Source: Evansella cellulosilytica DSM 2522
Lineage (GTDB): Bacteria > Bacillota > Bacilli > Bacillales > Salisediminibacteriaceae
Direction of reading: 5' to 3'
Assembly: GCF_000177235.2 (NCBI RefSeq)
Contig: NC_014829.1
Span: 3,100,001-3,164,000, forward strand
Length of the DNA: 64,000 bases
Positions 1 to 64,000 of the stretch are shown here, in pieces. The translations under genes were made by a program, and so were the position numbers. The notes below the pieces were generated by a model, which saw nothing but the letters and a program-made list of their open reading frames with translations, ran no database searches and was not told the origin of the DNA. The stretch's first letter is position 1. Each line of letters begins with the position of its first letter.

Positions 1-445
1 TTGCTATCGGATAGATTTCGTGCTCCTCTAGCCTACTCATCATTGCTTCAGTATCTGGGATGAAGTTTTGAGAGATCTCATAATATGGTGAATCTTCGTC
101 AGGGCGATAAGTTAACCAGCCGTGATCCTCTTTAATATCAATTACCATTGAATTCAGCGCTGTCGTATCCAGGAACTCAATTAATTCATCAAAACGTTGA
201 ACACCTACCGTATTTCCTGTTACGTATATCCCACGCACCGCATCCGGGTATTCAAACGTATACCCTGAATCAAACACAACAAATCGAGCAACAATGTCTG
301 GCCACTCTCGTTCAACTAGGTTCGTTTGCTTTTCTTGGTGGTATGCAGCTGTTTTTACTTCATCTGCTTCTTCAGCGAAAGCACTTGCTCCACCAAAAAC
401 TAGTAAAGCCGTGATACTTGCTAAAAATAGTTTCGTTTTCCCCAT
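1..445 (-). CDS. DUF4015 putative glycoside hydrolase, N-terminal part (cut by window edge)
   Basis: Reading the minus strand from an ATG at 445 gives an open frame that runs off position 1, so only about 148 N-terminal residues are present. It starts with a signal peptide (KTKLFLASITALLVFGG, then SAFAEE). The motifs VRGIYVTGNTVG and then NSMVIDIKEDHGWLTY are typical of the DUF4015 family, a predicted TIM-barrel exported glycosidase. From the family, the protein should be secreted and act on a polysaccharide; substrate and catalytic residues cannot be judged from this fragment. A weak AAGG ribosome site precedes the ATG. I am fairly sure of the family and unsure of the function. Confidence 0.8.
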   Translation of the reverse strand, partial: MGKTKLFLASITALLVFGGASAFAEEADEVKTAAYHQEKQTNLVEREWPDIVARFVVFDSGYTFEYPDAVRGIYVTGNTVGVQRFDELIEFLDTTALNSMVIDIKEDHGWLTYRPDEDSPYYEISQNFIPDTEAMMSRLEEHEIYPIA

Positions 446-738
446 CGTATTCACAACCTTTTCTATTTCTGTTATTTCTTAAGGTGCTTCTCAAAATCAC
501 CATTATACTAGTAGCCCATTTCCTTTTTGAACTTTCAAAAAATGAATGTTTGGACAACTTATTACCTTAATTATACATTGGAAAGCACCATACACCAATG
601 CACAATTTATATTTCACTATTCCTTTTTTTGTAATAAATAGCTTCATTTCTCTATTATTAGGAATAATATGCTAGAAACATAGAAAATATCATTATTACT
701 TTTTCCTGTTCTCGTTTTTAAGAAATAGAAAAAAGGGA

Positions 739-767
739 TTGACAAATATATAAAAAGTAAATACAAT
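739..767 (+). promoter_or_regulatory. SigA-type promoter for the HD-domain gene
   Basis: TTGACA at 739-744 and TACAAT at 762-767 are separated by 17 bp, close to the vegetative consensus. The start of transcription would fall about 35 nt before the gene at 808. The rest of the 446-738 stretch is AT-rich with no other clear feature. Confidence 0.75.
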
Positions 768-807
768 ATTGAACAATATACTTTTTTATATAAAGGAGGA
801 GGTACTA

Positions 808-1332
808 ATGAAACGTGTCACATTACTTGATGTGTATCAGCACCCTATCGCGCAAAAATATATTACCCGGTCTGGGTTAGCTCATGCTATCTCCACTGCC
901 CAGTATGCATTCGATTATTCGCAAGAATTTGATGTAAATCCTGATCTAGCTGTAAAGGCTGCTTTTTTACATGATATCGGTCATTACACTTGGTATAAAA
1001 ACGGCTCTTGGGACTACAGCTTATATAAACAAAATGACATCCATGCAATTAAAGGAGCAGAAAGAGCACATAAACTTTTAATTAGACTCGGAGAAAATCC
1101 TGTTTTTGCGAAAAAAATTGCTTTAGCTATTTTGCTTCATACAGATTCTTACTTACCTGATGGTAATCTTCAGTTAGAACCGCTTCAAGAAGTGGTTGCA
1201 TTAGCCGATAAAGCAGATGAAGAACCTGGAGGTAAGCATCACTACAAAACCATTTCAAATAGCGAAGCAATCTTTAAATTAGAGAGCTTAGACAAAAAGG
1301 TTGAAGGTAAATTAAACTTGCGCATTAGCTGA
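808..1332 (+). CDS. HD-domain phosphohydrolase-like protein
   Basis: A 174-residue cytoplasmic protein of the HD superfamily of metal-dependent phosphohydrolases. The metal ligands are visible: an early His in GLAHAISTAQYA, the HD pair in AAFLHDIGHYTW, a His in ILLHTDSYLPDG and an Asp in VALADKADEEP. I start at 808, where AAAGGAGGAGG lies about 7 nt upstream; an in-frame ATG at 769 has no ribosome site and sits on the promoter. It stands alone between a strong promoter and a terminator. HD proteins of this size hydrolyse nucleotides or other phosphoesters; the substrate is unknown. Confidence 0.8.
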   Translation: MKRVTLLDVYQHPIAQKYITRSGLAHAISTAQYAFDYSQEFDVNPDLAVKAAFLHDIGHYTWYKNGSWDYSLYKQNDIHAIKGAERAHKLLIRLGENPVFAKKIALAILLHTDSYLPDGNLQLEPLQEVVALADKADEEPGGKHHYKTISNSEAIFKLESLDKKVEGKLNLRIS

Positions 1333-1334
1333 AG

Positions 1335-1368
1335 AAGCCTACAATTTTGTAGTGCTTTATTTTTTTTC
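1335..1368 (+). terminator. Intrinsic terminator of the HD-domain gene
   Basis: AAGCCTACA pairs with TGTAGTGCTT (one bulge) and is followed by a T-rich run at 1358-1367, just after the stop codon. Confidence 0.75.
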
Positions 1369-1419
1369 TTGACCAGACAGTTACTTACTGATAGATTAAT
1401 AGTAATAGAAAAACACCCT

Positions 1420-1523
1420 TTAAAAAGGGGAGTAGCGACCTCACGGTTAACGGATCGTCATTACGGCGAATATTACGCTCGGTCCGTTAAGCTTTGCAAT
1501 AGCAAAGTACGCAAGACCTTTTT
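1420..1523 (+). promoter_or_regulatory. yybP-ykoY (Mn2+) riboswitch aptamer
   Basis: The leader has the class hallmarks: AGGGGAGTAGC near 1427 and GCAAGACCTTT near 1511, joined by hairpins that include CGTCATTACGGCG and GGTCCGTTAAG. AAAAAGG at 1423-1429 pairs with CCTTTTT at 1517-1523 to close the aptamer. CCTTTTT is also part of the terminator stem that follows, so forming the aptamer would block termination. The class is established as a Mn2+ sensor that usually turns on cation-transport genes. Here it precedes a Ca/cation-antiporter-family gene. Confidence 0.88.
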
Positions 1524-1580
1524 ATGAAATGACAGTAGTTCATGCTTACTATTGCCATTTCATAAAAAGGTCTGTTTTTT
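1514..1580 (+). terminator. Riboswitch-controlled intrinsic terminator
   Basis: An exact 18-bp stem pairs 1514-1531 (AGACCTTTTTATGAAATG) with 1556-1573, followed by G and T6 at 1575-1580. Its 5' arm overlaps the closing helix of the aptamer, so the two structures exclude each other. Confidence 0.9.
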
Positions 1581-1607
1581 GTTCATAAAAAAGGAGAAGC
1601 GATTAAA

Positions 1608-2624
1608 ATGATGTACTTGATTTTTTTATTAGCAGCAACCATTACTGTTTATTCTTCCATTAAATTATCAACCTATGCAGATGTGCTTAGTGAGCGAACT
1701 TCTCTTGGTGGAATGCTAGTTGGAACATTACTGTTAGCAGGGGCAACCTCCTTACCAGAGGTTACTACAAGTGCTAGTGCCGTGTTCTTAAACAACCCTG
1801 ATATCGCCGTCGGAAATGTATTAGGAAGCAATTTATTCAATTTATTGATTTTAGCGACCATTGACCTTATTTATAGACGAAGACAAATGATGACAGAAAT
1901 TCATAAAGATCATCTTTTTACAGGCTTTATAAGTCTGGGCCTAACTGGTTTAGTATTGGTTACTATTCTCGTTCCTACTGGAATCACCCTATTCAATATC
2001 GGAATTGAGTCATATTTGTTAATTATTTTTTACGGAATTAGTATGCGATATGTATCCGGTGGAAACGAAAGTACGCACGTAAATAGTGAAGTTGCTGCAA
2101 CAATCCCTACTGAGGAAGTAAAAAAAGCACATCATACTAGAGCAATATCATTAAAAAAAGCAAAGTATGGGTTTGCTGGTTTTGCATTCATTATATTCAT
2201 TACCGGATCATTATTAACTATTTCAGGCGATCAAATTGCTCAATCTACAGGAATTAGCTCAAGTTTTGTTGGAAGCTTTCTCATTGCAGGAGCAACCTCA
2301 TTGCCAGAATTGGTTACTGTTTTAGTTGCCATTCAATTATTAAACTATAATTTAGCAATAGGGAATATTTTAGGAAGTAATATTTTCAACTTATTAATTT
2401 TAGCATTTACAGACCTCCTTTATAGGGAGGGTAGTATTCTAGCCGCGGCAAACCAAGTCAGTGCCATTACTGCACTTGCGGTTATTGTATTAAACACGAT
2501 TGTGCTAGGTGCGATCATACTTTGGCAAACAAAAACGAAGCCAAAGTTTTCTTATCCAGTACCTTCTATATTACTCATTCTTGTATATTTCGTATCTAGT
2601 TATCTCATTTTCACTTTAAGCTAA
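1608..2624 (+). CDS. CaCA-superfamily sodium/calcium-type cation antiporter
   Basis: A 338-residue polytopic membrane protein with the two inverted alpha repeats of the Ca2+/cation antiporter superfamily: GATSLPEVTT followed by GNVLGSNLFNLLI in the first half, and GATSLPELVT followed by GNILGSNIFNLLI in the second. A hydrophilic loop of about 40 residues, rich in Glu, Lys and His, separates the halves, as in the family. AAGGAGAAG precedes the start; a second ATG follows at once. From the superfamily it should exchange a divalent cation for Na+ or H+. The Mn2+ riboswitch ahead of it makes Mn2+ efflux a good guess, but ion selectivity cannot be read from sequence. Confidence 0.85.
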   Translation: MMYLIFLLAATITVYSSIKLSTYADVLSERTSLGGMLVGTLLLAGATSLPEVTTSASAVFLNNPDIAVGNVLGSNLFNLLILATIDLIYRRRQMMTEIHKDHLFTGFISLGLTGLVLVTILVPTGITLFNIGIESYLLIIFYGISMRYVSGGNESTHVNSEVAATIPTEEVKKAHHTRAISLKKAKYGFAGFAFIIFITGSLLTISGDQIAQSTGISSSFVGSFLIAGATSLPELVTVLVAIQLLNYNLAIGNILGSNIFNLLILAFTDLLYREGSILAAANQVSAITALAVIVLNTIVLGAIILWQTKTKPKFSYPVPSILLILVYFVSSYLIFTLS

Positions 2625-2635
2625 ATTTCCACTAA

Positions 2636-2765
2636 GAGGTTGACTTAGAAGGTTGAATTTTTAAACCAACCTCAAAGCAATGTGCGGAGCTGCCGCAATC
2701 CCTTAAAGCTCACTATAAGTGAATTGAATTTCTTATAGTGGGCGCGCGGCGAGTGGCTCCATTGC
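2636..2765 (+). repeat. Bipartite structured intergenic element, copy A
   Basis: A degenerate GAGGTTG...CAACCTC hairpin (2636-2673) is followed directly by a GCAATG...CATTGC-bounded structure (2677-2765). The second part has a GCCGC/GCGGC stem and an inner CACTATAAG/CTTATAGTG hairpin. The same two-part layout recurs near 8371, 12690 and 47735, and in damaged form near 46010. Nothing else is seen between 2625 and 2842. Confidence 0.8.
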
Positions 2766-2842
2766 CAGAATCTTGACTAGTTTTTGGAACAGCCGCTTTT
2801 TTACATATGCAGCAGCGATGATAGACATTTTACTTTATGTTT

Positions 2843-3397
2843 TTATTGAAAAAATGAACTTTCCTTTATTTGGTTAAAAGTCATAAGGCCGTAAGCCCGA
2901 TCTTCAATAATTCCACCTTTATTAATCAGCAATCGTGTTGGTACAACTGCAACTTGATACGTATTTTGTACGACGCCATCCTCATCAAGTAATATAGTCA
3001 CATCATCAATTGGTACATTAGCTGCATACTGAATAACATCATCCACATTTCGTTCCTCATCCGTTAAATTAATGGCGATTATTTTCGTCCCATCCATGAA
3101 ACCTTCATTTTTTGCAGCTTGTAGATGATTCCATTGCTCTGAACAAATTTCACACCATGTAGTGAAGAAAAATAAAAAGATATTTTGATCTTCATATTCA
3201 GCTAACTCTATATTTTCTCCTGATAATTTCTTTAGGGAAATTGGAAAGGCTTTGTCACCTTTATCAATTCCTTCTGACACTTCTGTCATTGCTCTTTGAG
3301 TTAAAGCGAGTTCATGATTTGATTGTAAATATAATAGGCCTAGAGAAAATAAAATAAAACATACCCCTACGAATTGTAACCTTTTCTTTAAAGTCAT
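2843..3397 (-). CDS. TlpA/ResA-like membrane-anchored thiol-disulfide protein
   Basis: One N-terminal membrane segment (FVGVCFILFSLGLLYL) anchors an extracytoplasmic thioredoxin fold. The active site is WCEIC in FFTTWCEICSEQW, and a cis-Pro is seen in VVPTRLLI. At about 184 residues it has the usual length for ResA/StoA/TlpA proteins, which reduce or isomerise exported Cys proteins such as apocytochromes. I prefer the ATG at 3397 because GGAGGG lies 6-7 nt before it, while the ATG at 3403 touches that ribosome site. It stands alone; its client is unknown. Confidence 0.85.
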   Translation of the reverse strand: MTLKKRLQFVGVCFILFSLGLLYLQSNHELALTQRAMTEVSEGIDKGDKAFPISLKKLSGENIELAEYEDQNIFLFFFTTWCEICSEQWNHLQAAKNEGFMDGTKIIAINLTDEERNVDDVIQYAANVPIDDVTILLDEDGVVQNTYQVAVVPTRLLINKGGIIEDRAYGLMTFNQIKESSFFQ

Positions 3398-3464
3398 GGA
3401 CATCCCTCCACTTTATCATATGAGCCCCTTTGTCCATCCATTACTTATATCAATTAAAATTCGT

Positions 3465-3493
3465 TTGCATCTAAAATAAAAACGGCGTATAAT
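3465..3493 (+). promoter_or_regulatory. Promoter of the trpS T-box leader
   Basis: TTGCAT at 3465-3470 and TATAAT at 3488-3493 with a 17-bp spacer, placed just ahead of the T-box RNA. Confidence 0.7.
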
Positions 3494-3508
3494 AAAAAAA
3501 AATTAATA

Positions 3509-3790
3509 AATCGTAGGCAATGATAAAGAGTAGTACTTTTCATGTAGCATTTTACAGAGAGTCTGTTGTTTGCTGGGAGCAGATAATGTGGTGAGAAGGA
3601 ATGGACTTTGGAGCCTTCAAGTTGAACTGATACACTCACAGTAGGCTTCGACGTCATTCAAACGTTATATTGAAACCCCTTACTATTTGTAGCTTTGTAG
3701 CGAGGGTAATAAGTGATTTCTTTTTAGAAATAATCAGGGTGGCAACACGGTCCATTCGTCCCTATTCCAGGGATGAATGGGCTTTTTTTT
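3509..3790 (+). promoter_or_regulatory. Tryptophan T-box leader with antiterminator and terminator
   Basis: The leader has the T-box parts in order: the stem I start (AATGATAAAGAGTAGTAC), the specifier region GAA-TGG-ACTTTGGAG with TGG (Trp) at 3602-3604, and the T-box sequence AGGGTGGCAACACGG at 3736-3750. The terminator stem 3752-3763/3769-3780 (12 bp, one G-T) is followed by T8 at 3783-3790. T-box RNAs are established to read uncharged tRNA; here uncharged tRNA-Trp should allow transcription into trpS. The T-box sequence differs a little from the usual AGGGTGGNACCGCG. Confidence 0.93.
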
Positions 3791-3829
3791 ATGTATGAAA
3801 TTTAGCTAAAGCTAATTTACATTTTATAA

Positions 3830-4843
<1,014 letters not shown>

Positions 4844-4921
4844 ATGCTTGAGCGCTAAGATAGCCATTTCTTTAAAAGTGTAAATGTATTGTTCATTTAA
4901 GAGGGTAAACTGATACTACTG

Positions 4922-5326
4922 TTTTGAAGCTGATACTTTTGAACCCGGGTTCGCTTTAACCCGGGTTCCTTTCCCTCACCTTCAAACGCCCTTATTCTCT
5001 CTTTTACTCTCTTTTTGAAGCTGATACTTTTGAACCCGGGTTCGCTTTAACCCGGGTTCCTTTCCCTCACCTTCAAACGCCCCTATTCTCTCTTTTACTC
5101 TCATTTTGAAGCTGATACTTTTGAACCCGGGTTCGCTCTAACCCGGGTTCCTTTCCCTCACCTTCAAACGCCCCTATTCTCTCTTTTACTCTCTTTTTGA
5201 AGCTGATACTTTTGAACCCGGGTTCGCTTTAACCCGGGTTCCTTTTCCTCACCTTCAAACGCCTTCATACTCTCTTTTACTACCATTTTGAAGCTGATAC
5301 TTTTGAACCCGGGTTCACAGTTCCCC
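4922..5326 (+). repeat. 91-bp tandem repeat, four full copies and part of a fifth
   Basis: GAAGCTGATACTTTTGAAC recurs at 4926, 5017, 5108, 5199 and 5290, an exact 91-bp period. Each full unit holds a GAACCCGGGTT/AACCCGGGTTC inverted repeat with a 6-nt loop, nested in TTTGAAG...CTTCAAA, then a pyrimidine-rich tail (CTCTCTTTTACTC). Copies differ at only a few bases, so the array is recent or kept uniform. 91 is not a multiple of 3 and no reading frame is preserved. It fills most of the trpS-yjbA gap (4844-5452). Confidence 0.95.
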
Positions 5327-5413
5327 AGGCTTCACATTATCCCGGATACACTCCCCGCTCCACCTAGAAAGAACTTAGAAGGGACAAAATTCCAAACTTA
5401 ATTTGATATACAC

Positions 5414-5441
5414 AAAAAAAATCCAAACAAAGTTTGGATTT
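5414..5441 (-). terminator. Intrinsic terminator of yjbA
   Basis: On the minus strand AATCCAAAC pairs with GTTTGGATT and is followed by a T run (the A run at 5414-5421), just past the yjbA stop. Confidence 0.85.
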
Positions 5442-5452
5442 CCGTAGAAATT

Positions 5453-6211
5453 TCATCGTACATTTTTCTTTTCGATTTCACCTTGCTGTAGTTCCCATAG
5501 TTTTTCAAAAAATGGCTGACCTTTGATCATAGTAAAGCAATAATCTTCATGCTTTTCGGACCACCCGTACTTAATATCTTCATATAGACAGCTCCAAGCT
5601 TCTTCATAGCTCATTTCTTGAATTTCTCTATATTTATGAGGAGCCCATTCTGTATACCAGTACTTGAGTTCAGCTTCCTCCGCATCATTATATAGCTGAT
5701 CGAGGGCCATAAATAAAATCTGCTTTAATTGACGCTCCTTTCGAATCAATCCCTTCATTAAAGAAGGCTCTGGTGAAAGGATGTGATACTGTTTTTCACA
5801 ATCCAAGTAATCCATATAAAACTCTCGTTGAAGCTCTGACTCAACTAATGTCAGCAATTGTTCTTCTTGACGAGGAACGAGTCTACTTTTCCTAACAGGG
5901 GTATGATATCCTATAGTATCAACAACTATTGATCTAACACCATCAGTAGCGATAAAGCAATATTCTAACTCGACGCGTTGACTTTTTCTTCTTACATAAC
6001 TCTGTTTATACACATCAGCCAAAAGTTCTTCTGGTAATTCCTGAAGCGTGTTTTCAATATAGTCAAATAAATTACTTTGCATTTTTATTACGACAACTTG
6101 ATCTAACAATTCTATCCTATCTTCTTTACGCCATTCAAAAAATTCGCAAACGTTATATCCATTCTCTTCTCCTTCAAACCAATTAACCCATACGTCCCGC
6201 ATATGGAGCAT
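5453..6211 (-). CDS. yjbA: YjbA-family (UPF0736) conserved protein
   Basis: A 252-residue cytoplasmic protein rich in charged and aromatic residues, with no membrane segment. The start [27 protein letters not shown], given here only as the family opening ([17 protein letters not shown]), matches my memory of B. subtilis YjbA, as do the length and the position beside trpS. AAGGGGG precedes the ATG. No catalytic motif is visible and the family has no established function. It shares its strand with the small membrane gene and yjaZ upstream, so the three may be co-transcribed. Confidence 0.85.
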
Positions 6212-6302
6212 AGATGTTAACCCCCTTATACGTATATTTATTTATCAACAGTATGGGCAGGAGGTAACCAGTTTATTCCACTAAAACAGTATAATTAATA
6301 AT

Positions 6303-6512
6303 TTATTTTCGCCTTATCGGCAAATATATCATTCCCCATACAAGAAGTAGTCCGAGAAGAAAAATGTAAAATTCGATTCTACCTAGCAGAAATAGTGCAT
6401 AATCTTTTATGGTGTAGCCTACTGTTAATAAATTCAAATAAGCAACAAGGCTTATTCCCCCTGCAACAGCAAGTCCAAAACCAATAAATAAAAATATAAA
6501 TCTTGTAATCAT
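6303..6512 (-). CDS. Small two-helix membrane protein between yjaZ and yjbA
   Basis: 69 residues starting at the ATG at 6512, with AAAGGAGGAG just upstream. A longer frame to 6572 lacks a ribosome site. Two membrane helices are clear (FIFLFIGFGLAVAGGISLVAYL and FYIFLLGLLLVWGMIYL) with a short loop between and a basic C terminus (PIRRK). I do not recognise a characterised family. It lies 91 nt before yjbA and 107 nt after yjaZ, all on one strand. Confidence 0.75.
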   Translation of the reverse strand: MITRFIFLFIGFGLAVAGGISLVAYLNLLTVGYTIKDYALFLLGRIEFYIFLLGLLLVWGMIYLPIRRK

Positions 6513-6619
6513 TTTTCTCCTCCTTTCCTTCTTGTATAAGTGATAACCTAACATAATCGTATTCTTACTCATATTTATGAAACATCCTCGTAAAAAAGGA
6601 CAATTAATTAGGACAAATT

Positions 6620-7435
6620 CTATTTATTTGAGAAAATAGATTCATTACAAATTGTTTCTGGATTTATTTTTATAAGTTTTTTTGCCGGCACTTCTCCATG
6701 ATTTTCTATAAATGACTCTACCATTCTGTACCCAAGGCAATAACCGAGCCATTTAGGATATCCTCTAAATCCCCCATATAAATATTGATGGTGGTTCTCT
6801 CTTCCGCGAATATTCCTCTTTTCTTTAATACCTCTTTTCCACCACGCCAACAATTCATCTCTTGTATATCGAGTCATCCACGGGGAAACATACTTCTCAC
6901 CGACTATTTTCTTTACCTCCCACTCGGCCAATCCCTCCATAATAAAAGACTCTAACAACGTTACTGACTTTTCATCATTATTTTGATGATATAGCCTACA
7001 TGCATGATGGTATTCATGCGTAAGCAGTGCTTGTTTTTCTTTAATAGAAGTTCCTTCTTGAAAAAATAAAATGATAAAGTTTGGAAAGGTTATACCATTT
7101 TTCCCTTCCATCACGTTCATCAATGCTTCATTTTCTGTGTTAATAGGGAATGCAAATATATCTACATCTGGCCCTGCAAACTTTTCTATTAACATGTCAT
7201 ATTGTTTTCTCAGTCCTTTATTTGGCTCTCCTCTCATCCAGTTTTCACATAGTGTCTTTGTTTGGCGATGAATCGGCATCATCCCCTGTTGATAAAGGAA
7301 TAATAGCCATTCATCTTTCTTCCAGTCTTGTTTATGTTTCATTAATGCTTGAAATCGTGGGATACGTTTTAATCCTGTTTCTGTCATTTCATTAAAAAGG
7401 TGTCTTATCCATATTCTAGATGGAATGATAGGCAC
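6620..7435 (-). CDS. yjaZ: YjaZ-like DUF2268 putative zinc protease
   Basis: 271 residues ending in a domain with HEYHH (an HExxH zinc-metalloprotease motif) in LTHEYHHACRLYHQ, followed by a Glu in MEGLAEWEVKKI that could be the third ligand. This is the DUF2268 layout seen in B. subtilis YjaZ, a predicted Zn-dependent protease. No signal peptide is seen, so it is probably cytoplasmic. The start is GTG at 7435 with AAAGGAG about 10 nt upstream. In B. subtilis yjaZ follows fabHA-fabF directly; here Fnr, lia and LCP genes lie between. The substrate is unknown. Confidence 0.85.
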   Translation of the reverse strand: MPIIPSRIWIRHLFNEMTETGLKRIPRFQALMKHKQDWKKDEWLLFLYQQGMMPIHRQTKTLCENWMRGEPNKGLRKQYDMLIEKFAGPDVDIFAFPINTENEALMNVMEGKNGITFPNFIILFFQEGTSIKEKQALLTHEYHHACRLYHQNNDEKSVTLLESFIMEGLAEWEVKKIVGEKYVSPWMTRYTRDELLAWWKRGIKEKRNIRGRENHHQYLYGGFRGYPKWLGYCLGYRMVESFIENHGEVPAKKLIKINPETICNESIFSNK

Positions 7436-7611
7436 TTATAAGGACTCCTTTCTGTTATAATAAGAAGAAAAGCGATATATGAGCTTCACTGCTATAAATG
7501 TCTTTTCTTAGCTACTTTCTTACCTTTTTGAGAATGAATGGAATCATGCTATATGCTATGCTTTTTCGCTTCTTATTGATCAATATTTCTGTTTTTGAAA
7601 GGATAATTTTT

Positions 7612-8328
7612 ATGAAAAACAATGAAACACTAAAGGAATATACCCCTTTCTTTGATCAGTTACGTGATGAAGATCAACATACATTGTTATTACACGGACA
7701 AGAAGTTTTTATAAGAAAGGGCCAAATACTATTTTACGAGGGAGAAGAAGCTAATCACCTATATCTTATTAAAAGTGGTCAAGTTAGATTAAGTAAAATG
7801 ACAATTGACCAAAAAATGTTTTTCCTTCACTTAAAGCAGAAAGGTGATGTTTTTGGAGAGTATTGCTTATTTAATGACATGAGCGCAAGTATGACTAGCG
7901 AAGTAGTCCAAGATGCAACTTTAATTAGATTTGATAAAAAAGACTTAGAAGCTCTATTTTCTCAACACGGGGAAATTGCAGTTGCATTTATTAAGTTGTT
8001 TGCCCGTAATACACAATCAACGCAGGCGAAATTTTCTGATTTGCTTTTATACGGAAAAACAGGCGCTTTTTATTCTATATTAATTCGGTTTGCAAACTCT
8101 TATGGTGTATCACATCCAAAAGGGATTCGTATTAATAAAAAGCTTACAAACCAAGACATTGCTCACTTCATAGGAACAAGTCGTGAGACGATTAACCGTC
8201 TGTTAAATGATTTAAAGCAAGATAATATCGTTTATATGGAACGTGGATATATTGTTCTTACTAATATTAATACGTTAAAGAATTACGTTCAATGTGGTAA
8301 ATGCCCTTTAGAGATCTGTACAATATAG
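7612..8328 (+). CDS. fnr: Fnr-type [4Fe-4S] Crp/Fnr regulator, first paralogue
   Basis: 238 residues: a cyclic-nucleotide-like beta-barrel, a dimerisation helix, and a helix-turn-helix near LTNQDIAHFIGTSRETINRLLNDL. The C terminus carries C228-x2-C231-x4-C236 (CGKCPLEIC), and Asp143 lies at the place of the fourth ligand. This is the layout established for B. subtilis Fnr, whose cluster senses oxygen and which binds TGTGA-N6-TCACA. I start at ATG 7612; the frame extends back to 7498 but the paralogue at 20565 supports the shorter form, although only a modest AAAGG site is present. It stands alone here; its likely targets lie 12-23 kb away. Confidence 0.92.
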   Translation: MKNNETLKEYTPFFDQLRDEDQHTLLLHGQEVFIRKGQILFYEGEEANHLYLIKSGQVRLSKMTIDQKMFFLHLKQKGDVFGEYCLFNDMSASMTSEVVQDATLIRFDKKDLEALFSQHGEIAVAFIKLFARNTQSTQAKFSDLLLYGKTGAFYSILIRFANSYGVSHPKGIRINKKLTNQDIAHFIGTSRETINRLLNDLKQDNIVYMERGYIVLTNINTLKNYVQCGKCPLEICTI

Positions 8329-8370
8329 CTTTCAACTTGATAAGAAAAACTAAAACCGAGCTCGTGAAGC

Positions 8371-8501
8371 AGGGCATTGAAAAAGTGGTGTTCTTTCACT
8401 TTTACAGTGTCCCTAAGCAATGTGCGTAGCCGTCGCAATCGTTTAAAAGCCTGATAGGAGTGGATTTATCCTACCAGGCGAGCGACGAGCGTAACCATTG
8501 C
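8371..8501 (+). repeat. Bipartite structured intergenic element, copy B
   Basis: An imperfect hairpin (AGGGCATTGAAAAAGTG with CACTTTTACAGTGTCCCT) is followed by a GCAATG...CATTGC structure (8417-8501) with a CGTCGC/GCGACG stem and an inner GCCTGATAGGA/TCCTACCAGGC hairpin. Both stems differ from the other copies while keeping pairing. Confidence 0.85.
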
Positions 8502-8527
8502 AATTTCCCATAATTGTAGAAAGTATT

Positions 8528-8564
8528 GGCAATGGCTTCGTTCGTTGCGCGACTACTATGAGAA
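8528..8564 (-). repeat. Half copy of the structured element, inverted
   Basis: On the minus strand this reads as the 3' half of the element (CATAGTAGTCGCGCAACGA followed by ACGAAGCCATTGC), almost identical to the end of the copy at 46031-46110. It lies 26 bp after copy B in the opposite direction. Confidence 0.8.
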
Positions 8565-8591
8565 ACCCACTAAAAATACGGTAGATTCGGT

Positions 8592-9215
8592 TTAAGTAAG
8601 TTTATTTTTATTTGCATAAATAGCTGCTTGAGTACGATCCTCCACCTCTAGCTTACTTAAGATATGGCTAACGTGAGTTTTCACTGTTTTTATACCTATA
8701 TGCAGTGTCTCTGCTATGTCCTTATTTGTTTTCCCCTGTCCTATTAAAGCCAATACTTCTCTTTCTCGATTAGTTAATTCCTCATGTTTGGGCTTAGAAC
8801 GCATTTGATGAAACATCTTTTGCGTCACTTGGCCTTGAAATGTAGGTACACCTTTATGTGCTTTGCGAATTGCTTCAACAATTTCGTTCGCACTAGACGT
8901 TTTTAATATGTAACTGAATGCACCTGCTTCCATGACTGGAAAAAGCATTTCATCGTCTAAGTAACTAGTTAGTACAATTATTTTCACATCATCATTTGTA
9001 AGTTCCCTAGTTGCATCGATACCATTCATTTCATCCATCAAAAGGTCCATTAATATAACATCTGGGGATAGTTCTCTCGCTAATGTAATGGCCTCTTTTC
9101 CATTAGATGCTTCTCCTACAACTTCAATGTCATCTTCTAATTGTAAAAAGGTGATTAAACCCATTCGCACCATTTCATGATCATCTACAACTAATAAACG
9201 AATTTTTTCACTCAT
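8592..9215 (-). CDS. liaR: LiaR-like response regulator
   Basis: A NarL/FixJ-family response regulator of about 207 residues. The receiver domain shows DDHEM (acidic pocket), the phospho-acceptor Asp in VILMDLLM, and a Lys in SYILKTSS. The LuxR helix-turn-helix follows (LTNREREVLALIGQGKTNKD and HIGIKTVKTHVSHIL). I start at 9215, where GAGGAGG is about 8 nt upstream; this overlaps the end of liaS by 8 nt, suggesting translational coupling. In B. subtilis LiaR answers cell-envelope stress. Confidence 0.92.
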   Translation of the reverse strand: MSEKIRLLVVDDHEMVRMGLITFLQLEDDIEVVGEASNGKEAITLARELSPDVILMDLLMDEMNGIDATRELTNDDVKIIVLTSYLDDEMLFPVMEAGAFSYILKTSSANEIVEAIRKAHKGVPTFQGQVTQKMFHQMRSKPKHEELTNREREVLALIGQGKTNKDIAETLHIGIKTVKTHVSHILSKLEVEDRTQAAIYANKNKLT

Positions 9216-10368
9216 TATCTCGTTCCTCCTCAACGCTTTCAACTATTGGAACTCTTAATTCTATTTTTGTCCCCTTATTTGGATAAGAGAGTATCGTAAA
9301 ATGTCCACCTAACTCTACAATTCTTTCTCTCATGGAATGGAGACCGTAGCTCACTTGTTGTTTATTCATCACTTTCTCCATGTCGAAACCATCCCCGTCA
9401 TCCTCTAATACTAGCAGTAACCGTTTACCTTTATAATCTGATCTAAATTTTAGTGATTTAGGATTACCATGTCTTAATGAGTTAGATATCGCTTCTTGAA
9501 TTACTCGAAATAGCTGTTCCTCAACACCTGGAGCAACTTTAGGAATATTATTTAATTCGCATTCCACCTGTAGTTGCGGGTGCTTCCTCTTTAATTCAAT
9601 ATATAAACTTTCAACTGCTTGGTATAAGCCTTTTCCCTCTAATGTTATTGGTCGAAGGTGCATAATGAGAGCTCTTAACTCTTGTTGTGCATGGTGAACC
9701 ATTTTTTCTGTCTGTTTAAATACTTCCTTCGCCTTATCCGGCTTCGCCTCTAAAAGCCTCGGCATTGCACTTAAAGACATTGAAACGGCAAACAACTCTT
9801 GACTCACTGAGTCATGTAAATCCCTTGCTAGTTTCCTTCTTTCTTCTAAACTAGCTGCAAGCTCAGCATCTGCAATCAATTGCGCATTTTCATCTAATAC
9901 ACGTCTCATCGATACTATTTGCTTTTTCGCATCATCTGTTAATTCATTAATTTGGTCTGCAAGTTTATGAAGTTCATCTCTTCTTTCTACTTCAATCTTA
10001 TGACCAAGGGCACCTCTTTGAAATTGCTTTAATTGATGAATAATGGATGTAATAGATCTCTTTAATTGTGCACCATAAGAATAAGTAAAAACCCAAGCTG
10101 TTCCTAAAAAAACGATAGAATAAATGAGCAAAAAGCTTATATAACTAATAGGTGCTTGAATTCGTTCCTCGAAGCTCTCATGTATATTAAGTATCGAGTT
10201 AAATGCACCTGGAATTAACGTTTGCATAATCAAAATGATTAATATCGTAACAAAAAAAGCAGTGAGAGTAATCTTTCCTTGTAAACGGAGAAGATCCCAT
10301 AATATTCCTTTTAGTCCTCGATCCTGCTTTAATGGTTTCGCTTTCTTATTTCTGTTCTTTTTAATCAA
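9208..10368 (-). CDS. liaS: LiaS-like sensor histidine kinase
   Basis: 386 residues starting with TTG at 10368. Two membrane helices (about residues 34-55 and 77-100) flank a short outside loop, as in intramembrane-sensing kinases. A HAMP-like region follows, then the HisKA_3 box with phospho-His in KLARDLHDSVSQELF, and an ATPase domain with EAISNSLRHGN and DDGDGFDM. It overlaps liaF upstream and liaR downstream by 8 nt each. The established partner is LiaR; LiaF keeps the kinase inactive until envelope stress occurs. Confidence 0.92.
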   Translation of the reverse strand: MIKKNRNKKAKPLKQDRGLKGILWDLLRLQGKITLTAFFVTILIILIMQTLIPGAFNSILNIHESFEERIQAPISYISFLLIYSIVFLGTAWVFTYSYGAQLKRSITSIIHQLKQFQRGALGHKIEVERRDELHKLADQINELTDDAKKQIVSMRRVLDENAQLIADAELAASLEERRKLARDLHDSVSQELFAVSMSLSAMPRLLEAKPDKAKEVFKQTEKMVHHAQQELRALIMHLRPITLEGKGLYQAVESLYIELKRKHPQLQVECELNNIPKVAPGVEEQLFRVIQEAISNSLRHGNPKSLKFRSDYKGKRLLLVLEDDGDGFDMEKVMNKQQVSYGLHSMRERIVELGGHFTILSYPNKGTKIELRVPIVESVEEERDNE

Positions 10369-11188
10369 CTGTCAAAACCTCCACATCACCAATATTCAAA
10401 TTGACATAGAGGATGACCCTTTTATCAGCATCATGAAAGTTTGGACTCGTATACGTTGCTTTTCTGCTTGTCCCCGAATATGTGTCATCGAATAATGTCA
10501 CCTCACCAATTCGTACATCTGCGACAGCTTTCACAGCCATGTCACGTGGAACAAGTATTTCAACTGATCCTATCCAAGAACGAATATCAATCATATTTTC
10601 GCCTTCTTTGAGAACTGCCCTTGTTAGATCGACTTCAATACTCCCAATTCCCATAGAGATGTTCGTTCCGTCTATTTCAAAAGGGTGCTTTCCTAGCTGA
10701 ATATCTCCTATAAAAGCGTGGTGTTTTTCACTCTGCTTTTTTTTCTCTTTGTTCTTCTTTTTTATGGAAACATCATCAGAATGATGATGATCAGTGCTCC
10801 CTTTATCCCAGTTTAAGTCGATAATAATATCGTTTCTTTTATTAAAAATTAACTTAAATCCAATATAAACAATTAATAATGGCCAAATCCAACTCCATAA
10901 GTCAGATAGCGTATAAGCAAACCATTCAGCGTTATTGCCTAGTAAAATGATTCCTATAGCTAAAATTAAAGCTCCCCACACAGCTTTACTAAAACTAACA
11001 TTGTCTCGTTTTAAGCTTTGGAAAAAGTAAATGCTACCTTCAAAAAACATTTTCAGACCAATAAGGACGATTAAAATGGGCCAAAATGTTGAAAAAATAC
11101 TTGTTACATCTGTATCTATTAGTCCAGTGTTAGACAATAAAAACAAAAGCCCAATAGTTAATATAAGTAATCCAAAAATATTCTTCAT
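10361..11188 (-). CDS. liaF: LiaF-like membrane inhibitor of the LiaRS system
   Basis: 275 residues: four hydrophobic segments in the first half (for example IFGLLILTIGLLFLL, FWPILIVLIGL, LILAIGIILLG, WPLLIVYIGFKLIF), a His/Lys-rich linker (HHHSDD then KKKNKEKKKQ) and a C-terminal beta-rich LiaF domain with GIGSIEVDLTRAVL and IGSVEILVPRDM. ATAAAGGAGA precedes the ATG. As first gene of liaF-liaS-liaR it matches the B. subtilis order; liaI, liaH and liaG are not in this window. Confidence 0.9.
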   Translation of the reverse strand: MKNIFGLLILTIGLLFLLSNTGLIDTDVTSIFSTFWPILIVLIGLKMFFEGSIYFFQSLKRDNVSFSKAVWGALILAIGIILLGNNAEWFAYTLSDLWSWIWPLLIVYIGFKLIFNKRNDIIIDLNWDKGSTDHHHSDDVSIKKKNKEKKKQSEKHHAFIGDIQLGKHPFEIDGTNISMGIGSIEVDLTRAVLKEGENMIDIRSWIGSVEILVPRDMAVKAVADVRIGEVTLFDDTYSGTSRKATYTSPNFHDADKRVILYVNLNIGDVEVLTVD

Positions 11189-11447
11189 GGTTTTGTCTCC
11201 TTTATTTCGGAAATCAAGCGTCTCTTCTCTATTTTATCCTGTACTTGCTAATACGCCAATTGATTTTTTTCCTATTATTTAATATAAGTGTAGTTGTTTG
11301 CAAAACAATATAAAACAGGCGCTGGTCCGTTTAACTATCCGTCTGAAGTCTGATTTCCACTGAATAATATTTATAAATAATACAAAAAACTAAACTTTAC
11401 TAATATAAAACTAATATTACGAATAAATTACTTTAATAAGTTAACCA

Positions 11448-11476
11448 TTATGTTATCTGCCTTTATCTGTTATAAT
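11448..11476 (+). promoter_or_regulatory. Extended -10 promoter for the LCP gene
   Basis: TGTTATAAT (TATAAT at 11471-11476 with the TG extension) follows a weak TTATGT at 11448 with a 17-bp spacer; transcription would start about 18 nt before the gene. Apart from this and the liaF ribosome site, nothing clear is seen in 11189-11500. Confidence 0.65.
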
Positions 11477-11500
11477 CGCAATGAATAGAGGTGACAATAA

Positions 11501-12499
11501 ATGCAAAACAAATTCAGCAATTTATTTACTTTTCGTCGTAAAATAATCATCCTCATTTTGTTACTAATTGTATTAGCGAGTCTTTCTATTGCAGTGTGGG
11601 CAAAAAATGACTATGAACGTGCTAGGCAAGAATCACTGCGCCATATTGAAGAAAGTGGGGGCCAATTACCTTCTAACGAAGAAATTGAGTTTAATGCTCC
11701 TGAAGAAGCAGACTTAGATTATATGAATGTTTTACTCATTGGTATTGATGATGATGAAGATATTGCAAGAACAGACACGATTATGATCGCACAATATCAT
11801 CCTGAAAAAGGAACTGCGAAGCTCGTTTCACTTATGCGTGATATGTATGTGACCATTCCCGGACACGGCCAAAATAAAATTAATGCTGCATTCTCTTTTG
11901 GTGGTCTTGAACTTTTACGCCAAACAATCAAGGAGAACTTCGATGTGGATGTGCACTACTATGCACAAGTTGATTTTAATGGCTTCGAACGTATTGTCGA
12001 TACGTTAGCACCTGAAGGCATTGAAATTGATGTAGAAAGACGAATGTATTATGAAACACGTTCCCTTGTCATCGATTTCCAACCAGGCTTACAAACGATG
12101 TCAGGCGATGAAGCACTAAAATATGTGCGATTCCGTAGTGATTTTGAAAATGACTTCGGTCGAGTTCGAAGACAACAGCAAGTGCTTGATTCTCTATCAG
12201 GTGAACTGCTATCTATTTCAGGTGTTCGCCGTATTCCACAACTATTAGGTTCGATTGAACCTTATATACAAACGAATATTGATACAAGCAAAATGATTTC
12301 TTACGGAAGAAGCTTTGTCTTAAATCCTGTTGACGATATTGAAACAATAACTATCCCTCTTTCTGATGCCTATTACGATGAAACATTTTCTCATGCAGGG
12401 GCAGTCTTAATGTTAGATTGGGATAGAAACAAAGAGGCTTTACACGAGTTTTTAGGAACTGAATTAATGGATGATAATAATTCTACCTTCGAAGATTAA
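11501..12499 (+). CDS. LytR-CpsA-Psr (LCP) family cell-wall glycopolymer transferase
   Basis: 332 residues with an N-terminal membrane helix (IIILILLLIVLASLSIAVW) and an extracytoplasmic LCP domain. Family motifs are present: NVLLIGIDDDE, ARTDTIMIAQ, VSLMRDMYVTIPGHGQNKINAAF, and YVRFRSDFENDFGRVRRQQQ with the Arg residues that bind the polyprenyl pyrophosphate head. LCP enzymes attach teichoic acids or other anionic polymers to peptidoglycan. B. subtilis has several (TagT, TagU, TagV) and I cannot tell which this matches. Its place next to liaFSR fits an envelope role. Confidence 0.9.
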   Translation: MQNKFSNLFTFRRKIIILILLLIVLASLSIAVWAKNDYERARQESLRHIEESGGQLPSNEEIEFNAPEEADLDYMNVLLIGIDDDEDIARTDTIMIAQYHPEKGTAKLVSLMRDMYVTIPGHGQNKINAAFSFGGLELLRQTIKENFDVDVHYYAQVDFNGFERIVDTLAPEGIEIDVERRMYYETRSLVIDFQPGLQTMSGDEALKYVRFRSDFENDFGRVRRQQQVLDSLSGELLSISGVRRIPQLLGSIEPYIQTNIDTSKMISYGRSFVLNPVDDIETITIPLSDAYYDETFSHAGAVLMLDWDRNKEALHEFLGTELMDDNNSTFED

Positions 12500-12689
12500 G
12501 AATAGACAACTTTACACTTTTTTCAATTTCAGATAGAAAAGGGGAACCTCTCTGCCTTATCAGCGAGGAAAATAGTGCTTCGTTTAAAGTTAAGGAATTT
12601 TGAACTCGGGTACTTTATTCCCAGGTTCAATTACATAAGATATAGGATACTATTTGGACTCTGACAATAAAACATTAAAATATACAAAA

Positions 12690-12821
12690 GAGGTTGACTC
12701 AAAAGGTCGATTTTTACCTTTTGAGTCAACCTCTATAAGCTATGTGCGTAACCGTCGCAATCCCTTAAAGACCACTATAAGTGGTTTTTTTATAGTGTCC
12801 CGCGGTGAGTGGCGCCATTTC
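12690..12821 (+). repeat. Bipartite structured intergenic element, copy C
   Basis: A perfect 18-bp hairpin (GAGGTTGACTCAAAAGGT at 12690-12707 with its complement at 12716-12733) is followed by the structured part at 12739-12821, with CCGTCGC against GCGGTGAG and an inner ACCACTATAA/TTATAGTG hairpin. A separate degenerate hairpin (GAACTCGGGT...CCCAGGTTC) lies near 12600. These account for the 12500-12962 gap. Confidence 0.85.
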
Positions 12822-12962
12822 AAAGCTATTAATAGCTTTTGGGAAACCCTCTTTTTCATGTGAGTTTTCCATATGTCGCACGATATTCTTTTAAATAGTT
12901 TTTTTTGCGTTTCATTGGTTGCCTCGCGCCAAATTGCTCTCATATGAGTTATTCCCTAATTG

Positions 12963-14204
12963 TTATGCTCTGTAGCTTTTAAATACTAGTGCAACATTAT
13001 GTCCCCCAAAGCCGAGAGACGTACTCATAACCGCGTCAACTTTTTGATGACGAGCTTCATTCGGGACATAATCTAAGTCACATTCAGGATCTGGCGTTTC
13101 ATAATTTATCGTCGGTGGTATGATTCCATCTTCGATAGCTTTTGCTGAGAAAATCGACTCCACTGCACCTGCTGCTCCTAGTAAGTGTCCTGTCATTGAT
13201 TTAGTAGAGCTAATTGCCAACTTATACGCATGATCACCGAATACTGTTTTAGCTGCTGCAGTCTCATATTTATCATTATATTCCGTGCTCGTTCCGTGGG
13301 CATTTATATACGTAATAGCATCTGGCTGCAAGCCTGCATCGTCTAAAGCTTGTTTCATCGCTCTTGCTGCACCTTCCCCTTCAGGAGCTGGTGCTGTAAC
13401 ATGATATGCATCACCAGTTGAACCATACCCTACAACTTCTGCATAAATGTGTGCTCCTCGTTCAAGTGCAGAATCTAAGGACTCTAAAATTAATATCCCT
13501 GCACCTTCTCCCATAACAAATCCGTCACGGTTTTTATCAAAAGGTCTACTAGCAGATTTAGGGTCTGGATTTGTCGACATCGCTTTAGCAGAGCTAAATC
13601 CTGCAAGAGACATTTCTGTAATAGGTGCTTCAGCTCCACCTGTTATCATAATATCAGCGTCTCCTCGTTGAACAACTTTAAAAGCATCTCCGATAGAATT
13701 AGCACCGGATGCACAAGCTGTAACAGTACATGAATTGATTCCCTTTGCGCCTAATGAAATCGATACTTGTCCAGAAGCCATATCTGGGATTAACATTGGC
13801 ACAAAAAATGGACTGACGCGACGATGTCCACGTTTTTCATATAAACGGAATTGTTTTTCATATGTTTCCATTCCACCAATTCCAGATCCAATCCAAACTC
13901 CGATTCGATGAGCATTTTCATCATTAATTGTTAATTTCGCATCCTTCACTGCCATCTGTGCACTTGCGACAGCAAATTGCGTAAACCTGTCCATTTTTCG
14001 TGCGTCTTTTGCATCCATAAAGACTGCAGGGTCAAAATCCTTTACTTCGGCAACTACTTCTGTTGGGAATTGGGCATCCTCAAATTTCGTTAGCTTACCA
14101 ATCCCTGATTCTCCTTTTACAAGTCTATCCCAAGTCGTATTAGCATCTAGTCCTAACGGAGTTACAGCTCCGATTCCTGTTATAACAACACGTTTTTTTT
14201 CCAT
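12963..14204 (-). CDS. fabF: Beta-ketoacyl-ACP synthase II
   Basis: 413 residues, the usual FabF length. The Cys-His-His triad is visible: Cys164 in [10 protein letters not shown], His in [12 protein letters not shown] and His in [13 protein letters not shown]. It condenses malonyl-ACP with acyl-ACP in fatty-acid chain elongation in the cytoplasm. GAGAGGAG precedes the ATG. It lies 47 nt after fabH on the same strand, so the two form an operon as in B. subtilis (fabHA-fabF), controlled by the FapR-type operator upstream of fabH. Confidence 0.97.
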
Positions 14205-14251
14205 TTTAACGAACTCCTCTCATTTCTTTGTAATTTGGTCATCTAAACGAA

Positions 14252-15184
14252 TTATCGTCCCCAACGTAATGCTACTGAACCCCAAACTAATCCAGCTCCA
14301 AATCCTACAAGTACAAGCACATCACCATCATGTATTTTCCCGCTATCTAGTTCATGCACCAACGATAATGGGATTGATGCGGATGACGTATTTCCATATC
14401 TATCAACCGTCATTGACATTTTTTCTATCGGTAAATCTAATCTTTGTCTTGCTGATTCCATTATTCGAATATTTGCCTGATGCGGGATGAGAAAATCAAC
14501 ATCCTCCTTGTTCAGCCCAGCTTTCCCCACTACATTTAGCGAGGATTCTCCCATTTGTCTTACTGCAAATTTAAATACTTCTCTTCCATTCATATGAAGA
14601 AATTCGTGAAGCTTAATATGTTCTCCTCCGCTTCCATCTGAACCTAATTCAAAGGACAATATCCCTTTATCACTCGAAACCTCTCCCATAACGATAGCAC
14701 CTGCACCATCACCAAAAAGAACAGCTGTATTTCTGTCTTGCCAATCTACAATTTTTGAGAGTTTTTCTGCACCAACGATAAGGACGTTTTTATATGCACC
14801 AGTTTCAATAAACTGTTTTGCTGTCACCATGCCATAAATAAAACCCGCACATGCAGCACTTATATCCATTGCAGCGGCCTTCTGTGCACCTAATTGATGC
14901 TGTAACATGGATGATACCGAAGGAAAAGCGTGATCAGGAGTAACTGTGGCAACTAGAATAAGGTCTAGATCTTCAGCTGATACATTTGCATTCAAAAGCG
15001 CCTCTTTAGCCGCAAGATACGACATATGAGAAGTATCCATCTCATCTGAAGCTATCCTTCTTTCTTTGATTCCAGTTCTTGTTCTTATCCATTCATCATT
15101 TGTATCAATTTTCTTTTCAAGCTCTTGATTTGTAACTACTGTTTCCGGTACATATTTACCAGCACCTAAAATTCCTGCTTGCAT
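14252..15184 (-). CDS. fabH: Beta-ketoacyl-ACP synthase III
   Basis: 310 residues with the FabH triad: Cys112 in [12 protein letters not shown], His in [11 protein letters not shown] and Asn in [11 protein letters not shown]. It starts fatty-acid synthesis by condensing an acyl-CoA primer (branched in Bacillus) with malonyl-ACP. GAGGAGG precedes the ATG. It is the first gene of fabH-fabF, and its place near med matches B. subtilis fabHA. Confidence 0.96.
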
Positions 15185-15243
15185 ACCTCTTCCTCCTCAA
15201 AAAATCTATATGAAATATTCTATTATTATTTTTTATAGTTAAT

Positions 15244-15272
15244 ATTATGACCTAGTGCTAAAAAAAATGCAA
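15244..15272 (-). promoter_or_regulatory. fabH promoter with FapR operator
   Basis: On the minus strand TTGCAT (15267-15272) and CATAAT (15244-15249) are spaced 17 bp. TTAGCACTAGGTCATAA (15245-15261) overlaps the -10 and fits the FapR operator consensus TTAGTACCWGRTACTAA at most conserved positions. FapR is established as the malonyl-CoA-responsive repressor of fatty-acid genes in Bacillus. Nothing else clear is seen in 15185-15483. Confidence 0.85.
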
Positions 15273-15483
15273 TTATTACTTTATCAGTCCTCAAAATGAT
15301 CATTACATTAAAATATATAATAACAAACTGTATTCATTATGTCGTGTATATGTATTGATGACTTTCTTATTTTGAATATGAAAGAGAGACGCAATAGGTA
15401 AAAATCATCCTGTTGCATCTCCCTCTCTACAAGAACATCATTTTATTAAACAATTCAGTTATACGTGAAGAATTTATTGCAAG

Positions 15484-15864
15484 CTAATTGTGTCCCATAT
15501 TCGGTGCGTAATCTGGTCCATAGTTTGGACCGTAGTTTGGACCGTAATCTGGACCATAATTCGGACCATAGTTTGGTCCATAATCTGGGCCGTAGTTTGG
15601 ACCGTAGCTTGGGCCATAGTGTGGTCCATGATGAGGACCATAGTGCGGTGCACCATAAGGCATTGGGTGACCATGGGCTGGCACTGGCGCATAAGCTTGT
15701 GGGCGTGGACCTGAGAATGCCATTCCTAGTAAACCACCACCTGCTAATCCTGCTACAAAAGGTAAAATAGGCCCAAATCTTTCTTGCCCTCCATGATGAT
15801 GCTGATGTCCACCTTGATTTCTATACCATCCGTGTTGTTGTTGATACATTGGAGACATATGCAC
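15484..15864 (-). CDS. Tyr-Gly-Pro-Asn/Asp repeat protein
   Basis: 126 residues, start GTG at 15864 with AGGAGG 9 nt upstream. A His/Gln/Gly-rich N terminus leads to a hydrophobic Gly-rich stretch (ILPFVAGLAGGGLLGMAF), then a tail of about a dozen YGPN, YGPD or YGPH units ending in YAPNMGHN. The tail is encoded by a DNA tandem repeat. Such Tyr/Pro/Gly/His-rich proteins are common in Bacillus spore coats and surfaces, but that is only analogy. It lies between med and fabH, where B. subtilis has comZ and yjzB; I see no resemblance to either. Confidence 0.75.
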   Translation of the reverse strand: MHMSPMYQQQHGWYRNQGGHQHHHGGQERFGPILPFVAGLAGGGLLGMAFSGPRPQAYAPVPAHGHPMPYGAPHYGPHHGPHYGPSYGPNYGPDYGPNYGPNYGPDYGPNYGPNYGPDYAPNMGHN

Positions 15865-16008
15865 GTAAAACTACCTCCTTTATTCCATGCTCTGAGGATG
15901 AAGCAACCTCTTGTCATGTCTTCTTTAGTATCATATGAGGGCATTTGACTCTATGTACCTGTCCAGAAGCGCAACGGGCGCCTGCACTTAGCCAGTGGAA
16001 GAAAAACG

Positions 16009-16338
16009 TTATTCGCCTATACGTGTATCGCCAAGCGATTCCATTAGTTCTTGGAAAAGTTCAGCTACTCTCGTTTTCAATTTTTCCTCTTTGACATTTT
16101 TAGCATCATACTTTTCCAGTTCTTCAAATGTCTCTAGAAAATTTTCAATATCTTTTGTACCAATTTGGGCAATCGCCAAATAAGATAAGAAAGTAATATT
16201 CGGTCTATCTTCTTGATGAAGTAGCTCTCGTAAAGGTTCAAGAAGCTGTTTCGCTCTACCATAATTTTTCTGATGAATTGCTTCATAACCTTCCACTACA
16301 CGATCGGCCATTTTTTTAATCGCCTTATTTTGCGGCAT
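16009..16338 (-). CDS. Hypothetical helical protein
   Basis: About 109 residues from the ATG at 16338, chosen because AAAAAGGGG lies 8 nt upstream; a longer frame to 16365 has no ribosome site. The protein appears all alpha-helical, with alternating hydrophobic and charged stretches (NYGRAKQLLEPLRELLHQ, ENFLETFEELEKYD). This could be a degenerate TPR-like pair of helices, but no known family is recognised. It follows med on the same strand with a 122-nt gap. Confidence 0.65.
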   Translation of the reverse strand: MPQNKAIKKMADRVVEGYEAIHQKNYGRAKQLLEPLRELLHQEDRPNITFLSYLAIAQIGTKDIENFLETFEELEKYDAKNVKEEKLKTRVAELFQELMESLGDTRIGE

Positions 16339-16460
16339 GATAAAATCCCCTTTTTGAATTGCCATTTAATCATTATTTTGAGGTGTAAAATTATAAAATG
16401 CAAATGAAAGGGTTCTTCATTTGCATTTTAATACATTTACCATTATAGGATATAATTGAA

Positions 16461-17426
16461 TTATTCATTCATTTCATGTGGTAATTGACCAGTTTCAATG
16501 TAATGGGCAATCGCTACTTCAATTTTTTCTCTTATTTCATCAGGCACCTCTGTACTAAATGTACCTAATGAAATAACGCCTTCTTCAAAATCGTAGTATA
16601 TATTACCATTCTCTAATGTGCCATTTTGGTACTCATTAGCTACATGCTCATATAAACGCTCCACATCTTGAACTGTACTTGTTAGAATAGTAGATTCGCC
16701 TAAGTCGATATGGTCGCCGACATAACCTATTGCATATAACCCAGAGTCCTTTATCTCATTGACAAGTGTTACATGAAATCCATCTCCTGCAGGATAAAAA
16801 ATATCAACTTCAAGCCCTTTCATATTGTAAAAATGCTCTAGAGCTTTCTCTTCATTTGTCCAATCATAAACAAATTCTGTAAAAACTTTTATATTTTCAT
16901 TTTGATAATTTGCCCCTTCAATAAAGCCCTCTACTTCAGGTTGAAATGGAAATGCGGCAATGATGCCTACTTTATTAGAATGAGACATCTCACTCGCTAG
17001 CATTCCAGCAAAATAGCCCATTGAATAACCTTCAAAATGAATACTTGTTATCCCATCTCCAGAAACATCTCCATTAAAGCTTACAAAATGAATATGGGGA
17101 TACTCATCTTTTAAATCCATAAAATAGTCTGCATATAAATAGCTATGTCCAAAAAGAAGTGTGACTCCTTCGTTACTAAATTCCTCTATAGATTCATATA
17201 TTTGTTCGGATGTTTGAATATCTTCCTTTATGTATACTTGAACATCAAATGTAGACTGAATATTAAGTACTCCTTGATAAGCCTTACTATTCCAACCGTG
17301 ATCATCAATTGGATCAGATAATAACAATCCTATTTTCTTAAATTCTACATGTGTTTCATCACTTTGTGAGCAGCCTGTAAATAGTAAGATGCTTAATACT
17401 ATCAATAAATAAATATAGCCCTTCAT
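16461..17426 (-). CDS. med: Med-like BMP-family lipoprotein
   Basis: 321 residues with a lipoprotein signal peptide (lipobox LFTGC, Cys19) and a BMP/Med-type periplasmic-binding fold (KIGLLLSDPIDDHGWNSKAY, YPAGDGFHVTLVNEIK, LTSTVQDVERLYEH). Sequence and position upstream of fabH-fabF match B. subtilis Med, a BMP-like lipoprotein that affects competence through ComK. Related proteins bind nucleosides. comZ, which follows med in B. subtilis, is not seen. Whether this copy affects competence is unknown. Confidence 0.85.
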   Translation of the reverse strand: MKGYIYLLIVLSILLFTGCSQSDETHVEFKKIGLLLSDPIDDHGWNSKAYQGVLNIQSTFDVQVYIKEDIQTSEQIYESIEEFSNEGVTLLFGHSYLYADYFMDLKDEYPHIHFVSFNGDVSGDGITSIHFEGYSMGYFAGMLASEMSHSNKVGIIAAFPFQPEVEGFIEGANYQNENIKVFTEFVYDWTNEEKALEHFYNMKGLEVDIFYPAGDGFHVTLVNEIKDSGLYAIGYVGDHIDLGESTILTSTVQDVERLYEHVANEYQNGTLENGNIYYDFEEGVISLGTFSTEVPDEIREKIEVAIAHYIETGQLPHEMNE

Positions 17427-17544
17427 TTTCTAACGACACGCTCCTCTGCGCCAATTATTTAATTTTTAACTAATCACTCTCCTTTCCATTATATTCTTAA
17501 TTATAGAGAAAAGGACAATCCGATTCTTACTTTTATGTTACATT

Positions 17545-17706
17545 TTAGCCTCTCATTTTCGATCGATAAAAAATATATTCACATAGAAATCCAAAGCATA
17601 TAGCAAAAAGGACAACAATTCCTTCTGATGCAAAAAATTGAGAGAGAATGATAAAACAAAGAAGGGTGGCAACTGCAAATATCATTACGCCATACAACAG
17701 TTTCAT
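17545..17706 (-). CDS. 53-residue membrane protein
   Basis: A short frame from an ATG at 17706 with GGGGTGG 6 nt upstream, reading MKLLYGVMIFAVATLLCFII and ending YRSKMRG. Two hydrophobic helices and a basic tail are visible. It sits between med and the hydrolase-like gene, on their strand. No family recognised; the ribosome site and membrane pattern suggest it is real. Confidence 0.6.
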   Translation of the reverse strand: MKLLYGVMIFAVATLLCFIILSQFFASEGIVVLFAICFGFLCEYIFYRSKMRG

Positions 17707-17784
17707 TCTTCCACCCCTTTCACTTTTTTTACTTTTTTATCATTACAAAAGAAGCTAAATTGTGCAAGTGAAACTTTTTTCCTA

Positions 17785-18555
17785 TTACCGCTTTCTTATA
17801 TTGTACATTTTTAATTTCTTTTCGTGTTTTCTATAAAAATTAATCATTTGACTAGAAAATTGTTCGACCGTTTTACCCGGCATATAAAAAGTAGTGATGA
17901 GCTCCCTTTGAATATCCTTCCTTCGCTGAATAAAAGAACGGATATGAATATCAGGATTATATGGTGCCTGGTAAATCACTTGAAAAACACGAAAAGGTAG
18001 ATACATTGGTATATCATTTAGTATTAACGATTTTTCTTTACATAATTTCTCTACGTTCTTCTCTTCAACACGATACGCTTCTTTAATTTCTTGAATAAAA
18101 CGCTTATAAAAAAAACGGTTCTTTTTTTCTTCTTCGTATTGTTGGAATAAATCTATACATGGATTGTATAAAATAATTGAACGTATTTGAATAAATTGGT
18201 GTGTCATTAATCTAAAGGCAATCAATGCTCCTATTCCTTCTGCAAATATATGAATTTTTTCATTTATAATTTCCGATGTTAAAACGTATTTAACTAAACG
18301 TTCTACTACATGAAACACCTGATCATTACCCCAATGAATATGTTTAGGATCACAATAAAAAACAGTGTACCCTTCATCTATTAGTCTATTAAGAAACTGA
18401 TTGCGTAAAGGGTGCTGAATCCACGAACTAGTAGTACTATGAACGAAGTGGTGTTTATCACCGAGTAGAAGAATTGCAAATCCATTAGGTTTTTCAGGAA
18501 GATGGACATAGCATTTTAGTCCTTCAATTGTTAAAACTCTTTCATTTATCGACAT
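17785..18555 (-). CDS. Alpha/beta-hydrolase-like protein lacking the nucleophile
   Basis: About 256 residues. The order of predicted strands and helices resembles an alpha/beta hydrolase: FAILLLGDKHHF, a strand in YTVFYCDPKHIHW, and a nucleophile-elbow-like HIFAEGIGALIAFRL. In the elbow, the usual Ser of GxSxG is replaced by Gly (AEGIG), so normal esterase chemistry is unlikely. The C-terminal third is very basic. I start at 18555, about 7 nt after GGAGAGG; an ATG at 18561 is also possible. B. subtilis has yjaU/yjaV near this place, and I cannot say whether this is one of them. Confidence 0.6.
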   Translation of the reverse strand: MSINERVLTIEGLKCYVHLPEKPNGFAILLLGDKHHFVHSTTSSWIQHPLRNQFLNRLIDEGYTVFYCDPKHIHWGNDQVFHVVERLVKYVLTSEIINEKIHIFAEGIGALIAFRLMTHQFIQIRSIILYNPCIDLFQQYEEEKKNRFFYKRFIQEIKEAYRVEEKNVEKLCKEKSLILNDIPMYLPFRVFQVIYQAPYNPDIHIRSFIQRRKDIQRELITTFYMPGKTVEQFSSQMINFYRKHEKKLKMYNIRKR

Positions 18556-18953
18556 GTTCATCCCTCTCCAATAATATTTCTCATATAAATTAAATTAAGT
18601 TTAACTCCAGTCTTCCTCATCAATATCTTATTCGTAATTTACTGCCTCGTTCTCTTTTTTTATAAATTAGTTCTTGTTTCCTTTAGAAATTGTGTCATCT
18701 ATTTTTTAAAATGAATTAGCTTGCTTAAATCTATTGAGAGGGGTGGGATATTACGAATCTTATTTAGAAAAGTGAAAGGTCCTTTCCTTTCTCAGTGGTG
18801 TGGGAAACTGGACTTTCCTTAGCGCATTTAAGAAAGACGAAGATATACTAATTTCATGTTTGAACGGTTAGATTATACGAGGGACGTTTAAGATGAATAT
18901 TTTTCACCGTAGACAAATATAATATCTCATTTTAACCACTTAATGTAGAAAAG

Positions 18954-18995
18954 GGTTGACTCATAGTATAGAATTGAATCTTTTGAGTCAACCTC
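18954..18995. repeat. Solo GACTCA-type hairpin downstream of ywiC
   Basis: GGTTGACTCA pairs with TGAGTCAACC around a 20-nt loop and overlaps the ywiC stop. It belongs to the hairpin family also seen at 12690, 22977, 40571 and 61260, and may end ywiC transcription. Nothing else is supported in 18562-18953. Confidence 0.7.
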
Positions 18996-19722
18996 AAATG
19001 TGATGAAGGATGATAAAAATGAAGAATAGTAAACTGTTTATTATTTCAACAATTCCTATATTCATAGGCTTCTTTAATAGCTGTTTTGGAAATGCAATTG
19101 CTTTAAGGAATGTAATAATGAAGACAATAGCTATAAGATAATATTGCAGATAAATAGTGATGATTACTATTGCAATATGGTACGCAAATGACCATTTGTG
19201 GAATAACCGGTTATTCTTTTCCCTTATTAATGATTTAACATGAAAAACACTGCTAGTAAAGTATAAAACAGTTAAAAACAAGTAAGTAAATACATGACCT
19301 TGTAAAACATTTCCACTTATAATATGAGCAATAGGCAAAAGACTAGATAACGCAACAATAGCGATCAAATCATTAATAAACCATCTTTCCCTCTTTGTTT
19401 TTGCAAAATAAACGTTACAAGCAAATAGGGCAATAATAACGCTTCCTATAAATAGAATATGTGGGTATATGATCACGTAAGGAACAGTAAACATCCCCCC
19501 TATGATCATGTATACTATGAAGGATGGCCACACATCACTTTTTTTCGTATTTCTTATATACGTTAATAAAGGCGATTGGGCAAAATAAAAGGAAAATACT
19601 CCTAAAAAAAATAGTAGGTGTCCCCATTGAAAACCGCTAGTTATTGCTCCTATCCAGTAAGGGACAATAAGCATCGCCCACGCACCATGCTCTCTTGGAA
19701 TGTACCATTTCATCTCATTCAC
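18994..19722 (-). CDS. ywiC: YwiC-family membrane protein
   Basis: 242 residues with about eight membrane helices and the family opening YIPREHGAWAMLIVPYWIGA. B. subtilis ywiC lies beside fnr and narGHJI and is part of the anaerobic/nitrate neighbourhood; its function is not established. Here too it lies close to fnr and narK, and an exact Fnr box sits 41.5 bp ahead of a predicted start for this gene. It is probably an Fnr target made under low oxygen. Confidence 0.88.
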   Translation of the reverse strand: MNEMKWYIPREHGAWAMLIVPYWIGAITSGFQWGHLLFFLGVFSFYFAQSPLLTYIRNTKKSDVWPSFIVYMIIGGMFTVPYVIIYPHILFIGSVIIALFACNVYFAKTKRERWFINDLIAIVALSSLLPIAHIISGNVLQGHVFTYLFLTVLYFTSSVFHVKSLIREKNNRLFHKWSFAYHIAIVIITIYLQYYLIAIVFIITFLKAIAFPKQLLKKPMNIGIVEIINSLLFFIFIILHHI

Positions 19723-19856
19723 CTCTCTAAAACAACTTTATATTTTGTCTATGTTAAAACTTTGTTGATCATTTCCGCTTCAATATGCTCAGTTGCCACA
19801 GTGGGCTCGCACCTTCGTTAAAATCAATACTCTCCTTTAACAGAGGCTATATTTTA

Positions 19857-19899
19857 ATAATAAAGGAATTTTAACATAAAGTTTGTGATAAATATCACA
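19857..19899 (-). promoter_or_regulatory. Fnr-dependent promoter of ywiC
   Basis: TGTGATAAATATCACA (19884-19899) is an exact Fnr box centred at 19891.5. A TATTAT -10 on the minus strand (19857-19862) puts the box at -41.5, the class II Fnr position. In the other direction, toward 19985, the best -10 (TATACA at 19927) would place it near -47.5. A second inverted repeat, TGATGT-N5-ACATCA (19919-19935), lies on that side. Confidence 0.85.
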
Positions 19900-19984
19900 T
19901 TTCATAAAGACATATATGTGATGTTTTATACATCATATACAGACTTTATTTGTTATTGTAATGTACATATAAGGAGGTTTTTAT

Positions 19985-20521
19985 ATGTTAAGTGTAAAGA
20001 TTACGTACAAAAAAGAGCCTAATCTTCATGAGTTTCTTGAAGATTTAGGTTTTAAAAATAAAAATGGTATATTTGTTAAGAAGCTCTCTAAAATCTCTAG
20101 AAAAGAGCTAAAAGGCCAATTAGATAAAGACCTTTTAGTTCTCACTTTTCCTGAAAATGTAACAATGGATGATTGTGAGCAAATTTATGGTTTAATTAAA
20201 AGCATTGATGATAATCTCGATTGCCACATCGATGATGCTAAAGCACATTTAGGCTATGACTCAGAAGGTAACAAAGTTAATGTATACCATGGATTTCCAT
20301 CATGGACAAAATATATCAATAAAGCGAAACACCGTTCTCTAGAAGGACAACGAGTTGTCATTTTCCATGGTGAAGAAGAACTCGGTCACGGTATTCTTTT
20401 AACGTACGAGGAAGTAGTTAGCGATGATCACAAAATAAAATCCATTTCCTGTACTCTTTTAACTACTTCAGGGGAACAATCTTTTTTTGGTGAAGATCTA
20501 CACCTCGAACCTTTAATGTAA
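19985..20521 (+). CDS. Hypothetical protein, probable Fnr-region gene
   Basis: 178 residues, cytoplasmic, no membrane segment, with AAGGAGG before the ATG. The middle has acidic stretches (DDCEQIYGLIKSIDDNLD) and the C-terminal part looks like a small beta-domain (QRVVIFHGEEELGHGILLTY). I recognise no family; B. subtilis has an uncharacterised ywiD next to ywiC, and I cannot confirm a match. It shares a regulatory region with ywiC and converges with the second fnr, so a role in anaerobic growth is an inference. Confidence 0.7.
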   Translation: MLSVKITYKKEPNLHEFLEDLGFKNKNGIFVKKLSKISRKELKGQLDKDLLVLTFPENVTMDDCEQIYGLIKSIDDNLDCHIDDAKAHLGYDSEGNKVNVYHGFPSWTKYINKAKHRSLEGQRVVIFHGEEELGHGILLTYEEVVSDDHKIKSISCTLLTTSGEQSFFGEDLHLEPLM

Positions 20522-20552
20522 AAAAAGCGCGAGGCACTATATCGCCTTGCGC
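20521..20552 (-). terminator. Terminator of the second fnr gene
   Basis: On the minus strand GCGCAAGGC pairs with GCCTCGCGC (one G-T pair) and is followed by T6. It overlaps the stop of the convergent gene and may work both ways. Confidence 0.85.
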
Positions 20553-20564
20553 AGGAAACCCTTT

Positions 20565-21275
20565 TTAAATTGTACATATTTCAACTGGACAATCACCACA
20601 ATGTAAATAATCTTTAAAAAATTGTATATTATGAATAGTAATATATCCGTCTTTCATCGATAAGATATTAGTTTTTTTCAAATCATTGAGCATACGATTG
20701 ACACTTTCACGTGTCGTCCCTATATAGTTTGCAATATCTTGGTTTGTTAGTTGTACATTAATAAAGATGGAACCATCTCTATCTTCACCATATGAATTAC
20801 TAAATCGTATCAGTGTTGAATATAAGGCACCAGTCTTTCCACAAAGAATTAGATCGCGAAACTTTGCTTGTGTAGACTGTGTATGTCTTGCAAACCATTT
20901 CATAAAGGCAACAGCAATTTCACCATTTTCACGAAATAACTCTTCTAATGTATGTCTATCAAATCGAACAAGTGTAGCATCATCAATCACTTCGGCCGTT
21001 ACACTAATTGCCATTTCATTAAATAATCCTACCTCACCGACAAGTTCGTCTTTCTGCTTTAAATGAACGGAAAACTCTTTTCCATCCGCTGTCATTTTAC
21101 TTAACCGCACTTTGCCAGAGCACACTAAATATACATGCTCAGGAAAATCCCCTTCGTAAAAGAGAAATGTTCCACTTTTTACTTTTATCTCTAATCCATA
21201 ACTAAGTAATAGCTTTTGGTTTTCCTCTGAGAGTTCATTAAAGAATCTTTTCATCTGGAGTTGCTTCTTATTCAT
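20565..21275 (-). CDS. fnr: Fnr-type [4Fe-4S] Crp/Fnr regulator, second paralogue
   Basis: 236 residues with the same layout as the protein at 7612: sensory beta-barrel, dimer helix, helix-turn-helix (LTNQDIANYIGTTRESVNRMLNDL), and C226-x2-C229-x4-C234 (CGDCPVEIC) with Asp141 as likely fourth cluster ligand, as in B. subtilis Fnr. It lies beside ywiC and narK, so it is the positional match to B. subtilis fnr. No Fnr box is seen in its own upstream region (21276-21556). Its probable targets are the six boxes between 19.9 and 30.9 kb. Confidence 0.94.
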   Translation of the reverse strand: MNKKQLQMKRFFNELSEENQKLLLSYGLEIKVKSGTFLFYEGDFPEHVYLVCSGKVRLSKMTADGKEFSVHLKQKDELVGEVGLFNEMAISVTAEVIDDATLVRFDRHTLEELFRENGEIAVAFMKWFARHTQSTQAKFRDLILCGKTGALYSTLIRFSNSYGEDRDGSIFINVQLTNQDIANYIGTTRESVNRMLNDLKKTNILSMKDGYITIHNIQFFKDYLHCGDCPVEICTI

Positions 21276-21556
21276 GAGAAAACCCTACTTTCTGTCATTC
21301 GTTTTGCATTTATTTTACTACCCTTATGTTAACACTATTCGTATAGGTAAAAGTGATAATAATTTGACTATTGTATGACAGTTACTTTTTCCCAATCACT
21401 ATGCCTAATGTACGTTAATTGTTCGTCTTTTTCTATCTTTTGTCACTTATCGAAAAGTGAAACGAGCGTCTCTGCTGTTGAAAAGAAAACTGGTTTGAGA
21501 TAGCTCAATCCAGTTTGTGTAAATAATAATATATTCATTTAATGAAGGGATTGAGG

Positions 21557-21598
21557 CTGCATTCTAATAAGATAATCTCCACTAAACTAGAATGCAGC
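21557..21598. repeat. Hairpin downstream of narK
   Basis: GCTGCATTCTA pairs with TAGAATGCAGC around a 20-nt loop. It lacks a T run in either direction, so it may protect the mRNA end rather than terminate. Confidence 0.6.
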
Positions 21599-21632
21599 AA
21601 TTAAATCTCTCCCACGCGTCAAGGTTAAATAT

Positions 21633-22925
21633 TTAACATTTCACTTCAGCATTTTTTCTCGAGTAGTAGTACCAGTTCATTACTAAACTGATTACATAGT
21701 AAGCTATGAAAATATAAAGAGCCAAATTTGCTGTTCCAGTAGTATCTATAGACCAACCAAAAATGCTAGGAATCAGATATGCTCCATATGCTGCAATTGC
21801 TGCTGTAAAACCTAACACTGCGGCTGCTTCTTTCTGATTAAAGATGAACGGAATCATTCTAAATGTTGATCCATTTGCGATACCAGTGGCAAAAAATAAT
21901 ACGATAAACATAATCAAAAACCCTGTGAAATTACCAGCATTATAAAAGTAAAGAACACCGAGTGTTGCTCCTATCATTAAAATAATGTCCCAAAAGGTAA
22001 CAAATGCTCCACCTAATTTATCTGAAAGCCAACCACCTAGTGGTCTAATCGCAGCACCAATAAAGGGACCAATAAATGCAAATGCCATCGCATTGACCTC
22101 AGGAAATTCTGTGCGAATGAGCAATGGAAATGCTGCAGCATAACCGATAAACGAACCAAAACACATCGTGTATAGCCAAGTCATGATCCACGTATGCTTA
22201 TTTTTAAAGATGACTGATTGTTCTTTAATAGATGCTTTCGTACCAGGTAAATTATCCATACCAAAAATAGCAGCAATAACCGTCAGTATAATTGGAATCA
22301 CCCAAATAAAAGCTGCATTTTGTAAGTAAACCTGGGTTCCGTCCCCTAAGTATTGAGGCGCTCCTGCAAATGCTCCAAACAGTGCAAAGGTAACTACAAG
22401 TGGTGCAAGTAATTGCACTGCACTAACACCTAAGTTTCCGATTCCCGCATTTAATCCAAGCGCAGTTCCTTTAGCCTTTTTCGGGTAGAAAAAGCTTATG
22501 TTTGACATGCTTGATGAAAAGTTTCCACCACCGAATCCACAAAGGGCGGCTAATATAGCCATTGTTATAAATGGTGTATCCGGATTTTGAACTGCAATAC
22601 CAATTCCTACTGAAGGTATCAATAAGGAGGCTGTGCTAATAACAGTCCAATTTCTCCCACCAAAAATAGGTACTAAAAAAGTATAAATAATTCTTAAAGT
22701 TGCACCTGTAAGTCCAGGTAGTGCAGCAAGTAAAAAGAGTTCTCTATCGGTAAAAGAAAACCCAACATCATTTAAATTTACCGCTACTACAGACCAAATT
22801 TGCCAAACTGCAAACGCAAGAAATAGTGAAGGTATTGATATCCATAAATTTCTTCGCGCATGATACTTCCCCTCTGTATCCCAAAAATGTTCATCCTCTG
22901 GATTCCATTTTGTGATTCTCGCCAT
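21633..22925 (-). CDS. narK: NarK-type nitrate/nitrite transporter
   Basis: 430 residues, about 12 membrane helices, major facilitator superfamily. Nitrate/nitrite-porter signatures are seen in the two Gly-rich helices: GFGGGNFSSSMSNISFF with GLNAGIGNLGVS, and the second-half counterpart FATGIANGSTFRMIPFIF. Conserved Arg residues for anion binding lie in ATLRIIYTF and NGSTFRMIPF. It should import nitrate or exchange it for nitrite. As last gene of the Fnr-boxed leftward operon, it indicates nitrate as the substrate of the upstream oxidoreductase. Confidence 0.93.
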   Translation of the reverse strand: MARITKWNPEDEHFWDTEGKYHARRNLWISIPSLFLAFAVWQIWSVVAVNLNDVGFSFTDRELFLLAALPGLTGATLRIIYTFLVPIFGGRNWTVISTASLLIPSVGIGIAVQNPDTPFITMAILAALCGFGGGNFSSSMSNISFFYPKKAKGTALGLNAGIGNLGVSAVQLLAPLVVTFALFGAFAGAPQYLGDGTQVYLQNAAFIWVIPIILTVIAAIFGMDNLPGTKASIKEQSVIFKNKHTWIMTWLYTMCFGSFIGYAAAFPLLIRTEFPEVNAMAFAFIGPFIGAAIRPLGGWLSDKLGGAFVTFWDIILMIGATLGVLYFYNAGNFTGFLIMFIVLFFATGIANGSTFRMIPFIFNQKEAAAVLGFTAAIAAYGAYLIPSIFGWSIDTTGTANLALYIFIAYYVISLVMNWYYYSRKNAEVKC

Positions 22926-22976
22926 TTTTTTATTCCCCCGTTTTTAATGCACTTTGATAACTCCCATACAGTAAGC

Positions 22977-23018
22977 TGACTCAAAAGGTCCCAACTCTCC
23001 CCTTTTGAGTCAACCTCA
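22977..23018. repeat. Intra-operon GACTCA-type hairpin before narK
   Basis: TGACTCAAAAGG (22977-22988) pairs with CCTTTTGAGTCA (23001-23012). It lies between the small membrane gene and narK. Without a T run it may act as an mRNA processing or stability point that gives narK a different level from the genes upstream. Confidence 0.7.
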
Positions 23019-23219
23019 TTAATCCTCACTTCTATATTCAACTTTTCTCCAACGTAAGTACGTTAAGAAAGCGATAACTGCACCTAATACGCCAATACTA
23101 GAATAAGTTACTACAAGGTCATATTCTCTTCCAAGGTAAGCGACTACCGTCCATTGAAGCATTACCACATTGAGGGCTATCGTAAAAATTAACACGGCCC
23201 AACACATTTTTTTACCCAT
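23019..23219 (-). CDS. Small two-helix membrane protein of the oxidoreductase operon
   Basis: 66 residues with two membrane helices (WAVLIFTIALNVVMLQWTVV and SSIGVLGAVIAFLTYLRW) and a charged tail. Its ATG overlaps the end of the Rieske gene by 8 nt (ATGGGTAA), so translation is probably coupled. Family not recognised. It could anchor the exported Rieske protein or help assemble the complex; both are inferences from position. Confidence 0.8.
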   Translation of the reverse strand: MGKKMCWAVLIFTIALNVVMLQWTVVAYLGREYDLVVTYSSIGVLGAVIAFLTYLRWRKVEYRSED

Positions 23220-23745
23220 GACGATACTGCCTCCCTACTGCATAAACCTTCCCTTGGTCAACTTCCACTTCAATAAGCGGTAATTCTCTTTGTGGCGGAC
23301 CGGCGACTGGGTGACCACTATTAACATCAAAATAACCTTTATGACATGGACAGAGTAATATGTCCTCTTCCTTTTGATAAAAAACTGGACACATCAAGTG
23401 GGTACATGCTGAATTATATGCAACAAGCTCACCAGCTGGCGTATGAATTAACAGTGCAGGGTCATTTTCAGTTGGATAGTAAAAAGTTTTAGATTCCCCT
23501 TTAGGTAACGCTTCTAGATCTACAATCTCAACCCTTTCAAAGTCTGGTTCTGTTAAACCCATGACTGCCCTTACGCTAAACGGGACCGTAGCAAGTCCTA
23601 ATCCGATAGAGGCCCCAACGGCAGTTTTTAGAAACGCGCGACGGTTAAATTTGAGATCATCTTGTTGATCAAGATTGCTCGTAAGGTTGACCATGTCACT
23701 TTTAGAATTTTTTCCGTTCCGTTCTTTAGGACATTCTTTTGACAT
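23212..23745 (-). CDS. Tat-exported Rieske [2Fe-2S] protein
   Basis: 177 residues. After a hydrophilic N terminus comes a twin-arginine signal (NRRAFLKTAVGASIGLGLAT), then a Rieske domain with CTHLMC and CPCHKGYFD, holding the two Cys-x-His pairs. The fold is therefore outside the membrane while the partner molybdoenzyme lacks a signal peptide. The ATG at 23745 has AGGAG 8 nt upstream; a GTG at 23754 is less likely. Rieske proteins carry electrons in quinol-oxidising complexes. It lies between the ferredoxin gene and the small membrane gene. Confidence 0.92.
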   Translation of the reverse strand: MSKECPKERNGKNSKSDMVNLTSNLDQQDDLKFNRRAFLKTAVGASIGLGLATVPFSVRAVMGLTEPDFERVEIVDLEALPKGESKTFYYPTENDPALLIHTPAGELVAYNSACTHLMCPVFYQKEEDILLCPCHKGYFDVNSGHPVAGPPQRELPLIEVEVDQGKVYAVGRQYRHG

Positions 23746-23780
23746 TTCTTCCACTCCTTTCTACCTATATTTTTTCATTA

Positions 23781-24323
23781 TTAGTCTGTATACACTCCGA
23801 AAAACTCTGGTACATACTGCCATTTGTCATTTTCTGATGGTTTTTTTCCTTCAATTAAGTTCATTTGTGTTCTACGACGACGAAGTTCCATCATTTCTTC
23901 ATGATCAATAAATCTTATTGCATCACTCGGACATACCGACGCACACATCGGAGCAATTTCGTGCTTCGTCCTGTCGTAACACATATCACATTTATACATT
24001 TTGTTTTCTTCAAAATCGAATTTCGGTATGCCAAATGGGCATCCAAACGTACAGTTACGACAGCCAATACATTTTTCTTCCATTGCAGAAAGTACTACAC
24101 CATCGTCTGTTATTTGAATTGCATTAGCAGGACAAACACGCGCACATGCTGGATCTTTACATTGCATACAAAGCATCGGGAACGTTTGACGACTTTCCGT
24201 AAAATCGATATATTCTACATAGTTTCTTTCCTTACTATCATGTCCACCGCACTCTCTACAAGCTGCTTGGCAGGCCCGACACCCTATACAACGCTCAAAT
24301 TCTAAATACATTACTTTTTTCAT
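23781..24323 (-). CDS. Four-cluster ferredoxin-like electron-transfer subunit
   Basis: 180 residues with four Cys groups for [4Fe-4S] clusters: CIGCRACQAAC, CMQCKDPACARVCP, CIGCRNCTFGCP and CDMCYDRTKHEIAPMCASVCP. This is the DmsB/NrfC/PhsB type of subunit that carries electrons between a membrane cytochrome and a molybdopterin enzyme. No signal peptide, so cytoplasmic. AAGGAGG precedes the ATG. It directly follows the molybdoenzyme gene (13-nt gap). Confidence 0.93.
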   Translation of the reverse strand: MKKVMYLEFERCIGCRACQAACRECGGHDSKERNYVEYIDFTESRQTFPMLCMQCKDPACARVCPANAIQITDDGVVLSAMEEKCIGCRNCTFGCPFGIPKFDFEENKMYKCDMCYDRTKHEIAPMCASVCPSDAIRFIDHEEMMELRRRRTQMNLIEGKKPSENDKWQYVPEFFGVYTD

Positions 24324-24336
24324 TGATCGTTCCTCC

Positions 24337-26460
24337 TTACACCTTTTTTAATTTCACGGCACACACTTTAAACTCAGGCATACGTGATGTTGGATCTAAA
24401 GCCGGATTAGTTAACTTATTTACAGACAGCTCTTTTCCCCAGTGATACGGGATAAAGACATGGTCCTTTCTAATTGCTTTCGTTATTTTTGATTTCACTG
24501 TCATCGATCCACGTTTTGTTTCTAAAAACACGTCATCACCATCTTGAATCGCATATGTCGAAGCGAGATCTGGATGCATTTCTACGTACGGTTCAGGACA
24601 TTTTTCCATTAAGAAATCTGTTCTTCTTGTTTGTGTACCGGATAAATAGTGAAAAACGACACGTCCAGTTGTTAATGTATGTGGATAATCATCACTAGGC
24701 GTTTCATCTGGCTCTTGCCAGTCCACGACTGCTAAATTAGCTTTTCCATCAGGTGTTTCAAATTTTTCTTTAAACATCGTTGGTGTTCCTGGGTGGTCCT
24801 CAGAAGGACATGGCCAAAAGATACCATCTTCCTTTTCTATTCTTTCGTATGTGATTCCAAAGTAGTCTGCTTTACCACCCTTTGAAGCTATTCTAAACTC
24901 TTGGAAAATCTGATCGACATTTTCATAACCGAAGTACTGATCTTTCCCCATTCGTTCAGCAATTAAGTTCATAATTTCCCAGTCAGGCTTCGACTCTCCA
25001 ATTGGATCCTTTACCTTTCGAATTCGAATAACTCTACCTTCTAGGTTTGTCGTAGTCCCTTCATCTTCTGCCCAAGTCGTTGCAGGAAGGATAACATCGG
25101 CAAATTCTGCTGTTTCAGATAAGAAAAAGTCACTTACAACCATAAAATCAAGCTTATTAAACCCATCCCAAATATAGTGATTGTTTGGTGCAGAAACTGC
25201 TGGGTTACTACAAATAACATGCATCGCTCGAATGTTTCCTGCTTGTATTTCATCAAACATTTCATAAGCGGAAACACCTGCTTTTGGCATTTCAGATGGA
25301 TCGATACCCCACACTTTTGAAACGTATTCGACATGATCAGGGTTATCAATTTTACGATATCCTGGCAATGCATCAGCTTTTTGTCCGTGTTCACGACCAC
25401 CTTGGCCGTTCCCTTGTCCAGTAAACGTGGCAACACCTGAAGCAAATTTACCTATTTGACCTCTTAAAAGGGCCATAGAAGTATATAAACAAACATTATC
25501 TACACCTTTTGATTGCTGCTCTACACCTCTAGCAAACATTACAACAGATCTTGGTGATTTCCCGAATATTTGAGCTGCTTTTATTAGCTTTTCAACTGAA
25601 ACCCCTGTAATTTCTGAAGTGTATTTAGGAGTAAACTTTTTCACGGACTCTTTTAACTGTTCAAAATTGTTACATCTTTCGTTCACATATTCTTCATCTA
25701 CATAACCGCCTTGAATGAGAAGATGCATCATGCCATTTGCTAACGCAGAATCTGTTCCTGCCTTTAGATCAAGGTGAACATCTGCGATTCTTGCAGTTGG
25801 TGTTTCTCTTGGGTCCGCAACGATCATTTTTGCTCCTTTATCACGTGCTTTCCAAAGCCATTGAATAGTAGTTGGATGACATTCTGCAGTGTTAGATCCT
25901 GCCATAAAGAAGCAATCTGTATGCTCTAGCTCTGGCCAAGGGAGTGTCGATCCACGATCTAATCCGAGAGTTTTCATAAACCCGCCAGCCGCAGAGGACA
26001 TACAAAAACGACCATTATAATCAACGTAGCGCGTGCCAAGGCCCACTCTTGCATATTTTCCGACTAAATAACACTTTTCATTTGTCATTGACACCCCACC
26101 GAACACTGACAAAGCATCTTTACCATGTTCTTTCTGAATACGTTTAAAGTTCTTTTCTATAAGATCTAAAGCTTCTCCCCAACTACTTTCAACGAATTTG
26201 CCATTCTTTTTTATTAGTGGTCTTTTTATACGTTCAGGATGATCAATCGTTTGATATGCCGTCACACCTTTAGGGCACATTTTCCCTTTCGTAACTGGCC
26301 AATCATATCGTGGTTCTACACCTACAACATTTCCAGTTTTTTCGTTTACACGAATGTGCATCCCACATTGCATACCACAGTAACAGCAGTGAGTCGTAAT
26401 GAGTTTTTCACCTTTATGCTGAAGGTTTTTAACCCCTGGCTTTACAACAAATTGTGTCAT
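24337..26460 (-). CDS. Molybdopterin oxidoreductase, NasC/NapA-like probable nitrate reductase
   Basis: 707 residues of the DMSO-reductase superfamily. An N-terminal [4Fe-4S] site is formed by C25-x2-C28-x3-C32...C62 (CCYCGMQC and MCPKG). Cys153 in GRFCMSSA is the expected Mo ligand, as in Nap/Nas enzymes. The cofactor region NGQGGREHGQKADALPGYR and the C-terminal molybdopterin domain are present. There is no Tat or Sec signal, so it is cytoplasmic. From Cys ligation and the linked narK it is most likely a nitrate reductase, here with a respiratory rather than NADH-linked gene set. Another substrate cannot be excluded. Its ATG directly follows the stop of the cytochrome b gene. Confidence 0.88.
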   Translation of the reverse strand: MTQFVVKPGVKNLQHKGEKLITTHCCYCGMQCGMHIRVNEKTGNVVGVEPRYDWPVTKGKMCPKGVTAYQTIDHPERIKRPLIKKNGKFVESSWGEALDLIEKNFKRIQKEHGKDALSVFGGVSMTNEKCYLVGKYARVGLGTRYVDYNGRFCMSSAAGGFMKTLGLDRGSTLPWPELEHTDCFFMAGSNTAECHPTTIQWLWKARDKGAKMIVADPRETPTARIADVHLDLKAGTDSALANGMMHLLIQGGYVDEEYVNERCNNFEQLKESVKKFTPKYTSEITGVSVEKLIKAAQIFGKSPRSVVMFARGVEQQSKGVDNVCLYTSMALLRGQIGKFASGVATFTGQGNGQGGREHGQKADALPGYRKIDNPDHVEYVSKVWGIDPSEMPKAGVSAYEMFDEIQAGNIRAMHVICSNPAVSAPNNHYIWDGFNKLDFMVVSDFFLSETAEFADVILPATTWAEDEGTTTNLEGRVIRIRKVKDPIGESKPDWEIMNLIAERMGKDQYFGYENVDQIFQEFRIASKGGKADYFGITYERIEKEDGIFWPCPSEDHPGTPTMFKEKFETPDGKANLAVVDWQEPDETPSDDYPHTLTTGRVVFHYLSGTQTRRTDFLMEKCPEPYVEMHPDLASTYAIQDGDDVFLETKRGSMTVKSKITKAIRKDHVFIPYHWGKELSVNKLTNPALDPTSRMPEFKVCAVKLKKV

Positions 26461-27603
26461 CTAATTGTCCCCCTTATTGTTTCTATCATAAAAATCTTCT
26501 GTTCTTTCTCGTCCAAATCCCGGTATATGAATACCGTTATTCGTTTGAATTGGTCCATTTGATTCCCCAAACGGTGATTTCATGTTCAGCTGACTCATGA
26601 CACGAATTTTTCTTCGACATGCTGTACAGTAATCAGATAACTGCTTTCCATCACTCATTTCAAAGTGGAAAGCCTGAGCCCCTAATATACTTTGTACATC
26701 AGCAATTTGATCATCATTTGAATATTGCTCACCACATCCACTACACTTCTTCGTATCAACACCAACCTCTTCCTGATAGTTCATTGGTACTGCAGCAGCC
26801 ATCGGACGAATCGGTAAGTGAAAGAGCTTTCCAAATGGGAAATATACTAGAAACATAACAGTTGTTACTTGATGTAGAAGTTGTAGTTCTGGATGCATCC
26901 AGCCGCCTAAAAGCTTATAAGATACTGTTAAAAATAAACCTGTAGCTGTCATTGCTAACAATAAATATAGTGGTAACAAATCAAATTCTGCCCTTTGCGT
27001 AACTTGCAAATCTTTATTACCAATTCGACGAACGATCGCCATAATAACACCTATTAAAAGCATAGTTGCTGTAATATTTAAGCCTTCAAATATCATACTT
27101 GCTAAAAATCCATCTGGATGCATTTCAATTGCTGGAATTCCAAAGACAACCATTTGATATGTCGTAGCATCGACTAATCTAAAGTGCATCCATCCAAACG
27201 TTAAACCAAACGTTATCGCTAATGAGCCGATACATCCCCAAGCAATTAGCCAATGTTGAATACCTCTGTAAATTCCTCGTTTAAAAATGTATTTCTGCAA
27301 AATAATATTATCGAAAAGCGTTTTTAATATAGATTTAAAATTTCTTTTTTGACGTTTTTTCGTTTTCATATTTTTAAATGACCGTTTTAATACTTCTCTA
27401 GTTGCAGGACGCATTGCCCAAGAAGTTAACCGAACTGTCATTCCGATAAAAAATATATACGATGCAACCATATATCCAGATAACATTAAATCTATCTTTG
27501 CAAACTGCCCAGTTCCAATCCACATAAGGACAAACAAAATCATAACAACGAAAAATGAGTACATACTAGCTTTTGAATAAAAGGATCTTTCTATATTCCT
27601 CAT
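26461..27603 (-). CDS. NarI/DsrM-like membrane cytochrome b with a Cys4 tail
   Basis: 380 residues. Six or so membrane helices hold candidate haem ligands, such as His in IQHWLIAWG, WMHFRLV, GWMHPELQLLHQ and FPFGKLFHLPIRP; the last two resemble the NarI, HdrE and DsrM quinol-oxidising cytochromes. A cytoplasmic C-terminal part carries two CxxC pairs (CSGCGEQ and CTACRRK), possibly binding zinc or iron. GGAGG precedes the ATG. It is the first gene of the operon, under a box-plus-TACAAT Fnr promoter, and should pass quinol electrons to the ferredoxin and molybdoenzyme. Confidence 0.85.
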   Translation of the reverse strand: MRNIERSFYSKASMYSFFVVMILFVLMWIGTGQFAKIDLMLSGYMVASYIFFIGMTVRLTSWAMRPATREVLKRSFKNMKTKKRQKRNFKSILKTLFDNIILQKYIFKRGIYRGIQHWLIAWGCIGSLAITFGLTFGWMHFRLVDATTYQMVVFGIPAIEMHPDGFLASMIFEGLNITATMLLIGVIMAIVRRIGNKDLQVTQRAEFDLLPLYLLLAMTATGLFLTVSYKLLGGWMHPELQLLHQVTTVMFLVYFPFGKLFHLPIRPMAAAVPMNYQEEVGVDTKKCSGCGEQYSNDDQIADVQSILGAQAFHFEMSDGKQLSDYCTACRRKIRVMSQLNMKSPFGESNGPIQTNNGIHIPGFGRERTEDFYDRNNKGDN

Positions 27604-27651
27604 GGTTTGTTACCTCCATCTATTAGCAATTAAATTCTTTAACATGCTTTC

Positions 27652-27694
27652 ATTGTAGAAATCTATCGTCACAACTACTGTGATATCTCTCACA
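27652..27694 (-). promoter_or_regulatory. Fnr-dependent promoter of the nitrate reductase-like operon (box 1)
   Basis: TGTGATATCTCTCACA (27679-27694) is an exact Fnr box. TACAAT on the minus strand (27652-27657) places its centre exactly at -41.5, with the transcript start near 27645, about 40 nt before the cytochrome gene. Confidence 0.92.
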
Positions 27695-27701
27695 GTTAAA
27701 G

Positions 27702-27717
27702 TGTGATTTTCATCACA
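27702..27717. promoter_or_regulatory. Fnr box 2
   Basis: TGTGATTTTCATCACA, an exact TGTGA-N6-TCACA palindrome centred 23 bp upstream of box 1. It may bind a second Fnr dimer. Confidence 0.88.
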
Positions 27718-27737
27718 CTGATACTGTTGATGTGAGG

Positions 27738-27753
27738 TGTGAAAAAAATCACA
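27738..27753. promoter_or_regulatory. Fnr box 3
   Basis: TGTGAAAAAAATCACA, an exact box centred 59 bp upstream of box 1. On the plus strand a TACAAT at 27777-27782 would place it near -43.5, so weak divergent transcription is possible, but no gene is seen that way. Confidence 0.85.
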
Positions 27754-27809
27754 ATTTGTATAAACGTTGTCACACCTACAATTTTTAGTCATTATTTTTT
27801 GTCTACCGA

Positions 27810-27863
27810 CGTTCACAAAACTGTCATTGTATGCTCTAAGCGTTAGTTACAATTTTGTGAACG
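27810..27863. repeat. 11-bp inverted repeat upstream of the Fnr boxes
   Basis: CGTTCACAAAA (27810-27820) and TTTTGTGAACG (27853-27863) are perfectly complementary around a 32-nt loop. It could be two half-sites for a regulator or a hairpin; no T run follows. A further imperfect hairpin with an ATGCCACATGT arm lies at about 27950-28010. No gene is supported between 27604 and 28034. Confidence 0.6.
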
Positions 27864-28034
27864 ATTAAAACATGTGCAACATATGAGCTCTTTCATCATT
27901 TTTCGTAAACATGGTGTCGGTATTTTAAGACTAAAATGCATTGAAGAAACAATGCCACATGTCTTTAAAATAATAATGAGTGCTCTTCTCTCTTCTACGT
28001 GTGGCATCATTTACACCGTAAATTTCTTATCTAT

Positions 28035-28077
28035 AAAAAAGACGAGTGAATGCTTATGAAAGCAATTCACTCGTCTT
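28035..28077 (-). terminator. Terminator of the YneR-like gene
   Basis: AAGACGAGTGAATGCTT pairs with AAGCAATTCACTCGTCTT (one bulge) and on the minus strand is followed by T6. It may also stop transcription coming the other way. Confidence 0.85.
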
Positions 28078-28086
28078 CTACACTTT

Positions 28087-28383
28087 TTAGTTATTGGAAT
28101 CGTGTAAGTATTTAATTTCATCAATTGTATCGTCAAACTGTACTAATAAATCATGATCGTCGAAATACCATTCATCTTTTTTTTCGATATAAAACGTTAC
28201 TCCATTTTTCACATGTGATACTGCCGCTTCCTCTGGTTCTTTTACTGATACTCCTAATGAAAAACCAGTTTGAAAATCACCGCATCCACCATATCTAACG
28301 AAAAATTGCACATGGTCACCATCAGTTACACCAAGTTCCTCTGAAAACCATTTATATGCCTCATCTGTTACTTTTATATTCAT
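28087..28383 (-). CDS. yneR: YneR/HesB-like (IscA-fold) protein
   Basis: 98 residues resembling B. subtilis YneR, a HesB-family protein with an IscA-like fold: VRYGGCGDFQTGFSLG and YIEKKDEWYFDDHDLLV. Unlike true A-type Fe-S carriers it has only one Cys (in GGCG) and lacks the C-terminal Cys-x-Cys, so a role as cluster carrier is doubtful. AAGGGAG precedes the ATG. It stands alone with its own terminator, between two Fnr-boxed groups. Confidence 0.85.
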   Translation of the reverse strand: MNIKVTDEAYKWFSEELGVTDGDHVQFFVRYGGCGDFQTGFSLGVSVKEPEEAAVSHVKNGVTFYIEKKDEWYFDDHDLLVQFDDTIDEIKYLHDSNN

Positions 28384-28489
28384 GATAGTCTCCCTTCCAG
28401 TCGAACCTTTCTAAACAAATTATCCTACTCTCTTTATAGTATCAAATTTCATCTAAAAATAATAAAAATTCGATTGTTTCGCTTTCTTT

Positions 28490-29560
28490 TTATGACCCTG
28501 AAGGGATATAAGTACAGGTCGGATCACTTTCTAAGTGATCATTCGTCATTGCGTATGCTCTTGCTCTCGATCCACCGCAAAGTGCTTTATATTCGCAAAT
28601 GCCACATTTTCCTTTTAGCTTTTGTTTATCACGTAACTCTTTAAAAACCGGAGAATTTTTGTATATCGAAGATAACTTTTCATTCCTTACATTTCCACAA
28701 TGTATAGGTAAGAAGCCACTTGGATAAACATCTCCAATATGACTAATGAAAGCAAAGCCATCTCCGTCATTTACACCTTTGGGAGCTCGCCCTAACGCGT
28801 CTAATCTTTTACCTCCAACTACATTTGATAGACCTAAACGCTTTCTCTCCATTGCTGCAACTCTTCGATAATGAGGTGCTTCTGTTGCTTTAATATCATA
28901 TGGCATTTTTTGTTGCATTTCAAAGAGCCATTGCATGACATGTTCATGCTCCTCTGGGCTAATCATATCTTTTTCCATTCCTCTACCAGTTGGGATAAGA
29001 AAAAATACACTCCAAAGTACAGTATTCATTGAACGAACAAGTTCTGCAATGTGCTCTAAGTCTTTTAAGTTGTACTTTGACACCGTCGTATTAATTTGAA
29101 TAGGTATATTTAATTCTTGTAAATAACTAATTCCTTTCATAGTCGTGTCAAACGAGCCTTTAGTACCACGGAAATGGTCATGAATTTCCGCATTAGAACC
29201 ATCTAAACTAAATGCCCAGCGGGATAATCCAACTTCTTTCGCTCTCGCTACAGCTTTCCTCGTAACTTTCGGAGTAGCACTCGGTGTCATTGAAACAGAT
29301 AATCCTTTTTCTTTTGCATATTTTGCAAGGTCAAATAAATCACTTCTCATCAGTGGATCTCCACCTGTAAACACAAATAATGGATTATCCATCGACGCAA
29401 TATCATCAATAAGCGCTTTGCCTTCATTACGGCTTAGTTCTCTTGGGTCAGATTTATATTGCGCTTCTGCTCTACAGTGAAGACACTTTAATGCACACGC
29501 TCGAGTTACTTCCCAAATAACGATAAAAGGTGTTTCATCATAATTATTTTTAAACTTCAT
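28490..29560 (-). CDS. Radical SAM/SPASM protein (TIGR04053-like)
   Basis: 356 residues from the ATG at 29560, where GAGGGGTGG lies 6 nt upstream; the frame extends to 29629 without a ribosome site. The radical SAM motif is C-x3-C-x2-C in RACALKCLHCRAEA, with FTGGDPLMR as SAM-binding loop. The C-terminal SPASM-like region has CGICEYKALCGGSRARAYA and a late Cys (DPTCTYIP) for an extra cluster. It resembles AhbD/NirJ and especially TIGR04053 proteins. The reaction is unknown; haem or another cofactor or peptide modification is possible. It follows the LpdD-like gene (84-nt gap), probably from the Fnr-boxed region at 30035. Confidence 0.85.
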   Translation of the reverse strand: MKFKNNYDETPFIVIWEVTRACALKCLHCRAEAQYKSDPRELSRNEGKALIDDIASMDNPLFVFTGGDPLMRSDLFDLAKYAKEKGLSVSMTPSATPKVTRKAVARAKEVGLSRWAFSLDGSNAEIHDHFRGTKGSFDTTMKGISYLQELNIPIQINTTVSKYNLKDLEHIAELVRSMNTVLWSVFFLIPTGRGMEKDMISPEEHEHVMQWLFEMQQKMPYDIKATEAPHYRRVAAMERKRLGLSNVVGGKRLDALGRAPKGVNDGDGFAFISHIGDVYPSGFLPIHCGNVRNEKLSSIYKNSPVFKELRDKQKLKGKCGICEYKALCGGSRARAYAMTNDHLESDPTCTYIPSGS

Positions 29561-29644
29561 CTTTTTCCACCCCTCTGTTACTATCGTAGCTATCTTAACG
29601 AAATCTAAATCTATTTTCGGTGAGCACAATCACAATATTTCTCA

Positions 29645-29974
29645 TTACTTTATTATACTTACTTTATTGTTTGCCATTAGAAGGAAGAAGCTCTCCCACG
29701 TTTTATTGACTAGCATTTCAATATCCTCTTTTGTAGCATTGTCAATATGAATGCCCCCGGTCAAAACAACGTTTTTTTTAAAAGTGGTGCACCACAATTG
29801 CGCTAGCTCTATATATAATTTTTCTTCTTTATGGTGAGGTAAACCATGACTTACAACATGTGCCTGGATACCATCCCATGTACATAAAACAATTGCTCCA
29901 ATATGAGGCTTTGTACCTCCTGTAACAAGAATGAGATCGTCCTCTCCAACACGCGTGATTTCGCATTTTACCAT
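29645..29974 (-). CDS. LpdD-like small protein (prenyl-flavin chaperone family resemblance)
   Basis: 109 residues with VTGGTKPHIGAIVLCTW and GGIHIDNATKEDIEMLV, which resemble the small LpdD/YclD subunit of UbiD-type decarboxylases, thought to handle prenylated flavin. No UbiD or UbiX gene is in the window, so such a role here would need partners elsewhere. TTGGAGG precedes the ATG. It is upstream of the radical SAM gene on one strand, and the pairing suggests joint work. The family call is from motif memory only. Confidence 0.6.
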   Translation of the reverse strand: MVKCEITRVGEDDLILVTGGTKPHIGAIVLCTWDGIQAHVVSHGLPHHKEEKLYIELAQLWCTTFKKNVVLTGGIHIDNATKEDIEMLVNKTWESFFLLMANNKVSIIK

Positions 29975-30034
29975 TAGAAAACACCTCCAATAGTTGTGTT
30001 TTTATTAAAGGTACCATTAATCAGTAAATAAATA

Positions 30035-30050
30035 TGTGAACCTTATCACA
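30035..30050. promoter_or_regulatory. Fnr box between the LpdD-like gene and the di-haem-type membrane protein
   Basis: TGTGAACCTTATCACA, an exact box. To the right TATACT at 30075-30080 puts it near -44.5; to the left the best hexamer at the ideal place is a poor TACCTT. It could serve one or both divergent genes, with the right-hand gene favoured. Confidence 0.82.
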
Positions 30051-30107
30051 CTATAAATCACTGTAAAAGATTTCTATACTAGATTACACTATATTAGAGG
30101 TGATCGA

Positions 30108-30503
30108 ATGAATTATAACGTTGTTATGCTTTCTGGGGTGTTCGCTCTCCTATTATTTTTTTGTAATATCAGTATTTATTTTTTATTTTTATCAATTAGA
30201 AAATGTAAAAAGAGAAGTCTGCAAATATTTTTAGCTAAGTTAGCCCGTAAATGGATGCGCATACATCAACCTGTAGCTTATCTCATTTTTACGGTCATTC
30301 TCATACACTTTTTATTGACTTTGATGCATCATTACCAATTTACATCAAAGACAATAGCTGGTTTATTAGCTGCCATTATCCTCGTCATACTATTGATTTC
30401 TGGGTTTATTCGCCAGCGAAGAGCTAATAAGAAAAGAAAGTTGTTCCACCGTACAATGGCTTTTCTCTGCCTGTTCTTCATTATGATTCATGTTTTAGTA
30501 TAG
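30108..30503 (+). CDS. Small four-helix membrane protein with two His-x13-His pairs
   Basis: 131 residues, four membrane helices separated by basic loops. Helix 2 carries His53 and His67 and helix 4 carries His114 and His128, so both pairs have the 13-residue spacing of bis-haem cytochrome b of the bc1 type. Extra His74/75 lie at the end of helix 2. This strongly suggests a minimal di-haem b protein that moves electrons across the membrane or oxidises quinol; haem binding itself is inferred. I know no named family with this pattern. AGAGGTGAT precedes the ATG and an Fnr box lies upstream. Confidence 0.8.
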   Translation: MNYNVVMLSGVFALLLFFCNISIYFLFLSIRKCKKRSLQIFLAKLARKWMRIHQPVAYLIFTVILIHFLLTLMHHYQFTSKTIAGLLAAIILVILLISGFIRQRRANKKRKLFHRTMAFLCLFFIMIHVLV

Positions 30504-30638
30504 TTTGCGAGGAAAATTGTTTCAGTCATGTGTAGAGGTACTTGAGTGAGCTATAGAAACTTGAGTAGCACGAAGCGATGTTTATTAGTAGAAAACAAAA
30601 AAGTTATTATGTATCGATTTAAGACAATATAGTAAATC

Positions 30639-30688
30639 AAAAAAGACGTTTCTCTCAGTTGTTTTAAAAGCAACTTCGGAAACGTCTT
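30639..30688 (-). terminator. Terminator of the candidate regulatory RNA
   Basis: On the minus strand AAGACGTTTC pairs with GAAACGTCTT, enclosing a second AGTTG/CAACT helix, followed by T6 (the A run at 30639-30644). Confidence 0.85.
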
Positions 30689-30873
30689 CCTCGTTTCGCT
30701 CTTATGATTGGGGGTCACAAGAACGAAATAATAGGGTTGTTACGTTATGATTTGGCAACATTGCTGGTTTTGGGGAAACCAGCTACATAACAAGGTACTA
30801 CATTGGGTTCTTATTTTTAAAAGGAAGTAAAGCTATGAATCGCGGGTACAAATTTTGCATTTGCTTTCGATTC
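30639..30873 (-). ncRNA. Candidate Fnr-dependent C-rich regulatory RNA
   Basis: The minus strand has a promoter (Fnr box 30907-30922, TAAAAT -10) and a terminator (30639-30688) but no credible coding frame between. The predicted 235-nt RNA holds an 8-bp hairpin GCTGGTTT/AAACCAGC with loop CCCCA (30763-30783), enclosed by GTTATG/CATAAC (30744-30791) and AAGAAC/GTTCTT (30719-30812). Two further C-rich stretches are CCCAATG (30801-30807) and CCCCCAATC (30706-30714). C-rich loops are known in Gram-positive small RNAs that pair with Shine-Dalgarno sequences. Existence and function are inferred. Confidence 0.6.
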
Positions 30874-30879
30874 ATTTAT

Positions 30880-30922
30880 ATTTTAACCAAAAAAAACAGA
30901 CAATAATGTGATTAACCTCACA
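30880..30922 (-). promoter_or_regulatory. Fnr-dependent promoter with no coding gene downstream
   Basis: TGTGATTAACCTCACA (30907-30922) is an exact Fnr box centred at 30914.5. TAAAAT at 30880-30885 on the minus strand is one base from the -10 consensus and puts the box at exactly -41.5, with start (G) at 30873. On the plus strand no good -10 is in register. Confidence 0.85.
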
Positions 30923-31009
30923 ATATAACACTAAAAAACGTAGTAATCATGAACGTTCTGTGTATATTTATAATTCCTATAAAATAGAACCGTTAAAAAC
31001 AAAGTATGA

Positions 31010-31249
31010 TTAGCCGCCACTAACAGGAGGTATAAAAGCAACAGTATCATTATTCTTTACGCGAAGAGAATCATCTGCATACTCTTCATTAACTGCTGGC
31101 ATTGCTGAATGAATACTCGATAGCTTTGGATATTTTTCTAGTAAATAGTCCTTTATCTCCAATACAGTTAGTTCTTGTTCATTAGTAATTGTAATTTCAC
31201 GTTCTCCAGCTTTTTCTTCCAAATCTGCAAATAGTAGCACACGTATCAT
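31010..31249 (-). CDS. moaD: Molybdopterin synthase small subunit
   Basis: 79 residues, a ubiquitin-like sulfur carrier ending in Gly-Gly (IPPVSGG), which is adenylated and thiocarboxylated. With MoaE it adds the dithiolene sulfurs to precursor Z in molybdopterin synthesis. The start overlaps moaE by 4 nt. It is the last gene of moeA-mobB-moaE-moaD, placed next to the molybdoenzyme operon it serves. Confidence 0.94.
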   Translation of the reverse strand: MIRVLLFADLEEKAGEREITITNEQELTVLEIKDYLLEKYPKLSSIHSAMPAVNEEYADDSLRVKNNDTVAFIPPVSGG

Positions 31250-31719
31250 ATGAGATCCTCCTTTTCTGGTTTACCTAGTGGATAAGCCTTCTGTTCCTTT
31301 TGATCACCAATCCACTCTTCTCCATCTTCCCAATGCTCTTTCTTCCAAATTGGTACAATTTCTTTTATTCTCTCTATTGCATATCTACTAGCAACGTAAG
31401 CATCATTACGATGCGGAGTAGATACGGCAATAACGACAGCAATATCAGAAATTTTCAGTTCTCCAATCCGATGAGTAATCGCTACCTTTGCTTCTGGAAA
31501 ATCTCTTTGAATTTCTTCTCCAATTTGCATTAATTTCTTTTCAGCCATTGGAATGTATGCATCATACTTTAAATATAATGTCTTTTTTCCTTTTGTCATC
31601 TCACGAACTGTTCCAATGAATGTATTAATAGCTCCTGCATTTCTGTCCATCACTTTCTCGATTACACTTTGGACATTCACTTCATTATCCGTTATTTGAA
31701 AAAGATCATTTTTTTTCAT
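31246..31719 (-). CDS. moaE: Molybdopterin synthase large subunit
   Basis: 157 residues with MoaE features: GAINTFIGTVREMTKGK, IAVSTPHRNDAYVASRYAIERIKEIVPIWKKE, and the catalytic-pocket Lys residues in WKKEHW. It joins MoaD to form molybdopterin synthase. Its ends overlap mobB and moaD by 4 nt each. Confidence 0.95.
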   Translation of the reverse strand: MKKNDLFQITDNEVNVQSVIEKVMDRNAGAINTFIGTVREMTKGKKTLYLKYDAYIPMAEKKLMQIGEEIQRDFPEAKVAITHRIGELKISDIAVVIAVSTPHRNDAYVASRYAIERIKEIVPIWKKEHWEDGEEWIGDQKEQKAYPLGKPEKEDLI

Positions 31720-32255
31720 AAAGTTTCACCCCTACATAATCGTTCAACTAACCATTTTAAGTAGTTTTTCTCTTCATTTAAATGAAAGACAGGCATTTTT
31801 AAGCTTTCTTTTAAAAGCTTGCTTTCTATTTCATCCCAACAAACGATTATCTCTATATTTTCACATTCGTTTATTAAATGGCGATCCTCACTACTTTTTA
31901 ATAATAATAATTTGCTATATGACTTCTTTTTATATCCCTCAACGATAATGGCATCGAGAGAGAATCGTTGATAGAAATGAAGCACATCTTCAAGGTCTAA
32001 CGTCATTTGTGGCGACATGTCCCACTGAAATTGATGATCACTAACTACAAATGAGCCCACTGCACCAGCTTGACGATGAATATGACTATCTTTGTCTTCT
32101 TTTATAGGCTGTAAGTCTGTTGCATGACCATGGTGCTTAATTGTAGCTACGTCTAATCCAATATTTTTGAGATTAGAAATTATTTTTTTTATTAACGTGG
32201 TCTTCCCACTATTGGAATATCCGACAACTTGAAATACAATTGGTTCTGTATTCAT
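31716..32255 (-). CDS. mobB: Molybdopterin-guanine dinucleotide biosynthesis protein B
   Basis: 179 residues, a P-loop GTP-binding protein with the Walker A motif GYSNSGKTTLIKK and the MobB motif TIKHHGHATDLQP, plus IIVEGYKK. It helps convert molybdopterin to the bis-MGD form that DMSO-reductase-family enzymes such as the one at 24337 need. MobA is not in the window. Four-nt overlaps with moeA and moaE suggest coupled translation. Confidence 0.94.
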   Translation of the reverse strand: MNTEPIVFQVVGYSNSGKTTLIKKIISNLKNIGLDVATIKHHGHATDLQPIKEDKDSHIHRQAGAVGSFVVSDHQFQWDMSPQMTLDLEDVLHFYQRFSLDAIIVEGYKKKSYSKLLLLKSSEDRHLINECENIEIIVCWDEIESKLLKESLKMPVFHLNEEKNYLKWLVERLCRGETL

Positions 32256-33550
32256 TCACTATCTTTCCTCGTTTTTTTTATTTCTTCAAGTGGTTGCCCT
32301 CTGCCTTCCCTTTGTAAAAATAATATGTCGACTACATCGCCAGCCTCATAGCCCCTAGAGCCACCTGGTAAAGCGATGAGTACGTCAGATTTTGCTAATG
32401 AAGTTACGACTTGAGACTTGTCCATTCCTACTGGAGAAGCAGTAATCATACCATCCTCAAATGACACTCTCCCGCGAATAAACCGGGTAAATGGGTTTGG
32501 TTTCGGAAAATCTTTACCTAGCTTTCCTTTCGTCCAATCTAGATGTGGCTTATTTGAATATAAATACGATTTTATCCATGGTCTCGTATACAGTTCAAAC
32601 CCTACATAACAAGCAGAAGGGTTACCAGATAATCCATATAATAGTTTTCCATCTTTCTCGGCTACTGTCGTAACGCTCCCTGGCCTCATAGCAATTTTAT
32701 TAAATAATACAGTAGCACCTAGTTTCTTATATATTTCAGGTAAGTAATCAAAGTCACCAACCGATACTCCACCTGTTGTAATTAGAACATCTACTTTCTC
32801 TATTGCTTCACGGATCGCCACGTAGCTTTGATTAAAATCATCCACGAGTTGTCCAAAATAAACACACTCTGCTCCTGCCTGTCTAACTTGCGATTGGATC
32901 ATATATGCGTTACTATTACGGATTTTCCCAGGGGCTAACGGTTCATCTAGTTCTAATAATTCAGTACCAGTTGCATATATGCCTATCACAGGTTTTTTCA
33001 CAACAGGTACATCTTTATAGCCAAATGTTGCTAGTACTGCAACAACACCAGCATGGATTTTCGTGCCTGCAGAAAGTAATAAATCTCCCTTTTTCGTTTC
33101 TTCTCCTTCAAAGGAAACAAAGTCTCCGGATGAAAATGGACGCTTCAAAGTTATAAACGCTTGTCCATCTTCTTCTGATTCTGTTGTGAGCTCAAACTGA
33201 GCAATCGCATCACAATCGTCAGGTAGTTTTGTTCCTGTCATTACACGTATCACTTCTCCAGGCTGGACCTTTTTCGTTGCAACGGATCCAGCTCCTACAG
33301 TTTCAATTACTTTGAGCTTTACTGGATTTGTAGAGGAGGCAGAAAAAGTATCTTCACTCCTAATAGCAAATCCATCTAAAGGTGATCGATCAAATGGAGG
33401 TATGTTATGATCTGCTATAATGTCCTCTGCTAAATATCTACCTTCTGCTTCATCAATATGTATATACTCTTTTTCGCCCTTTTTTGTAAACTGCATGACC
33501 CTTTTAATTGCTTCACTAACCGGGATCGCTGTACGTTCTTCATACACCAT
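32252..33550 (-). CDS. moeA: Molybdopterin molybdenumtransferase
   Basis: 432 residues with MoeA motifs: NIPPFDRSPLDGFAIRS, VMTGTKLPDDCDAI, GIYATGTEL, ITTGGVSVGDFDYLPE and GLSGNPSACYVGFELY. It inserts molybdate into adenylylated molybdopterin. AGGGGTG precedes the ATG. It is the first gene of the four-gene cofactor operon; no Moco riboswitch is seen before it. Confidence 0.96.
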   Translation of the reverse strand: MVYEERTAIPVSEAIKRVMQFTKKGEKEYIHIDEAEGRYLAEDIIADHNIPPFDRSPLDGFAIRSEDTFSASSTNPVKLKVIETVGAGSVATKKVQPGEVIRVMTGTKLPDDCDAIAQFELTTESEEDGQAFITLKRPFSSGDFVSFEGEETKKGDLLLSAGTKIHAGVVAVLATFGYKDVPVVKKPVIGIYATGTELLELDEPLAPGKIRNSNAYMIQSQVRQAGAECVYFGQLVDDFNQSYVAIREAIEKVDVLITTGGVSVGDFDYLPEIYKKLGATVLFNKIAMRPGSVTTVAEKDGKLLYGLSGNPSACYVGFELYTRPWIKSYLYSNKPHLDWTKGKLGKDFPKPNPFTRFIRGRVSFEDGMITASPVGMDKSQVVTSLAKSDVLIALPGGSRGYEAGDVVDILFLQREGRGQPLEEIKKTRKDSE

Positions 33551-33627
33551 TTATAACACCCCTTATATATCTTCACTAAAACGTATACTGTCTATTAATA
33601 AAATCATGTCTCTATTCTATTGTAAAG

Positions 33628-33660
33628 AAAAACTACGCTAGAGCAAATGATCTAACGTAG
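33628..33660 (-). terminator. Terminator downstream of sco
   Basis: On the minus strand CTACGTTAGA pairs with TCTAGCGTAG (one G-T) and is followed by T5. Confidence 0.82.
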
Positions 33661-33676
33661 CTTATTATCGTTATTA

Positions 33677-34300
33677 TTAATTTGTCAGTACTTTTAAGTC
33701 CTCAATATAAGCTTCCACATCAAAATCTCTTTCCCCATCGTAAAGCCTGACTACTCTTCCTTCATCGTTTACAACGTAAAAACGTGTTGGGTGGATAATA
33801 TCATTTTCTGCTGGCATGACAGTACCTGCGAATGACTCTAGTGCAAATGCTGTAATGTCATCCTCACTGTATCCAGTTATGAAGTCCCAATTATTTAAGC
33901 TTACGTTATAAGCTTCAGCATAATCTTGAAGTGCTTCAGGAGAATCAAATTCTGGGTCGACTGTAAATGATATAATTTCAACATCTAAGTCTTCTTCGGC
34001 TAAAGCTTCTTGTAATTGAACCATATTAGGAGTCATTGTCATACATACTGTAGGACAGCGTGTAAATACAAATTTGGCAACCCAATACGTTCCTTCCATT
34101 TCTTCTGTAGACCATTCATCCCCATCTTGAGTGAGACCAGAAAATGGAACCACATCCCAGTTCCTCTCTTCATTTTGCGAGACATCTATAATTGATTCTG
34201 ATTGTGGTACTGGCTCTGAATTTTGATATAAAAAGCTACAGCCTTGTAGGAAAAATACTCCTAATAATACTAGTAACAAGTTAGTTTTATTTCCGAACAT
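33677..34300 (-). CDS. SCO1/SenC copper-binding lipoprotein
   Basis: About 207 residues from the ATG at 34300 (GAGGGCGAGG upstream). A lipoprotein signal (LLLVLLGVFFLQGC) is followed by a thioredoxin-like Sco domain with CxxxC (TRCPTVC) and the distal His (IIHPTRF), the copper ligands. Sco proteins help build the CuA centre of cytochrome c oxidase and act outside the membrane. It follows ctaG with a 19-nt gap, so the two form an oxidase-assembly pair. B. subtilis ypmQ is the family example. Confidence 0.92.
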   Translation of the reverse strand: MFGNKTNLLLVLLGVFFLQGCSFLYQNSEPVPQSESIIDVSQNEERNWDVVPFSGLTQDGDEWSTEEMEGTYWVAKFVFTRCPTVCMTMTPNMVQLQEALAEEDLDVEIISFTVDPEFDSPEALQDYAEAYNVSLNNWDFITGYSEDDITAFALESFAGTVMPAENDIIHPTRFYVVNDEGRVVRLYDGERDFDVEAYIEDLKVLTN

Positions 34301-34319
34301 CTCCTCGCCCTCTTTCTTT

Positions 34320-35240
34320 TTAACTGTTCGGTTGCTCAACCATTTCGTACTCTTGATAAGTCACTTTATTATTTGTTTCTTTATCTCTTGTCATCCATTG
34401 CTTAAATACGTAACCGATAGCTACACCATAGACTAACTCTTGAATGACTTTCATTGATGCTCCACCAAGTTGTTGGTCCTGTAATGGTGGTAAAATTGCC
34501 AACCTTTGATCTCCTGTAGTAAATAATTCATAAGGAGGGGTAGTGCCTGGCGGAAGGCAATAGCTAATCGCTACCGACCAAGCAGTAGCGTCTGTGTAAA
34601 TAGCATACAACGGTGCTCCAGCAAAGATGATTAACACACAAGCCGGTGTAAACAGCGCACCGCTCGCAAACATATATCCCATTTTTTTGAGCTCTGATAA
34701 ATCATATTTTGTCGTTAAGCGCGGAACTAGATGCCACCACATGAGCATCGCAGCAAACAGCATACCTAACTGATATACGTTATGCCATCCTTCGTTTTGC
34801 ATTAATGTATCAAACGTAAACGGTATATGGTAAAAAGAGATCATCGCATTGAAAAGAACGAGCCCTAATATTGGGAATCCTAATACGAGAAATATCCCTC
34901 TCACTAATTTAAAACGAGTAAAATAGCTAAAAAACCATGATGGTAGTCCTAATAACAATAACGGCGGTGCAATTAAGTAAACAATTGCCATTGATAGCAT
35001 ATGCATGCTTAGCATCATATGGCCAGCAACATATAACGGTCCACCAAAACCAAAATAAATTGCTATTAACCCTAAATGAAAATATACTTTTCTCCTAGTT
35101 GGTACAGGTTCAGAATCAGAAAAATGGTGTCTTAACGGACCAGTAAAAAGAAAGTACAACGTACTAAATACAATTAAAACAACGATAAGTTCAGGTGTCC
35201 AAATCGTTCTTGCGGAGAACGTGGAGAAAAACTGTTCCAT
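34320..35240 (-). CDS. ctaG: CtaG cytochrome oxidase assembly factor
   Basis: 306 residues from the ATG at 35240, where GGGGGTG lies 6 nt upstream; a GTG at 35249 is less likely. Seven or so membrane helices carry His and Met candidates for copper (AGHMMLSMHMLSMAIVY, MLMWWHLVPRL). This is the caa3_CtaG type, needed for caa3 oxidase in Bacillus. It lies directly ahead of sco. Aerobic oxidase assembly beside a nitrate-type island suggests facultative respiration. Confidence 0.92.
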   Translation of the reverse strand: MEQFFSTFSARTIWTPELIVVLIVFSTLYFLFTGPLRHHFSDSEPVPTRRKVYFHLGLIAIYFGFGGPLYVAGHMMLSMHMLSMAIVYLIAPPLLLLGLPSWFFSYFTRFKLVRGIFLVLGFPILGLVLFNAMISFYHIPFTFDTLMQNEGWHNVYQLGMLFAAMLMWWHLVPRLTTKYDLSELKKMGYMFASGALFTPACVLIIFAGAPLYAIYTDATAWSVAISYCLPPGTTPPYELFTTGDQRLAILPPLQDQQLGGASMKVIQELVYGVAIGYVFKQWMTRDKETNNKVTYQEYEMVEQPNS

Positions 35241-35401
35241 CGTACTCACCCCCTATTACTATATTTATTATTTTAGTTTTATAACAAAAATAGGAATTAT
35301 ACTTTTATTTTTTTAACCAAAGTCTAGTATAGTATATTTATAACATGAATGCATTGTAAAACATAAGAAATTGCTTTGGAAGTATATAGGAGGGTTTACA
35401 T

Positions 35402-36211
35402 ATGAAAGATTATTTAATTGCTCTTGACTTAGATGGCACATTATTAACAGATAATAAAAATATATCATCAAGAAATCGAGCTGCTATAGCCAAGGTACGA
35501 CAATTAGGGCATAAAGTTGTTATTGCAACAGGAAGACCATATCGCGCAAGTAAATCATACTATGATGAACTATTATTAGACTCACCAATGGTTAATTTTA
35601 ATGGTGCTTTCATTCATCACCCAGTTTATCCTAAAAGTTTTCAACCAGTTCACACACCATTAGAAAAAAACGTTGCAAAAACAATCATTCAAACATGTGA
35701 AGCTTTTCAAGTCGAAAATATTATGGTTGAGATTATGGACGAGTATTATTTACGGTATGAAAATAAAGGGTTTGCAGAAGCATTCACGCTTGGGCAATCC
35801 CCAGTTGAGTATGGAAATCTTCAGCAAATACTGCAAGCTGATCCTACTTCCATATTAATTCATCCAAAAGAGACTAATCATCAGCAGCTAAAAAATCTAA
35901 TCCATGATGCTCATGCTGAATTTATTGAACAAAGATCATGGGGAGCACCGTGGAACGTGATTGAAATTGTCAAATACGGTTTAAATAAAGCGATTGGATT
36001 AAAGAGAATTGCTCAATATTATAATATTCCTCAAGAGAGAATCATCGCCTTTGGAGATGAAGATAACGATCTTGAAATGATTGAATATGCTGGACACGGT
36101 ATTGCAATGGACAATGCCATCGCAGAGCTTAAAAACATTAGTAATGAGCAAACGTTAACAAATGAAGAAGATGGTGTTGCGGTATACTTAGAAAGGTTTT
36201 TCTCTCTCTAA
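35402..36211 (+). CDS. Cof-type HAD phosphatase
   Basis: 269 residues of the haloacid dehalogenase superfamily, Cof subfamily. The catalytic motifs are DLDGTLL (motif I, nucleophile Asp in IALDLDGTLL), ATGRPYR (motif II), a Lys in NKAIGLKR and GDEDNDLEM (motif IV). These enzymes dephosphorylate sugar phosphates, FMN or pyridoxal phosphate. AGGAGG precedes the ATG. It and the DUF3813-like gene downstream resemble the B. subtilis ykrA region; exact substrate unknown. A CCCCTTTT/AAGGGG hairpin lies between them near 36291. Confidence 0.92.
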   Translation: MKDYLIALDLDGTLLTDNKNISSRNRAAIAKVRQLGHKVVIATGRPYRASKSYYDELLLDSPMVNFNGAFIHHPVYPKSFQPVHTPLEKNVAKTIIQTCEAFQVENIMVEIMDEYYLRYENKGFAEAFTLGQSPVEYGNLQQILQADPTSILIHPKETNHQQLKNLIHDAHAEFIEQRSWGAPWNVIEIVKYGLNKAIGLKRIAQYYNIPQERIIAFGDEDNDLEMIEYAGHGIAMDNAIAELKNISNEQTLTNEEDGVAVYLERFFSL

Positions 36212-36346
36212 ATGCGCTATTGGAAGATAATTTCTTTATTTTTTCTTTACAACTGCACATCATAATTATTGTAAGGATTAAATATTACTCCCCTTTTCAG
36301 GCTAAGGGGAAATGTTTGCGTAGTAAATAAAAGGGAGACGATAACG

Positions 36347-36580
36347 ATGGGAAACCGCTACTTTCAACAAGCGAGAAGTGCAGTAGAAGAAGCCAATGAG
36401 GCGATTGCTGCCACACACACACCTGAAGCTCAAGAAGAAGCGAAGGAAAAGATCAAACGTGCGAAACAAGCACTTTCACAAGCTTTCGCCGACTCTTCAA
36501 TGGCGGAAAGAGAACAACTAATGGCTTTACAAGAATCGTTGTATGAGTTTTCTGAAGAATTTACAAATGAGTCAAAGTAG
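36347..36580 (+). CDS. DUF3813-like small helical protein
   Basis: 77 residues, almost wholly helical and Ala/Glu/Gln-rich (SAVEEANEAIAATHTPEAQE, IKRAKQALSQAFADSS). It resembles the DUF3813 family that neighbours HAD phosphatase genes in Bacillus; function unknown. AAGGGAGA precedes the ATG, and a clear terminator follows. Confidence 0.75.
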   Translation: MGNRYFQQARSAVEEANEAIAATHTPEAQEEAKEKIKRAKQALSQAFADSSMAEREQLMALQESLYEFSEEFTNESK

Positions 36581-36679
36581 TAACAATGGTGATTCTTAAT
36601 AATAGATGTGTCTAATAAAGGAGTTGCCCTTTCTTGTAAGTAGTTCCGTTTGTGAGGAGAAAAATACAAATATAACCGC

Positions 36680-36724
36680 AATTCCTAGTCCAAATAGATA
36701 GCTAATTGGACTAGGAATTTTTAT
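36680..36724 (+). terminator. Terminator of the DUF3813-like gene
   Basis: AATTCCTAGTCCAA pairs perfectly with TTGGACTAGGAATT and is followed by a short T run. Confidence 0.82.
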
Positions 36725-37038
36725 TGATATAACAAGATTTCCCCTTCATTTAGTCTCTGATTGGCCCCCGAAATATCGTACTAAAAAACAACAGACTAAT
36801 GCTCATTATTCAATAATTATTTTGTATGCTAAAGTATCTGCTATTTACCTATCTAAAATGATGTTGAATTAGGTGGAAACTAAGTAACCAATAAAGATAC
36901 ATGTAAAAAACCAACTAGACTGGAGTAATCGTTCTTTATTTTATCTCCAACTAACGCAAGACATCTATTTTAGAAAAACTGCAAGTGCAGTTTTAATATT
37001 AATTTGATAAGGTTAGATTGCTGAAATGAGTTGGGCGT

Positions 37039-37229
37039 AAATAAGTGGAGAAATTCCGCTTATTTATAAGATAGCAACAAAAATCACTGGAATAGAAGGA
37101 GAAATTCCGGCTATTTATTAAAAAGTCGTGAAAATAAGCCATTTTATTTAGCTTAAAGGGAAAAACTCCGTTTATTTAACACTAATCAAACGCAATTCTG
37201 GAGCATAAGTGGAAAAACTCCGCTTATTT
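37039..37229. repeat. Cluster of four related hairpins
   Basis: AAATAAGTGGA-GAAAT-TCCGCTTATTT at 37039-37065 recurs in changed form at 37091-37115, about 37153-37178 and 37205-37229, spaced 51-60 bp. Each keeps a GGA...TCC top and an A-rich 5-nt loop, and the stem bases vary with pairing kept in copies 1, 2 and 4. They lie in the gene-free stretch 36725-37638, where I see no other gene or site. Confidence 0.8.
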
Positions 37230-37638
37230 CAAACTCTCACTATCTCCCCTAAATAAATCATCCCCCCTGTAGTATCAAAGTGAGGAAGTTTAAGTACATT
37301 TTTTATAGTGTTAATTCGAGACAATTTCACATAGTGAAAAAGTCTCGTTTTTGCTGTATCATTTTTAGTTTTCTCCCTCTAAACGGAACTACATGCCTTT
37401 CTTGATTCACCTTTTTTAATTGTTTCCTCATGTTTTTTAATTGCTTCTTTTTAAAAGGGGTTGTATTATCTTCGTCCGATTACAGTTATTGAATCGAACA
37501 TCACTTTTCAGGCTTCATTACGATCTTATGATGCTCCATATTAGATTTATTGTCATACAGCTTGAGAACCCCCATACTATTAGTACAAGCAAGAGTTTGG
37601 CTCGACGTTTATAAAAATATGTAAACGGGGGAATCAGA

Positions 37639-38094
37639 ATGGAAATTTTGAAAGTAAGTAAGCAAAATTACGATAAGAGTTTGCCTTTAGCTGTTGCTAA
37701 AATAATGATGAAACAAATGACCGCAATAAGTACACCTATTACTGAAGAAAAATTATTACATACAGTTACACTTGCTTTAGATAACGCTTCAGGAGCAGAA
37801 CTATTTATTGCTAATGAAAACGGTGAAATTGTTGGTTACGCTTTTTTAAACTCAGGGATTAGCCTTGAAAAAGGAGGCTTTTACATTTGGTTAAATGATT
37901 TGTACGTAGTAAAACAACATCGCCGTAAAGGAGTAGCACGAAAGCTTTTGCTTAAAGTACTTTATTGGGCTGAGCAAGAAGGTTATAGAGGAATAGAGCT
38001 TGAAACAGGCATCAATAACATTGCAACAAAAAAACTGTATAATGCCTTAGGGTTTTATGACATAGTTTCAAAACGATATGGCAGACATATTTGA
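37639..38094 (+). CDS. GNAT-family N-acetyltransferase
   Basis: 151 residues with the GNAT fold: the acetyl-CoA loop is in VVKQHRRKGVARKLL (R/Q-x-x-G-x-A/G), followed by GYRGIELETGINNIATKKLYNALGF and a Tyr. It should transfer an acetyl group to an amine; substrate unknown. ACGGGGG precedes the ATG. It lies alone between two repeat-rich regions. Confidence 0.88.
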   Translation: MEILKVSKQNYDKSLPLAVAKIMMKQMTAISTPITEEKLLHTVTLALDNASGAELFIANENGEIVGYAFLNSGISLEKGGFYIWLNDLYVVKQHRRKGVARKLLLKVLYWAEQEGYRGIELETGINNIATKKLYNALGFYDIVSKRYGRHI

Positions 38095-38215
38095 ACTAAC
38101 CGTCATTTAACTATTGTTGCAAGCTCTTTGAAGTGGGAAACACCAGGGTAACCGCCAGTTCTGGATTAGACTATCACCCGTCGAAGCGGAGGTTAGAATC
38201 GTTACAGATTTTTTT

Positions 38216-38519
38216 AAAAGCTCTGTTAAAGACAATTGTTCATTCTCATGAAAGGCGCGAGACGCCAGCGGCGAGCATTACATCACGATTAAGCTTCGCG
38301 TTGTATCGACGGATACAACTCCAGAGCGTTGCATGAAGAGGAAGAGACAGGTTGTGAGCTGAAGATCCCGCAGGGTGCAATGCCCGCCGCACCGAGCATA
38401 ACATCTTGAATACGCTACGAGCTGTCTCGACGGATGCATCTTCAAAGCGAAACTGGAAGAGGAAGAGACAAGCGAGCGTCCTGAAGCGAAAATCAACAAC
38501 AAAGTTTAACATAGCTTTT
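38216..38519. mobile_element. MITE-like element, copy X1
   Basis: About 304 bp bounded by AAAAGCTCTGTTAAA (38216-38230) and TTTAACATAGCTTTT (38505-38519), inverted repeats matching at 14 of 15 bases. The inside holds two degenerate sub-repeats (GAAGAGGAAGAGACA with CGACGGATACA or CGACGGATGCA) and GC-rich parts (AAGGCGCGAGACGCC, CCCGCAGGGTGCAA). It encodes no protein. A relative is at 47620. Similar GC-rich intergenic repeats are common in Bacillaceae, as I recall. Confidence 0.75.
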
Positions 38520-38548
38520 GTAAAAGGCTACTCTGGTTATAGATTAAA

Positions 38549-38590
38549 GGGCTGACCCAAAAGACAAAGTTTCTACCTTTTTAGTCAACC
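38549..38590. repeat. Degenerate GACTCA-type hairpin downstream of azlD
   Basis: GGCTGACCCAAAAG pairs imperfectly with CTTTTTAGTCAACC. It lies beyond the azlD stop and may act as the operon end. Confidence 0.55.
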
Positions 38591-38625
38591 AGTACCTCTT
38601 TTAAATATCACAAAATGCTTCCAAC

Positions 38626-38931
38626 CTAAAAAATATAAGAAATAAAAGCTAATGAACTAATTGCACCAGCAACGACAATAATTAGTGGCATTTTTAAGTA
38701 AGCTAATGCAATGGCAATTAAACCGCCGATAATACCGTAATAAAAATTTTCATTTACTGTTAATATTCCGGGGAAAATTAAGGCACCTAAAACCGCATAC
38801 GGAACCCTTGAAAGCATTCTTTTTGACCACTTTGGCCAATTTTCGGTTTGTAACATAATTAGTGGAAGTAACCTTGGGATGTAAGTAACTATGCCCATTC
38901 CAACAATCATCCAGAAAAAAGGAGTACTCAC
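38626..38931 (-). CDS. azlD: AzlD-family branched-chain amino acid exporter subunit
   Basis: 101 residues with three to four membrane helices (MIVGMGIVTYIPRLLPLIM, ILTVNENFYYGIIGGLIAIAL). It starts with GTG and overlaps azlC by 4 nt. AzlC and AzlD together export branched-chain amino acids or analogues in B. subtilis; the substrate here is inferred. Confidence 0.88.
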   Translation of the reverse strand: MSTPFFWMIVGMGIVTYIPRLLPLIMLQTENWPKWSKRMLSRVPYAVLGALIFPGILTVNENFYYGIIGGLIAIALAYLKMPLIIVVAGAISSLAFISYIF

Positions 38932-39650
38932 TCTTTGACTACCTCCTTCTTTACCGACATTTCAATTAGCTCGAATACAACGACTGCCACGATCGTTCCA
39001 AACATAATCGCCCAACCTGTTGATAGCCAAAATTGAAAAATACCATGGAATAATGCACCTAATATAGCTAACATGATGACGGTTTTTCCACCTGTTTTTA
39101 TTGATGGCACTAGTAATGCGATGAATAATGCGTATAAGGCAATTGCCATACTCTCTTGAAGCGTCGATGGTAAAATCTCACCTGCATAGTAACCAACGAC
39201 AGTAAAGCTTACCCAGCTAGAATAGGCCATAAATGCTATACACAATATATAATTTGACTTTACAGGTGTCTCCTTAGTTGAAGCAACAGCAAACACTTCA
39301 TCAGTAAGTCCAAACGCATAGATAGCGCGAAGGAGTTTTGGAGATTTTTCTGCTTTTTCATTTATTGAAGCACTCATCAATAAATGCCGAAAGTTTACAA
39401 TAAATGTCGCCATTATAATTTCAATAGCACCTGAACCTAACGCAATCATCGTTAGTGCCATATATTGTGATGCACCTGCAAAAACAATCATACTCATGAA
39501 CAATGAGTCTAATACTGTTAGTCCCGTAGTGCTAGCGAGTAAACCAAATGTAATGGCAACTGGCATGTAACCAATCGCGATAGGTAACCCATCCACCATG
39601 CCTTTTCTCCATGTGGAGGCCTCTGAGTTAAATGTTGAGATACTTTCCAA
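38928..39650 (-). CDS. azlC: AzlC-family branched-chain amino acid permease
   Basis: 240 residues, multi-pass, with family motifs GYMPVAITFGLLAS, FAGASQYMAL, VNFRHLLMS and AFGLTDEVFA. The start is TTG at 39650 with AAGGGG upstream. It forms a two-gene operon with azlD. No regulator gene lies next to it. Confidence 0.9.
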   Translation of the reverse strand: MESISTFNSEASTWRKGMVDGLPIAIGYMPVAITFGLLASTTGLTVLDSLFMSMIVFAGASQYMALTMIALGSGAIEIIMATFIVNFRHLLMSASINEKAEKSPKLLRAIYAFGLTDEVFAVASTKETPVKSNYILCIAFMAYSSWVSFTVVGYYAGEILPSTLQESMAIALYALFIALLVPSIKTGGKTVIMLAILGALFHGIFQFWLSTGWAIMFGTIVAVVVFELIEMSVKKEVVKE

Positions 39651-39725
39651 TATGTACAGCCCCTTCTCTTTTATCTGAAAAAAGTCTGCTTATATTCTAC
39701 TCCTTTAGGTCATTCTTTTGTCAAG

Positions 39726-39754
39726 AAAAAAACATAAGCCCATTCAGCTTATGT
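39726..39754 (-). terminator. Terminator of the hemerythrin-like gene
   Basis: ACATAAGC pairs with GCTTATGT; on the minus strand a T run (A run at 39726-39732) follows. Confidence 0.82.
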
Positions 39755-39757
39755 CCT

Positions 39758-40306
39758 TCAATATACCTTTATTTCTTTAAATCTATCTTCTAACATATTT
39801 TTTTCAGCATCACTTAATAATTCTTCCGCCAGTGGAAAAAGGACTTCTTCTTCCTTCAAAATGTGATCTGTTAACGTGTGGAATACTGCAGCAATGTGAG
39901 AAGTTAGCTCTCTTATATCCTCGGGGATGTTACCGTTAATATTAGGGTACTTTTTTAAAAACTGATTAAGATGGCGCTTCACTATTTGATGCTCCTTCTC
40001 CATCACTTCTATTGGCCCGTCTTCCCTACCAATATATTTTGCGACAACATCAAACAAATAGCTGCCCTCTTTTATTGAGTGAGCGACTATATTTTTATGG
40101 AATGTCTCTATTTGATTAGCCAAGTTTTTTAATAACTCATGTCTATCTTTCCGTTTTGGCTCATAAGCCAATTGCGAAGCAAGATAATAAAAATTAGTCA
40201 TTTCCTTTCTTAATACGGTATGCTCTTCTAATAGCTGTTGTATTGCTTCACAGTATACTTCTGGCTTTATAATTCCTGAATGAAGGCAACCATGGAATTC
40301 TGTCAT
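39758..40306 (-). CDS. Hemerythrin-like HHE-domain protein
   Basis: 182 residues, all helical. Metal-ligand patterns of the HHE domain are present: His in LLEEHTVLR, FHKNIVAHSIKEGSYLF, MEKEHQIVKRHL, FHTLTDHILKEEEVLFP. Such proteins bind a di-iron site and sense or store oxygen or nitric oxide, or repair iron sites. GGAAGGAG precedes the ATG. It stands alone; a link to the respiration island 10 kb away is possible but has no Fnr box to support it. Confidence 0.88.
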   Translation of the reverse strand: MTEFHGCLHSGIIKPEVYCEAIQQLLEEHTVLRKEMTNFYYLASQLAYEPKRKDRHELLKNLANQIETFHKNIVAHSIKEGSYLFDVVAKYIGREDGPIEVMEKEHQIVKRHLNQFLKKYPNINGNIPEDIRELTSHIAAVFHTLTDHILKEEEVLFPLAEELLSDAEKNMLEDRFKEIKVY

Positions 40307-40570
40307 TAAGATTCTCCTTCCTTACATTTAATATTAACTTTATAATATCCTTTTTAAACGTTATAAGGCGTGATTTTACGCACACTTCACAAGACTTTCA
40401 CATAATAAATAACTGTTGTTCATAAAATGTTCGCAAAGTGATAATGGGAAATGTTTGAGAAGGAAATTTTCAAGGGGGGAACTGAATTATTGAGGATGTC
40501 CCTAAGCTAGTAAAAGGAAGGCGCTTAAAAAAGCTGCTCTATATTTTTCAGTGGCTTCATTAAAAGGAGA

Positions 40571-40612
40571 AGGGGGACTCAATAGGTATAAACTACCCTT
40601 TTGAGTCCCCCT
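40571..40612. repeat. Solo GACTCA-type hairpin
   Basis: AGGGGGACTCAA (40571-40582) pairs perfectly with TTGAGTCCCCCT (40601-40612). It follows the Nfu-N gene stop. The outer bases differ from the 12690 hairpin while pairing is kept. Confidence 0.75.
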
Positions 40613-40633
40613 CGCATTCATGTACAATTAAGC

Positions 40634-40897
40634 CTAAATTTTATTAAAAGCCTCTTCTATCTTTGGAAGAAGTGCATCCCACTCAACATCTGCTTCCTTA
40701 TTTACAGTTACAAAGTCTTGATATCCAAAAATGTTATCTACACCATCAATTTCAAGCAAAGCTTTAGCTAATGCATGATCTGGTGAGTCACCTTTTTTGA
40801 ATGAAGCACTCCCTGATCCTTCAAATAAAACCTCAGTTGCTGTAAATTTCATTGCATTTGGATTCGGTGTTGGTTCTGCTCTCACTTCAATTGACAT
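40634..40897 (-). CDS. Stand-alone Nfu N-terminal-domain protein
   Basis: 87 residues matching the Nfu_N domain: AEPTPNPNAMKFTA and IDGVDNIFGYQDFVTVNK. In Nfu proteins this domain precedes a Cys-x2-Cys scaffold; here it is alone and has no Cys, so it cannot itself hold a cluster. Such single-domain forms are common in Firmicutes and are thought to aid Fe-S handling. AAGGAGG precedes the ATG. Confidence 0.88.
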   Translation of the reverse strand: MSIEVRAEPTPNPNAMKFTATEVLFEGSGSASFKKGDSPDHALAKALLEIDGVDNIFGYQDFVTVNKEADVEWDALLPKIEEAFNKI

Positions 40898-41024
40898 TCG
40901 TCATTCCTCCTTATTATCGATAACAACATCATACCATTTCATGAAGTCGGATTTCAAAGACAACCCTATTATAAGAAAATCATATATTTTCTATAACAAC
41001 AATCTAAACGATAAGAGCCAAATT

Positions 41025-41072
41025 AAAAAAGCCATCCCTTAGCTTCCTATAAAAGGTAGCTATTGAGATGGC
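41025..41072 (-). terminator. Terminator of the hypothetical gene at 41100
   Basis: On the minus strand GCCATCTCAATAGCTACC pairs with its imperfect complement ending GATGGC, then T6. Confidence 0.83.
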
Positions 41073-41099
41073 GAATATACTAGCTTGTAACATTGAAAC

Positions 41100-41723
41100 T
41101 CAATTTCTCGATGCAGTACGTTTAACATAGTGTTTTAATTTCTCCCTTTCTTCAGAGAGATAGCGTAATTCTTTTTTTATCGTTTGCACTTCATTTCCAT
41201 CTTCATTTTCTAAAGCTTCTACTAGTTCCATAAGTAAATAATCGATTTCGGCTGTAAGCATATATTCTTTTACTTCTGGGTCTATTTCCTCCATTGGATT
41301 CCGGTTTTTATTAATAGTCCGGTATGACCCCATCTCAGCCTTCTCACCTCCACCTATTTTCATAACAGAAACGATTTTACCTTTGTCAAAGCAACTCACA
41401 TAAATCCAACCACCACTAGCCGTTTTTACTATCGCTCTTCCTTTCGTTTCTGTAATTAATTCTTCTAGTAAGATGGCTAAGTCTTCCATACATATGCTTA
41501 ATTCGTGTAATTGAATTACCGTTAAATGCTCATTTGGGCGTTTTATAGGGATCGTGACTTCCCCTTCTTTTGACTTAATCACTAATTCAACATCTTTATT
41601 TTCGTGACGCCAAGAAATTCGAAATTGTGCCTGGAGCAATTTATGAATAAAGGATTTTAAAGCTGGTCGTGGTAATTCAATAAACACATCCTGGAACTCA
41701 GCCTGGAAACAGCTCTCCTTCAT
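41100..41723 (-). CDS. Hypothetical protein divergent from the helicase operon
   Basis: About 207 residues from the ATG at 41723, with GAAAGGAGCG upstream; the frame reaches 41807 but lacks another ribosome site. An N-terminal beta-rich half (VFIELPRPALKSF, VELVIKSKEGEVTIPIK) is followed by a helical, acidic C-terminal half (EYMLTAEIDYLLMELVEALENEDG) that may form a coiled coil. Family not recognised. It is transcribed away from the SNF2 helicase pair. Confidence 0.7.
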   Translation of the reverse strand: MKESCFQAEFQDVFIELPRPALKSFIHKLLQAQFRISWRHENKDVELVIKSKEGEVTIPIKRPNEHLTVIQLHELSICMEDLAILLEELITETKGRAIVKTASGGWIYVSCFDKGKIVSVMKIGGGEKAEMGSYRTINKNRNPMEEIDPEVKEYMLTAEIDYLLMELVEALENEDGNEVQTIKKELRYLSEEREKLKHYVKRTASRN

Positions 41724-41880
41724 GACCACGCTCCTTTCTTCTTTCTTATTGATATCGTATGTTTTTAGTAAATAAAAAAGAAGAAATATTTTATATAATA
41801 CAATCATTTTTTTTAGATTGTCCTTCTTCTATTCCACTAGTACAATGGTGACAAAGTAGTCGTTTTGGAGGAGTATTTGA

Positions 41881-42804
41881 ATGATTTGTAAATATTCAAA
41901 GGATGAGTTGTGTAATTACTTATACAACCAATTACATGTAGAGTGGGAGAACTATGCAAAGATTATTTTTCACCAAAAACAAGGCACTGCATTATTTTAT
42001 AAATGGCTGAAAAATATAAGTGAAGAACACATCAAAGTAATCGATCTAGAAAATGAACACTACATTGTTATTATTCTATATAGCTATCTTCAAGTGAGAT
42101 TAAATATGATTGATAGTGGTCTCTTTTCGTTACGTAAAAGAAAAATGGATGAGCTTCTTCAACAGCTACTTGATGAAATTCTACCAACAATAAAAGCAAG
42201 TGCGATGAAAAACGAACCTTTTTTTGAACTACTCAATGATACTTTAAACAATTTAGCTGTTCATCATCATTACAAAGATAGAAATAGTGTTACACAAACA
42301 ATGGAAGATTGGCTTAAAGATTGGATTGTAAGGCCACATTTCCCTAAATATAAAACGTATTACACGACATTGGATGATGAATCTCAGGAGAAACTAGCTC
42401 ATTTAGCTTCTAATAAATTGTTCAAACAAGTGCACCATCCTCACGTGAGAAGAGTATATTTCCGTTTACTATACTTTCATTCTCACCTTTCCGATGGCTA
42501 TGAAGAGCTGTTTCGAGCCACTTCAGATCCATTAATGCTAACACCTGAAGAAAAAGATTTTTTACAGCTATTAGAAGAGAAAATGGAGGAATATTACCTT
42601 TCGCTTGTTCACCATTTTATTGAGCGGCTAATCGAAAAGAGAACTAGAAAGCATTATCATGAGGCAATTATGTATATCGAAAAGCTTCGCTTAATCTATA
42701 GTCAACAACAAAATGAAGTGTATTTCGAGACCTTTATTTCTCTATTACAAGATAAATACGAACGATTTACATCCTTTCAAAAGGAGCTAACTTCACGTGT
42801 TTAA
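41881..42804 (+). CDS. Hypothetical helical partner of the SNF2 helicase
   Basis: 307 residues, mostly helical, with no Cys cluster after the N-terminal Cys3 and Cys11. B. subtilis ywqA is preceded by ywqB, a SWIM zinc-finger protein. This gene holds the same position but has no SWIM Cys-x-Cys...Cys-x-His motif, so it is either a shortened YwqB relative or unrelated. GGAGG precedes the ATG, and its stop overlaps the helicase GTG start by 8 nt, so the two proteins are made together. Confidence 0.75.
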   Translation: MICKYSKDELCNYLYNQLHVEWENYAKIIFHQKQGTALFYKWLKNISEEHIKVIDLENEHYIVIILYSYLQVRLNMIDSGLFSLRKRKMDELLQQLLDEILPTIKASAMKNEPFFELLNDTLNNLAVHHHYKDRNSVTQTMEDWLKDWIVRPHFPKYKTYYTTLDDESQEKLAHLASNKLFKQVHHPHVRRVYFRLLYFHSHLSDGYEELFRATSDPLMLTPEEKDFLQLLEEKMEEYYLSLVHHFIERLIEKRTRKHYHEAIMYIEKLRLIYSQQQNEVYFETFISLLQDKYERFTSFQKELTSRV

Positions 42805-45625
42805 ACTTAATAACGAATTAACTTTGCTCTTAATAAATGAGCCTACACTAGGCTTGTTGCTATACAATAAACAAAATAAAGATGATCATACATTAATGTT
42901 AAAGCAAAAATTATTTGCGAATGACCCAGATTCATTTTATGGGTTAGCTTATAGTATAAAAGATTTTTCAGTAACAAAAAACGATGAAAAAACAAGCTAT
43001 GCAGGGATATGGTTTCCCTTAAACAAAGTTAGTGCACTATTTAAATTATATAAAAATCAAAATGTCTTATTAGACGAATGCTCCACCTACTTAATAGAGC
43101 ACCTGATGAATGTCGAAGAATTAGCAAATACCCGGAAAGTAATACCGACGAGAGATGCAAACTGGTCTATTGACAAAAGTGTCTCACAAAGCAATCCCCC
43201 CCTATTTCCATACATGGTTGAACGAGGGGAAACTGGTTTAAAAATTAAAAGAATGCAAGAGGAAGATTGGAAGCAGTTTATCCATTCGTTTATTCAATAC
43301 ATGATGTGTTCTACTTCACTTTATGAATCACATGTCAAACCGTACGTGGATGATTTACTCTCTACTGAAACAAATGAAGCAATGACAACATGGACGAAAT
43401 CATTACAAATACCATTAAAGTGTTATACACTATCACAACATTTGTATCCACTCTGCCTTAAAAAGTGGAATGGTAAAACGGATGATCCATTTCAGGTCGT
43501 CTTACTTATTCACGAACCAGAAGCCGAAAATTCACCTTGGACAATTGAGCTTTACATGAAGGAATGGGTATCAGAAAAAATTGTTCCTATTAAATCTTTA
43601 TTTGAAGGCGATCATCCTTTCTTAGTTAATCCATTCCCGTATTATAAAATGCTGTACTCCAACATAAAAAATATTGTTCCAATAAATAGGATGTGCTTCG
43701 ATACCCCGACTTTAATGTTGTCACTCGAAGAGTTAACTGATTTATTAATGCATAAAACAGATGAGATTGAGGCTGCTAGCATTGCAATCCTCATCCCTGA
43801 TCGTTGGAAGGAAAACCATGTAATACCTCAAGCAAAGGGAGTCATCTACTCAGAAGAAGAAGGTAGTAACAGCCAATCAACAAATTGGCGAAACAGCAAA
43901 ATTTCTTTATCTTTTCTTATTGATAATCATGAAATAAGTGAATTTCAATTTAAACAGTGGGTTGAAGAAAAACGACAGCTTATATTTTTTAACAATCATT
44001 GGGTGAAGTGGGATCTACTCCAAGCAGAGAAATTGTTAAAAGAATATGAGTTAGCATCTGTAAGCGAAGAATTGATTTATGATGTTTGGCGTCAAACGCT
44101 GGCTCCAAACAACCTTGAAGAGCAAAGAAGCGATGCTACAATTCAGTGGTGTCTTGATAAAAGTGTATTAAATACATTTTCTCTATATTCACATCACCAA
44201 TTAGAAGATAAGTGGTCAAACACATTGCGTTCATATCAAAAAGAAGGTGCACTATGGCTCTTAAAAATGCGAGCAGCGAAACTCGGGGCATGTTTAGCAG
44301 ACGATATGGGATTAGGTAAGACAGTTCAAACGATCGCCTATCTAGAAACAGTAAAGTTAAAAGAGAATGAAAATCAACCTTTTCTCATCGTTTGTCCAAC
44401 TAGTTTAGTCGAAAATTGGGTGAGTGAAATTCAATCTTTCGCACCATCATTTACTTTTTATGTTCATGCTGGAAAGCCTTCTGAAAGACGTGCTATGTTA
44501 CAGAATTGCAAAGTAGACATAATTATTTCTTCATATCCGTTAACATTAAGGGATAGCCAATATTTTGAAAAACAAAATTGGTCTGCACTTATTTTAGATG
44601 AAGCGCAAAGAATAAAAAACGTCAATTCTAAGCAAAGAAAAGCGATTAAAAATATTAACAGTAACCATAAAATTGCACTGACAGGAACACCTATAGAAAA
44701 TGAGCCGAAAGAAATTTGGAGTCTGATTGATTTATTAAATCCGGGGTTTCTACGAGATGAAGAGTGGTTTACTAAAAATTTCTTAACAAATAAAAACGTA
44801 GAACAAGCATTAGATAAATTAAAAACGCTAGTAAATCCATTTATATTAAGACGAACAAAAAAGCAATTTAAACATGAATTAATGTTACCAAATAAAAAAG
44901 AAATCAAGCACATTATAGCATTAACAAAAGAACAAAAGGTTTTATATGAAGCTGTAGTTGAAGAGTTGTTAGAGGACCTCCCTTCGTACTCTATGTTAGA
45001 GAAAAGATCACGTCTGTTCCAAGCCATTACACAACTGAAGCAAATATGTAACCATCCTGCCCACTTTACAAAAGAATCAAATATAGCGAATATGAAGGGA
45101 AGATCTAATAAATGGGATACTTGTATGAGCCTACTAGCACATAACCAAGTAGAGGCTAAACAAACTTTACTTTTTACTCAATATCGTTATATCGGAAACT
45201 TATTACAAAAAGCGATTGCTAAAGAGCTAAACACAACGGTTCCATTTTTTCATGGACAATTATCAATGAAAGATCGTCAAAATATGATAACATCATTTCA
45301 AGCAGAGAGGCGTTATCCTGTCATGATCATTTCACTACGTGCAGGAGGCTTTGGATTAAACTTAACGAATGCTTCGGAAGTTATTCATTATGACCGTTGG
45401 TGGAACCCAGCAGTAGAAGACCAGGCGACCGATCGTGTTTATCGAATTGGACAAAAAAGAGATGTCACAGTTCACACATTTATAAGCGAAGGAACGATCG
45501 AACAAAAACTCGACAACCTATTACAAGAAAAAAAGGCATTGCAGCAGTCACTCCTTCAGTCAACGTCCGTACCATTATGGGAATTAAACGATACTGAAAT
45601 AGCTTCACTGCTAAAGTTAAGATAA
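42797..45625 (+). CDS. ywqA: SNF2/RapA-family helicase (YwqA-like)
   Basis: 942 residues, GTG start with AAGGAG upstream. The N-terminal 470 residues are an unusual domain found in bacterial SNF2 proteins. The ATPase follows: Walker A DDMGLGKTVQT, Walker B LDEAQRIKN, motif III LTGTPIENEP, motif V ISLRAGGFGLNLT and motif VI DQATDRVYRIGQ. Such proteins move along double-stranded DNA and remodel protein-DNA complexes; the bacterial role is unclear. It is coupled to the upstream gene. Confidence 0.93.
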   Translation: MFKLNNELTLLLINEPTLGLLLYNKQNKDDHTLMLKQKLFANDPDSFYGLAYSIKDFSVTKNDEKTSYAGIWFPLNKVSALFKLYKNQNVLLDECSTYLIEHLMNVEELANTRKVIPTRDANWSIDKSVSQSNPPLFPYMVERGETGLKIKRMQEEDWKQFIHSFIQYMMCSTSLYESHVKPYVDDLLSTETNEAMTTWTKSLQIPLKCYTLSQHLYPLCLKKWNGKTDDPFQVVLLIHEPEAENSPWTIELYMKEWVSEKIVPIKSLFEGDHPFLVNPFPYYKMLYSNIKNIVPINRMCFDTPTLMLSLEELTDLLMHKTDEIEAASIAILIPDRWKENHVIPQAKGVIYSEEEGSNSQSTNWRNSKISLSFLIDNHEISEFQFKQWVEEKRQLIFFNNHWVKWDLLQAEKLLKEYELASVSEELIYDVWRQTLAPNNLEEQRSDATIQWCLDKSVLNTFSLYSHHQLEDKWSNTLRSYQKEGALWLLKMRAAKLGACLADDMGLGKTVQTIAYLETVKLKENENQPFLIVCPTSLVENWVSEIQSFAPSFTFYVHAGKPSERRAMLQNCKVDIIISSYPLTLRDSQYFEKQNWSALILDEAQRIKNVNSKQRKAIKNINSNHKIALTGTPIENEPKEIWSLIDLLNPGFLRDEEWFTKNFLTNKNVEQALDKLKTLVNPFILRRTKKQFKHELMLPNKKEIKHIIALTKEQKVLYEAVVEELLEDLPSYSMLEKRSRLFQAITQLKQICNHPAHFTKESNIANMKGRSNKWDTCMSLLAHNQVEAKQTLLFTQYRYIGNLLQKAIAKELNTTVPFFHGQLSMKDRQNMITSFQAERRYPVMIISLRAGGFGLNLTNASEVIHYDRWWNPAVEDQATDRVYRIGQKRDVTVHTFISEGTIEQKLDNLLQEKKALQQSLLQSTSVPLWELNDTEIASLLKLR

Positions 45626-45652
45626 GAAAGCACTGGAAAAGTGAAAGAACGC

Positions 45653-45999
45653 GAGGCCACTGAAAAAGTGAAAAACTTGCTGTTTCGTTGCATTAATATT
45701 CAATATACCTCATAATAGGAAAGGTTGATGAGACCGGAGCAAGCGAGGTAACTGTCTCTTCCTCTACAAGCATATGCGTTGGAGCGTGTCCGTCGAGACA
45801 ACTCGAAGCATTATCGACGAAGCAACGCTCGTTCCTGTGGGATCGAAGGCAGGGTTGAGACCCCGCAGACCGCAGGTTGAGGAGGCTCACCAGCCGCCCA
45901 CGGAAAGCGAGTTTGCATAGGACTCATCAACTTCTATATTCAAACAACCTTATTTTTATTAGTCTATCCTTTGAATTTAAGTACTTTTTCAGTGGCCTC
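45653..45999. mobile_element. Repeat segment X2 bounded by a 17-bp inverted repeat
   Basis: GAGGCCACTGAAAAAGT (45653-45669) and its perfect complement (45983-45999) enclose a GC-rich element with its own ends GTTGATGAG/CTCATCAAC (45724-45732/45923-45931). Inside are TCTCTTCCTCTAC, GTCCGTCGAGACAAC and the string GAGACCCCGCAG with GAGGAGGCTCACC, a motif I recall from many Bacillus intergenic repeats. The outer arms resemble the hairpin part of the structured element next to it. Non-coding. Confidence 0.7.
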
Positions 46000-46009
46000 A
46001 AAGAACACC

Positions 46010-46110
46010 ACTTTTTCAGTACCTCAAAGAATATCGTAGCGTTGCAATCTACTAAAAGACTACTATGAGTTGTTTTCTCATAGTAGTCGCGCAACGAACG
46101 GAGCCATTGC
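46010..46110 (+). repeat. Structured intergenic element, copy D (damaged 5' part)
   Basis: After ACTTTTTCAGTACCTC (46010-46025) the structured part runs to 46110 with GACTACTATGAG/CTCATAGTAGTC inside and CGTTGC/GCAACG outside, ending in GCCATTGC. The GCAATG 5' boundary is lost. Its 3' half is nearly identical to copy E and to the half copy at 8528. Confidence 0.8.
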
Positions 46111-46128
46111 CAAATAATTTTGGCTTCC

Positions 46129-46683
46129 TTATTTTGTGAGCGTTACTGTTAGACTTATATCACCTTTCTCTACCTCTTCATCGTCAATAGCAAAAGGAAG
46201 AAGTGTCGCTTCAACTTGTAACACTTCATAATCACCTAATGATTCTGAATACCATTGATCGTTAAATGTTAAAGCTTCACTTTCTCCCACTTCCTCAAAT
46301 ATGAATGCTTGAGTAAACATACGATCAGCTGCGTAGTCATATATAACATTCCCCTCTTGATCTTTTACGATGATATCAAACTGATGTCCAGAGGAAAATT
46401 CTAGTTTACGAGCAGATTCAGCTTCATTTTTTAAAGTGATTGATACTTGTAAAGCATTGTCTTCCAGAGAGGCATCTACACTATATAAAAAATCCCTATA
46501 TTCCATACTTTCTCCCCCCTGATCTCCTTGTTTTTCTTCTTTATCTATATCATTGTTTTCACTATCAGTATGCTGTTCACCTTGCCCAGTCACTGGTACA
46601 GACTCTGTACTTTCTTCACCTTCCCCCGTACCACAAGCAGTAATAAATGACAACATACAAACCATGATTACAAACTTCTTCAT
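46129..46683 (-). CDS. BsuPI-domain lipoprotein
   Basis: 184 residues: a lipoprotein signal (SFITAC), an acidic linker of about 45 residues, then a beta-sandwich of the BsuPI type, named after an intracellular proteinase inhibitor of B. subtilis (ALQVSITLKNEAESARKLEF, SSGHQFDIIVKDQEGNVIYDY). It should sit on the outer face of the membrane. The ligand is unknown. GGAGG precedes the ATG. It is 69 nt after the YitT-family gene on the same strand. Confidence 0.85.
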   Translation of the reverse strand: MKKFVIMVCMLSFITACGTGEGEESTESVPVTGQGEQHTDSENNDIDKEEKQGDQGGESMEYRDFLYSVDASLEDNALQVSITLKNEAESARKLEFSSGHQFDIIVKDQEGNVIYDYAADRMFTQAFIFEEVGESEALTFNDQWYSESLGDYEVLQVEATLLPFAIDDEEVEKGDISLTVTLTK

Positions 46684-46752
46684 TATTCATCGCCTCCAGC
46701 TTTTATCCATTTATTATAGTAGACGACCCTTTTATTGAAAAGTTTCATTTGT

Positions 46753-47592
46753 TTATTCTTTACGAAACATACCAAAAATCCCTGTCGTTTGTACTATGTT
46801 AGTAAACGCTTGAGGGTCGACAGCATCAATAATATGTTTCAGCTGATAAAGCTCATATCTCGTAATCACGATCATTATAATTTCTTTGTCTGCTTTCGAA
46901 TAGCCTCCTTTTGCTGGTATTCGAGTTACTCCTCTTGTCACTTCTTGATATATCGCGTGCTGAAGCTCATCGGCTTTGCTTGTTACGATCATCGCCGTTA
47001 ACTTCACATGACGAGTATGTATTGTATCAATGAGTCTTGAACTAACATACAACGTTAGAAGCGTATAAAGTGCTTTTTCCATTCCAAACATTAACCCTGA
47101 AGTCAATACGATAAAAGCATTTAATATAAAGAAATAAATTCCTAAAGGACGATCACTTTTTCTAGCCATTAGTAAAGCAACAATATCAACACCACCAGAA
47201 GAGGCACCGAACTTTAAAATAATTCCCGCACCCATTCCACCTAAAACACCACCGAAAACAGAGTTCAAAATAATATCACTTGATATGTATGTTATCGGTA
47301 TTATTTCTAAAAATAAAGTTGTAAAAGCAACATTAATAAAGCTATATAGCGTGAAGCTTTTCCCTACTTTAAGCCAACCTAAAATAGCAACTGGAACATT
47401 TAATAAAAAGAGTAAAATACCCGGTGATAAAGGAACAAGCTCAGCTAAAATTTGGGCAATCCCTGTGAAGCCACTCGCGAAAACATTAGCTGGTATCAAA
47501 AAAAAGTTTAAGCTTAAAGCTAATAATACAGCACTGAATGCAGCAATGATAATTTTTTTTGATTCTTCTAAAACGTTTATATTTTTTATCAT
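46753..47592 (-). CDS. YitT/DUF2179-family membrane protein
   Basis: 279 residues from the ATG at 47592 (AAGGGAG upstream). The frame extends to 47658 into the neighbouring repeat, which is unlikely to be translated. Six membrane helices include NFFLIPANVFASGFTGIAQIL and GGVLGGMGAGIILKFGASSGGVDI, typical of the YitT family. The C terminus is the cytoplasmic DUF2179 domain (RIPAKGGYSKADKEIIMIVI). The transported substrate is not established for most family members. Confidence 0.9.
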   Translation of the reverse strand: MIKNINVLEESKKIIIAAFSAVLLALSLNFFLIPANVFASGFTGIAQILAELVPLSPGILLFLLNVPVAILGWLKVGKSFTLYSFINVAFTTLFLEIIPITYISSDIILNSVFGGVLGGMGAGIILKFGASSGGVDIVALLMARKSDRPLGIYFFILNAFIVLTSGLMFGMEKALYTLLTLYVSSRLIDTIHTRHVKLTAMIVTSKADELQHAIYQEVTRGVTRIPAKGGYSKADKEIIMIVITRYELYQLKHIIDAVDPQAFTNIVQTTGIFGMFRKE

Positions 47593-47619
47593 GTTAGCTC
47601 CCTTTTCTTTTTTCTTGGG

Positions 47620-47975
47620 TCTGTTAAACTCTGTTGATTTTCGCTGCAAGACGCTCACTTTTCTCTTCCTCTTCTAGTTTCCCTCTGAAGCTGCATCCGT
47701 CGAGACAGCTCGGAGCGGCGAATAAGGCTTCAAGAGGGCAATGAAAAATGTTGAAATTTACCTTTTTTAGTCCCTCAATGCAATGAGCGTAGTCGTTGCA
47801 ATCTTTTGAAAGACTACTATGAGTCGCGGTTCTCATAGTAGTCGCGCAACGAACGGAGCCATTGCTATCGACCTTACCCATCCCGATGTATCTTCAACTC
47901 TTGCTTTCCACAAGCGTCTCGCACCTACCGCTACGATCATCCTGTCTCGAAAAATCAACACAAGTCTTTAACAGA
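47620..47975. mobile_element. MITE-like element, copy X3, interrupted by a structured element
   Basis: TCTGTTAAA (47620-47628) and TTTAACAGA (47967-47975) are inverted ends, with GTTGATTT/AAATCAAC just inside (47633, 47952). It shares TTTCTCTTCCTCTTC and GCATCCGTCGAGACAGCTCG with copy X1. The bipartite element at 47735-47865 lies inside it, so one of the two inserted into the other. Confidence 0.75.
47735..47865 (+). repeat. Bipartite structured intergenic element, copy E
   Basis: An imperfect GAGGG...CCCTC hairpin (about 47735-47777) is followed by GCAATG...CATTGC (47780-47865) with TCGTTGC/GCAACGA and an inner GACTACTATGAG/CTCATAGTAGTC helix. It is the most regular copy and lies inside X3. 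The stretch 47976-48284 after it shows no gene. Confidence 0.85.
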
Positions 47976-48284
47976 GCTTTCTTCTTTAATATCTTAAATG
48001 CTTTAGTAAAGTTCATGCATTCATCTTTAGCTGAATATAAAGAAAGATACTGTCCTTACCTATATATCGTTTCACAACTAGCTATTCATTATTAATAAAA
48101 CAAAAAACTATTTATATTAAGGACAAAGGGATTTTTTGAGAGTGAGTGATATCCATTTTATTCTTACAAACGGATGATGCTTACGTGTGGACTTTAGATA
48201 GTGTTTATTTAGTATTCTACCTTCACACTTTCACACTACTCCTTAATGGACTTTCTACACTGTTTACTTCACCTTTACACTCGA

Positions 48285-48655
48285 GTATGATGGAAAGGAA
48301 TTTAATAGCCCGTGTGGAAGTGCGTGGATATGCGAGTGGACATTAAAGTTCGTTAATAGCCCATGTGGTAAAGGGAGCATGTGCGAGTGGACTTTAATGT
48401 GCCTATAAAGTCCCATGAGGTCGAGGGAGCATGTGCGAGTGGACTTTAAAGTACCTTTAAAATCCCGTGAGGTAGAGAGAGCATGTGCGAGTGGACATTA
48501 AAATGCCTTTAAAATCCCGTGAGGTAGAGGGATTATGTGCGAGTGGACTTTAATGTGCCTATAAAGTCCCATGAAGTCGAGGGAGCATGTGCGAGTGGAC
48601 ATTAAAGTGCCTTTAAAATCTCATGAGGTAGGAGAAACACCACTCCTGAATGGAC
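48285..48655. repeat. 52-bp tandem repeat array
   Basis: GAGTGGAC recurs at 48334, 48385, 48437, 48489, 48541 and 48593 (steps of 51, 52, 52, 52, 52), with degenerate units on both sides. Each unit has GTGCGAGTGGAC, an A/T-rich TTTAA part, and CCATGAGG or CCGTGAGG. There is no unique spacer between units and no frame is kept. It fills the gap between the YitT gene and the small gene at 48861. Confidence 0.93.
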
Positions 48656-48860
48656 TTTAAACTATATTTTATTTACCTTCGCACTCGAACACCACTCCTA
48701 AATTCATTAAACTGTATTGACACCAGCCAGTATCAAATAATTGCGCTGATGAGCAGTAAGCATCAAGTTCAAAATAGAACTATTTTATGAATTTTGCTCT
48801 TAAAAGGCTAAATGGGATTTTAACCATTTAGCCTTTTACTTTTCGATCCTGTTTAATTAG

Positions 48861-49133
48861 TTACTGTCTTATTTCCTTGTTATAGTAATTCACCGCATAT
48901 GTGGCGCCTTCATCTACCATAGTATTATCATCAATGTCATGTGGATCAGAGTGCCCAATCTTCTCAGATAAATAATCAACATGATGCTCGTTTGTTTTGT
49001 TATTTACTTTTGCTTTTAGGCGATTCCATTTATCGTATACTTGCTTTCTATTTTTCTCCTTAGAGATGTAGTAAGATCCTGTTGTGATGATTGACACAAC
49101 TGCTGCAGATGCCACCCACTTCATCATTATCAT
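48861..49133 (-). CDS. Small membrane-anchored hypothetical protein
   Basis: 90 residues: one N-terminal membrane helix (WVASAAVVSIITTGSYYI), then a charged, probably helical stretch (KEKNRKQVYDKWNRLKAK) and an acidic C-terminal half. AAGGAGGAG precedes the ATG at 49133; ATGs at 49127 and 49124 are alternatives. Family not recognised. It lies alone between the 52-bp array and the chemoreceptor. Confidence 0.7.
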   Translation of the reverse strand: MIMMKWVASAAVVSIITTGSYYISKEKNRKQVYDKWNRLKAKVNNKTNEHHVDYLSEKIGHSDPHDIDDNTMVDEGATYAVNYYNKEIRQ

Positions 49134-49244
49134 CCACTCCTCCTTAATGTTTCATTACTTGTCTATACCCTCTCTTTAAACTTTCAAAACGAATAGTAAG
49201 TATCCTCCCATTAAAATACTTTATAAGGTCACTTTACCAACAAA

Positions 49245-49286
49245 GTGGGTCCCAAAAGGCATTAGTAAATGACTTTTAGAGACCAC
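49245..49286. repeat. Degenerate GACTCA-type hairpin upstream of the small gene
   Basis: GTGGGTCCCAAAAG pairs imperfectly with CTTTTAGAGACCAC. The remaining sequence between 49134 and 49555 shows no convincing gene. Confidence 0.5.
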
Positions 49287-49555
49287 CTCTCTATTTATTT
49301 GCTTATTAATACCTTATCTATGAATTAATCCTACATCATTTTTGGATGGTAGTGTGAACGTACTTCACCCATCATTGCTTTCCATCCAGTATGTATTATC
49401 GATTTGTCAACGGCATCATTTACAATTCTACATACATGATTTTAAGGAGTATATACCTCTAAATCCATTGGTAAGTACCGCTGTAGTGTTTTACCTATTT
49501 ATAGAAAGAAGAAGGTGTCACCGTATGTTATCACTATTGGGACATCCTCACCTGC

Positions 49556-51304
49556 TTAACTCGACTTCTTCAATGACTGTGCCGTATCATATAACGAAGC
49601 GATTAATTTTGTTAACTCTTTTTGACTTAATGTTTGTTTTTCAATAACCCCTTTAAACGTATGATTGTTTTTTTGTAAATAGTTTGCGCCTTCTACGAGT
49701 TGGGAAACGGATTCAACGACACTTTCCATCGCTTCATTAATTTGTTCAATAGAGAGGATCATCTCGTTATATTGCGTAGTTAAATGGTTATTTTTTTCTG
49801 ATATATCTTGAAATTTAGTGGAAGCTACATCTGTTTTTTCTAACGTCTCTATGCTTTTGATTAAAAAGGAGTCAAAGGCGCTTACAACCTGAATTGTTTC
49901 TTCCCCTAAATTCGCTAATATCTCTTTTGTACGTGTAGAGAATTCATTTGTTTCAGAGGAAAGCTTTCTTATTTCAGTTGCAACTACCGAGAAACTTCTA
50001 CCAGCTGCTCCTGCTCTTGTAGCTTCAATTGATGCATTGAGTGCCAATAAATTAGTTTGTGAAGCAATGTTGTCGATTCCTTCCATAAATGCACTGATCT
50101 CATTTAATTGTTGCTCCATATCCGATACTTTTCGTGAAGCAATTTCTGTGTTTTCATTTAATTGTTTCATCGTTTCCTGCAATTCTCTCATCAATGCTAC
50201 ACCTTGGTTTGAAGTAGAACCTACTTCATTTACTTGAGATGTCATTAATTCAACAGAGGATTGCATTTCTTGTGAGCTTGCGGATACTTGTTCCGTTGTA
50301 CTTGAGATAGTAGTAGTAAAATCCGTTTGTTGATCTAGTTCATTTGAAAAATGATGGATTGTCTCTAGTAATTTTTCCATGGCAGTTAATTGCTCAGACG
50401 AAGCTTTTGATGTTTGCTCAGCTACATGAGTGACTTCTTTTCCCGCTTGTTCATTAGACTCTAGTACGTCTCGTAAAGAAGTCCCCATTTCTTCTAACGC
50501 CGTATTGATGTCATGAAATTCATCATATCTTGTTTTACTTTGCTTAAAATGCAAGTTTCCAGCTTTGTACGCCTCAATTCGATCCATCACAAGTCTTACA
50601 CCACTTGAGACGTTTTTACCAAATAATAACAAAAATAATAGCGGAACAAGGACAAGAAAGACGGTGCCTGTAATAGTTATGATGGTAGTCGTTGTGATTG
50701 CACTATGTAATTCAGACCTAGCTTCATCAATGCTATTTTCCAAATATGTATGAATTCGATCGTCGACAGAATTAATGTTGTCTTCTGTTCTCACAATGTG
50801 TGGAGTAACTCTCGATCGGACTCTATCTCTATCTTCGTACTCAAATCCAGGTAAGAAGTATCTTTCATTTAACTCTTCATAAGTGCTAAATGCGTTGCCA
50901 AAGTGAGAAAAATAATGTTCTAAAGCTTCATCTCCTTCAATCATGTCATTAATATAGTTGTAGTTTTGTTCATACAAATGTAAAGATTCCTGGAGATTTT
51001 CGACTCGGTCACTTTCATAACCTGAAGTGACGAGTTGTAGTTGTGTCAATCCAATTTGTTTCACCTCGGATAACAATAGCGTATACCTTTGTTGTAAATC
51101 CGCAGCTTCTTCTAAAGCTAAGCTGTTATTCGTCACTTGTTGGTTATGATAATAAATAAAGAAACTTGATGCGGTACTTACGACGAAAATAGCGGCGATC
51201 AATAATGTTAACTTTTGAATCAACTTTCCTTTATACCTCATCCTTTTTATTTTCTTTAATAAACTTTTTCCATAACTCTTAAAATTTGCTGGCTTTTTCT
51301 TCAT
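49556..51304 (-). CDS. Methyl-accepting chemotaxis protein
   Basis: 582 residues. Membrane helix 1 (about 31-52), an outside sensor part of about 150 residues that looks helical, helix 2 ([23 protein letters not shown]), a HAMP region ([20 protein letters not shown]) and a long coiled-coil signalling domain. The CheA/CheW contact tip is [32 protein letters not shown], with Thr in place of the usual Ala in IEAARAG. It should steer swimming by an unknown signal. GGGGGG precedes the ATG. It lies downstream of the galactanase on the same strand. Confidence 0.93.
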
Positions 51305-51325
51305 AATAATCCCCCCTTTTAAAGG

Positions 51326-51365
51326 GAGGATGTCCCATTAAATCTTTCTTCTTTGGGACACCCTC
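51326..51365. repeat. Hairpin between the galactanase and the chemoreceptor
   Basis: GAGGATGTCCCA pairs with TGGGACACCCTC (one mismatch). It may end galactanase transcription, though no long T run follows. Confidence 0.6.
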
Positions 51366-51374
51366 GAGCATATG

Positions 51375-53759
51375 CTATAGCCTTAGTTGTTTTCTTCGAC
51401 TAAGAAAGAATACAGTAGTACCAATTACGAGTAATAACATACCTAACATGAATAGATTAAACTTAGATGTTGCTGTATCTGGTAATCTATCTCCCTCTTC
51501 TCCCGGTTTAGAAGTCTCTTCAGCTTCATCGTCTTCTTTTTTATCGAACTCAGTTTCTTGTGTTTCTTTATCTTCGCTACCATTTTCTACTGTTTTTTCG
51601 GTGTCACTATTTGTTTCTCCACCTCCACTAGATTCAGGCGTTTCGCCCTCTTCGACCTCACCATTTTCAACGGTTGATGGGCCCTCTTTTGGAAGTTCTT
51701 CATTACCATACGCTTTAAAATACATGAATCCTACCCAATTACTCGTAGCTTCTGTAATTGTCACTTTGACATATCGCGCAGTAGTGTCTTCTGGCAACGT
51801 TATATCCATATTGGAGGATGTTACCTCATAAGTACCTAAGGAAGTAAAATCTACTCCATTATCAGAAATTTCTATTTCAAACTCATTAACACCATCCCAG
51901 AAATGAATCAATATTCTCTCTAATGGTACAATCTCTAGAAGGTCTACTGACCACCAAGCGTTAACACCTTCATCTGTACCCCAAGATGTATTTTCATCTT
52001 CTTCAACAGCATTTTCAGGGGCATTGTCCTTTCCTCCACCGTGTCCTGCACTGCTTGAAGCATTTGCAGGTTTATTTAAAGAGTGAAGGATTAAGTCCGC
52101 TAACGTTTCATCTACTTCCACTTCTTCTACTGCCCTAGGTTCTGGTACTGGTGGTACATAACCTCGAGTAAATACATTTAGAGATTCTAGCGCATTTCCT
52201 TCAAAATCGAACATTGCTTGGTTTTCCCACGCGTTCCCTTCACCTGCAGTCCAACCTGCTCCTTCAACACCTAACCACGCTGGCTCCCAGTAAAATATAC
52301 CGTACCCTCGATCATTAGGTACATTCCTCACTACTTCCATTACATCGTAAAGGAACCGAGCTTGTCCTTCTACGGTTGCAGGGTATCCTGCAATGTTTTC
52401 TTCTGCAGAAGTGAAAATGTTCGAATGACCGTCTTGATCTTCTAACGTATATGCATATGCTGTTTCGACAACAACGACATCTCTTTCATAACGTTCACTT
52501 ATATCATTAAGATTATATTCAAGGTCTTCTAATGTTCCATGCCAATATGGATAGTATGACGCCCCGATTACTTGGAAATCAGTCACACCTTCAGCAATAA
52601 TTCCATCAAACCACCAACGATAAGCACTATTGTCCCCACCTTGGTCAAGATGTAACATAATTTCAACTTCGTCACCTAAAGTGTCACGCACAGCGTCTAT
52701 ACCAGAGTTTACTAATTCTGCTAAATTACTAAAATCATTATCTACTATACGACCATCATCAAAAAGCATCCCTGGTCTAATTTCATTTCCTACTTGTACC
52801 ATGTCCGGCTCTGCACCAGCTTCGACTAATGCCTCAATCGTATCTGCAGTGTGATCGTAAACAGCTTGTTTTAGCTCTTCAAAAGATAGGTCTTCCCATG
52901 ATGCAGGCTTGTCTTGTCTACCTGGATCTGCCCAAAAGCCTGAGTAGTGAAAGTTAAGTAAGAACTTCATGTCTGCTTTCTTAATTCTCACTGCTTTTTC
53001 AATCGTGTCATCTAAATCGTTATAAGCCATTCCATTTTCATAGACATCCACTGGATCTTCCCAAACTTTTAAACGAGCCCAGTTCGATCCATAACTCGTT
53101 AAAATATCTAGTACATCATTTTCTTCTCCTTGGTCGTAAAAAACACCGCCATAGTCCTCTACTTTTGTGAGCGTAGAAATGTCAACACCATAAATAAAAT
53201 CATCTCTTTCTGGTGTCGGCTGTTCTCCAGAACCCTCCGGTACTAACTGCACGATATCTACACCAAGCCATGCTCCAGGCTCTGCATCTGCATAAAAACC
53301 AATTTTAATTTCACCATTTTCCACTTCTATGGGCTTTTCAATTTTAGTCCACCCCTCAACAGAAGAGATTTCCTCTTTCAAGACCTCCCCTCCTGGTCTT
53401 TCAATATACATATAACTCTCATTAAATCCCCCATCGTTAGCGACCCAAGCTGATAACATGTAAGAGCCACCTTCGATTCCATTAATTGTCTGATACGTAT
53501 CAGCAACATAAGCTTCATCTAACCAGTAGTTTAATAGCTTACTTTCGCCACCTTCAGGTAACCAGCCACTCTCAGGTGTCGTAATTGCTTCACTTTCATT
53601 TGTTTCCCATGAGTCTAAATCATTTTCGAAACTATGATTTTTCACTAGTGACGATTCTGCTAGAGTAGTCGATAGTGGTGTCCCAGCAAATATACCTGCT
53701 AATAAAATAGCAATTAGCATTACCTTTGAGTTACGTTTTACAATTTTTTTTAAGCGCAT
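51375..53759 (-). CDS. Cell-wall-anchored GH53 endo-beta-1,4-galactanase
   Basis: 794 residues in order: signal peptide (to about residue 35), an N-terminal carbohydrate-binding-like domain (about 36-175), a GH53 catalytic domain (about 190-545) with acid/base Glu in QVGNEIRPG and nucleophile Glu in VVVETAY, an F5/8-type beta-sandwich (about 575-695), a long acidic Ser/Gly/Glu linker, and a sortase signal LPDTA followed by a membrane helix and SRRKQLRL. It cuts galactan in pectin side chains at the cell surface. The sugars should pass to the gan transporter upstream. LPDTA, not LPxTG, fits the B. subtilis YhcS-type sortase. AGGAGG precedes the ATG. Confidence 0.92.
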   Translation of the reverse strand: MRLKKIVKRNSKVMLIAILLAGIFAGTPLSTTLAESSLVKNHSFENDLDSWETNESEAITTPESGWLPEGGESKLLNYWLDEAYVADTYQTINGIEGGSYMLSAWVANDGGFNESYMYIERPGGEVLKEEISSVEGWTKIEKPIEVENGEIKIGFYADAEPGAWLGVDIVQLVPEGSGEQPTPERDDFIYGVDISTLTKVEDYGGVFYDQGEENDVLDILTSYGSNWARLKVWEDPVDVYENGMAYNDLDDTIEKAVRIKKADMKFLLNFHYSGFWADPGRQDKPASWEDLSFEELKQAVYDHTADTIEALVEAGAEPDMVQVGNEIRPGMLFDDGRIVDNDFSNLAELVNSGIDAVRDTLGDEVEIMLHLDQGGDNSAYRWWFDGIIAEGVTDFQVIGASYYPYWHGTLEDLEYNLNDISERYERDVVVVETAYAYTLEDQDGHSNIFTSAEENIAGYPATVEGQARFLYDVMEVVRNVPNDRGYGIFYWEPAWLGVEGAGWTAGEGNAWENQAMFDFEGNALESLNVFTRGYVPPVPEPRAVEEVEVDETLADLILHSLNKPANASSSAGHGGGKDNAPENAVEEDENTSWGTDEGVNAWWSVDLLEIVPLERILIHFWDGVNEFEIEISDNGVDFTSLGTYEVTSSNMDITLPEDTTARYVKVTITEATSNWVGFMYFKAYGNEELPKEGPSTVENGEVEEGETPESSGGGETNSDTEKTVENGSEDKETQETEFDKKEDDEAEETSKPGEEGDRLPDTATSKFNLFMLGMLLLVIGTTVFFLSRRKQLRL

Positions 53760-53798
53760 ATATTATCCCTCCTAAAAAATAAAACAATTTCTCTTTTC

Positions 53799-53810
53799 GA
53801 AACAAGTTTC
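53799..53810. promoter_or_regulatory. Possible operator before the galactanase gene
   Basis: GAAACAAGTTTC is a perfect 5-bp-arm palindrome about 40 nt before the start. It lacks the central CG of a cre site, so the binding protein is unclear. Nothing else is seen in 53760-54084. Confidence 0.35.
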
Positions 53811-54084
53811 AAAAAACAGAATCTTCAAAATATTTCAAGTTTAATTCTAGCTATACTTTTCCTTCTTTTCATGCTAATAATTTAATTTACATTTGATTGG
53901 TATGTATATAACATTCACCTCCTCAAAAGAACATTGCCCCTATCATGAGTAGTCGTTTCGTTGTTGAAAAATAATGGAGAAGAGGCTGGCAAATAAGAAA
54001 AAGTTATTCCTCCACATTATTAATGAATTGGTTTTCCATACATTTCAGCCTCAATAAAGTTTACACTGGAGATGATGTAGCTTA

Positions 54085-56166
54085 TTAGTGATGTGTTAAC
54101 TTACTCGGACGCTTCAAAATAGCTACTCCATTTATAGCTAAGTTAACACTATTTATTTCTGCATTCCCCTTAATTATGTTCGTATATTGTTTGTCGTCTA
54201 ATAGAACTGTTTGTTCTTTTGCACTAAAGTTCAAAAGAAAAACATAGTCATTAGTACCATCAGTACGAAGTTGTACTGAAACTCCGTCTGGTAAGTTTGT
54301 GTCCAATACAGGTCTTAAGTTATCTTCCTTGACAATCTTTGAAAAGAAGTCATAATAAAATGGTTCTTTGTTACGTGAAGCAACATAATATGCTTTCCCA
54401 TTTCCTAACTTATTTACGGTAATTGCTGGACGTCCTGCATAAAAATCGCTCCCATATGTTGCAAGAACTTCCGCACCTTCCGTATGAATTAAGTCACATA
54501 GATCATGTGCTTCATAAGACCCTTTTAGACCTAACGCATTATCCTTAGACATCACTACACTGTTTTTCTCCCAATCATACAATCCGTCGATTTCTTCTGA
54601 CCATATTCCTAGCGTTTTGCGGAGAGGTCCAGGGAATCCACCTAGGAAAGTAAGGTCATTTTCATTTACAATTCCAGACCAATAGGTTGCTACAAATGTC
54701 CCACCATTTTCTACAAACTTCTCTATCCTCTCTCCAACTCCAGGTCTAACCATATATAACATAGGCGCAACAATTACCTTATATTTAGAGAAATCAAAGT
54801 CCATATCAATGACATCCATCGGTATTCCTAGCGTCCAAAATGCTTTATAGTGACGCAAGACCGTTTGTTCATAGTGTACTCCCATATTTCTCGGTCCTTG
54901 AGAATCATTTATTGCCCACCTGTTTTCTGTATCAAAAATAATGGCCACTTCAGTCTCTACACTTGTTCCTACCACTTCTGTTAACTCACCTAGTGTTTCC
55001 CCCACTTTTGCGACGTCACAGAATACTCTAGTATGCTCAGTACCTACATGATCTACAACGGCGCCATGGAATTTCTCGCTGGAACCTCTACTTTTCCTCC
55101 ATTGGAAATATTGAATCGTATCGGAACCGTGAGCCACGGCTTGAAGAGAAGATAACAAGTGCATCCCTGGCTTTTTCAGTTTACTCACATCTTGCCAATT
55201 CGTTTGGCTCGGCGTACTTTCCATCAGCATAAATGGCTTACCACCTTTAAATGAACGCATCATATCATGATTCAATGCAGTCCAAACTGCTATATTACTA
55301 TCATCTTTCTCACTATGCCAAAGTGGATAAGAGTCCCAGGAAATAACATCTAATATAGATGACATTTTATAATAGTTTAATGGCTCAAATGTTTCCATGT
55401 AATTTGTCGTAACAGGAATATCAGGATTCACTTTACGGAGTGGTGCTACTTCATTTTCTATAAAATCCATTGTCAAATCCGTGATAAACCGTTTCCAATC
55501 AAGATTCATTCCATGGACGGAGTTTTCACCGTGTGGTGCTGGTGACTCTACTTGTGACCAATCTGTGAGTGTATGACTCCAGAACTTTGTCCACCACGCA
55601 TGATTTAATCTATCTAATGATCCGTAACGTTCTTTTAGCCATTCTCTAAAATTTTCTTGGCAATAATGACAGTTACAATAACCACCATTATACTCGTTCG
55701 ATATATGCCACCCAATAACTGCCGGATGATTTCCGTATCTTTCTGCTAATTTCGTATTCATGATACGTACTTTTTCACGGTAAACAGGGGAGCTATAGCA
55801 ATGATTATGACGTTCCCCATGTAAGTTTCTTACTCTATTGGATCGAGTGATAAGAACCTCTGGGTATTTTTGAGACATCCATGCTGGTCTTGCACCACTT
55901 GGGGTTGCAAGAAAAACATATATCCCACTCTCAACTAATTTATCTAGTACGTGATCCATCCAGTCAAACGTAAATTTACCTTCCTCCGGTTCAAGGGATA
56001 CCCAAGAAAAGATACCAACAGACATAACATTACAATTTGCTAGTTTCATAAGACGAAGATCTTCCTCAAACACTTCTGGATAATCTAACCACTGCTCTGG
56101 ATTATAGTCTGCACCATGTAACATTTTAGGAATTTTACTACTTATCGGCTGATATTTTTTTACCAA
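54085..56166 (-). CDS. ganA: GH42 beta-galactosidase
   Basis: 693 residues, TTG start at 56166 with AAGGTGAT upstream. The GH42 catalytic barrel opens with MLHGADYNPEQW; the acid/base Glu is in WHISNEYNGGYC and the nucleophile Glu in FMLMESTPSQTNW. A Cys cluster (GYCNCHYC) probably binds zinc, as in many GH42 enzymes. A trimerisation domain and a C-terminal beta domain follow. With no signal peptide it acts in the cytoplasm on imported galacto-oligosaccharides, as B. subtilis GanA does. It is the fourth gene of ganS-P-Q-A. Confidence 0.95.
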   Translation of the reverse strand: MVKKYQPISSKIPKMLHGADYNPEQWLDYPEVFEEDLRLMKLANCNVMSVGIFSWVSLEPEEGKFTFDWMDHVLDKLVESGIYVFLATPSGARPAWMSQKYPEVLITRSNRVRNLHGERHNHCYSSPVYREKVRIMNTKLAERYGNHPAVIGWHISNEYNGGYCNCHYCQENFREWLKERYGSLDRLNHAWWTKFWSHTLTDWSQVESPAPHGENSVHGMNLDWKRFITDLTMDFIENEVAPLRKVNPDIPVTTNYMETFEPLNYYKMSSILDVISWDSYPLWHSEKDDSNIAVWTALNHDMMRSFKGGKPFMLMESTPSQTNWQDVSKLKKPGMHLLSSLQAVAHGSDTIQYFQWRKSRGSSEKFHGAVVDHVGTEHTRVFCDVAKVGETLGELTEVVGTSVETEVAIIFDTENRWAINDSQGPRNMGVHYEQTVLRHYKAFWTLGIPMDVIDMDFDFSKYKVIVAPMLYMVRPGVGERIEKFVENGGTFVATYWSGIVNENDLTFLGGFPGPLRKTLGIWSEEIDGLYDWEKNSVVMSKDNALGLKGSYEAHDLCDLIHTEGAEVLATYGSDFYAGRPAITVNKLGNGKAYYVASRNKEPFYYDFFSKIVKEDNLRPVLDTNLPDGVSVQLRTDGTNDYVFLLNFSAKEQTVLLDDKQYTNIIKGNAEINSVNLAINGVAILKRPSKLTHH

Positions 56167-56219
56167 TTAAATCACCTTTTCTATGCTGTATAATTTTTAA
56201 TATAATTTCGTTTATGCGT

Positions 56220-57071
56220 TTACCCTTTAGTCCCACCAGCTGTTAGCCCTGATATTAAATATCTTTGTAAGAATAAAAATACTAACGCTATTGGTATGGC
56301 GACTAAGATAGCACCAGCTGCAAACCGTGTGAAATTGTTATCAAACTCATTACTAACAAAATTAAATAAACCAAGTGCTAGCGTAAACTTATCTTCACTT
56401 CGTAATACAATTCTTGGTAGCAGGAAATCCATAAACGGTGTCATAAATTGGAATAAGGCTACCACTGCTAATATCGGTTTAGTTAACGGAAGAATAATTT
56501 GTGCAAATATTCTAAAGTGACCAGCACCGTCAATTTTAGCCGCTTCATCAAGTTCTTTTGGTATCGTATCAAAATACCCTTTAACTAAGAATGTCATCAT
56601 TGGGACACTTGCCCCAACATAAATAATGATTAACCCAGTTAATGAATTTAATAAACCCACTAAGCTTAAAAGTAAATACAACGCAACCATTGCCATTAAT
56701 ATTGGGAACATTTGTAATACTAGTAATATAAATATCCCATTTTTTCGTCCTACAAATTTATACCTAGAAAAGGCATAGGCGGTAAATGTTGCTACAATGA
56801 CAGAGAAAAACGATGTAAAGCCTGCTACAATTAAACTGTTTTTATACCACGTTACATATCGTCCTCTTGGGTCATCAAAGAACAACCACCTGTAATGTTC
56901 TAAACTCCAATTTTCTGGGATCATTGATGCTGAAAACATACTGCGACCAGGATTCAATGACATACCTACAGCCCATAAGAGGGGATAGGCAATGATTACT
57001 GCCATGATGGCAAACACCGTGTAGATACCGATAAGTTCCAATCTGTTTTTTGTCTTTGTATTAAGCTTCAA
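56220..57071 (-). CDS. ganQ: Galacto-oligosaccharide ABC permease, MalG type
   Basis: 283 residues with six membrane helices and the EAA loop (ELDEAAKIDGAGHFRIFAQIILPL) that contacts the ATPase. It starts with TTG inside ATTGA, where the TGA is the stop of ganP, so translation is coupled. By order and type it matches B. subtilis GanQ. No ATPase gene is nearby; MsmX-like shared ATPases are known to serve such systems. Confidence 0.93.
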   Translation of the reverse strand: MKLNTKTKNRLELIGIYTVFAIMAVIIAYPLLWAVGMSLNPGRSMFSASMIPENWSLEHYRWLFFDDPRGRYVTWYKNSLIVAGFTSFFSVIVATFTAYAFSRYKFVGRKNGIFILLVLQMFPILMAMVALYLLLSLVGLLNSLTGLIIIYVGASVPMMTFLVKGYFDTIPKELDEAAKIDGAGHFRIFAQIILPLTKPILAVVALFQFMTPFMDFLLPRIVLRSEDKFTLALGLFNFVSNEFDNNFTRFAAGAILVAIPIALVFLFLQRYLISGLTAGGTKG

Positions 57072-58393
57072 TATACTTTCCCCTCCTCTTTATAAGATTT
57101 TGTCTTCCTGAATTGGAAAAAGGCAAATACTGCAATAACGAGACCAATAATCATTGATATTGCTGCAGCTATACTATAGTTCTGTTGTTGGAATGTTAAA
57201 CTATATACCCAGGAAATTAAGATATCTGTACCACCTGCATTTTGTCCTCGAACAGCTGGCCCACCTTCATTAAATAAATAAATAATATTAAAGTTATTAA
57301 AATTACCTGTATATTGCATAATCAAGAGTGGAGCTGTTGCATACATGACATGTGGGAAAGTAATGGCCTTAAATTTCTGCCACCTATTAGCTCCATCGAC
57401 TGTTGCTGCTTCATACCAATCATCCGAAATACTCTGTAGAACACCAGTAAATAACGCAAATACAAAGGGAAATCCTAACCAAACTTGAATTGTTATGATT
57501 GCTACCCTTGTCCACATGACATCTGTCATCCACGGGATACTAATGTTTAATAACGGCTCCATGATTTGTCTATTAATAGCTCCAAAACCGTCATTAAACA
57601 TTGCTGCAAAAATCAATATAGAAACAAAGCCAGGTACTGCCCAAGGTAAGATAAATAATGTTCTAAATGTACGTTTGAATTTAACTCGCTTGTCATTTAC
57701 TAGAATTGCTAAAAATAATCCTAATGCTATTTGCAACGTAGTCGCGACTAGAGTCCAAACAAGTGTCCAACTGAATACACTAATGAATGTTTGCTGGAAA
57801 ATCGAGGTCGTTGCTAATGCGATAAAGTTATCTAACCCTACCCAATCTAGCAAATTATGTGGTGGAGTATTCCTTAAACTATAATTAACAAAAGCTAAAG
57901 AAAGCATGAATCCTAGCGGTAAAATGACTGAAAAGATTACTAAAATTAAACCTGGTCCAACTAAAAAGTATGGAAATGTTTTGTCGTACGTATTATGAAA
58001 AGCTTCCCTTAATGTCGGGATACCGAAGCCCTCTTTTAGTTTTTCTGCATCTTTGTATGCATCTCGTAAATTGATACCATATATTAATAATGCGAAAGCA
58101 ATTAATATGATGGAAACAAGCCCTTGAATGATTAATTGTAGAGAGTGGTCTCTAATTGGTTGTGTACCAAGCGTAAAGATTCCCCATAACCCAATATTAA
58201 GAAAATCATATAAGGTAATTAGAAATGCAGCTCCAAAAATTAGGAAAAAGGCACCTTTCATAAATCTACGATTATAAAATTGACCAAGGCCTGGTATAAC
58301 TGATAATAGCAACGCTAACTTTGGATTATGGTTGGAAAATTTATGTTCCGTTTCTTTTCCAGTTTCTAGTTCGTCTTGCTCGTTACGTTCCAT
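57068..58393 (-). CDS. ganP: Galacto-oligosaccharide ABC permease, MalF type
   Basis: 441 residues from the ATG at 58393 with AGGAGG 7 nt upstream; the frame extends to 58414 without support. A polar N terminus and extra membrane helices precede the conserved permease core with the EAA loop (DWYEAATVDGANRWQKFKAITFPHV). It pairs with GanQ and GanS to import galacto-oligosaccharides. Confidence 0.93.
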   Translation of the reverse strand: MERNEQDELETGKETEHKFSNHNPKLALLLSVIPGLGQFYNRRFMKGAFFLIFGAAFLITLYDFLNIGLWGIFTLGTQPIRDHSLQLIIQGLVSIILIAFALLIYGINLRDAYKDAEKLKEGFGIPTLREAFHNTYDKTFPYFLVGPGLILVIFSVILPLGFMLSLAFVNYSLRNTPPHNLLDWVGLDNFIALATTSIFQQTFISVFSWTLVWTLVATTLQIALGLFLAILVNDKRVKFKRTFRTLFILPWAVPGFVSILIFAAMFNDGFGAINRQIMEPLLNISIPWMTDVMWTRVAIITIQVWLGFPFVFALFTGVLQSISDDWYEAATVDGANRWQKFKAITFPHVMYATAPLLIMQYTGNFNNFNIIYLFNEGGPAVRGQNAGGTDILISWVYSLTFQQQNYSIAAAISMIIGLVIAVFAFFQFRKTKSYKEEGKVY

Positions 58394-58470
58394 CCATGAA
58401 CCTCCTAAACACAATAGAATGGTGATAGGAAGGCTAACAGCCTCCCTATCAAATCAATGTAATAAACCAA

Positions 58471-59766
58471 TTACTGCATTAAATCAATATTCAAAAAGAT
58501 ATCCTCTACTGCTTCATCTAGTATTTCTTTTGGGTCATCTCCGTCTGCATTAAATTGTACCGCATCTTCCATCGGGTCCCACACTTGGCCCATTTCAGGA
58601 ATGTTTGGCATTGGGATCGCAGATTGTGATTGATCTAAGAAACCTTCTGCTAATGGGTGATCGATATCCGCATCAGGGCGGGCTGGAATTTCGCCAGTCT
58701 CCTCGAAGTAATATGCTTGTGAATCAGCACTAGTTAGGTGTAAAGCAAGTTGTGACGCCCAGTAAGTGTGCTCTGTATAGTTAGATACAAGCCAACCTTT
58801 TACACCTGCAAATGGTGTTGGGTCTTCTCCATTAGATAAAGTTGGCAAAGGAGCAACTCCTAAGCTATCCCCTAAAGCATCTGAGAAGGATGCCATATAC
58901 CAAGGTCCAGATAGAACTGCTCCTACTTTCCCATCAGTAAATAAGCCATTAAGAACATCTTCTGTTATACTTCTTGGAATTAATCCTCTTTCAAACAAAC
59001 TTTGAACTTCTGCGAATGCTTCAACAGATCCTTCGTTATTTAAACCTAAATCTGTTGGATCATAGTTTCCTTCTGCATCTTGTGGGAATACATACCCACC
59101 GTATCCTCCCATCCAAGGGAACACGTGATAGAAATTAAGTGCTTCAAATAAGAAACCGTATTCATCATTAGACGCATCTGTTAATTCTTCTGCTAATTCA
59201 TATAGTTCTTCCATTGTTTCAGGTACTTCACTTATAATATCTTTGTTATAATATAAAGCCGTATTTTCCATCACTAATGGCGCCCCGTAAACTTCACCAT
59301 CTAAAGTAAAAGCTATAATAGCGTCTTCTGTATACTCAGCTAGCGTTGCCTCATCAGCCTCTAATGGCGCTAGTAGATTTTGTGTTACTAAATTGCCTAA
59401 ACGATCATGTGGTTGAAAAATAAGATCAGGTCCAATTCCACTTGGCCCATCTAATTCGAAAGCTTCGTCTTGATCAGCCATTAAGTAAGGTGTAACTAAT
59501 ACTTCAATTCCATGTTCTTCTTCAAACTGCTTTACTAAATGTTCTATTGCTGCAAATTGGTACTCTTCATTGTTTGCCCAGATTTCAAGAGATTCTGGCT
59601 TTTCTGGTACTACATCATCACTTGTTTCTTCTGTGACATCGCTACCATTTTCTACTGTTGATTCATCCTCTTCTACTGGTTCAGCAGCATCTCGCCCACA
59701 TCCAACAGCAACAAGCATTAGAGTAAGCATCATCATGGTCATAATAAGTAATTTTTTCTTATACAT
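58471..59766 (-). CDS. ganS: Galacto-oligosaccharide-binding lipoprotein
   Basis: 431 residues: a lipoprotein signal (LMLVAVGCGRD), an acidic linker, then a class I sugar-binding fold (SLEIWANNEEYQF, GEVYGAPLVMENTALYYNKDI, GAVLSGPWYMASF). It catches oligosaccharides released by the surface galactanase. It is first in the ganS-P-Q-A operon, behind a candidate cre site. Its order and neighbours match the B. subtilis gan operon, but the LacI-type GanR is absent here. Confidence 0.93.
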   Translation of the reverse strand: MYKKKLLIMTMMMLTLMLVAVGCGRDAAEPVEEDESTVENGSDVTEETSDDVVPEKPESLEIWANNEEYQFAAIEHLVKQFEEEHGIEVLVTPYLMADQDEAFELDGPSGIGPDLIFQPHDRLGNLVTQNLLAPLEADEATLAEYTEDAIIAFTLDGEVYGAPLVMENTALYYNKDIISEVPETMEELYELAEELTDASNDEYGFLFEALNFYHVFPWMGGYGGYVFPQDAEGNYDPTDLGLNNEGSVEAFAEVQSLFERGLIPRSITEDVLNGLFTDGKVGAVLSGPWYMASFSDALGDSLGVAPLPTLSNGEDPTPFAGVKGWLVSNYTEHTYWASQLALHLTSADSQAYYFEETGEIPARPDADIDHPLAEGFLDQSQSAIPMPNIPEMGQVWDPMEDAVQFNADGDDPKEILDEAVEDIFLNIDLMQ

Positions 59767-59805
59767 TTGTAATTACCCCTTTCTCTTATAAGAATATGAG
59801 ATAAG

Positions 59806-59819
59806 TGTAACCGATTACA
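59806..59819 (-). promoter_or_regulatory. Candidate cre (CcpA) site before ganS
   Basis: TGTAACCGATTACA, a near-palindrome with the central CG and outer TG/CA of the cre consensus, lies 40-53 nt before the ganS ATG. Carbon catabolite control of the gan operon would fit what is known in B. subtilis. Confidence 0.65.
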
Positions 59820-59989
59820 AAACCTTTGTGTATGAATATATTCCATAATTATATAAAAATATGAAACTCCAATAACTATCTTTCGAAATAATTAATTTTC
59901 TTCGAACGCCGTATCGGCACTGCTTTTTTTCAACAATATCCTTCATCTTTAACCAATAAAAGACATTGATAGAACCCGATAAAATGCAT

Positions 59990-60023
59990 AAAAAAAGCTA
60001 GAAAGGTATATTCCTTTCTAGGC
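59990..60023 (-). terminator. Terminator of the first AraC-type gene
   Basis: On the minus strand CTAGAAAGG pairs with CCTTTCTAG, then a T7 run; the stem overlaps the stop codon. Confidence 0.87.
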
Positions 60024-60884
60024 TCTCTCACTTTTTAAGTTCATAGTTTTGTTCTTTACTAGTAAATTCCGATATTTTTTAGGTGTAATGCCTTCCTTTT
60101 TTTTGAATGTAGCTACAAAATTACTAACATCATTAAAACCAACTAGAAAGGCTACGTTCTTCAATGGTGTGTCAGGGCTATGGATTAAAATTTCCTTTGC
60201 TTTCCTTATCCTTAACTGGATCAAAAAGGAGTAAGGGCTTACATTAAAAGTATCTTGAAATAGACGATTTAAATATTGTGAACTTACATTCAAGTGTTCA
60301 GCCATATCCTGTAGTCCTATATCTTCGGCATAGACGGTTTCAAGCCACTCTACTATTGGACGAATTTTATCATAAAAATGTGATAAGGATGGCTGATTGT
60401 TTATTTTACCATATTTTCTAAGATTAATAAGGAATTGATATAAACAGCTCGATAATTCCAACTTTGAAAACTCGGACTTCTCTCTTGTAATATTGATCAT
60501 GTTCATTATTAAATCGATAAACGTTTCTTGTTTCATTTCTGTGTATAGTGTTGAAAAGTTTAATTTCAACGAATCAAGAATCGAGATGATCGATGCACCA
60601 CCAAATGTTACATAAATAGTTGACCATTTTTTCCCATAAGTAAAATACGAATGAGGCGTATAAGGTTTTAATAGTACTCCCCTTCCCTCTGGAAGCACAT
60701 ATTCATTTCCATTAAAGTGAAATCGTCCTTGCCCCTCAACCGTTTGAAGCCAATGATAGTATGGGTACCCTTCTTCTCTTACAAAGTCTTGCTCTGCCGG
60801 GTTAAAACCTACACTCTCTACAAATAATGGTAATGTATCTTCTATCGTAACAAACGTATATCTTATTTTTTTATAGTGATGCAT
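60018..60884 (-). CDS. AraC-family regulator, likely for the gan operon
   Basis: 288 residues. An N-terminal cupin-like sensing half (YHWLQTVEGQGRFHFNGNEYVLPEGRGVLLKPYTPHSY) is followed by two helix-turn-helix units (IGLQDMAEHLNVSSQYLNRLF and PLKNVAFLVGFNDVSNFVATFKKKEGITPKKYR). It should bind a sugar and switch transcription. Its place just upstream of ganS, where B. subtilis has the LacI-type GanR elsewhere, makes gan control likely. AGAGGG precedes the ATG; it has its own terminator. Confidence 0.9.
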   Translation of the reverse strand: MHHYKKIRYTFVTIEDTLPLFVESVGFNPAEQDFVREEGYPYYHWLQTVEGQGRFHFNGNEYVLPEGRGVLLKPYTPHSYFTYGKKWSTIYVTFGGASIISILDSLKLNFSTLYTEMKQETFIDLIMNMINITREKSEFSKLELSSCLYQFLINLRKYGKINNQPSLSHFYDKIRPIVEWLETVYAEDIGLQDMAEHLNVSSQYLNRLFQDTFNVSPYSFLIQLRIRKAKEILIHSPDTPLKNVAFLVGFNDVSNFVATFKKKEGITPKKYRNLLVKNKTMNLKSERA

Positions 60885-61036
60885 GTTTTACACCCTCTCT
60901 TGTAAAATAAGGTTCCATCTTTTAGTAATCTATGTATCTTATCCTTGTCAATCTTACACTCAATTAAAGTAACTAGAATTATCTATTATTTTATTTCTCT
61001 TTTTTAATAAGGTAACATTATTCAAGCAAATATAAA

Positions 61037-61074
61037 AGTGGCTTTATCTATCTTTACCAATAGATAAAGCCACT
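61037..61074. terminator. 15-bp hairpin between AraC and rhodanese genes
   Basis: AGTGGCTTTATCTAT pairs perfectly with ATAGATAAAGCCACT around an 8-nt loop. On the minus strand TTTTATATTTG follows. It lies after the 19-residue frame at 61135-61194 rather than directly after a known gene. Confidence 0.7.
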
Positions 61075-61134
61075 ATTTGCAGTATGTACTCATCGTTTCT
61101 TCAAAAGCATTTTTCTGTCTCCAATTCCATTTCT

Positions 61135-61194
61135 TTATATAGTATGGGAAGGGTTACTATTGCAACAACATAATAATTCGTATGGCGTATCCAT
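61135..61194 (-). CDS. Possible 19-residue Cys-rich peptide
   Basis: ATG at 61194 opens a frame reading MDTPYELLCCCNSNPSHTI. The ribosome site (AAAAAGG) is only 2 nt away, which is poor. A strong hairpin lies 60 bp downstream. The Cys triplet is unusual, but so short a frame can arise by chance. Confidence 0.3.
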   Translation of the reverse strand: MDTPYELLCCCNSNPSHTI

Positions 61195-61259
61195 CGCCTT
61201 TTTATATTGTTATACAAATACATGTTACTAAAGCATTAAAAGTCCTCACAATGCAGAAA

Positions 61260-61300
61260 GGGAGACTCCAGCAGGTTAAAATTCACCTATGGAGTCTCCC
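61260..61300. repeat. Solo GACTC-type hairpin downstream of the rhodanese gene
   Basis: GGGAGACTCCA (61260-61270) pairs perfectly with TGGAGTCTCCC (61290-61300). It belongs to the same hairpin family as 12690 and 40571, with paired changes in the stem. Confidence 0.72.
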
Positions 61301-61306
61301 TCTTCT

Positions 61307-61684
61307 TTACTTTTTCCAGCCTTTTAACTCGTCTACAGAAGTTATATGAATTTCAGAACCATTAACAGTTTCTCCATCATAAGATAGCATGCCACCATTA
61401 AAATTTGTTACTTTTCCAACTCCGTTTTCATTTAAGAATAAAGAAACATTTTGCGAACGGTTGCCGCTCCTACAAATAAACACGTATTCTTTATCCTTAT
61501 GAAAACCATCAATCAAATTTGGAATCGTGTGCATTGGAACTAACGGTACTCCTGGAATGTGACCACTTTCATATTCCTCTGGTTCTCTTACGTCTATTAG
61601 TACTGTATCTTCTTTCGGAGACTTTACTAACGCTTTTAGTTCGTCAACATCAATTTGTTTAATTCCATCTTGGTCAAAACTCAT
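61307..61684 (-). CDS. Rhodanese-like sulfurtransferase
   Basis: About 125 residues, a single rhodanese domain with the active-site Cys in FICRSGNRSQ and the CH2A-like VLIDVREPEEYESGHIPG. It should carry sulfur as a persulfide. GGAGGG lies before ATGs at 61687 and 61684; I take 61684 for its better spacing. It stands alone; the acceptor is unknown. Confidence 0.9.
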   Translation of the reverse strand: MSFDQDGIKQIDVDELKALVKSPKEDTVLIDVREPEEYESGHIPGVPLVPMHTIPNLIDGFHKDKEYVFICRSGNRSQNVSLFLNENGVGKVTNFNGGMLSYDGETVNGSEIHITSVDELKGWKK

Positions 61685-61806
61685 CATAATCCCTCCTATC
61701 ATCACTAACGATAATACTATATAAAAATGAGGAACGTTGCAAAAATCTACACTCGGCTAAGAAAGAAAAAACACTTTTATTCTTTAAGCCTTTTCGATAA
61801 AAATCT

Positions 61807-62928
61807 TTAAAGGCCTTTTTCTTCATTCATTCTTCTAGTCTCTTCTAGGTTTTGTTTGCGTAATTTCAATAACCTGTACGTGTGACTTACGACAACTTTC
61901 GTTACTGCATACGTAGGAACTGCAATTAAGAATCCAATAAAACCAGCAAAACGTCCCGCAACTAAAATAAGTATAATAATTGTCAAAGGATGAATAGCAA
62001 GCTTTCTGCCCATAACCTGCGGTGCTATCAAGTTACTTTCAATTTGCTGAACAACTACGATTGCAACAATGACCCATAACGCGGTCATAGGTGATGCAAT
62101 AAGTGCTACGATAACTGCCGGCACTGCCCCAATCCATGGACCAATGAAAGGGATTAAGTTCGTAGCCATTGCTATTAAAGCTAAAATAAGCGTATATTCT
62201 AACCCAATAATAGTATAGGAAATAAACATCAGGATACCGACACATAAACTAACGATAATTTGCCCTTGAATAAATGAGCTAAGTGCCTTATCCATATCAC
62301 TTAAAATACGCTTTCCTTCGATTTGTTGTTTTTCAGGAAAAAAGCGTAACACTTGATTTGGTGCTTTATGACCATCCTTTAATATGTAAAACAACATAAA
62401 AGGAATGAGAATAATCGTAAATAAGGTGTTTGTTAAAGCACCAAGAAAGCTAGCAATATTCATAGATATGAAATTAAACGTATCCATTAAAACGCCTGCT
62501 ATATTTTCACTGATACTTTCTATAGAAAAGCTCTCAAAATCTTGGAATTGGGCAAGCCACTCAATTTCTGAAAGATCAAAAATTACTTTTCTAACTTCAT
62601 TAACTAAAAATGGCATATTATCAATAAGGTTCATTAGCTGCGCTTGTAATGCTGGACCTATGAGAAAGACTAGCCCTGTTAAGACACCAATAAGTAGTAC
62701 ATATATGATCAAGATAGCTATAACTTTAGGTACTTTACGATTATGTAAAAAGATGAGAATGGGCCTTAGTAAATAGAACAAAACACCAGCTATTAGAAAA
62801 GGGATAAATACTGTTTGTACAAAAACTACTAAAGGTCGAAAAATAAAAGACACTAATGTAGCTAAATAAATAATAATAAGAATTAATATCGTATACAGTA
62901 AACCACGAAACAACTTGCTTTTAGTCAA
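61807..62928 (-). CDS. AI-2E family transporter
   Basis: 373 residues, TTG start at 62928 with GAGGGTGG upstream. About eight membrane helices, including the family signatures IALLAMATNLIPFIGPWIGAVP-like stretch (IAMATNLIPFIGPWIGAVPA) and IESNLIAPQVMGRKLAIHPL near the C terminus. Members are thought to export signals or act as Na+/H+ antiporters; family name does not prove autoinducer transport. B. subtilis YubA and YrrI are relatives. Confidence 0.9.
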   Translation of the reverse strand: MTKSKLFRGLLYTILILIIIYLATLVSFIFRPLVVFVQTVFIPFLIAGVLFYLLRPILIFLHNRKVPKVIAILIIYVLLIGVLTGLVFLIGPALQAQLMNLIDNMPFLVNEVRKVIFDLSEIEWLAQFQDFESFSIESISENIAGVLMDTFNFISMNIASFLGALTNTLFTIILIPFMLFYILKDGHKAPNQVLRFFPEKQQIEGKRILSDMDKALSSFIQGQIIVSLCVGILMFISYTIIGLEYTLILALIAMATNLIPFIGPWIGAVPAVIVALIASPMTALWVIVAIVVVQQIESNLIAPQVMGRKLAIHPLTIIILILVAGRFAGFIGFLIAVPTYAVTKVVVSHTYRLLKLRKQNLEETRRMNEEKGL

Positions 62929-63008
62929 CAGAAACCACCCTCTATGTCGTATGAAATAATTAATCTATCTTCTATTAAAGTATCATATATTTAAAAGAAC
63001 GTGAACGA

Positions 63009-63893
63009 TTACATTTTTGGTTCCTTTTCATATGTTCTACTCATTCTTCGATATTGTCCAGGTGTCATTCCTTCTTTTTTCTTAAATATCCTTGAAAAAT
63101 AACTTACATCAGAAAAACCGCATTCTCTTGCTACTGTATCTAGGTCATGATTACCACGGATAATTTTTGATTTTGCCATGGACAATCGATAATGATTTAA
63201 AAATTGAATTGGGGTCATCCCTATCACCTTTTTCATTGACCGTGTAATATAGTCTGGGTGGTATAGTAGCTCTTGCGCCATTTCTTTTACAGTAAAACCT
63301 TCAATTAAGTAATTCCTTTTTATATAGCGCACAACTTCGTCTGTTACATTTTGAGCACTCGTTGGCAGCTCTACAGCATCCTTTTGTAATTGAATCATTA
63401 AATCCCCGAATAAAAGCTGTTGTCTCATTTTTTCAGCTGGATCACTTGAATCATTTAACTCTAAAATAGACTGGATAGCTTGGATACCTCTTTCCTTGTT
63501 ACGAAAAGCCGCGTACCTTGGAATATGTAATTTATACTCAGGCGCTTCTACCAATGTACTCTCTTTAATAATAACATTTGACCAATCAAAATCATGTTTC
63601 TTCTTTAATTCGTAGTCATTTGGTAAAGTAAAGTGTATCCAATAATATATCGCTTCTTCTTCACAGCGCTCGTAACCTCCATGCTTTAATCCCGGGGCCA
63701 AAATGATGTATTGTCCCTCTTTCACCTCATATTTTTCTCCTGCTTCTTTCATATATATTTTTCCTTTAACGACGTAAATAAGGTCGAAAATATGAAATAT
63801 TCTCTGAAAGTGCTGTTCTCCCTTTCTAAAAGTCGCATTCCCTCCTGTAATAAATGTTGGGAGTGGAGGTATTGTAAAAGTTAGTATTTCCAT
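63009..63893 (-). CDS. AraC-family regulator, second
   Basis: 294 residues with a cupin-like N-terminal half (YVVKGKIYMKEAGEKYEVKE, ILAPGLKHGGYE) and two C-terminal helix-turn-helix units (FTVKEMAQELLYHPDYITRSM and DLDTVARECGFSDVSYFSRIF, then KKEGMTPGQYR). Likely a sugar-responsive activator. GAGAGGAG precedes the ATG. Its target is probably beyond the window edge; the remaining 107 bases (63894-64000) hold its upstream region with no clear site. Confidence 0.88.
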   Translation of the reverse strand: MEILTFTIPPLPTFITGGNATFRKGEQHFQRIFHIFDLIYVVKGKIYMKEAGEKYEVKEGQYIILAPGLKHGGYERCEEEAIYYWIHFTLPNDYELKKKHDFDWSNVIIKESTLVEAPEYKLHIPRYAAFRNKERGIQAIQSILELNDSSDPAEKMRQQLLFGDLMIQLQKDAVELPTSAQNVTDEVVRYIKRNYLIEGFTVKEMAQELLYHPDYITRSMKKVIGMTPIQFLNHYRLSMAKSKIIRGNHDLDTVARECGFSDVSYFSRIFKKKEGMTPGQYRRMSRTYEKEPKM

Positions 63894-64000
63894 TATGTTC
63901 TCCTCTCACATCGTTTTTGTACAATTGTTATCGATTTTTACACAACAATACTTATTAAGCATCGTTTATTATTATAAAGTATGTTCAAAGTAAATGTACA

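Follow-up and report, generated by a model that had tools for sequence, protein, structure and literature searches.

A predicted small RNA of Evansella cellulosilytica and its relatives, with an Fnr-type promoter and segments complementary to the translation starts of qcrC and ctaC

A stretch of 235 nt on the minus strand of the Evansella cellulosilytica DSM 2522 genome very probably encodes a small RNA with its own class II Fnr promoter, and this RNA probably acts in trans to silence qcrC and ctaC when oxygen is absent. This reading is drawn from sequence comparison. Portions of the predicted RNA are complementary to the translation starts of these two aerobic genes, both of which are encoded elsewhere; thus, once induced by Fnr in cells deprived of oxygen, the RNA most likely would keep complexes III and IV from being translated. 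The DNA considered here is a window of 64,000 nt (positions 3100001-3164000 of the genome, which is a single contig of 4,681,672 bases), and all coordinates refer to this window.

Between 30922 and 30639, read on the minus strand, an exact Fnr-type box, a -10 element, the 235-nt stretch and a terminator follow one another. A preliminary description of this DNA had claimed an exact Fnr box (TGTGATTAACCTCACA) at 30907-30922, a TAAAAT hexamer at 30880-30885 that sets the start at 30873 and thus places the box centre at -41.5, and a terminator with a T6 tract at 30639-30688. All three are present as described, the box having no mismatch. The elements of the RNA gene, together with its neighbours and the candidate regulators, are:

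30907..30922, minus strand: Fnr-type box TGTGAGGTTAATCACA, centred at -41.5, the class II position
30880..30885, minus strand: -10 hexamer TAAAAT, giving a predicted +1 at 30873
30639..30873, minus strand: predicted small RNA of 235 nt, based on its fold (z of -8.2) and its homologues
30819..30846, minus strand: motif M1, antisense to the Shine-Dalgarno sequence and start codon of qcrC
30800..30810, minus strand: motif M2, the conserved linker GAACCCAAYGU
30763..30783, minus strand: hairpin with a C-rich loop (M3) and a covarying stem
30734..30744, minus strand: motif M4, CGUAACAACCC here and CGUNACAAACCC or nearly so in most relatives, predicted to pair with the ctaC ribosome-binding site
30694..30728, minus strand: hairpin with the conserved loop ACCCCCAA (M5), a possible Shine-Dalgarno binder
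30639..30688, minus strand: intrinsic terminator with T6
31010..31249, minus strand: moaD, the upstream neighbour on the same strand, at the end of moeA-mobB-moaE-moaD
31716..32255: mobB, assigned by eye
20565..21275, minus strand: Crp/Fnr-family regulator with the C-terminal sequence CGDCPVEICTI, a candidate activator
7612..8328, plus strand: second Crp/Fnr-family regulator, with the C-terminal sequence CGKCPLEICTI, also a candidate activator

The Fnr box is not a chance word, since the genome contains 24 exact copies versus 2 of a reversed control pattern. Six of the exact boxes lie within the window; when two mismatches are allowed, the window yields 33 matches, which is simply the number expected by chance. 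The two regulators encoded in the window share a C-terminal CGxCPxEICTI (C-x2-C-x4-C), which we take to be typical of Bacillus Fnr, and among 17 loci of relatives, 10 carry a reading frame that matches these regulators, on the strand opposite the RNA and downstream of it. From its promoter, the predicted RNA would be expressed under activation by Fnr. The window also holds genes for a molybdopterin oxidoreductase and for molybdenum cofactor synthesis, and several of its other Fnr boxes are seen near reading frames. Three exact boxes are present within 75 bases (27679-27753), upstream of the minus-strand genes at 24337-27603, which encode a membrane protein and a molybdoenzyme resembling formate dehydrogenase or nitrate reductase. 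Another exact box (30035-30050) precedes the gene for a 131-aa membrane protein (30108-30503) that is convergent with the small RNA; this protein weakly resembles cytochrome b561/DUF4405, below the Pfam cut-offs, and has homologues downstream of the RNA in 7 of the 17 loci. Finally, at 19884-19932 an exact box is followed 17 bases on by one with two mismatches, between the divergent frames 18994-19722 and 19985-20521.

Conservation among relatives makes it very likely that an RNA gene with an Fnr promoter exists here. A DNA search of 40 relatives gave matches in nine genomes, the window's own included, and an alignment of the nine cores (A2) was used to build a covariance model (R1) from which the Fnr box was left out. 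Such a search of related genomes had been proposed in the preliminary description; when R1 was applied to 35 genomes of the host family, Salisediminibacteriaceae, 18 of them, from 4 of its 8 genera, gave a match to the RNA, with the box and the CCCCA hairpin conserved. An Fnr box lies upstream in every one of the 18 members (14 exact, 4 with one mismatch), which, since the box is not part of R1, provides independent support for the RNA. The activating position of the box is likewise retained in 18 of 18, with the -10 offset fixed on average: with the sequences aligned on the box, the position 21 bases past it agrees with TATAAT at a mean of 4.94 of the 6 letters, versus 3.89 at the next best offset. 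When R1 was run on 397 genomes of the order, with stricter filters that may lose weak members, all six matches fell within the host family. An exact pattern for the M5 hairpin was found in nine contigs of the genome collection, all belonging to Evansella, Salipaludibacillus or Litchfieldia alkalitelluris. Exact Fnr boxes are also more numerous in carriers of the RNA (median 15.5, n = 18) than in non-carriers (median 8, n = 17; Mann-Whitney p of 3e-4), a comparison that ignores kinship, genome size and completeness, three of the non-carriers being 76-80% complete.

The RNA is predicted to be highly structured. Its calculated fold has an energy of -66 kcal/mol, compared with a mean of -34.6 for shuffled sequences (z of -8.2), and none of 200 shuffles is as low. 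The 8-bp hairpin with the loop CCCCA can be drawn just as first described, and its counterparts in the relatives are conserved and covary. Across the 18-row alignment (A3), which was fitted to the model and is thus biased toward the model's structure, 96.1% of paired cells are standard pairs and 9 of 12 pairs have double changes, a result equalled by none of 500 shuffles. A lenient script, which asks for a T run preceded by a stem of less than -6 kcal/mol, places a terminator-like element after the RNA in 17 of the 18 members and finds none in G022; for the window's own genome the T-tract that it picks falls inside the terminator loop, so that its length of 208 is too short. No Rfam model matches the RNA. 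The sole match over threshold in the window is a T-box elsewhere (leader 3511-3766, before an ORF at 3833-4843 that by eye resembles tryptophanyl-tRNA synthetase), and nine loci searched with E values as high as 1 yielded a single microRNA match, which is below threshold and lies outside the RNA. A plasmid search with the RNA region also gave no match.

The best-supported complementarity is found in M1, the conserved 5' segment of the RNA, whose sequence CAUAGYUUUACUUCCUUU resembles the complement of a Shine-Dalgarno sequence plus start codon. A genome-wide search of nine carrier genomes with the M1-complement pattern, allowing G-U pairs and at most one further mismatch, matches the start of qcrC in all nine. 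Since the search gives 92 matches versus 79 for a control pattern, most of these are due to chance; among the 22 matches listed, two of which are qcrC, one other gene appears in two genomes and none in more. The qcrC product is the cytochrome b/c subunit of menaquinol:cytochrome c reductase, with cytochrome b C-terminal and cytochrome c domains. For the window's genome, the qcrC leader AAAAGGAGGGAAAGCTATGCATCGCGGG lies opposite the RNA segment CCCGCGAUUCAUAGCUUUACUUCCUUUU, giving about 27 nt of pairing over the Shine-Dalgarno sequence, the AUG and the first codons, with an energy of -41.2 kcal/mol versus -22.4 for the next of 84 starts. Ranking of M1 against 80-85 translation starts per genome, which were taken from a simple script rather than annotation and of which 65 were window genes reused for the nine genomes, puts qcrC first in 9 of 9 (-29.8 to -41.2 kcal/mol). 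For six genomes, 1000 shuffled versions of M1 apiece were paired with qcrC, and none reached the energy of the real segment (z of -5.6 to -8.2). The remaining nine carriers also pair with their own qcrC start, at -25.8 to -42.4 kcal/mol, although the values for G003, G046, G022, G011 and G004 come from picking the strongest of 100 sliding segments and are thus favoured. Together, these comparisons make qcrC a likely direct target of the RNA. The preliminary description had emphasized the CCCCA hairpin, which is indeed conserved; the best-supported targeting element is, however, this separate antisense segment at 30819-30846.

The qcrC gene itself is present in all 35 family genomes and has a closely similar start sequence in several genomes without a detected RNA. 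Covariation of the RNA with qcrC between lineages is unsupported by a test of own against cross-genome pairs among the 18 carriers: own pairs average -38.4 kcal/mol versus -37.2 for cross pairs, and the own pair ranks first in 2 of 18. Own pairs hardly exceed cross pairs because the qcrC start is nearly invariant, and the RNA would seem to have adapted to a conserved target. In this test the weakest own pairings among the carriers are those of G022, which falls to -22.0, and G001 (-31.8 kcal/mol). G022 is also a single case in which the qcrC leader (GGAGGTTAAGCT) and the RNA (AGCTAACCTCC) both deviate from the relatives in a matching way, its overall pairing being weak. In many members part of M1 is itself folded, the mean unpaired probability being 0.27-0.89 in the 14 of 18 in which the motif was matched.

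A second segment, M4, points to ctaC of the caa3 oxidase. Terminal-oxidase genes were located through the family PF00115, and their surroundings were then taken. The start of ctaC, GAGGGGUUUGUAACGAG-AUG or nearly so, shows complementarity to the M4 sequence CGUNACAAACCC. When M4 is ranked over the same 80-85 starts, ctaC comes first in 7 of 9 genomes and second in G010. The window's own genome has an eroded M4, with one motif base lost, and ctaC there is only fourth of 84, a rank that depends on the segment chosen (first with a slightly longer one, fourth under the final rule). The evidence that links M4 with ctaC is moderate, and on balance ctaC is probably also a target of the RNA.

These elements suggest the following course of events. 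In the absence of oxygen, Fnr would activate the RNA from the class II promoter, and the intrinsic terminator would end the transcript. The 5' segment of the RNA would then pair over about 27 nt with the qcrC Shine-Dalgarno sequence and AUG, blocking the loading of 30S subunits, while M4 would pair with the ctaC ribosome-binding site. A duplex that covers a Shine-Dalgarno sequence and AUG should, on the standard model of ribosome occlusion, stop initiation; the block to translation would presumably be accompanied by decay of the target mRNAs. With synthesis of menaquinol:cytochrome c reductase and caa3 oxidase off, aerobic respiration would have its cytochrome c branch shut down while Fnr is active, and additional G-rich Shine-Dalgarno sequences may be bound by the remaining C-rich loops. 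The earlier prediction of an Fnr-driven repressor of aerobic genes thus gains support from the box, -10 element and RNA core in 18 of 35 genomes and from the complementarity to qcrC and ctaC.

Alternatively, the region might belong to the moaD operon, as its 3' untranslated end or as a product processed from it, given that the RNA adjoins moaD downstream on the same strand in the window and that in 9 of the 17 loci of relatives blastp of flanking ORFs identifies a homologue of moaD immediately before the RNA. This is very improbable, because the other eight loci have no moaD immediately upstream (in L004 it is more than 1 kb off, and in seven there is none within the ~1.4 kb examined), yet they keep the RNA, the box and the -10 element; an independent gene is therefore favoured over a moaD tail. 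Nor does the interval appear to be coding. A single minus-strand ORF of at least 40 aa overlaps the RNA (55 aa, 30551-30718), and no conserved ORF is seen within the interval among the 18 members, since the longest closed frames vary from 11 to 57 aa and differ in position; the preliminary description, which had regarded a conserved frame, or loss of the hairpin in related genomes, as evidence against its proposal, had likewise reported no credible coding frame, and neither of these two objections is borne out by the sequences. It is harder still to credit that the opposite strand is the functional one, with a Shine-Dalgarno sequence and ATG (AAAGGAAGTAAAGCTATG) that start a small peptide. This pair of signals is conserved among the relatives, but any antisense to the qcrC start necessarily shows them on its opposite strand; moreover, the frames that follow the ATG vary in length and sequence (by eye), and the -10 element, the polarity of the terminator and the covariation of the hairpins all indicate the minus strand.

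A more serious question is how specialized the RNA is. It contains five conserved C-rich or CU-rich segments, and the loops of M3 and M5 are exposed in 16 of the 18 members, where their mean unpaired probability is 0.86 or more; in the other two it is 0.42-0.50. Many other starts among the 80-85 ranked, to which the M3 target ranking was confined, score about -16 to -23 with M3 or M5, and qcrB and qcrA come near the top for M5, but not in every genome. Such features would suit a multi-target C-rich RNA in the style of RoxS or FsrA, which acts through seed pairing on a large set of targets that happens to include qcrC and ctaC, without any special role in aerobic respiration; this reading has appreciable weight, yet we consider it doubtful. 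Against it, the M1-qcrC pairing of about 27 nt takes in the start codon and first codons, exceeds a seed, and has qcrC as its top start in 9 of 9 genomes. Exact-pattern searches with M2 and M5 gave no recurrent partner: the exact complement of M2 has 21 matches in nine genomes, six of which are the RNA's own opposite strand, and by eye the other 15 include no recurrent gene; the exact complement of M5 before an ATG has 11 matches, seven of which are the RNA itself, the other four preceding unrelated frames. The start of sdhC has a G-rich Shine-Dalgarno sequence, yet no conserved extended pairing with the RNA. An Fnr-controlled RNA that silences qcrC and ctaC remains our preferred reading. In a more speculative extension, to which we give somewhat less than an even chance, the RNA would represent an undescribed Fnr-driven family of Evansella and Salipaludibacillus that works as a multi-barrel antisense, each C-rich module serving one mRNA of the aerobic electron chain (M1 for qcrC, M4 for ctaC). 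On this view it would stand in for RoxS/RsaE, which the family lacks, and M1 might be an inverted copy of the qcrC start.

Several known systems resemble the predicted RNA in part. No Fnr-dependent small RNA in Bacillaceae was found in the titles and abstracts of a mainly open-licence literature. Excerpts of a review of nitrate respiration (PMC8139620) name FNR as the regulator of FnrS and NarS in enterobacteria and ResDE as that of RoxS in Bacillus and Staphylococcus, and mention the Fnr-type regulators ANR and FnrL, possibly acting indirectly, for small RNAs of Pseudomonas and Rhodobacter. NrrF of Neisseria meningitidis represses the cytochrome bc1 operon petABC via the 5' UTR, as excerpted from PMC5586341; it is, however, Fur-controlled and iron-responsive, belongs to another phylum, and is likened here by description rather than by sequence. 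IsrR of S. aureus, with three C-rich regions (PMC11257911, in excerpt), and FsrA of B. subtilis (PMC10433868, in excerpt) also direct C-rich motifs against ribosome-binding sites. These RNAs are iron-regulated, however, and the Fur-controlled IsrR is reported to act on enzymes of anaerobic nitrate respiration (PMC11257911).

RoxS/RsaE of Bacillus and Staphylococcus uses C-rich single-stranded regions to pair with Shine-Dalgarno sequences, and an excerpted table for RoxS overexpression lists B. subtilis QcrC at 0.70 (PMC10433868). Unlike the proposed Evansella RNA, it is controlled by ResDE (PMC8139620, in excerpt) and is not known to be under Fnr. Kinship by sequence, which the parallel with RoxS/RsaE in the preliminary description might imply, is not borne out, as the model RF01820 matches none of the 35 family genomes and does match the B. 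subtilis control. FnrS of enterobacteria is similar in circuitry, being an Fnr-activated small RNA reported to repress genes dispensable without oxygen (PMC8139620, in excerpt). It differs in belonging to another phylum, whereas the Evansella RNA has a long qcrC antisense segment and ctaC complementarity; comparison of the two by sequence was through Rfam only and gave no match. If the proposal is correct, Fnr would control a small RNA outside the Proteobacteria as well, and the target is clear enough for testing the whole circuit of oxygen, Fnr, RNA, bc complex and caa3 oxidase, through which a cell without oxygen would stop building respiratory machinery of no further use. It would then be an independent answer, in a family without detectable RoxS, to the problem solved by FnrS and partly by RoxS.
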